The notes under the pieces are model-generated. The model saw only the letters and a list, made by a program, of their open reading frames with translations, searched no databases and was not told the DNA's origin. A program made the translations under genes and the position numbers. Positions 1 through 27,064 of a stretch of 27,064 bases of DNA are shown here, piece after piece; within the stretch, counting starts at the first letter, position 1, and each line of letters begins with the position of its first letter. The stretch is taken from assembly GCA_003697105.1 (NCBI GenBank), contig RFFQ01000091.1, positions 1 to 27,064 of the forward strand, given 5' to 3'. The DNA is from Gemmatimonadota bacterium (lineage in GTDB: Bacteria > 4572-55 > J002).

Positions 1-1
1 G

Positions 2-262
2 AATATAATCGAAAGAATCTACGAATTAAATGATGAGCAAACCATTACGCTTCAAATACCGAAAGACTTCAAATCGAAAGTCGTAAAGGTTATTGTTTTA
101 CCTGTTGCACAGCCGAGACCGAAGAAAGATCGTCTGCCCATGAAAGAAATGTTGGCAGGATTCCGAGAACTTTATAAAGAAGAACCCGGTGAGATCGAAA
201 TTCCAGAACGATTTGATAGACCCAATCTGACATTGGAGAATGCTGATGAGTTTTCTTTGTGA
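2..262 (+). CDS. Antitoxin of a VapBC-like pair, 5' end cut off by the window
   Basis: This is an open frame running in from the left edge for 86 codons to a TGA at 260-262. It begins (in frame) NIIERIYELNDEQTITLQIP. A short beta-rich start of the type 'xRIYELNDEqTITLQIPkdF..kVVKVIVLPV' followed by a charged, proline-containing tail is usual for small antitoxins paired with PIN toxins. The N-terminal part would carry DNA binding or dimerisation and the tail would block the toxin. It overlaps the downstream PIN frame by about 17-23 bases, the classic coupling of such pairs. The real start codon is outside the window. The family assignment rests mainly on size, position and overlap rather than on a diagnostic motif. 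Confidence 0.6.
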   Translation, partial: NIIERIYELNDEQTITLQIPKDFKSKVVKVIVLPVAQPRPKKDRLPMKEMLAGFRELYKEEPGEIEIPERFDRPNLTLENADEFSL

Positions 263-641
263 TACCAATGTAATCAGCGAAGTATTAAGACCTAGACCCA
301 TCAAAACGGTTGAAGATTGGCTTGATTCTTTGGAGATTGTTTACGTGAGCGTGGTTACTGTTGGTGAAATTCATGCAGGTCTGGCTTACAAAAAAGCGCT
401 AAAACAGACGCGGATGTTTGAAGATTATCTTGACATGTATTGCTGAATTTTACCGATAACCCGCCCTATTGCTACTCATTCAGGTACTCTTCGGGGCAAA
501 TTCCGACAAAGCGGTGTAACCCGCAGTCAAGCCGATCTATTCATCGCAGCCACTGCCAAAGAGTACGACTTTATACTTGCAACCCGCAATATCAAAGACT
601 TCGAGAATTGCGGAATTGAAGTATTCAATCCTTTTCCTTAA
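246..641 (+). pseudogene. VapC/FitB-type PIN-domain toxin interrupted by an in-frame TGA
   Basis: From ATG 246 (an alternative ATG is at 240) the frame reads MSFLCDTNVISEVLRPRP, then VSVVTVGEIHAGL, typical of PIN ribonucleases. It stops at TGA 444-446, after 66 codons. The same frame continues past the stop as ILPITRPIA, QADLFIAATAKEYDFILATR and NIKDFENCGIEVFNPFP, ending at TAA 639-641. The total is 131 codons, the usual VapC length. The metal-binding acidic residues in D6 (CDTN), the E of VGEI, the D of QADL and the D of IKDF are all there, but the last two lie after the stop. A single base change, for example CGA to TGA (Arg), explains it. A 66-residue fragment lacking half of the active site should be inactive. 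The neighbouring antitoxin is open. Confidence 0.85.
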
Positions 642-738
642 ATTTCTACAAATATATTATTGAATAAACGTAACATATTGTAAATAAATGAATTACAATC
701 TAACTTTACTTGTAGCCGAACCACGCTACGCAGTTCTC

Positions 739-755
739 CCCGAATAATTTTCGGG
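739..755. other. Small hairpin in the 146-base gap between the toxin remnant and the WYL gene
   Basis: CCCGAA (739-744) and TTCGGG (750-755) can form a six-pair stem with a five-base loop, followed on the plus strand by TAAATTTTAG. It could be a weak terminator for the toxin-antitoxin pair, but the T-run is poor. The rest of 642-787 is AT-rich and holds nothing else I can identify. Confidence 0.3.
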
Positions 756-787
756 TAAATTTTAGTTCGTCTCTTCTAACCACCTAA

Positions 788-1780
788 CTATCCGTATTTT
801 TCCTGCATTTTCTTCACTTCATTCTTCACCCACTCGCGCACATGCTCCGGTTCTAGGATTTCCGCCGAGCCACCAAACCGGAGCGCCCACCATGCCGCTT
901 GGAGGGGTTCACTCATCCAAATTGACATGAGTGTGCTTCCGTCTTCCTGATCCGCAAAGGTGCGTTTGGTGTTGGCAAAGGGGTACTCTTTTGCCAAGAT
1001 TGCCATCTTTTTATCGATCCGGATCACCACTTTTTGCTTTTCACCGGTAAACACGTGCCCGTTACCAAGAATCTCGTCGACTATCTTCTGGTGCTCCGGA
1101 TCGGTACACGGTTTATAGCTCCATGTTGCCGGAAGTACCCGGATTTCTTGAATACGGATGATCTTAAACGTCCGTATCTTATGCCGGCGGTGACAATAGC
1201 CAATAACATACAAGCTATGCCCTTTACTTGCCATCACATAGGGACTCATTTCGCGCTGGGTGATTTCATCCGACGATTTGGAATAATAGACCATTTGCAC
1301 CCGCCGCTTTTCAGCGATAGCGGTATGAAATGTCTCAATAATGTGAGCCGGAATGGACCATTCTGTAGGTTGTAAGGAAAGGCGGGAGTTCAAATGTTGG
1401 GCGGCATCTTGAAGATGCTGGGGAAGTTGGTCAATGATTTTACTGAGGGCAGACCGGATATCCTTTGCCAGCGGATTCCCCGAGGCGTGTTCCAGTTGGC
1501 GCAGACTATAAATCAGGGCAAAAACTTCTTCTTTGGTGGAAAAAACGGAAGGAATAATCAGCGTATCGGATTGTAGATGATACCCTTCGCCCCGGCGCCG
1601 GCTCCCCCGAATATCAATGCCCACCTTCCGCAGCAATTCCAAATCCTGCAAAAGGGTATTTTTGCTCACGGCAAAGTGATGTTCAAGGTCGCGCAACCGG
1701 TACTTATGGGGATGCGTCTTGATCAAGGCGTATAATTGGAGAAGCCGTACAAATCGATCCGTATTCTTATGGGACGACAT
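788..1780 (-). CDS. WYL-domain transcriptional regulator with N-terminal HTH
   Basis: This 330-residue protein has the standard architecture of the YafY/PafBC-like WYL family. Residues 1-65 form a winged helix (RFVRLLQLYALIKTHPHKYR, then an 'LRDLEHHFAVSKNTLLQDLE' recognition helix). Residues 140-215 form the WYL domain (QREMSPYVMASKGHSLYVIG), thought to bind a ligand such as nucleic acid or a nucleotide. A C-terminal WCX-like segment covers about 245-325. WYL regulators respond to DNA damage or nucleic-acid signals, and many control defence or stress genes. Here it stands alone: upstream lies a tRNA and downstream, convergent, a broken toxin-antitoxin pair, so its target is not evident from context. 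Start ATG 1778-1780 is taken as given; the ribosome site is weak. A palindrome upstream could be an autoregulatory operator. Confidence 0.85.
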   Translation of the reverse strand: MSSHKNTDRFVRLLQLYALIKTHPHKYRLRDLEHHFAVSKNTLLQDLELLRKVGIDIRGSRRRGEGYHLQSDTLIIPSVFSTKEEVFALIYSLRQLEHASGNPLAKDIRSALSKIIDQLPQHLQDAAQHLNSRLSLQPTEWSIPAHIIETFHTAIAEKRRVQMVYYSKSSDEITQREMSPYVMASKGHSLYVIGYCHRRHKIRTFKIIRIQEIRVLPATWSYKPCTDPEHQKIVDEILGNGHVFTGEKQKVVIRIDKKMAILAKEYPFANTKRTFADQEDGSTLMSIWMSEPLQAAWWALRFGGSAEILEPEHVREWVKNEVKKMQEKYG

Positions 1781-1799
1781 CTTTCACATTTCACAGGCA

Positions 1800-1819
1800 T
1801 GTATAAAGGTCACAAGTGA
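1800..1819 (-). promoter_or_regulatory. Possible -10 box and operator upstream of the WYL regulator
   Basis: Reading the minus strand, TATACA (1805-1800) is a fair -10 box 20 bases before the WYL start. Just upstream of it is a ten-base palindrome, TCACTTGTGA (1819-1810), in the usual spacer position. A regulator bound there would block its own promoter. No good -35 box is visible, so this is suggestive only. The remainder of 1781-1931 shows only a short GGGG/CCCC hairpin near 1905-1916 and no gene. Confidence 0.3.
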
Positions 1820-1931
1820 TGCAAGCCTCACAGACAAAACGGCTCAATTGTATTTAAAATTGAAAGTGGCATCTGTCAAGACAAAATATTTTAGAATTAG
1901 TCCCTCATAAGCGGGGTATTTCCCCAATAAA

Positions 1932-1964
1932 AAAACCCTAAGTAGTTTATTCACTTAGGGTTTT
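1932..1964 (-). terminator. Rho-independent terminator of the tRNA-Leu gene
   Basis: AAAACCCTAAGT (1932-1943) and ACTTAGGGTTTT (1953-1964) are perfect inverted repeats around a nine-base loop. On the minus strand the stem follows the tRNA 3' end by eight bases and is followed by a T-rich run (revcomp of 1925-1935), so it fits as terminator of the tRNA transcript. It is symmetrical enough to work in the other direction too. Confidence 0.85.
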
Positions 1965-1972
1965 ATTGTTTT

Positions 1973-2059
1973 TGGTGCCGAAGGGGGGACTCGAACCCCC
2001 AAGGGATTGCTCCCGCCGGTCCCTGAAACCGGTGCGTTTACCAATTTCACCACTTCGGC
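1973..2059 (-). tRNA. tRNA-Leu, anticodon CAG
   Basis: On the minus strand the 87 bases fold into a complete class II tRNA with encoded CCA. The acceptor stem is GCCGAAG/CTTCGGC, the anticodon stem CCGGT/ACCGG encloses loop TTCAGGG with anticodon CAG (complement at 2023-2025), there is a long variable arm (GGG...CCC), and the T arm is GGGGG-TTCGAGT-CCCCC. The long variable arm and CAG anticodon identify it as leucine. It is flanked by its own promoter (2084-2112) and terminator (1932-1964), so it is a single-gene unit. Confidence 0.97.
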
Positions 2060-2083
2060 GTCTGCTCTATTTTGGTGATGCGC

Positions 2084-2112
2084 ATATTAGTGTGATCGAT
2101 CCGGAAAGTCAA
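2084..2112 (-). promoter_or_regulatory. Sigma70-type promoter of tRNA-Leu
   Basis: On the minus strand TTGACT (2112-2107), a 17-base spacer and TATAAT-like TAATAT (2089-2084) lie about 25 bases before the tRNA 5' end, the expected distance for a short precursor leader. Confidence 0.8.
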
Positions 2113-2120
2113 GTTTTTTC

Positions 2121-2149
2121 TTGCGGTCACTGCCTAAATTTGGTATCAT
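2121..2149 (+). promoter_or_regulatory. Sigma70-type promoter of the smpB operon
   Basis: TTGCGG (2121-2126), a 17-base spacer and TATCAT (2144-2149) precede smpB. The predicted transcript start near 2156 gives a leader of about 43 bases. It is divergent from the tRNA promoter, with only eight bases between the two -35 boxes. Confidence 0.6.
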
Positions 2150-2198
2150 TTCCAACAATGAAATATCCCGTACATCGCTGAGGTAAGGAAGAACGGCT

Positions 2199-2648
2199 GT
2201 GAAGATCATCACCACGAACCGCCGGGCACGCCATGAATATCAGATTTTAGAAGAAATGGAAGCCGGTATCGTCCTAAAAGGCACGGAGGTCAAATCCTTG
2301 CGGGCAGGTAAAGCCAGCTTGCAAGATAGTTACGCCAACATTCGGGATGGCGAACTGTATCTCCATAATCTACATATTGCCAGTTACGAAGCCGGCAACC
2401 GGTTCAACCACCCCGAAAAGCGGACACGCAAACTGCTGATGCACCGCCGCGAGATCGACCGTTTGGATGGAAAAATCGCCGAACGTGGGCTGACCCTGAT
2501 CCCGCTCAACCTTTATTTTGCCGATAATGGCTATGTCAAAGTCACTCTTGGTTTAGCCAAAGGCAAAAAAACACACGATAAACGGCACGATCTCGCGAAA
2601 AAAGACGCGGATCGGGAAATCCAACGAACTTTGAGGGAACGCTACTAA
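2199..2648 (+). CDS. smpB: SsrA-binding protein SmpB
   Basis: SmpB binds tmRNA and brings it to stalled ribosomes for trans-translation. The 149 residues match the family in length and order: the N-terminal NRRARHEYQILEEMEAGIVL, the GTEVKSLRAGKASLQDSYA core, LHNLHIASYE, RTRKLLMHRREI, and the basic tail GLAKGKKTHDKRHDLAKKDA that inserts in the empty mRNA channel. It starts with GTG 2199 preceded by AAGGAAG (2185-2191). The stop is six bases before the amidase start, so the two are co-transcribed. The partner tmRNA gene is not in the window. It is the first gene of a run of otherwise cell-wall genes. Confidence 0.98.
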   Translation: MKIITTNRRARHEYQILEEMEAGIVLKGTEVKSLRAGKASLQDSYANIRDGELYLHNLHIASYEAGNRFNHPEKRTRKLLMHRREIDRLDGKIAERGLTLIPLNLYFADNGYVKVTLGLAKGKKTHDKRHDLAKKDADREIQRTLRERY

Positions 2649-2653
2649 CACCG

Positions 2654-4177
2654 ATGAAATCCAATATGTTGCTCTTTATCATGTTGTTATGGATGTTCTG
2701 CCTGCGGTTGACCCCGGCAGAAAGCGCCGAATGGCGGGTTCAATTTGCCGATGGCCGGTCGGACTATCCGGTACAAACGGTCACGATTAACACCGTGGAA
2801 TATCTGGCGCTCACCGATGTCGCCTTGATGTATCGGGCATCCCAACGCTGGTACAGTGATCTCGGCAAAATGGTGCTCAAATTGAACCGGCACACCCTCC
2901 GCCTAACGGTGGATAGCCCCATTGTGGTGATCGACCAGCAGTCACCGGTCAAAATGGTCTATCCGGTTGAACTTAGGAACGGTGAAGTGTTCGTGCCGGT
3001 GGAATTTATCACGGACATCCTCGCGGATATGACTCAAACCCAATTGAAATGGGATAAACGCACCCAAACCCTGAAATTAGCCCCCACGACAACCACCATT
3101 TCCAACCTGCGCTTTCGGGTGAGCCGGGATCGGACGATCGTGGAAGTTCTGACCTCTCCGGAGCCGGAGTTTTCGCTGGATGCCAGTTACAACGGGCGCC
3201 TCATTTTAGTGATTCCTAACGGCATTTTAGATGCCGGCAAGATCAGCACGGATACACCGCACGGCTTGGTTCAGCGGGTTCTGGCGTACCAAACTAGCGG
3301 TCAGGCGCAAATTGCGTTTGAGGTATCCCCGGATGCCGCTCGATTTCAGGCACAACCCTTAACCAACAGAAAGGGCATCCAAGTTGAAATCTTAAAAGCA
3401 ACAGCACGACCCAAACCGGCTTCCCGTCCGGCATCCCCAGACCTCACTTTGGGGGCAAGCGACCTACCTCAATTTGGGAAGATTGTCATCGATCCGGGTC
3501 ACGGGGGAAAAGACCCCGGCGCCATCGGACCCAACGGCACGCAGGAAAAAGATATTACCTTAGCGATTGCTCGCCGCTTGAAAACCATCATTGAAAGCCG
3601 TTCCAATTTAGACGTTATCTTAACACGAGAAGACGACACGTTCATAGGTCTAGGGGAGCGTACAAAAATCGCCAATAGTGCCAAAGCAGACCTGTTTATT
3701 AGTATTCATTGCAATGCCTCACACAGCCCCCATGCGCAGGGTACAGAAACGTACTTCCTAAGTGCGGCACGGAATGATGCCGAAAAAGAGGCTGAAATGC
3801 GAGAAAATCAAGTAATTGAATTTGAAGTTCCCAAAAATAGCCAGCCCCCATCCGATATTTTGGAAATGATGCTGTGGAATATGGCGGCAAATGAATTTCA
3901 CAAAGAGAGCCAAGATTTAATGGAAACCGTCCAAAATGCGTTACAGCAGAAGCTCAAGTTACCGTCTCGTTTCAAAGAAGGCGGGCGTCAAGCGGGATTT
4001 TATGTGTTGCGAGGTACTACCATGCCCGCCATTCTGGTCGAAGCGGCGTTCATTACCAACCCTCAGGAAGAGCGCCTTTTGAATACCCCTGAATTTCAAG
4101 AAAAAATTGCCGCCGGTATTTATGAAGGCGTCGTTGAATTCATTAGTCGTTACAAGCAAGCCGACCCTTGGAATTAG
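2654..4177 (+). CDS. Periplasmic N-acetylmuramoyl-L-alanine amidase (AMIN + Amidase_3)
   Basis: This is a zinc amidase that cuts the lactyl-amide bond between MurNAc and the stem peptide, used in daughter-cell separation and wall remodelling. Of 507 residues, 1-24 form a signal peptide (MLLFIMLLWMFCLRL, cleavage near AESAE). About 28-140 resemble a copper-amine-oxidase N-terminal-like domain (LALTDVALMYRA, VFVPVEFITDIL). About 150-250 form an AMIN domain (VSRDRTIVEVLTS) that targets septal peptidoglycan or the outer-membrane machinery. About 275-500 form Amidase_3. Zinc ligands and catalytic residues are visible: His283 in DPGHGGKDPG, Glu298 in QEKD, His352 in SIHCNAS and Glu463 in LVEAAF. 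An insert of about 60 residues after FLSAARNDAEKE matches the regulatory helix region seen in AmiB/AmiC-type enzymes. It is the second gene of the operon, with only five bases between genes on each side or close to that. Confidence 0.95.
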   Translation: MKSNMLLFIMLLWMFCLRLTPAESAEWRVQFADGRSDYPVQTVTINTVEYLALTDVALMYRASQRWYSDLGKMVLKLNRHTLRLTVDSPIVVIDQQSPVKMVYPVELRNGEVFVPVEFITDILADMTQTQLKWDKRTQTLKLAPTTTTISNLRFRVSRDRTIVEVLTSPEPEFSLDASYNGRLILVIPNGILDAGKISTDTPHGLVQRVLAYQTSGQAQIAFEVSPDAARFQAQPLTNRKGIQVEILKATARPKPASRPASPDLTLGASDLPQFGKIVIDPGHGGKDPGAIGPNGTQEKDITLAIARRLKTIIESRSNLDVILTREDDTFIGLGERTKIANSAKADLFISIHCNASHSPHAQGTETYFLSAARNDAEKEAEMRENQVIEFEVPKNSQPPSDILEMMLWNMAANEFHKESQDLMETVQNALQQKLKLPSRFKEGGRQAGFYVLRGTTMPAILVEAAFITNPQEERLLNTPEFQEKIAAGIYEGVVEFISRYKQADPWN

Positions 4178-4187
4178 GATAAACAAC

Positions 4188-4769
4188 GTGCAGCAACCGG
4201 TATACGGGCTTGCCCGAAAATGGATCATCATTATCGCCGTCGGTTTTGGCGTGCTGGCTATTTACGGGCTTTCCAAAATCCAAATTTCCGCGCCCCATGT
4301 AGCGGAACAGACACCGGTTATCGAACCGGCGTCGCCGCCGGCAACCCGTCCGGTACGGCTCTATTTTTATGAGCCAAAACGCCGGCAGCTTGTGCCGGAA
4401 CGGCACGAGATCATTCTGGAAGCGGATAATTTTAGTTCACAAGTGAAAAGCGTCATTACGGCACTCATTCGAGGACCTGTGGCAGATACGCTTGGTGCGA
4501 CATTTCCACCCACAGCCACCCTCAATGCGGTCTATCTGGTTGAGCCACAACAATTGGTGTTAGATTTTAGCCCCGCCCTCCAGTACGATCTGGCGCCAAG
4601 CGCTACCAGCGAACTGCTGCTTTTAACGTCATTGGTACGTACGGTTGGGGATGCCTTTCCTCAAGTGGGGACCATCCAACTTTTGATTGATGGGCAACCC
4701 GCCACAAAACTCACGGGGCATTTGGATATTCAGGATACCCGCTTTTATATCGCCGGTGCAATTGAGTAA
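4188..4769 (+). CDS. GerMN-domain protein with one N-terminal membrane anchor
   Basis: The GerMN (sporulation/germination) domain is found beside amidases in many bacteria, including non-sporulating ones, and is thought to bind peptidoglycan or partner proteins. GTG 4188 is chosen because it follows AGGAT (4177-4181) by a good distance and gives a clean membrane segment (WIIIIAVGFGVLAIYGL, residues 12-28). Longer frames would run back into the amidase gene. The domain covers about 60-190: VRLYFYEPKRRQLVPERHEI, LIRGPVADTLGATFPPTATL, LVLDFSPALQYDL, TSLVRTVGDAFPQVGTIQLL and a GH..D tail. Total is 193 residues. Its place directly after the amidase suggests a role in that pathway, but the exact function is unknown. 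Confidence 0.85.
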   Translation: MQQPVYGLARKWIIIIAVGFGVLAIYGLSKIQISAPHVAEQTPVIEPASPPATRPVRLYFYEPKRRQLVPERHEIILEADNFSSQVKSVITALIRGPVADTLGATFPPTATLNAVYLVEPQQLVLDFSPALQYDLAPSATSELLLLTSLVRTVGDAFPQVGTIQLLIDGQPATKLTGHLDIQDTRFYIAGAIE

Positions 4770-4774
4770 CATTC

Positions 4775-7510
4775 ATGAATCCCCTATGGCTTTTTTTCCT
4801 ATCACTACTGGTGCTCTTAGGAGACAGCCCCCGCGGGGAAGCCCATACCCCGTTTGGGTTGACCCACCATCTACCTACCTCTCCAGAGCCTCACTCGATC
4901 CAATCCATCTGGAACAGCGAGACAAACCATACATTCAATCAGTGGATCCAAGACGAACTTTATGCCCATAAAGGTAGCTATGATCAAGTGTTATTTTTGT
5001 ACCAAAAACGGATGATCGAAAACCCTAGCTACCGCTGGCAGTTTCAGGAATTGATGCAGTTAGGTATTGCGTATTTTCAGAAAGGAAACTACCAGCAGGC
5101 ACATGATGTCTTCCAGATGGCACGCATGAAAGCCCTTAGTCCAGAAGATGAAAGTAAAAACCTCTACTGGATCGGACGAACGGCGTTTGAGTTGCAGGAT
5201 TACATCACGGCCTCCAATTATTTTTCCATGAGCGCGATCAATTTTGGGCGCAATCCGGTTGAATCGGCGTACTTCTGGTTGGGTTTGACCAATTTTTTCA
5301 TGGGCGAATTTGATTACGCCATTACCGCATTAAAAAAAGTTCAAATAGACCCCGAATTGGTCACAATTGCTCGCTATTTTATTGGGCGGTGTTATTTTTC
5401 TTCGGATCGATTTGAAGAAGGGATTATCTATTTGCGAGAACTCGCAGAACAAGGTTCGGCGAATGTCCTCACCTCAGAAGTTGAATATTTGATAGGCGCC
5501 TCATATCTGGAATTGGGAGATTACGCCAGTGCCCTCACAGCGTTGACCACCGCTCTGGCACATGACCAGCATTTCGTGGTAAATACCGGCACGGCAACGG
5601 GGGAATTCCCCCATGTGGAAATCGATCAAATCCACCCCAACTGGCAATTTGAGTGGTGGATTGACGAATGCCTCTACCTGTTGGGCTGGACATATTTTCA
5701 ACTCCACCAACCTTCCGAGACCCTAACGGTTTACCAATATTTATGGCAATATCTGCCCGAAAGCCCGTACATCCCCAGCAGTTACTATATTGCCGGGCAC
5801 ATCCTCCAAATGCAGAACCAACTTCTTGCCGCCGTCGAGCATTACGGGTATTTAGTGCAATATTACCCCATTCATGACCTGATGGACGACACTTTATACC
5901 GGTTGGGCTGGTGTTACTATCAATTAAAGGATTATGAGCGCGCCTTGGCAACGTTTCAGTGGTTACTTACGGAATTCCCCTACAGCGGTTATGAAGAACA
6001 AGCGCAATATTATACGGGCGAAGCCTTTTACGCCTTACAAGCATATGATCAAGCGCGGCAAATGTTTGAGAAGATTATCCAACAGGAAACCCCCTCCGAA
6101 ACCTATCTCCCCCACGCCATTCATGGCGTTGCGTGGTCATACTACCGGCAAGATCAATTTGATCGCGCGGCTCTGTATTTTGAAAAACTCGCAACAGACC
6201 CGCAGGTCAGTGCCTTGTTGAAAGCCACAGGAATGTACCGCAGTGCGATGTCCTACCACCGGATAAAAAACTATGACGCGGCAGTCCGTTGGTTTGAGGC
6301 ATTTTTAGCACAGCCCATGTACCCCGATTATCATGATGATGCCCAATATTTACTGGCGTATTCGCTCTTTCAACTGGGGAAGATCGATTCTGCACGAGTC
6401 GCATACGAAACGGTTGTCCAACGATACCCGACCAGCCGTTTAGCACCAGATGCGCAGTTTGAAGTTGCCGGAATTTACTATCTACAAGAAGAATACGAAC
6501 AGGCAATTGCCGCTTATCAGGCACTGGAAGCGTGGTCGGATTCCCCCGATCTGATTGATGATGCGAATTACCAGATCGAGTGGTGTTATTACAAACTCAA
6601 ACGCTACCGGTCGCCTGTACAAGTGTTGCGCAATTTTGTGAAAAAGTACCCGGATAGCCCTCGGAGTCCGGGGTTGCTACTGGAAGTGGGCTATTACTAT
6701 TTTCAATTAGAACACTACTACGACGCAATTCGGGAGTATCGCCGGGTCATTCAGAATTACCCCAATAGTGAAGAACAGCTAGAAGCCCAATTTAGCATCG
6801 CAAATTGCTATTACCAGCTCGAATCCTACGATCAAGCCATTCAACATTATCAAGCATTAGTCGCCGGCGAGGAAACACCCCCATCTCTGGCGGCGCGTGC
6901 CCAGTATATGCTGGGGGAAACGTACCGGATAACCCAAGATTATAACCACGCGATTCAGGCGTACCGGCATCTGGTCGAACATTATCCTGAGGAGTCCCCG
7001 GCGGTACAAGGGCTTTTCCGGATAGGCACCCTCTACCTCAAGTTGAAGCAGTGGCCCGAAGCGCGATTAGCCTTCCAAACGCTTTTGCGAGAATATCCCC
7101 TTGCCCCAGAAGCCGCCGAAGCCCAACTCAACATTACCAAAACCTATTATCAGGAAGCCAATCACGATAGTACCCTCACCGCTGCCCAGCGCGTCGTCGA
7201 GAGTGGTCCCACCGAACTGGCTGTCGAAGCGCTCTTCCTCGTTGCCGGTTCTTATTTTAATCGGGGAGAATGGGAAAACGCCCTGCTCTATTATACCCAA
7301 ATTTATACGGAATACCAGCAATACCCCAATTGGCGAACACGGGGTATGTACCATGCCGGCTTATGTTTGGAAGAACTCAACCGCTATACCGAAGCCAAAA
7401 TCCTGTATGAAAAAGTGATCCAACAGACCACCGACATGCGCCGTATTGATGAAGCACAACAACGTTTAGATATGATCGCCAATCGAATCCAATCCAATAC
7501 ATCCCAATAA
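4775..7510 (+). CDS. Large exported tetratricopeptide-repeat protein
   Basis: The 911 residues begin with a signal peptide (NPLWLFFLSLLVLLGDSP, cleavage near GEA-H, about residue 23). The rest is a series of roughly twenty TPR units of 34-40 residues, e.g. YFQKGNYQQAHDVFQMARMK and YYQLKDYERALATFQWLLTE, many ending in the 'YP.S..A..A.Y..G' pattern of BamD/YbgF-like periplasmic repeats. There is no lipobox and no other domain, so it is probably a soluble periplasmic scaffold. Such repeats in the envelope hold together secretion, outer-membrane assembly or wall-synthesis complexes. It sits between the amidase/GerMN pair and a lytic transglycosylase with gaps of five and 14 bases, which points to cell-wall turnover or division. 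Ligand and partners are unknown. Confidence 0.9.
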   Translation: MNPLWLFFLSLLVLLGDSPRGEAHTPFGLTHHLPTSPEPHSIQSIWNSETNHTFNQWIQDELYAHKGSYDQVLFLYQKRMIENPSYRWQFQELMQLGIAYFQKGNYQQAHDVFQMARMKALSPEDESKNLYWIGRTAFELQDYITASNYFSMSAINFGRNPVESAYFWLGLTNFFMGEFDYAITALKKVQIDPELVTIARYFIGRCYFSSDRFEEGIIYLRELAEQGSANVLTSEVEYLIGASYLELGDYASALTALTTALAHDQHFVVNTGTATGEFPHVEIDQIHPNWQFEWWIDECLYLLGWTYFQLHQPSETLTVYQYLWQYLPESPYIPSSYYIAGHILQMQNQLLAAVEHYGYLVQYYPIHDLMDDTLYRLGWCYYQLKDYERALATFQWLLTEFPYSGYEEQAQYYTGEAFYALQAYDQARQMFEKIIQQETPSETYLPHAIHGVAWSYYRQDQFDRAALYFEKLATDPQVSALLKATGMYRSAMSYHRIKNYDAAVRWFEAFLAQPMYPDYHDDAQYLLAYSLFQLGKIDSARVAYETVVQRYPTSRLAPDAQFEVAGIYYLQEEYEQAIAAYQALEAWSDSPDLIDDANYQIEWCYYKLKRYRSPVQVLRNFVKKYPDSPRSPGLLLEVGYYYFQLEHYYDAIREYRRVIQNYPNSEEQLEAQFSIANCYYQLESYDQAIQHYQALVAGEETPPSLAARAQYMLGETYRITQDYNHAIQAYRHLVEHYPEESPAVQGLFRIGTLYLKLKQWPEARLAFQTLLREYPLAPEAAEAQLNITKTYYQEANHDSTLTAAQRVVESGPTELAVEALFLVAGSYFNRGEWENALLYYTQIYTEYQQYPNWRTRGMYHAGLCLEELNRYTEAKILYEKVIQQTTDMRRIDEAQQRLDMIANRIQSNTSQ

Positions 7511-7524
7511 CAAAAGGAGAAGCC

Positions 7525-8217
7525 ATGCCAACATCTCTCCAGTGGATCGGGGTGCTCCTGCTTATCAGCATGCAGGTCACTACGGTTCCCGCCTCAGATT
7601 TCCGTCAAGTTGTCGATGATAAAGGACGAACGATCATCACCAATGTCTCTAAACCACCCTCAACCACCTCTTACCGCGAGGTCAGTTACACTGCCCGGAC
7701 CTACACCCACTATATCCGTACCGCCGCCAAAAAATACCGGCTCAACGAACGGTTGATCCATGCCATGATTATCATGGAATCGGGTTATAATCCGCGGGCA
7801 GTTTCGCCCAAAGGGGCAAAAGGTCTTATGCAACTTATGTCTGGAACGGCTCGCTTGATGGGAGTGACCGATGTCTTCAATCCGAAGCAAAATATTGAAG
7901 GCGGTAGCCGGTACTTGCGCCTCATGTTAAATACATTCAACGGCAATCTGGACTATGCCCTCGCGGCGTACAATGCCGGCCCGGAAGCCGTAAAACGCTA
8001 TAAAGGCATACCCCCGTATCGAGAGACCCGGAATTATGTCCGCGGTGTCAAACGCCTTGCCGGTTTGAATACTTCCCCCGCCGCACCTCCCTCGTTTCAG
8101 GTGAACACAAAACGCAACCGCACCCATGTTCAGACACCCCGCACCGAAGCAGGGTTTCACCGGCAAATCGATAAGAAGGGGCGCGTCATCTTTACCAATG
8201 TACCCGTAATTCGTTAA
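7525..8217 (+). CDS. Lytic transglycosylase (SLT fold) flanked by two DUF4124-like segments
   Basis: It cleaves the MurNAc-GlcNAc bond of peptidoglycan to leave a 1,6-anhydro end. The 230 residues have a signal peptide (about 1-24, ending PASD), a DUF4124-like segment (VVDDKGRTIITNVSKPP, about 29-47), and the SLT catalytic domain (about 60-185). Catalytic Glu85 is in IMESGYNPRA, followed by GAKGLMQLMSGTARLMGV, GGSRYLRLML, ALAAYNAGPEAV and YRETRNYV, the standard family 1C order. A second DUF4124-like piece (IDKKGRVIFTNVPVIR) ends the protein. The AAAGGAG ribosome site upstream of ATG 7525 is strong. It is part of the same operon as the amidase, so the two wall hydrolases are co-expressed. Confidence 0.95.
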   Translation: MPTSLQWIGVLLLISMQVTTVPASDFRQVVDDKGRTIITNVSKPPSTTSYREVSYTARTYTHYIRTAAKKYRLNERLIHAMIIMESGYNPRAVSPKGAKGLMQLMSGTARLMGVTDVFNPKQNIEGGSRYLRLMLNTFNGNLDYALAAYNAGPEAVKRYKGIPPYRETRNYVRGVKRLAGLNTSPAAPPSFQVNTKRNRTHVQTPRTEAGFHRQIDKKGRVIFTNVPVIR

Positions 8218-8248
8218 TTCGCAAAAGCTAAGGAGTCCATTAACACTA

Positions 8249-9265
8249 ATGTTTCTAAAATCAATCGAATGGAAAACCGACCATATTGAAATTATCGATC
8301 AAACTCAACTGCCAGAACAGGAAAAACGAATTCAATTACGAACCCTATCGCAAATCACAGAGGCAATTCAAAAATTGCGGATTCGGGGCGCCCCTGCCAT
8401 CGGTATTGCTGGAGCCATGGGACTTGCCCTGATCATGGATCAGACCGAGATCGACCTGCCGGACGCTTTTTTTGATTATCTGTACCGTACGGCAGATCAA
8501 CTCAACGCCACCCGGCCGACGGCGGTCAATCTGGGATGGGCATTGCGACGAATGATCCGGGTCGCTGAGGATGCCCGCCAACACCCATTAGCAAAAATTC
8601 GGGAGGCACTCATCCACGAGGCACAGCAGATCGCGGAAGAAGAAGCAGAACGAAGCATTCAAATGGGGAAATTCGGGGCAGAACTCATCCAAGAGGGTGA
8701 TACCCTGCTAACGCACTGTAACACCGGAGCACTGGCAACCTACGGTTACGGGACCGCCCTTTCGGTGTTTTACCAGGCTCACCAGATGGGGAAACGGATT
8801 CATGTGTTTGCTGATGAAACCCGCCCGTTGTTGCAAGGCTCCCGGCTGACGGTGTGGGAACTCCAGCGCGCCGGTATTCCCGTCACCTTAATTACCGATA
8901 ACATGGCAGGATGGGCAATGGCACAAGGGAAAATCCAGCGGATTTTCACCGGCGCCGACCGAATTGCGGCAAACGGAGACAGCGCCAACAAAATTGGAAC
9001 GTACAGCGTGGCAACCCTTGCCAAAGCGCACAACATCCCATTTTATATCGTGGCGCCGTCATCGACAATTGATGCCAGTCTAAAAAGTGGGGCGGAAATC
9101 CCCATTGAAGAGCGGGGAGCGGCGGAAATAATTCGGGGATTTGGTAAATTGACTGCTCCAGAAGGTACTTCTGTATGGAGTCCGGCATTTGATGTGACCC
9201 CCGCGGAATTGATTAGCGGTATCATCACCGAAGCGGGGGTTTTTGAGTATCCGTATGCTTTTTAG
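8249..9265 (+). CDS. mtnA: S-methyl-5-thioribose-1-phosphate isomerase (eIF2B-like fold)
   Basis: MtnA turns methylthioribose-1-phosphate into methylthioribulose-1-phosphate in methionine salvage. The 338 residues carry the family motifs: RIRGAPAIGIAGA (45-56), THCNTGALATYGYG with catalytic Cys157, FADETRPLLQGSRLT (187-201), ITDNMAGW, and GADRIAANGDSANKIGTY with catalytic Asp237. Length is close to that of characterised enzymes. Related ribose-1,5-bisphosphate isomerases lack the full set of these motifs. AAGGAG (8230-8235) lies 13 bases before the ATG, a long spacing. It is the last gene of the smpB operon, and no other methionine-salvage gene is nearby. Its 3' end overlaps folE2 on the other strand by 41 bases. 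Confidence 0.95.
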   Translation: MFLKSIEWKTDHIEIIDQTQLPEQEKRIQLRTLSQITEAIQKLRIRGAPAIGIAGAMGLALIMDQTEIDLPDAFFDYLYRTADQLNATRPTAVNLGWALRRMIRVAEDARQHPLAKIREALIHEAQQIAEEEAERSIQMGKFGAELIQEGDTLLTHCNTGALATYGYGTALSVFYQAHQMGKRIHVFADETRPLLQGSRLTVWELQRAGIPVTLITDNMAGWAMAQGKIQRIFTGADRIAANGDSANKIGTYSVATLAKAHNIPFYIVAPSSTIDASLKSGAEIPIEERGAAEIIRGFGKLTAPEGTSVWSPAFDVTPAELISGIITEAGVFEYPYAF

Positions 9266-10037
9266 GATGGTGTTCAGAGATAATTTCGGCATACGCATTG
9301 TGATTATGGATGCTCTCAAAATTTTCAGCTTCCACGCTAAACCAGCGGATATTTTCATCTGCCGCTAATTGTTGGGTGACATTGCGCACCACATCTTCCA
9401 CAAAGACCGGGTTGGCATACGCCTGCTCGGTCACGTATTTTTCATCCTCCCGTTTGAGGAGCGCGTAAACTTCCGTGCTACCGCAACGTTCGATCCGCCG
9501 GACTAAATCCTCAATCCAGATAAATTTATCAAACCGTACCCGTACCCGCACCACACCTCGTTGGTTGTGTGCACCTTCCAGACTGATCGCCTTTGAACAG
9601 GGACACAGGGTCGTGATGGGTACTTCTACCCCGAGTACAAAATCGAGCTGATGCCCGTTTTTCGCGGCGGAAAAGGTACACCGGTAATCTACAAGCGCTT
9701 TTGCTCCGGTTATTGGGGCAGCTTTCTCAATAAAATACGGAAACGTCAATTCAATGTGGGCAGATTCTGCATCTAAACGGGTTTTCATCTCGGTTAAAAT
9801 CGAGCGAATCGCTTTATAACTGATCATCCCCCGGTAGGCATTCAAAATTTCAATAAACCGGCTCATGTGAGTCCCCTTAAAATGATGGGGTAAGTCCACG
9901 TACATATTGACCGAGGCGACGGTATGTTGTTCCGTGTTTTCTTTATCCAAAATCGTGATGGGATATTTGAGATGTTTTACCCCCACTTTGTTGATTGGGA
10001 TATTGCGGGTGTCCCGCTCATTTTGGATGTCTTTCAT
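9225..10037 (-). CDS. folE2: GTP cyclohydrolase I type IB (FolE2)
   Basis: FolE2 makes 7,8-dihydroneopterin triphosphate from GTP, the first step of folate synthesis (also feeding pterin or queuosine routes), and works with metals other than zinc. The 270 residues show the family order: RNIPINKVGVKHLKYPI at the N-terminus, GTHMSRFIEIL (55-65), LTFPYFIEKAAPITGAKA (97-114), the metal-site Cys145-x-Cys147 in TTLCPCSKAIS, His157 in AHNQRGVV, and Glu204 in YVTEQAYANPVFVEDVVRN. The HNHNAYA tail is typical. The gene follows the outer-membrane barrel by 13 bases. Its last codons (KKHTDTQKPPLR), beyond the conserved fold, overlap mtnA. Confidence 0.97.
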   Translation of the reverse strand: MKDIQNERDTRNIPINKVGVKHLKYPITILDKENTEQHTVASVNMYVDLPHHFKGTHMSRFIEILNAYRGMISYKAIRSILTEMKTRLDAESAHIELTFPYFIEKAAPITGAKALVDYRCTFSAAKNGHQLDFVLGVEVPITTLCPCSKAISLEGAHNQRGVVRVRVRFDKFIWIEDLVRRIERCGSTEVYALLKREDEKYVTEQAYANPVFVEDVVRNVTQQLAADENIRWFSVEAENFESIHNHNAYAEIISEHHPKKHTDTQKPPLR

Positions 10038-10050
10038 ATTCCACCTGAGA

Positions 10051-11631
10051 TCAATTCCACAAATTGAGCCGAAACATAATCCGATAATGGCGAGGCGACA
10101 TGGAATAACCCGAGGTCAAGCGATATGGAGTGTCCAACATATTATACATCTCGTACGCCACCAAAAAATCATAAATTTCTAGGGTTAGACCCGCATTCAT
10201 CACCCAAAATTTGCCCAACCAGTGTTCACCGGTCACATCCGTGTGACGACGGGTGGCAAACTCGCTATCCATAAACGCATGAACCCCCAGACCCTCATTT
10301 AAAAATCGATTTCGATAGTGCCATTCCATGACCCACCGCTGTTTTGGCACATACGGAAGCGGTGTTTTGGAACCGGTATGTTCTGCCCCCGTCAATTGAT
10401 AACCCACGTGTCCCGACCAGACGGAACGCCATGCCACATTCAATTGCACCCCCACACTGCGGATTTTGGCTTGCTGGGACGGATCACGCCGCTCTGTAAA
10501 ATGCACTTCCAGTGCCCGGTAACGGGTTTTCCCATAAATTACCCATTGCGGACGGTCAGAATGCTCGCCCTCAAGAGGTTTTGCATAACTGAGATGGACT
10601 TCCGCCGACCTATCCGGCGGAAAAGCCAGTTGAACGCGGCTGATGGCTCCCAGCCAAGCGGTGCTATCTGTTGCTGCCGGTAAGCGCGTATAAAGGGTGT
10701 GCTGAAATTGAGACCGCTTTCCTCCATCCCACACATGGGCAAGGGAAAATTGGTGCCCATCCAGCGTTGGTTGCCCGGTTGCTTGCGGGTTACGCCAAAA
10801 ACCAGACCCGTCCATCTCCAACGCCTGATGTTTAAACACCGGCTGGCGGAGCGTTATGCGATAGCCCCAGATATGCCGGCGCCCGCCACCGGTATGATCC
10901 GTGTGGTACAAAATCCCGTGTAAGGTCTGTCCAGATGCCAACTGGCCGGTTATCGAGAGATCATAATCTCGCCGGTACACAGATGCCGAGCCCAGTTGAT
11001 GATCGTTAAAAATACGATACCCAAATCTTGTTTGCCATTCCACCGTTGGGCGGTAGTGTAATTGGGCGCCATACCCCCCACCGGTATATTTGGTAGGATG
11101 TCGTTTGAAATTCTCGTCATCATCATACATCCCATAGGCTAACAGATTCCAGCGAGCACTCAGCGGAGTGCCAAAAATAAATCGATACTGCTGGTAATCA
11201 TGCCCGCCTTGTACCATTACTAATTGGGAAAACGGGATTGAATCTGAGTGCGTGCGGGAGGTGAACGCTAAACTCCCCCCCAATGGATTGAGCAGACTCG
11301 GCGCTAGATTCACCACCGCCTTGCTTAGGCTGTTAATGGGCAATTGAAGCACATTGAAATAGGGGTCTGCTTCGGTGGTCAAGGGACGCCCATCCAGCCA
11401 GACCGGTACTGGCGTCCCCAAATAGGTCGGATACTGAGTGTGTTGCCCGTAGCCGTAATCCCGCACATAAACCCACGGCGACGTTCGCAAAAATCTTCCG
11501 GTATTTAGCTTGACGCTCGATTCAATCGGGGTCAATTGGTCGTGTGCCGTTCCCGTATCCATACTCCACGCGAACACACCCGCATGCCACACCAGACCGC
11601 TCAAGACCATCCAAAAAAATAGGGTTTTCAT
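10051..11631 (-). CDS. Outer-membrane beta-barrel with a reduced TonB-receptor-like plug
   Basis: The 526 residues start at ATG 11631 with a signal peptide (MKTLFFWMVLSGLVWHAGVF, cleavage near FAWS). About 35-115 resemble a shortened TonB-receptor plug: LNTGRFLRTSPWVYVRDYGY, VPVWLDGRPLTT and LPINSLSKAVVNLAPSL. The remainder alternates amphipathic strands with aromatic belts (WNLLAYGMYDDD, WQTRFGYRIF, LHGILYHTDH) and ends in the strand MFRLNLWN. No TonB box and no carboxypeptidase-like N-terminal domain are visible, so energised uptake is uncertain. I cannot name the substrate. A TTG at 11670 opens the same frame earlier but coincides with the -35 box of the gene's own promoter, so it is rejected. 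It is co-transcribed with folE2. Confidence 0.8.
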   Translation of the reverse strand: MKTLFFWMVLSGLVWHAGVFAWSMDTGTAHDQLTPIESSVKLNTGRFLRTSPWVYVRDYGYGQHTQYPTYLGTPVPVWLDGRPLTTEADPYFNVLQLPINSLSKAVVNLAPSLLNPLGGSLAFTSRTHSDSIPFSQLVMVQGGHDYQQYRFIFGTPLSARWNLLAYGMYDDDENFKRHPTKYTGGGYGAQLHYRPTVEWQTRFGYRIFNDHQLGSASVYRRDYDLSITGQLASGQTLHGILYHTDHTGGGRRHIWGYRITLRQPVFKHQALEMDGSGFWRNPQATGQPTLDGHQFSLAHVWDGGKRSQFQHTLYTRLPAATDSTAWLGAISRVQLAFPPDRSAEVHLSYAKPLEGEHSDRPQWVIYGKTRYRALEVHFTERRDPSQQAKIRSVGVQLNVAWRSVWSGHVGYQLTGAEHTGSKTPLPYVPKQRWVMEWHYRNRFLNEGLGVHAFMDSEFATRRHTDVTGEHWLGKFWVMNAGLTLEIYDFLVAYEMYNMLDTPYRLTSGYSMSPRHYRIMFRLNLWN

Positions 11632-11641
11632 GGGAAAAACT

Positions 11642-11670
11642 ATTATAAAAAATACGCTGATGGAAGCCAA
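11642..11670 (-). promoter_or_regulatory. Promoter of the barrel/folE2 operon inside the pilT terminator
   Basis: On the minus strand TTGGCT (11670-11665), a 17-base spacer and a perfect TATAAT (11647-11642) form a strong sigma70 match. The spacer is the descending arm of the pilT terminator hairpin and the -35 box is in its loop. The predicted transcript start (about 11635) leaves only about four bases before ATG 11631, and no Shine-Dalgarno sequence is present, so the mRNA would be nearly leaderless. Confidence 0.65.
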
Positions 11671-11690
11671 ATTCCGATCAGCGTATTTTT
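11648..11690 (-). terminator. Rho-independent terminator of pilT
   Basis: AAAAATACGCTGAT (11648-11661) and ATCAGCGTATTTTT (11677-11690) form a perfect 14-pair stem with a 15-base loop. On the minus strand it begins 20 bases after the pilT stop and ends in a run of T, the expected terminator form. Confidence 0.85.
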
Positions 11691-11710
11691 GGTTCTATCA
11701 AGGGGTTTGT

Positions 11711-12778
11711 TTACTTAAATTTTGCCATTTCCTGGGCTTTGGCATCAAAGGATTTCCGGTCAATGGCGTAGCGGCGTGCTTCTTCTAGGGTGACTTTATT
11801 TTGTTGCACCAATTCTAGCAACGACTGATCCATCGTTTGCATTCCCATTTGCTTGTTGGTTTGCATCAAGGAGGGGATTTGGAACGTTTTATTTTCACGG
11901 ATTAAGTTTCCGAGCGCTGGTGTTCGAATGAGGATTTCCAGCGCGGCACAGCGCCCACCACCGGTTTTTTTGAGCAAATTTTGGGCAACCACACCGATGA
12001 GGGCTTCGGCGAGCATCTGGCGGATTTGTTCCTGCCGGTCTGCCGGAAACACGTTGATAATACGGTCAACGGTCTTAGCCGCACTATTCGTGTGGAGGGT
12101 ACCAAACACCAAGTGGCCGGTTTCTGCCGCTTCTACAGCTTTCTCAATTGTTTCCAAGTCACGCATTTCACCGACTAAAATGACATCCGGAGCTTCCCGG
12201 AGTGCCGCTCGCAAGGCGGTGGAAAAAGAATGGGTGTGCCGGTGGATTTCCCGCTGATTCACTAGCGATTGCTTATTGGGGTGCACAAATTCGATGGGGT
12301 CTTCTAGGGTCAGGATGTGGTATTTGTAATTTTCATTGATGTAATCAATCAGCGCTGCCAGGGTTGTGGATTTCCCACTACCAGTGGCACCGGTCACCAA
12401 GCACAACCCTTTTTTGAAATCACCAAATTTGAGTACCGCCGGTGGCAGCCCCAACTGTTTCGCTGTTAAAATCTTGGATGGAATCTGGCGAAAAATGCCG
12501 GCAATGCCTTTGCGTTGCATAAATACATTTGCCCGGTACCGCGCATAATCATTCTCGTAGGCAAAATCCACATCATTATGTTCTTCAAAGATTTTACGGT
12601 GGTAATCGGTCATAATTTCATAGAGAAACGCCTTATTTTGCTCGTGGGTTAATTCGCCGAATTTTATCGCCTGAATTTCCCCGCTAATTTTGAGCATTGG
12701 CGGTGATCCGGTACACATGAACAAGTCAGACGAACCGTTATCGACCATTACTTTGAAAAAGGCATCAATCCGTGCCAT
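11711..12778 (-). CDS. pilT: Type IV pilus retraction ATPase PilT
   Basis: PilT is the hexameric motor that depolymerises type IV pili for twitching and DNA uptake. The 355 residues show the N-terminal GSSDLFMCTGSPPMLKISGE, the Walker A GATGSGKST (130-138), the Asp box ILTLEDPIEF (about 155-164), the Walker B VILVGEMRD with catalytic Glu204, the His box GHLVFGTLHTNSAAKT, and an AIRNLIRE-like element (ALGNLIRENKTFQIPSLMQ) that marks the PilT/PilU branch rather than PilB. No other pilus gene is in the window. It lies 16 bases after truA and shares its promoter. Confidence 0.95.
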   Translation of the reverse strand: MARIDAFFKVMVDNGSSDLFMCTGSPPMLKISGEIQAIKFGELTHEQNKAFLYEIMTDYHRKIFEEHNDVDFAYENDYARYRANVFMQRKGIAGIFRQIPSKILTAKQLGLPPAVLKFGDFKKGLCLVTGATGSGKSTTLAALIDYINENYKYHILTLEDPIEFVHPNKQSLVNQREIHRHTHSFSTALRAALREAPDVILVGEMRDLETIEKAVEAAETGHLVFGTLHTNSAAKTVDRIINVFPADRQEQIRQMLAEALIGVVAQNLLKKTGGGRCAALEILIRTPALGNLIRENKTFQIPSLMQTNKQMGMQTMDQSLLELVQQNKVTLEEARRYAIDRKSFDAKAQEMAKFK

Positions 12779-12794
12779 GAACAGCCTCCCTGTG

Positions 12795-13547
12795 TTAGCT
12801 ATGGTTTACATCATCGGGATAAAGCACTTGAGTCAAATAGAGACCTTGCGGTGGCGCGGTCGGTCCTACGAGGTTACGCTGACCGGTTTCCAACGCCTCT
12901 TGCAGTTGAGAGATGGGCATTTTACCTCGACCGATAGCCACCATCGTACCCACCAATGACCGAACCATACCCCGTAAAAAACGATTTGCACAAATCTCAA
13001 AGGTTAAATTATCCTCTTGTACCTGCCACTCCTGATGCATGACGTTCACGCGGTAATGTGCCACATCCGAACCGGAGGCACAAAACGCCTGAAAATCATG
13101 ATCTCCTAACAAAAGCTGCGCCGCCGTCTGCATTTGGGAGACATCTAACCGGGCGTAAGGATAATACCACACATACGCTCGCCCAATCGCTACCGGACGA
13201 TACGTCATCCGATAGCGATAGCACCGCCGGTACGCATCAAAGCGTGCATGAAACGCGGGAGAAACCGTTTCCACCTGATGAACAACCACATCATCCGGTA
13301 AAAGCGCATTTAAACCTTTGTGCAAGCGCTCCAGTGGCAATGGGTTTGTGGTGCGAAAATTGGCAACTTGCCCCAGTGCATGGACTCCCGCATCCGTCCG
13401 CCCAGAGCCAATCACCTGAATATCGGTTTGTAATAACTGGGAAAGAACGGCTTCCAGCACACCTTGTACCGTCCGCATTTCCGGCTGGATTTGCCACCCG
13501 TGAAATGCGGTGCCATCATATTCAAGGGTCAATTTGATATTGCGCAT
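12795..13547 (-). CDS. truA: tRNA pseudouridine(38-40) synthase TruA
   Basis: TruA converts uridines 38-40 of the anticodon arm to pseudouridine. The 250 residues match the family length. Visible motifs are LEYDGTAFHGWQIQP (8-22), the catalytic GSGRTDAGVHALGQVA with Asp52, FHARFDAYRRCYRYRM, FQAFCASGSDV and NRFLRGMVRSLVGTMVAIGR, then GPTAPPQGLYLTQVLYP at the end. It is preceded by its own promoter and followed closely by pilT. Confidence 0.98.
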   Translation of the reverse strand: MRNIKLTLEYDGTAFHGWQIQPEMRTVQGVLEAVLSQLLQTDIQVIGSGRTDAGVHALGQVANFRTTNPLPLERLHKGLNALLPDDVVVHQVETVSPAFHARFDAYRRCYRYRMTYRPVAIGRAYVWYYPYARLDVSQMQTAAQLLLGDHDFQAFCASGSDVAHYRVNVMHQEWQVQEDNLTFEICANRFLRGMVRSLVGTMVAIGRGKMPISQLQEALETGQRNLVGPTAPPQGLYLTQVLYPDDVNHS

Positions 13548-13587
13548 AGCAGAAGATTGATCCCATCAACGGGCAACAAGGTCACCA

Positions 13588-13617
13588 ACAATACCACTCG
13601 TTCTAAAACTTTGTCAA
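13588..13617 (-). promoter_or_regulatory. Promoter of the truA-pilT operon
   Basis: On the minus strand a perfect TTGACA (13617-13612), an 18-base spacer and TATTGT (13593-13588) lie in the 77-base gap before truA. This permits expression separate from the upstream regulator operon. Confidence 0.65.
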
Positions 13618-13624
13618 CGGTTTT

Positions 13625-13867
13625 TTAGTCTTTTTGATACGGACAGTGGCGGCAGCCACTACCACAGCAAAATCCCCGTTCCAAATGGAATACAGCCGTC
13701 ATTACCGGATAGCCGGTTTCCGGGTCCGGGTATGTGGGCTGCTGCTGCTGGCAAGCGGCTTCATGACGTTGCATAATTTCCACAAATTGGGGGTGATCCG
13801 GCGCTAACCGGGATGGATGGGGTACCGGAAATTGATATTGCATCCTAGCGGGCATTGTTGGCGACAT
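13625..13867 (-). CDS. Small DUF5522-type cysteine-rich protein
   Basis: The 80 residues end in VMTAVFHLERGFCCGSGCRH followed by CPYQKD. The ending 'TA.yHl.RG.CCG.GCRHCPY' is the signature of the DUF5522 family, found in several Gram-negative phyla and in eukaryotes. Four cysteines in CCx3CxxC spacing suggest bound metal, possibly zinc or an iron-sulfur cluster, but the function is unknown. Three possible ATG starts lie at codons 1, 5 and 9; the last (13843) has AGG just before it, so the start is uncertain. It follows the DtxR-family gene by ten bases and likely shares its regulation. Confidence 0.8.
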   Translation of the reverse strand: MSPTMPARMQYQFPVPHPSRLAPDHPQFVEIMQRHEAACQQQQPTYPDPETGYPVMTAVFHLERGFCCGSGCRHCPYQKD

Positions 13868-13877
13868 TCGGTGTGGC

Positions 13878-14441
13878 TTAGGTGGACTCTATCGCTTGGT
13901 GGATAATACACCCTTTTTCATCACACAGGTCATCAAAGGCACAGACGTCTTTCAGGTGGCAATCATTCGGGTCTAGTAGGTGGTTTTGATATTCCCGGAA
14001 GCGCTCCATGAATTTACCCGCGATGGGATCCGTTGATAGGACAAATTGGAGGAGTATCAACAATCGTTCTCCGGCGGCTTTGCTGATCAAATGTTCAATT
14101 TTACAAGCATCAATTTCCGCTTGGGTAGGCTCCAAGCCGAGCACATCTCGAAAAAATTTGATGAAAATCCGGCGGCGAGACAAAATCCCTTTTACAATTT
14201 TTTGCCCGGTCTCACTTAGGTTGAAAAATTTATTCTCATCTTCATCAATGTAACCCCGTTCTTTCAGATTACGCAAGGTAATCGAGGCACTCCCTTTGGT
14301 GATATTCAAGTGCTTTGCCACATCGGTTACCCGAGCATATCCCCGTTCCGAGATCAAATCTTCAATTGCCATCAAATGGTGCGCGACGCTGTGGGTGATC
14401 TCATTATGTTCAAATTCTTTCCAAACTTCAGTTGTATCCAT
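13878..14441 (-). CDS. DtxR-family metalloregulator with a cysteine-rich C-terminus
   Basis: DtxR/MntR proteins repress metal-uptake genes when bound to iron or manganese. ATG 14441 is chosen because GGAG lies eight bases before it; a GTG three codons earlier is possible. Of 187 residues, about 15-75 form the winged helix (VTDVAKHLNITKGSASITLR, NLKERGYIDEDENKFFNLSE) and about 80-135 the metal-binding dimerisation region. DACKIEHLIS supplies Cys113, Glu116 and His117, the set found in iron-type DtxR rather than MntR. The His expected in the RKHRL-like helix is Arg (LSRRRIFIKFF). There is no SH3-like domain. Instead the end carries Cys161, Cys167, Cys173 and Cys178, which could bind another metal or cluster. 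It has its own promoter, and a palindrome lies at the predicted transcript start. Confidence 0.85.
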   Translation of the reverse strand: MDTTEVWKEFEHNEITHSVAHHLMAIEDLISERGYARVTDVAKHLNITKGSASITLRNLKERGYIDEDENKFFNLSETGQKIVKGILSRRRIFIKFFRDVLGLEPTQAEIDACKIEHLISKAAGERLLILLQFVLSTDPIAGKFMERFREYQNHLLDPNDCHLKDVCAFDDLCDEKGCIIHQAIEST

Positions 14442-14466
14442 GCCCAACACTCCAGAAGAGGGTCAT

Positions 14467-14478
14467 AAATCGCGATTT
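14467..14478. promoter_or_regulatory. Palindrome at the dtxR-operon transcript start, likely operator
   Basis: AAATCGCGATTT is a perfect 12-base palindrome located about +4 to +15 relative to the predicted start of the dtxR/DUF5522 transcript, where a bound repressor would stop initiation. Autoregulation by the adjacent DtxR-family protein is the simplest reading. Confidence 0.45.
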
Positions 14479-14488
14479 TGGTATCTTC

Positions 14489-14516
14489 AAAATAACTGAT
14501 TTTCCGGTTTTGTCAA
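14489..14516 (-). promoter_or_regulatory. Promoter of the DtxR-family gene
   Basis: On the minus strand a perfect TTGACA (14516-14511), a 16-base spacer and TATTTT (14494-14489) precede the regulator. The predicted transcript start is near 14482. Confidence 0.65.
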
Positions 14517-14531
14517 GTCACAAAGGTCGGA

Positions 14532-15449
14532 TTAAAAGGTCAAGTGTTCCGGCATCCGAAATCGTAACACCTTGATACCCAATATGTTGGATTGATCGGC
14601 AAAATATGTCATAAAATCGACCTGCACTACTTTTTTTGCGGTGCTACTGGCATGGCCAAAATAGAGGTGACCCTCCTCTCGAAAACCGAACCCCACATGG
14701 CTCACCAAAACATTCCCTTTTTCATACGTGCCATCGGGTAGGAGTTCACCGATTTTGAGGTTTCGAATAACATAGATCATACTTGCAGGCGGTAAGCGAT
14801 CAATGATGGCAGGGATACTATCGCGGGGAATGTATGTCGTTCCCACCACTTGCGGCGGTAGATCCACCCCCAGCAATTCACGAGGTTTGATCGTAGCATG
14901 AATTGCAACCGTTTCCACTCCCAAACTATCGGTAATGTCAGTGACAAACAGACCGTTATGGTGCTTCAAAAAATCTTTAATTTCATAATGATTACGGGTA
15001 TCATAAGAAATGGGCTTCCCCGGCATGTAGCGCAACCGGTCCATGACCTGCTTTGCCGTCTTGAGGATCGATTTGCCCACCGTTTGTGGCTCTGCCGCCA
15101 AATGGGGGTCTGTGGCGATAGCCAGTGCCAGCACTTTATCGCGTAATGTGACACAATCCTCACCAATACCCCAATGTGCCGCGGTCAGGCCATAACGGGT
15201 TTGGGGGTCTTTTAACTGGGAACAATCCTCGTTATCCCCACATTCCCCTAACGGACCTGTGGCATCGTAAGGCACATTTAAAAAGAGGCGAAAAATGTGA
15301 TAGATGCGCTGGTCTAACTCCGGCAACTGGGCAACGGCTTCCAGCACCGTTTGGCGTTCCTCATCCGAGAGTTGGTTAAAAGGACGGTCTGGCACGGCAC
15401 TGATCATCCATAAAACAGAACATAGCCCCATATAAAACAAAAATTTCAT
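14532..15449 (-). CDS. DUF1460 amidase-like protein (NlpC/P60-related fold)
   Basis: DUF1460 proteins are exported, papain-like, wall-active enzymes related to NlpC/P60 and often called N-acetylmuramoyl-L-alanine amidase-like. ATG 15449 has AAGGA nine bases upstream. Of 305 residues, 1-20 form a signal peptide (MKFLFYMGLCSVLWMISAVP). Catalytic Cys99 is in GEDCVTLRDKVLALA, the NHYEIKDFL segment is the family's 'N.y...dfl', and His251 in VLVSHVGFGFRE plus the following GHLYFGHASS fits the His/acid half of the active site. An inserted GECGDNEDCSQL piece before the active site adds two extra cysteines. The substrate is not known. It follows the amidotransferase by about 55 bases and is probably transcribed with it. 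Confidence 0.8.
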   Translation of the reverse strand: MKFLFYMGLCSVLWMISAVPDRPFNQLSDEERQTVLEAVAQLPELDQRIYHIFRLFLNVPYDATGPLGECGDNEDCSQLKDPQTRYGLTAAHWGIGEDCVTLRDKVLALAIATDPHLAAEPQTVGKSILKTAKQVMDRLRYMPGKPISYDTRNHYEIKDFLKHHNGLFVTDITDSLGVETVAIHATIKPRELLGVDLPPQVVGTTYIPRDSIPAIIDRLPPASMIYVIRNLKIGELLPDGTYEKGNVLVSHVGFGFREEGHLYFGHASSTAKKVVQVDFMTYFADQSNILGIKVLRFRMPEHLTF

Positions 15450-15504
15450 CAATTTGCATCCTTAATATGCATCGTGTCGAAAACGCCACCGCCGGTTACC
15501 CATG

Positions 15505-16416
15505 TTAGTTCATACAGCAGGAGTGACCGTTTTCCGCCAGCAGATATGTGGGAAGCCCGCGCTCCTTCATCAACCGGTGAATCGCCCGGTACAGGAAGCC
15601 CGGCACAATGGTATCAAAGGTGCGCTTCACGCAGTTAGGGTTGCGAATCCAGCTCAACATTTGGTGGTATGATGCCTCCCCTAACTTTCCGGTCAAGTGG
15701 GTAATGTTTTCTGGCTTGGTAAAGTACGCCAAAATCCCGCTCTTGTCCGCTTCGGGGTGGAATTGGAAACCAGCCATCTCACGGGTAATCCGAAAGCCAG
15801 TCAATGCCGCTCCCTCATCTGGACTGTCATAACTGAGGATATTTACACCTAAATGAGCGGCACGGTGGTGCTTGAGATCGATCACTTGCCAATCTCGGTT
15901 ATCAAAGGCGTAAAAGGGGTGGTCTAAAGGGGAAAGCAACGGGTCGGTTGTTCCGCCGTTCACCGGATAAATGGGCACAATACCAAAACTGGTCTGTTCC
16001 CGTTGGTTGACCGTTGCCAGATCAAAATGACGCGCCATGAGTTGGAAGGAATAGCAAATCCCCAAAAAGTGTGTTTTGAAGGCGGTTTCATGGGTCTGAT
16101 TTTTATCCAGTACCTGATCGATACAGCGGAAATAATCTGCTTCCCAGCGGGTACCTTCACCGGCAAACGGACTGCCGGGTCCCCCAGTGGAGAGCAAGAT
16201 ATCCAGATGATCGAGGGTATGGGGGACTTCCGCACGGTCACGAACCCGGTACTCTTCCAGCAAAATCCGCGTCCCCGGATGCCGTGATAGGACCCGTGCG
16301 CCCACGCCAAGGACAATCTTGCGGAAACAGCGCATCGCTTGATTGGCAACCCCGTTGTGCATATCCAAAATACCAATAGTGATGGTTTGTTCTCGCGTGT
16401 TGGTTGTAGCTTGCAT
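15505..16416 (-). CDS. Stand-alone class I glutamine amidotransferase-like protein
   Basis: ATG 16416 follows a strong AGGAGAAGGA; an open frame reaches further back to 16530 but runs across the gene's own promoter. The 303 residues have the catalytic triad of class I glutaminases: Cys121 in HFLGICYSFQLM, His220 and Glu222 in AGFQFHPEAD, with oxyanion-loop STGGPGSPFAGEG. The N-terminal ILDMHNGVANQAMRCFRKIV and the C-terminal TFDTIVPGFLYRAI are typical of a family mostly seen in Bacteroidetes-like bacteria and often mis-named GMP synthase. It lacks any synthetase domain, so the ammonia acceptor is unknown. It ends with an unusual CC tail (NGHSCCMN). It is divergent from the cyclase/ATP-grasp pair. 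Confidence 0.8.
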   Translation of the reverse strand: MQATTNTREQTITIGILDMHNGVANQAMRCFRKIVLGVGARVLSRHPGTRILLEEYRVRDRAEVPHTLDHLDILLSTGGPGSPFAGEGTRWEADYFRCIDQVLDKNQTHETAFKTHFLGICYSFQLMARHFDLATVNQREQTSFGIVPIYPVNGGTTDPLLSPLDHPFYAFDNRDWQVIDLKHHRAAHLGVNILSYDSPDEGAALTGFRITREMAGFQFHPEADKSGILAYFTKPENITHLTGKLGEASYHQMLSWIRNPNCVKRTFDTIVPGFLYRAIHRLMKERGLPTYLLAENGHSCCMN

Positions 16417-16467
16417 TCCTTCTCCTGATGAGTGTTTATTAACAATTACGATAAGGAAAGTCGCCAG

Positions 16468-16496
16468 AATGTAGCCGATCCCGCCCACTTTGGCAA
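16468..16496 (-). promoter_or_regulatory. Promoter of the amidotransferase gene
   Basis: On the minus strand TTGCCA (16496-16491), a 17-base spacer and TACATT (16473-16468) give a transcript start near 16461 and a leader of about 45 bases. Confidence 0.55.
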
Positions 16497-16515
16497 GATT
16501 TTTTGTCATCAAAAA

Positions 16516-16544
16516 TTGACTTGGCAACATTACGCAATTATACT
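16516..16544 (+). promoter_or_regulatory. Promoter of the cyclase/ATP-grasp operon
   Basis: TTGACT (16516-16521), a 17-base spacer and TATACT (16539-16544) predict a start near 16551. This makes ATG 16553 unlikely as the start codon and supports ATG 16589, which has AGAGGGGA upstream. Confidence 0.7.
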
Positions 16545-16588
16545 ATAGGCGGATGTCCACAAAATCCAGACCTCAGAGGGGAAAAATC

Positions 16589-19500
16589 ATGCGCAATTTA
16601 ATGCCTCATTTTATTCAAGAACAGGATCAACAGCATCTCACGCAGGGACACTTTGATGCCACTGCAATATTTATCGATATTTCCGGTTTTACTCTGCTTA
16701 CCGAAGAACTCATGAAGTACCAAACGGATGGTGCGGAGGTTCTCACGGGGGTGCTAAACCGTATGTTTAATCCGGTGGTACATACCATTTACCAGCACGG
16801 CGGGATGATCTCCACCTTTGCCGGCGATGCATTCACAGCACTTTTTCCATCGGAAAACGACCGGACACCTCAATACGCGCTTCAAGCCGCGTTGCGGATT
16901 CAGAAATTTTTCGAGGAGCACTCTGCCTTCCCAACCCCGTATGGGACATTTGAGATGGGTGTGAAAATTGGCGTGTCATTTGGTGATGTTCAGTGGGGTA
17001 TTTTAAGTGGCGTTCACCCGACTTCTACCACAGGCGTCCAAAAAACCTATTATTTCCGGGGCGAGGCGATTAAAGGATGTACCGCTGCCGAAAAATATGC
17101 GGAAACCGGCGATGTTATTCTCGACCAAAAGATAATAGATCGGATTCAGACTGACATCCAGACGACCTATCTCCGCTACAACCGGCAAAAATTAATCCAG
17201 TGCCCGGATAACCTACCCCTGAAACCCCCCACGCTACCCACCTTAACGATAGAAACCCTGAGTCAGTACGTTCAGATGAGCGACTTTCCACAACAAGCAG
17301 AGTTTCGGAATGTGTGTAGTGTCTTCATCTCATTTGATGAAAATAGCACTGATGAGGTGCTGAATACATTTGTGGGTAACGTCCTCAATTTAGCAATTAA
17401 CTTTAAGGGTTTTTTTAACAAGATCGATTTTGGAGACAAAGGTGGCGTAATTTTGATCCTATTTGGTGCACCCACTGCCTTTGAGAAAAACGTAGAGCGT
17501 GCGCTGGCATTCATAACCGCCTTGCGGGAGGTTGAATGTGGTTTGCTATGGCGAGCTGGACTCTCTTACGGCATGGCATATACCGGCATTATTGGCGGAA
17601 AAGAACGGTGTGAGTACACCGCCATCGGTGATGCCGTGAATCTTGCCGCCCGGTTCATGATCAAAGCACCCTATGGTGAGGTCTGGCTGACCGAGCGGAT
17701 CCATCGTTACAGCCAGAATCAGTATAAACACGAATTACTGGGTCATTTCCGCTATAAAGGGATTGCGGAACCGGTACCCACCTTTAAGTTAATCGCTAAA
17801 AAAATATCCGATGAAAAAATCTTTGCCGGCAAAATGATCGGGCGTGCCATTGAACTGCAATTGTTGCACCAATACCTCAAGCCACTCTTTCGGGGTGCGT
17901 TTACCGGCATCATCACGATTCACGGTGAGGCGGGCATGGGTAAAAGCCGTCTGATGTACGAATTGAAGCACGAGTTGGGAGATACGGTACAATGGACAGA
18001 ATGCCAACCTGACCCCATCCTCCAAACCTCATTTAACCCCTTTATACAGATGCTACGTCGCGATTTTCAACAAGTGGATAGCGACCCGGAACCAGTACGA
18101 AAGACCAAATTTGAGACCCACTTTGCAAATCGGCTTCGTGCCATCCAAGCGACGGGTGACTATGCAGATATTCACTCGGAATTAGAGCGCACAAAGTCCG
18201 TTTTAGGGGCATTGGTGGGGCTCTCTTGGGATCGTTCACTCTATGCCCAACTGGATGCTCGGGGACGCTATGAAAACACCCTCTCCGCCGTCAAGGCATG
18301 GCTCCTCAGCCAAAGTTTGGTAAACCCCACCGTTCTCCTGATTGAAGATGGGCACAATTTAGACCCCGATTCGTGGACATTGCTTGACCATCTCCTACAC
18401 AACATTGATCACTACCCGCTGGCGATCCTGATGACATTGCGTTATAACGATGATGGTAGCCGAATACCATTGAAAACCCACCAACCCCTTGAACATACCA
18501 TCGACCTGAAACCCCTTTCCAAGGCAGAACTTTACGAACTGGCTGAAGATGGACTCGGTAACCCGATCAGTGAGGCGTTTCATCAGGTGTTATTTGAGCG
18601 CACCAAAGCAAATCCCTTTTTCGCCCAACAATTTTTACAATATCTTGCGGAAAATGCTTGGATTGAACTCCGGGAGAACGTGTGGGAATTGACCACTACC
18701 TCTATGGACGTCCCGGATACCATTCGTGCCATTCTGATTGCTCGTTTAGACCGCTTGAGCCCGCCCGTACGGGAAATTGTGAAAACCGCAACCACCTTCG
18801 GTATGCAATTCGAGCCGCTCCTGCTACGCTTGGCATTGGAAAAATCCAACCCCAATTTTAACCCAAAAGATTTTTACACCTATCTAACGACCGCCGAACA
18901 AGAGCGGATTTGGACGTCCATCACGAATCAGAAATATCTCTTCAACAGTGAATTAATGCGGGATTCCATTTATTCCATGCAAATGGGTGAAAAACGGCGC
19001 GAATTTCATCGCCAAATTGTAGAAGTCATGGAAGAATTGGGACGGCAAGATGAGGAGCATTATTCGGAGTTGGCATTCCACTGCGAAAAGGCAGAATTGA
19101 CCGAAAAAGCCCTTTTTTACCTCGAAAAAGCGGCAAATAGTGCCAAAGCGCAATATCAACACCAACAGGCACTCAAATTTTATCATCGTATTTTAAACCT
19201 GATCACTCCAAACGTTCACCGCCGATTACACTTGCGAACATTGCTCCAGTTAAGTGAAATTGAGAAGTTAACCGGAAACTGGGAAGAAAGCCGCAACCGG
19301 TTACAACTCATCTTGGAATTGACCGGAGATGGCAACCCCCCTTATATTCGCGCACAAGCTCTTTCCCGGCTCGGTGACCTCGCCCTAGACCGCAGTGAAT
19401 ATGAAGAAAGCACCGCATATTACGAACAGGCATGCGCCCTGTTTGACCCCTATGACCACCATCATGATCTCGCCGAAGCTATCGGCCGGCTCGGTGAAAT

Positions 19501-20455
19501 TCAGTACCGGAAAAGCCAGTTTGACGCCGCCTTACACCGGTATCGGGAATCACTGGAAATTTGTAAAAAGTTTAATGATAACACCGGTATTGTCAGCACG
19601 TTACTAAATATGAGCAACGTTGCGGCACATCAGGGTGAATATGGGCAAGCAATGGCGTATTTGGAAGAATGTCTTGAATTAAGTGAAGCCACCGGTGATA
19701 AACGCCGGATGGCAATTGTCCTCGGTAATATGGGTGCCATTCAAGGTATGCAGGGGAATCCACAAGGCGCAATGCCCTATCTTCAGCAAAACTTGCAACT
19801 CAGTGAGGAATTAGGCGATAAAAAAACCATTTCGCGGGTGTGCGGTAATATTGGCGCGGTTTACCAGATGCAACAAAAATATGAACTCGCGCTACTGTAC
19901 TATCAAAAACGGCTCAAAATGGATGAAGAACTCGGCAACCGGCGCGGTATTGCTTTTGTCTGTAACGGGATCGGGGCAGTTTATCGGGAACAAGGTAAAC
20001 TGGATGATGCCTTGTTGTACCACCAACGGGCGCTCGCTATCGATACCGCCATTGGCAATAAACAAGGCGTTGCTATCGGGATGGCAGATAGTGGGCGAAT
20101 TTACCAGTTGAAACAAGAGTACGACCACGCTTTGCATTATTACGATAAAGCGATACAACTGGCGCAGGAAATTCAGTTTCAATGGCTGTTGCCGGCGGTG
20201 TATATCCATAAAGCAGAAACACTCTACCACCAGAAACAATTCCCCCGCGCCAAAGAGATCGTCACCCAAGGGTTAGCACTGGCTCAAAAATACCGCCCGG
20301 AACGCCTTTTTGCCGGAAATGTGATCTCTGCCCAGATTGATTTTGCCCAAGGTGACCCGGATTTTGCCCGAACGCAAATCCAACACATGCGCCAGCAGAC
20401 CAGTGACCCGGAACAAATACGTCTATTAGATGCCCTGTTGGAGGAAATGCAATGA
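16589..20455 (+). CDS. Soluble adenylyl cyclase-like protein: two cyclase domains, AAA-type ATPase, TPR
   Basis: The 1288 residues follow the order of mammalian soluble adenylyl cyclase (ADCY10). C1 covers about 22-185: FIDISGFTLLTEEL with metal Asp30 and GGMISTFAGDAFTALF with metal Asp80. C2 covers about 240-400: DKGGVILILFGAP with adenine-specifying Lys284, and RCEYTAIGDAVNLAARFM with Thr344, Asn351 and Arg355. Together they make one complete cyclase site at the interface. An ATPase of AAA/STAND type follows, with Walker A GEAGMGKSR (446-454) and Walker B-like VLLIEDGH (about 582-589). The last 430 residues are TPRs of about 40 residues with kinesin-light-chain-like pattern (GNIGAVYQMQQKYELALLYY). 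The expected product is cAMP from ATP. The bicarbonate-contacting residues of the human enzyme appear substituted. No membrane segment is seen. The start follows a good ribosome site, and the stop overlaps the next gene as ATGA. Confidence 0.88.
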   Translation: MRNLMPHFIQEQDQQHLTQGHFDATAIFIDISGFTLLTEELMKYQTDGAEVLTGVLNRMFNPVVHTIYQHGGMISTFAGDAFTALFPSENDRTPQYALQAALRIQKFFEEHSAFPTPYGTFEMGVKIGVSFGDVQWGILSGVHPTSTTGVQKTYYFRGEAIKGCTAAEKYAETGDVILDQKIIDRIQTDIQTTYLRYNRQKLIQCPDNLPLKPPTLPTLTIETLSQYVQMSDFPQQAEFRNVCSVFISFDENSTDEVLNTFVGNVLNLAINFKGFFNKIDFGDKGGVILILFGAPTAFEKNVERALAFITALREVECGLLWRAGLSYGMAYTGIIGGKERCEYTAIGDAVNLAARFMIKAPYGEVWLTERIHRYSQNQYKHELLGHFRYKGIAEPVPTFKLIAKKISDEKIFAGKMIGRAIELQLLHQYLKPLFRGAFTGIITIHGEAGMGKSRLMYELKHELGDTVQWTECQPDPILQTSFNPFIQMLRRDFQQVDSDPEPVRKTKFETHFANRLRAIQATGDYADIHSELERTKSVLGALVGLSWDRSLYAQLDARGRYENTLSAVKAWLLSQSLVNPTVLLIEDGHNLDPDSWTLLDHLLHNIDHYPLAILMTLRYNDDGSRIPLKTHQPLEHTIDLKPLSKAELYELAEDGLGNPISEAFHQVLFERTKANPFFAQQFLQYLAENAWIELRENVWELTTTSMDVPDTIRAILIARLDRLSPPVREIVKTATTFGMQFEPLLLRLALEKSNPNFNPKDFYTYLTTAEQERIWTSITNQKYLFNSELMRDSIYSMQMGEKRREFHRQIVEVMEELGRQDEEHYSELAFHCEKAELTEKALFYLEKAANSAKAQYQHQQALKFYHRILNLITPNVHRRLHLRTLLQLSEIEKLTGNWEESRNRLQLILELTGDGNPPYIRAQALSRLGDLALDRSEYEESTAYYEQACALFDPYDHHHDLAEAIGRLGEIQYRKSQFDAALHRYRESLEICKKFNDNTGIVSTLLNMSNVAAHQGEYGQAMAYLEECLELSEATGDKRRMAIVLGNMGAIQGMQGNPQGAMPYLQQNLQLSEELGDKKTISRVCGNIGAVYQMQQKYELALLYYQKRLKMDEELGNRRGIAFVCNGIGAVYREQGKLDDALLYHQRALAIDTAIGNKQGVAIGMADSGRIYQLKQEYDHALHYYDKAIQLAQEIQFQWLLPAVYIHKAETLYHQKQFPRAKEIVTQGLALAQKYRPERLFAGNVISAQIDFAQGDPDFARTQIQHMRQQTSDPEQIRLLDALLEEMQ

Positions 20456-21315
20456 AACCATGTGCCTTTTTAACGATGGACAGCCTGACCGGCTATGTCT
20501 GTTACGACCATTACCTCTACGAGCCTTTCCAAAAACGGGGGTGGCAGGTGACCCCCATTTCGTGGCGAACAGCCAATGTCCATTGGGATGATTTTAGGGT
20601 GGTGGTGATTCGCTCTCCGTGGGATTACCAGACCGATCCCGCACGATTTTTGAAGGTGTTGGAGGAGATTGATCAGTCTGCCGCACGGTTGGAAAATCCG
20701 TTGAATATTGTCCATTGGAACTTGAACAAACGTTATCTAGCGGATTTGGCGGAAAAGGGCATCCCCATTGTCCCCACCGGATGGGAAACCACATTTGATG
20801 CAAGTCGAGTCGTAACATACTTTGAGACATTCGACAGCACCGAAATTATCATCAAGCCGGTGGTCAGCGCCAATGCAGATAATACCTTCCGTTTGAGCCA
20901 GAACAGGTTTGAACCCGAATTGCCACGGTTACAATCCACATTTGCCACGCGAGACTTCATGGTACAACCATTCCGGGATCATATCCTCCATGAGGGGGAA
21001 TTTTCGCTTTTCTTTTTTGGAGGGGAATATAGCCATACCATCCTTAAAACACCGAAACCCAACGATTTTCGGGTGCAAGAGGAACATGGCGGTCGCCTGC
21101 GCACCATTGACCCCGAAGATAAACTACTGCAACGTGCCACCGAAACTCTTGCCCAGATTCCACCGTTGCTTTACGCTCGCCTCGATTTTGTCCGCCATGC
21201 CGGTGATTTTGAACTAATGGAATTGGAGCTGATCGAACCCTCACTCTATTTCAACATGGATGCGAACTCGGCAGAACGCTTTGCGGATGTATTCGTGCGG
21301 TGGGTGGAACGGTAA
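20452..21315 (+). CDS. ATP-grasp ligase of unknown substrate, coupled to the cyclase
   Basis: The 287 residues are an ATP-grasp enzyme, which joins a carboxylate to an amine or thiol by an acyl-phosphate. Seen features are VVVIRSPWDYQTDPARFLKV (about 45-64), NIVHWNLNKRYLADLAEKGI (84-103), IIIKPVVSANADNTFRL (the nucleotide Lys and loop), EGEFSLFFFGGEYSHTILKT, FRVQEEHGG, ARLDFVRHAGDFELMELELI and EPSLYF (metal Glu/Asn region). This family is widespread and mostly uncharacterised; the closest named member I recall is the D-cycloserine ligase DcsG. The start ATG overlaps the cyclase stop (ATGA), implying translational coupling. No other antibiotic or peptide biosynthesis gene is adjacent. Confidence 0.8.
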   Translation: MKPCAFLTMDSLTGYVCYDHYLYEPFQKRGWQVTPISWRTANVHWDDFRVVVIRSPWDYQTDPARFLKVLEEIDQSAARLENPLNIVHWNLNKRYLADLAEKGIPIVPTGWETTFDASRVVTYFETFDSTEIIIKPVVSANADNTFRLSQNRFEPELPRLQSTFATRDFMVQPFRDHILHEGEFSLFFFGGEYSHTILKTPKPNDFRVQEEHGGRLRTIDPEDKLLQRATETLAQIPPLLYARLDFVRHAGDFELMELELIEPSLYFNMDANSAERFADVFVRWVER

Positions 21316-21328
21316 GTTTTCCGAATGG

Positions 21329-23452
21329 TTAGGGTTTGAGCTGCCGTTTGCGCCACCACTGAATCCCATAGACCAGCGCGTAGAATAAAATTCCCAGCGC
21401 ATCGGTAAGAGTGTTGGGTTGGATTAGCATAAAAGCGGTTGCCAGCAGTATGATACGCTCGAACCACGTGGTGCGGATCATGACAAAACCTTGTGTACCG
21501 GCGGCAAACGCAAACATCCCCACCACGCCGCTGGCAAAGATGTGCAAACCGTGCCCCCAACTGTGCACATCCACCAAGATCAGATTCGTATTGAAAATAA
21601 ACATAAAGGGCAGAATCGCCGTGCGCATATCATAGATAAAGCCCTGCACCCCGGTTTTGATCGGTTCGGAACGGGCGATGGCAGAAGCGGCATAAGCGGC
21701 AAGCCCTACGGGCGGGGTATCATCGGCTAAAATCCCGAAGTAGAAGACGAACAGGTGTGCCGCCACAAGGGGAAAGGTCATCCCCACTTCTGGTCGATGT
21801 CCCAGTTCATAAATGACGGGGGCGGTGAGCGTTGCCATCACGATGTAGTTGGCGGTAGTCGGTAAGCCCATGCCCAAAATCAGGCTGGCGGCAGCGGTAA
21901 TCAGCAGGGTAAATACAATTTGGGTTAACCCCTCAAAATGCCCTAGATCATGGATGATAATCTGAATCAAGGGAGCGATGATGTGGGTCACTCCGCTAGC
22001 TAACACAGCACTAACCGTATCAATGATTTCCGTCAGGCGCAACCCCAATCCGGTCAGGTTGACTACCCCCACAATAATCCCAGCAGACGCCGTGGCAACA
22101 CCAACACCCACCATGTTGCGGGCACCGGCTTCCAATCCTTTGTAAAATTTGGTGAAACCCAATTTGAAGGCTGGGGCAAGGGGTTGCTTATGGTAAATGG
22201 CGAGGATGGGGTCTTGCAGGAGCATCATTCCGGCGGTGACGACAATGGCAATCATCGCAGAATAGGCAGGGGTAAAGCGAGCGATCACGAGTCCCCAAAT
22301 GAGCACAAAGACCGGGATCAGATAATGAACACCTCTAATAAAAGTGCCCCACCGGCTGGGCAGTTCCGCACGAGGCACACCTTGCAAACCCAGTTTGAGG
22401 GCTTCCAAATGAACCACATAGAACAGAGCAATATAGGAGAGCAACGCCGGGACAATGGCGTGGCGAACAATATCAAAGTAGGGGATACCAACAAATTCCG
22501 CCATGATGAATGCCGCCGCTCCCATAATGGGCGGCATGAGTTGCCCGTTGGTGGAGGCGGCGACCTCCGTTGCCGCCGCTTTGTGGGGAGGGTAGCCGAT
22601 TCGTTTCATCAGTGGAATGGTGAACGTGCCGGTGGTCACCGTATTGGCAATCGATGAACCGGAGACCGTGCCCGTCAGCATAGATGCCATGATCGATGCC
22701 TTCGCAGGTCCGCCCCGGAACGTGCCCAAAAAAGCATATGCCACATCAATGAAATATTTGCCCGCCCCCGCTTTGTCCAACATCGACCCGAACAGAACAA
22801 ACAAAAAGACAAATTGAGTTGAGACGCCGAGCGCTACCCCAAAAATGCCTTCTGTCGTCACGTACATCTGACTAATTAAGCGGCTCACGTCGTAACCGCG
22901 ATGCGCAATCAAGTCAGGCATAAGAGGGGTTAAAAAGGGCAAAGCACCGCGTGGCCCCGCGAGGGAGTAAAGCAAAAAGATGGAAGCAATCACCGCGAGA
23001 GCAGGTCCTAAACTCCGGCGCGTGGCTTCCAACAAGAGCAAAATGAAGATCGATCCGAACCAAACCTCACGCAAAATGGGGATACCAGCGCGTTGCTGGA
23101 TACCGGTGTAATCCAAAACAATATAGAGCACACCCAGCCCAGCAATGAGAGCAAATAGATAATCATACACCGGAATACGGTTGGTCGCTGTTTTTTTCCG
23201 AAAGGGAAACACAAGATAAGTCAGGACAATCGCAAAACAGAGATGAATCGCCCGGGCGCGGGTCGCATCCAGCACGCCGAAAGAGGCAATCCAAAGTTGA
23301 AAGAGCGACCAGCCAATCGCTAAGCCAAAAATCACCCAGTGCATTACGCCAGTGGGGCTACGGCTACCGATTTCAGCATCTTCAGCAATGTGTAAGGCTT
23401 TTTCAAGGTCTTCGGGGATTGCGTCGTTTGGAAGATTGGGTTTGGGGGTCAT
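21329..23452 (-). CDS. Fused TRAP transporter permease (4TM/12TM, TAXI type)
   Basis: TRAP permeases import organic acids or similar solutes using the ion gradient and a periplasmic binding protein. The 707 residues have an N-terminal small-subunit-like part with four to five membrane spans (about 35-190), and a DctM-like large domain with the signature GGPAKASIMASMLTGTVSGS followed by SIANTVTTGTFTIPLMKRIG, ASTNGQLMPPIMGAAAF and MGLPTTANYIVMATLTAP. The end (DUF3394-like) has further spans. This single-chain design normally pairs with a TAXI binding protein, which is absent here. ATG 23452 is preferred over an in-frame TTG at 23494. It converges on the ATP-grasp gene with a 13-base gap. Confidence 0.93.
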   Translation of the reverse strand: MTPKPNLPNDAIPEDLEKALHIAEDAEIGSRSPTGVMHWVIFGLAIGWSLFQLWIASFGVLDATRARAIHLCFAIVLTYLVFPFRKKTATNRIPVYDYLFALIAGLGVLYIVLDYTGIQQRAGIPILREVWFGSIFILLLLEATRRSLGPALAVIASIFLLYSLAGPRGALPFLTPLMPDLIAHRGYDVSRLISQMYVTTEGIFGVALGVSTQFVFLFVLFGSMLDKAGAGKYFIDVAYAFLGTFRGGPAKASIMASMLTGTVSGSSIANTVTTGTFTIPLMKRIGYPPHKAAATEVAASTNGQLMPPIMGAAAFIMAEFVGIPYFDIVRHAIVPALLSYIALFYVVHLEALKLGLQGVPRAELPSRWGTFIRGVHYLIPVFVLIWGLVIARFTPAYSAMIAIVVTAGMMLLQDPILAIYHKQPLAPAFKLGFTKFYKGLEAGARNMVGVGVATASAGIIVGVVNLTGLGLRLTEIIDTVSAVLASGVTHIIAPLIQIIIHDLGHFEGLTQIVFTLLITAAASLILGMGLPTTANYIVMATLTAPVIYELGHRPEVGMTFPLVAAHLFVFYFGILADDTPPVGLAAYAASAIARSEPIKTGVQGFIYDMRTAILPFMFIFNTNLILVDVHSWGHGLHIFASGVVGMFAFAAGTQGFVMIRTTWFERIILLATAFMLIQPNTLTDALGILFYALVYGIQWWRKRQLKP

Positions 23453-23507
23453 AGAGAGCCCGTCACGTTGTTTTTGGAGATGGAAAATGTACAAATTGCC
23501 AACGGTT

Positions 23508-23519
23508 CACTGTTCAGTG
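23508..23519. promoter_or_regulatory. Palindrome at the TRAP transcript start, possible operator
   Basis: CACTG-TT-CAGTG is a 12-base inverted repeat centred near the predicted TRAP transcript start (about 23517). Its position suits a repressor site or a short hairpin in the leader. Nothing in the sequence tells which regulator would bind. Confidence 0.35.
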
Positions 23520-23523
23520 GGTA

Positions 23524-23551
23524 TTATTATGTTCCTTCTCCCAATTGTCAA
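23524..23551 (-). promoter_or_regulatory. Promoter of the TRAP permease
   Basis: On the minus strand a perfect TTGACA (23551-23546), a 16-base spacer and TAATAA (23529-23524) precede the TRAP gene by about 70 bases. The 206-base divergent region 23453-23658 otherwise holds no gene; a plus-strand promoter for the next gene is not clear. Confidence 0.6.
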
Positions 23552-23658
23552 TCAAAAACTCTGTGGGAAAATGGCTTTACTTTTTGTTTGGTAAAATCTA
23601 TTTTGGGGAGGGATCAACAAACGGGCATATCTTCTGTACCCTTTTAAGGAAGTCGATC

Positions 23659-25425
23659 ATGGCAAACAAACCTCTTTTTCATGAGCGAATCAATCGCACT
23701 GTAACGGATGAGCAAGGTAAACAGTATGTTCAAATTCGGCATGAAAACCGGTTTTATAAGGTGGAATTTGTGGAGACCGAAGCCGAACTAAACAGCATTA
23801 AGACCTTAAATCAAGAGATTTTTACTGGGCACCAATCCTTAACCTACCGCCAGTTGATGAATCTGATCGGGCATGGCAAAGCCTTGATTATCCGCGATGA
23901 TGCGGGGGCAATCGTTGCAAAATCACTGATTTTATTAGAACCGGTTGATGACCCGGACGTAAAACTTGCCCCGAAAATCAATCCGCGTTTAGCCACGGGC
24001 GAGGCATACACCTACGAAATTTTTATTCTAGATGAGAGTATCCACCTTCACTACTTTTTTGTGTTACTGAAAGCACAAAAGGTGATTGCGTTGGAAGCCG
24101 GCAAGAAAAAGATGTTTTTACCGGTGAAATTTGACAATGTGGGCGGTATCCGTGACCGGATTGAGGAAGGATTCCGTATTACCGGTTATGATGCGAACTG
24201 GTATCCCGCTGAGGAGAGCGGTGAGCGGGAACGGCTGATCATGGAATGCGACTTGATTAATGACCCCCTGCCGTTCGATCCCATTGGTAAAAGCCTCCGG
24301 CTAGAACAAGAGCGGATTCCCGTCATCCGTACGGTGACCGATAAGCACGTGATATTAGCCATGCGCCCCGTAGAACTGGCAATACCCATCTCCTCTAGTT
24401 TAGAAATGGATAATCTGGCACGAGACGCTATCGAACAAACACTCCTCTCCGGGTACATCGGCACCGGTTTGCTGTTAGCCGATGAGTACGGCCATACCCT
24501 ACCGGGGCAAAATCTGTTAATCTTCCACAAAAACGATGACTATTATCCACCAGATTCACTCTTCTACGATCCGCACGTCACCACGGAATACGGACGCTTA
24601 CGAGAAGTCATCGTCTGTTACCCGCCCGAAACGGCACAAATCGACCCGGAGGACGTGATCAACGACATCCAAAAATTGAATGTGGGCAATGTGGATACCA
24701 TAGCTTACAAAGAGGAATACCAGCAGTTTGTCCGTACCTTGCAGGAACACGACGTGCATATTGTGCGCACCAATGTGGTCGGCAAAGGGGGTAAAACCGT
24801 GGTTTTCACCCGCGATCCCGCAGTGACCATTGGCAATACATTCGTTGTTGGGCGGTTGGCAAAGGAGCAACGCACCTACGAAACCAACGGCATGATCCGT
24901 ACGGCGCGGGGTAAAAAAATGGTGGTTTTGCTGGATGACGCCGAGGCGATTATCGAAGGTGGTGATGTCATTTTTATCGGCGATAAAAAATTAGCGGTCG
25001 GGCTGGGTCAACGCACCACTCCGGCGGGCTTGCAACGCTTGCAAGAAACATTTCCGGACTACGAATTTATCGGGGTGGTACATCAGGAACTTCATCTGGA
25101 TGTGCTGTTTACCGTTTTGGGCGAAAAAACATGCTTGCTGGATGTGACCCGCCTACCCGAAAGCTTCATCGAACGACTGAAAGATGAAGGATACCAGATG
25201 GTTATCGCCGAACCCTCGGAACAGGTCACGCTCGGTTGTAACGTCGTCTGTTTGGATAACAACAAAGTGATTGCCGTTGCCGAGAACCCCATCACCAACC
25301 AACGGCTACGCGATGCCGGAATTGAGGTGATCGAAGTCAGTATGCCCAACATCATCAAAAACGGTGGCGGTCCGCGGTGTATGACGTGCCCCACCTTCCG
25401 GGAAGACTCAGATGTCCATCCCTAA
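23659..25425 (+). CDS. Fusion of a GNAT-like N-terminus with a C-terminal arginine deiminase-like (GME) domain
   Basis: ATG 23659 follows AAGGAAG; the frame opens 38 codons earlier but that part reads like non-coding sequence. Of 588 residues, about 30-200 look like an N-acyltransferase of GNAT type (FVETEAELNSIKTLNQEIFT, KALIIRDDAGAIVAKSLILL, YTYEIFILDESIHLHYFF). About 205-300 are unassigned. About 300-588 form an amidinotransferase-superfamily hydrolase with its full catalytic set: Asp386 in VFTRDPAV, EGGD (433-436), His479 and Asp481 in HLDVLF, and Cys574 in GGGPRCMTCP. Such domains attack the guanidinium carbon of arginine or methylarginine, releasing ammonia, an amine or an amidino group. 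The substrate cannot be told. The fusion suggests a pathway acting on an acylated or acyl-linked arginine-like compound. Confidence 0.75.
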   Translation: MANKPLFHERINRTVTDEQGKQYVQIRHENRFYKVEFVETEAELNSIKTLNQEIFTGHQSLTYRQLMNLIGHGKALIIRDDAGAIVAKSLILLEPVDDPDVKLAPKINPRLATGEAYTYEIFILDESIHLHYFFVLLKAQKVIALEAGKKKMFLPVKFDNVGGIRDRIEEGFRITGYDANWYPAEESGERERLIMECDLINDPLPFDPIGKSLRLEQERIPVIRTVTDKHVILAMRPVELAIPISSSLEMDNLARDAIEQTLLSGYIGTGLLLADEYGHTLPGQNLLIFHKNDDYYPPDSLFYDPHVTTEYGRLREVIVCYPPETAQIDPEDVINDIQKLNVGNVDTIAYKEEYQQFVRTLQEHDVHIVRTNVVGKGGKTVVFTRDPAVTIGNTFVVGRLAKEQRTYETNGMIRTARGKKMVVLLDDAEAIIEGGDVIFIGDKKLAVGLGQRTTPAGLQRLQETFPDYEFIGVVHQELHLDVLFTVLGEKTCLLDVTRLPESFIERLKDEGYQMVIAEPSEQVTLGCNVVCLDNNKVIAVAENPITNQRLRDAGIEVIEVSMPNIIKNGGGPRCMTCPTFREDSDVHP

Positions 25426-25505
25426 ATCGGATCAACCAACAAACATTTTACCTTTATGACCAATATGTTATAACTCAGTTAATGGGTTCATAACCGGAGA
25501 GACTC

Positions 25506-25922
25506 ATGTACATCTATCACACCAGCATCAAATTGCATGATACCGATGCTGCCGGACTGCTCTTTTTTGCCAATCAGTTTAAACTGGCACATGACGCTTA
25601 TGAGACCTTCTTTAACGCCCTCGGTTTTAATTTGGGCAAGATGATCCAATCCGGTACGTTTGTTCTGCCAATTGTCCATGCCGATGCCGATTTTACTGCC
25701 CCGCTCTTTGTTGGAGACCGGGTCGGAATCCGCATCCATTTGGGAAAAGTGGGACGAAGTTCTTTTACGCTGCTGTACGATATTCTGCGTGAAACCGGAG
25801 AGACCGTCGGGCGAGTGAAAACCGTTCATGTGGCAATCGATAAACAGACACGGGAAAAAATCGAGCTTCCGGAGCGTCTCAAAATGGCACTGATGACGGG
25901 CGGGGAATCCCTTCCGGAATGA
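25506..25922 (+). CDS. 4HBT-family acyl-CoA thioesterase
   Basis: This is a hotdog-fold thioesterase of 138 residues, the usual size for the YbgC/4-hydroxybenzoyl-CoA/DHNA-CoA group. The N-terminal HDTDAAGLLFFANQFKLAHD carries the active-site Asp (D14 of TDAAG); FTAPLFVGDRVGIRIHLGKV is the central strand pair. Members hydrolyse acyl-CoAs such as 1,4-dihydroxy-2-naphthoyl-CoA or short-chain acyl-CoA. The substrate is not evident. GGAGA precedes the ATG. It follows the acyltransferase/deiminase fusion by 80 bases, in which a weak promoter-like TTTACC-16-TATAAC is seen, so the link to acyl chemistry may be chance. Confidence 0.85.
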   Translation: MYIYHTSIKLHDTDAAGLLFFANQFKLAHDAYETFFNALGFNLGKMIQSGTFVLPIVHADADFTAPLFVGDRVGIRIHLGKVGRSSFTLLYDILRETGETVGRVKTVHVAIDKQTREKIELPERLKMALMTGGESLPE

Positions 25923-25983
25923 GAAAAAGAACTGGTTTTACATGGCATTTTAGTTGCAGGTTCCTTCCAAGGTTCATAGCAAA

Positions 25984-26013
25984 TTGGGCGCGTTCAATAC
26001 CAACAAATAGAAT
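25984..26013 (+). promoter_or_regulatory. Possible promoter of the PhnD-like lipoprotein
   Basis: TTGGGC (25984-25989), an 18-base spacer and TAGAAT (26008-26013) lie before the lipoprotein gene with a predicted leader of about 22 bases that contains its AAGGAG site. The match is moderate. Confidence 0.4.
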
Positions 26014-26041
26014 GACCAATCACCCCTCACAAGGAGCCACG

Positions 26042-26962
26042 ATGATGAACCGAGTCGGATTCGGAACATTACTCATGTGCACTCTGCTTATTGGATGCCA
26101 GCCCCTAGACACGAAACAATATAAAGAGGTAAACCTCAACGATCAGTTTACCTATTCTGAGAACCATCGATCGACACCTGCAGAATACCATCCAGACCAG
26201 TGGGTGATTGCGATTGCTTCGATTGTCTCAGCAAATGAAAGCTTCTCGGCATATGATGAACTGATCCAGTATATTGGGCTCAAACTTGGACAGCCCACCC
26301 GAGCGGTCTATACCAAAGATTACAGCGAGGTTTATACCCTTTTTAAAGAGCACAAAGTTGATGCGGCATTTATCTGTTCTGGGCTTTATATTATCGGTAA
26401 GAAACATCAGCTCATGGAATTACTTACAGTACCAGTTGTCAATGGAGCTCCAACTTACCAGGCGTATATTATCGTGCCCCGTACCTCTTCCATCCAACAG
26501 TTTGAAGAACTCGACCAAAAAACATTTGCTTTTACCGATAGACTCTCGCTAACAGGGTGCTTTTACCCGTTATATGGACACCAGCAACCCCTTACCTTTT
26601 GGAAAAAAGTTATTTTTACCGGAAACCATGATGCATCAATTGAGTTAGTCAACCGGGGGATTATTGATGGAGCCAGTGTGGACGGGTTAGTGTTTGAAGA
26701 TATCGCCCGGAATGACCCGTCACGAGTACAAAATATTCGTATTCTGGAGAAGTCCGAACCTTTCGGTATCCCCCCGGTGGTCGTTCATCCGAACGTGGGA
26801 AAAACCAATAAGCGCCTACTGCAACAGGTGTTTTTGCAGATGGATCACGATTCAACCGGGCAAAATATTCTTCGCAAAATCCATATCGATCATTTTCAAC
26901 TTCCTGATGAAACGCTCTATGAAACGTTGGAATCAATGGTGCCGGACTCTATTATCCCGTAA
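26042..26962 (+). CDS. PhnD-like periplasmic binding lipoprotein
   Basis: The 306 residues start at ATG 26042 after AAGGAG; the upstream open frame has no such site and lacks a signal. The N-terminus MMNRVGFGTLLMCTLLIGC is a lipoprotein signal with lipobox LLIG-Cys19. The rest is a type II periplasmic-binding fold of the PhnD/SsuA group: AYDELIQYIGLKLGQPTRAV, YSEVYTLFKEHKVDAAFICS, YQAYIIVPRTSSIQQFEELD, FAFTDRLSLTGCFYPLYG, and GIIDGASVDGLVFEDIA. Known members bind phosphonate, phosphite or related anions, but many act as sensory inputs. No ABC transporter gene follows; instead the gene overlaps a membrane protein start by 44 bases. Confidence 0.88.
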   Translation: MMNRVGFGTLLMCTLLIGCQPLDTKQYKEVNLNDQFTYSENHRSTPAEYHPDQWVIAIASIVSANESFSAYDELIQYIGLKLGQPTRAVYTKDYSEVYTLFKEHKVDAAFICSGLYIIGKKHQLMELLTVPVVNGAPTYQAYIIVPRTSSIQQFEELDQKTFAFTDRLSLTGCFYPLYGHQQPLTFWKKVIFTGNHDASIELVNRGIIDGASVDGLVFEDIARNDPSRVQNIRILEKSEPFGIPPVVVHPNVGKTNKRLLQQVFLQMDHDSTGQNILRKIHIDHFQLPDETLYETLESMVPDSIIP

Positions 26963-27064
26963 GTTTATCCGAATTCGGACAAAATTTATTCTTTCGTCTG
27001 TTTTCGCGATTATTTCACTCGGGCTAATTCACCTTTTCATTACAAATACGTTTATTATCACCAC
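26919..27064 (+). CDS. Start of a membrane sensor, probably a histidine kinase (cut by window end)
   Basis: In a frame different from the lipoprotein, ATG 26919 opens to the window end: MKRWNQWCRTLLSRKFIRIR, then TKFILSSVFAIISLGLIHLF and ITNTFIIT. A short basic cytoplasmic start with 'FIRIRTKFILS' followed by a 20-residue hydrophobic span is the usual opening of a two-component histidine kinase, but the kinase domain is beyond the window. It overlaps the lipoprotein gene by 44 bases, and the ribosome site is weak, so coupled translation is likely. The exact start is uncertain. Confidence 0.5.
   Translation, partial: MKRWNQWCRTLLSRKFIRIRTKFILSSVFAIISLGLIHLFITNTFIIT

Follow-up and report, generated by a model that had tools for sequence, protein, structure and literature searches.

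A predicted guanidino-group hydrolase with an orphan N-terminal half in a Gemmatimonadota genome

The window analyzed here, a stretch of 27,064 nucleotides from contig RFFQ01000091.1 of a Gemmatimonadota bacterium (GenBank assembly GCA_003697105.1), carries a gene for a 588-residue protein in which an orphan N-terminal half precedes a hydrolase domain of the ADI/DDAH type (positions 23659..25425, + strand). The gene is a single unbroken open reading frame, and AAGGAAG lies a few bases 5′ of its ATG at 23659. In frame 1 the codon score is above zero in every segment (0.35 for residues 1–214, 0.19 for residues 215–305 and 0.35 for residues 306–588), is similar to that of the neighboring genes and clearly exceeds that of the other frames, and the stretch that follows an alternative upstream TTG (23545) scores below zero and is not coding-like. 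Since all segments show coding-like use in one frame and the TTG stretch does not, the protein is most likely the product of one real gene that starts at this ATG, and the coordinates proposed in an earlier note on this DNA stand.

Eighty bases 3′ of the hydrolase gene, and on the same strand, begins the gene for a 4HBT-type acyl-CoA thioesterase (25506..25922, +; Pfam 4HBT_2, E=3.3e-15; MenI/YbgC-like by NCBIfam, below the cut-off), a possible co-transcribed neighbor. It is followed by the gene for a phosphonate-type substrate-binding lipoprotein (25919..26962, +; Pfam Phosphonate-bd, E=6.3e-49), whose listed start is likely too early, the true one lying near 26042 or 26045, where either ATG gives a lipoprotein signal with an LLIGC lipobox. 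These three genes all lie on one strand and reach nearly to the end of the contig; upstream, a fused TRAP transporter permease is encoded on the opposite strand. The neighboring genes name no pathway, and no riboswitch or other RNA family was found around the hydrolase gene. Elsewhere in the window, the gene for a 1300-residue protein that matches nucleotide-cyclase, AAA and TPR families (16553–20455, +) shares 4 nt with the gene for an ATP-grasp protein similar to the D-cycloserine synthetase DcsG (20452–21315, +; 174 bits against a cut-off of 360), an arrangement that looks like translational coupling, and a 539-residue protein with no Pfam or PHROG match (10054–11670, −) is encoded in a gene flanked by folE2 and by that of a T2SSE-type ATPase.

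The C-terminal half of the protein (residues 306–588; 24574..25422, +) can be assigned firmly, by sequence, to the guanidino-group hydrolases of the ADI/DDAH superfamily. It matches the Pfam ADI family PF02274 with E=1.3e-32 and 113.7 bits, against a gathering cut-off of 22.8, and Pfam DDAH_eukar with 77.7 bits, against a cut-off near 23, and its sequence relatives with solved structures are arginine deiminases, DDAH, ArgZ/AgrE and the 2-nitroimidazole nitrohydrolase NnhA. The catalytic and substrate residues are all kept: FTRD386, EGGD at 433–436, R452, HLD at 479–481 and C574. In a 51-row alignment, C574, G434 and R452 are conserved in every row, H479 in 50, D386 in 47, E433 in 44 and D481 in 23; four rows, among them an ArgZ-like protein (L040), have asparagine at position 386. 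The catalytic residues named in the earlier note (Asp386, EGGD, His479 and Cys574) thus fall at ADI/DDAH-type positions. A Cys-His-Glu mechanism has been described for ADI and DDAH (PMC11659421), and enzymes with guanidino substrates carry a pair of substrate aspartates where the citrullinase CtlX has asparagines, in FPNN and HTN (PMC9007349). Both aspartates are present here, in contrast to CtlX, D386 in FTRD and D481 in HLD, and would favor a guanidino substrate. The arginine-deiminase-type half is probably active.

Every NCBIfam equivalog model, those for ArcA, DDAH and ArgZ included, scores the domain far below its cut-off. In a tree of the 51 rows, residues 306–588 form an isolated, long terminal branch (1.39) that no strongly supported group encloses, and their identity to the other rows is at most 32% over aligned columns. 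These three observations indicate a divergent member of the superfamily whose sequence cannot name its substrate. The same genome encodes a second, stand-alone DDAH-like protein of 263 residues (L006 and L011; G000:C178:10700-11380), which has HLK in place of HLD and groups with another clade in the tree.

The N-terminal half is of another character. Neither residues 1–214 (23659..24300, +) nor the middle segment of residues 215–305 (24301..24573, +) gave a meaningful match in Pfam, NCBIfam, PHROG or PDB sequences up to E 10, the sole PHROG match of the middle segment having an E-value of 0.046. None of the Pfam or NCBIfam matches up to E 10 was to a GNAT family, the arginine N-succinyltransferase AstA (PF04958) was absent among the Pfam matches up to the same value, and the protein matched no defence family. 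Residues 1–214 also gave no score against a GNAT profile built here from 14 plasmid-borne RimJ-like proteins, which represent one subfamily and which, matching by construction, themselves score 149–221 bits. Alignment of residues 1–214 to the GNAT profile with hhalign gave a probability of 0.4%, inside the range of 60 shuffles, where a true GNAT left out as a control gave 99.5%. The "GNAT-like start" of the earlier note is therefore not a recognizable match, and its middle part of about 95 unassigned residues, which indeed matches no recognized family, proves too small, as the unmatched region comprises all of residues 1–305.

What resemblance to GNATs there is lies in one stretch of sequence and in hints from low-confidence models. 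Residues 154–172, LPVKFDNVGGIRDRIEEGF, follow the pattern L-x-V-x3-N-x2-G-x7-GF (LPVKFDN..G.......GF), a layout also known from motif B of GNATs. When the segment is shuffled, the full pattern arises in 0.05% of cases and its shorter core in 1%, both patterns having been chosen after the sequence was seen, and the full pattern is absent in the RimJ-like control GNATs. In all nine control GNATs in which both loop and motif were found, the distance from the end of the acyl-CoA loop to the motif asparagine is exactly 28 residues; the corresponding position here (residues 124–136, LDESIHLHYFFVL) contains no glycine, and the pyrophosphate loop Q/R-x-x-G-x-G/A, which marks the start of helix 3, occurs nowhere in residues 1–214. 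With this glycine-containing loop missing, CoA-dependent acyl transfer of the usual kind is unlikely.

Single-sequence AlphaFold models of the N-terminal half, for which no relatives were found to align, are too poor to rely on (pLDDT 33.5 for residues 1–306 and 40.2 for residues 1–214). The model of residues 1–214 runs strand, helix, helix, strand, strand, strand, strand, helix, strand, which at this low confidence is the element order of a GNAT except that the third helix is modeled as a strand. The top Foldseek match of this low-confidence model is the GNAT 4zm6, at a non-significant E-value of 0.47 (probability 0.72); GNATs make up 7 of 50 Foldseek rows, none significant, and 11 of 50 VIA-align rows, all with Z below 5. 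Such fold matches are hints only. Taking together the element order, the motif-B-like stretch and the excess of GNATs among weak fold matches, we consider a GNAT origin of the N-terminal half plausible but unproven, and the acyltransferase half of the earlier note would be, at best, a degenerate GNAT.

Searches for the same domain order found no other protein with this layout. Outside its own genome, neither the fusion nor any relative of the N-terminal half turned up in about 1,140 distinct genomes from many phyla, a sample in which some large phyla may be thinly covered and an empty result, having no positive control beside it, shows little, and fusions may exist in groups outside it; the N-terminal half alone served as the query in part of these searches, and 276 genomes were covered twice. 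The fusion was likewise absent from the one other genome of the same phylum that was searched, neither it nor the N-terminal half occurred in the plasmids, phages and viral contigs searched, and a scan of genome contigs for exact short peptides, which reaches close relatives only, found no relative. Several long frames that were inspected around other ADI matches, such as one of 627 residues (L039), were read-through upstream of an ordinary enzyme, and further frames of 506–1612 residues lie outside that inspection. A literature search found no described fusion of a GNAT with a guanidino hydrolase. The architecture thus appears to be new among the genomes searched.

We suggest, with somewhat better than even confidence, that the protein is a guanidine hydrolase with an orphan N-terminal half that is probably regulatory or serves in assembly. 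In such an enzyme C574 would attack the guanidine carbon of an arginine-like compound to form a covalent intermediate, from which ammonia or an amine would leave, and H479, paired with E433, would then activate a water molecule so that a citrulline-like product is released. D386 and D481 would hold the guanidine, and R452, together with R405 by its position, would suit the binding of a carboxylate. Residues 1–305 would then probably be a ligand-binding, regulatory or assembly module and not a second working enzyme; should they derive from a GNAT, the loss of the acyl-CoA loop makes such a module the more likely. The analysis itself shows the hydrolase domain, its residues, the missing loop and the absence of relatives in what was searched; what the enzyme does, on which substrate, and what its N-terminal half is for are what we infer, and regulation by residues 1–305 is our default assignment. 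Two points run against this explanation: the neighboring thioesterase could hint at acyl chemistry, and NnhA, a member of the same superfamily that acts on non-guanidine compounds, shows how far the superfamily reaches.

Other readings place the two halves in a different relation. The earlier note proposed acyl transfer to, and hydrolysis of, an arginine-like group in one enzyme, possibly as a new modification pathway, and such a protein, its N-terminal half acylating an arginine-like compound and its C-terminal half hydrolyzing the guanidine, would correspond, in a single chain, to the two opening steps of the arginine succinyltransferase pathway, which are carried out by AstA, of GNAT-like fold, and AstB, of guanidino-hydrolase-type fold. 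The GNAT-like spacing of motif B, the over-representation of GNATs among weak fold matches and the thioesterase gene directly 3′ all speak for it; the lack of any GNAT or AstA profile match up to E 10, the absence of a glycine loop where nine of nine control GNATs have it and an hhalign result no better than shuffles speak against it, and we regard it as improbable. Of the proposal, then, the hydrolysis half is borne out by the Pfam ADI match and the conserved residues, the acyl half has neither profile match nor loop behind it, and a joint pathway finds support on the hydrolytic side only. Still less probable, in our estimate, is a single chain whose strongly diverged GNAT-fold domain uses a donor other than the usual acyl-CoA, such as an acyl carrier protein, to modify an arginine-like compound that the C-terminal hydrolase then cleaves; if true, this would be a new route of arginine-type modification or breakdown.

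The N-terminal half may instead be unrelated to GNATs and consist of one or more unrecognized domains, for example a substrate-binding or oligomerization module. Neither the libraries nor the custom profile gave any GNAT signal at the sequence level, and the structural hints come only from low-confidence models; set against this are the complete motif signature, rare in shuffles if post hoc, the element order of the 214-residue model, GNAT-like but for helix 3, and the GNAT excess among weak fold matches, and we hold this reading to be doubtful, though less so than either acyl-transfer scheme. The least probable of the alternatives is an artefact of assembly or frameshift by which two genes were fused in the draft. 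The occurrence of the layout in one genome only, a draft of 199 contigs, would fit such an error, but the frame is continuous, both halves are coding-like in that one frame, and no sign of a junction is visible in the sequence.

If the preferred reading is correct, a hydrolase with a regulatory or assembly module, then what is new is the architecture, the kind of enzyme being already known. Most known guanidino hydrolases are single-domain enzymes, and the documented fusions that can be named (ArgZ/AgrE) carry a cyclodeaminase. A deep-branching hydrolase with an orphan front half of 300 residues, from a phylum with one other genome in the set searched, is a concrete target in the search for new partner domains that regulate the enzyme or supply its substrate.

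The nearest matches to the hydrolase domain are stand-alone enzymes of about 285–340 residues. Among the ADI/DDAH-family enzymes of this kind, those of Bacillus velezensis (WP_025649646, L013) and Enterococcus mundtii (WP_071868020, L012) are 31–33% identical to it and share its length and its motifs (FTRD/FARD, EGGD, HLD and the cysteine), but at about 285–293 residues they lack the 300-residue N-terminal half. The E. mundtii enzyme, the closest plasmid relative, is encoded near genes for an ornithine carbamoyltransferase and a YfcC transporter in what looks like an operon, as in arginine breakdown. In B. velezensis (L013:2615-4828), the neighbors of the hydrolase gene include separate genes for a GNAT and a thioesterase and two for SMR transporters, a mix that partly echoes the GNAT-like half and thioesterase neighbor described here and that may be coincidence. 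ArcA (TIGR01078) has in common with the domain the catalytic motifs and the C-terminal region GGPRCM, but the equivalog scores it at 98.4 bits against a cut-off of 489.1, ArcA has about 408 residues to the domain's 283 or so, its extra length being missing here, and arcBC-like neighbors are not found in this window. The dimethylargininases (DDAH) are alike in domain length and catalytic residues, yet NF045658, NF045659 and NF045660 give 48.7 to 67.7 bits against cut-offs of 300 to 450 (67.7 against 340 for NF045660). ArgZ/AgrE (NF052231; PDB 6lrf, 6juy) is likewise a fusion with a guanidino-hydrolase domain, but its partner is a C-terminal ornithine cyclodeaminase, whereas the protein described here ends 14 residues after C574 with no such Pfam match; NF052231 scores 38 bits against a cut-off of 1025, and the dihydrolase-like rows have asparagine where this protein has D386. 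With the GNAT acyltransferases, finally, the N-terminal half shares a motif-B-like stretch and, in a low-confidence model, an approximate order of elements, and it differs from them in matching no profile of theirs and in lacking their acyl-CoA loop.
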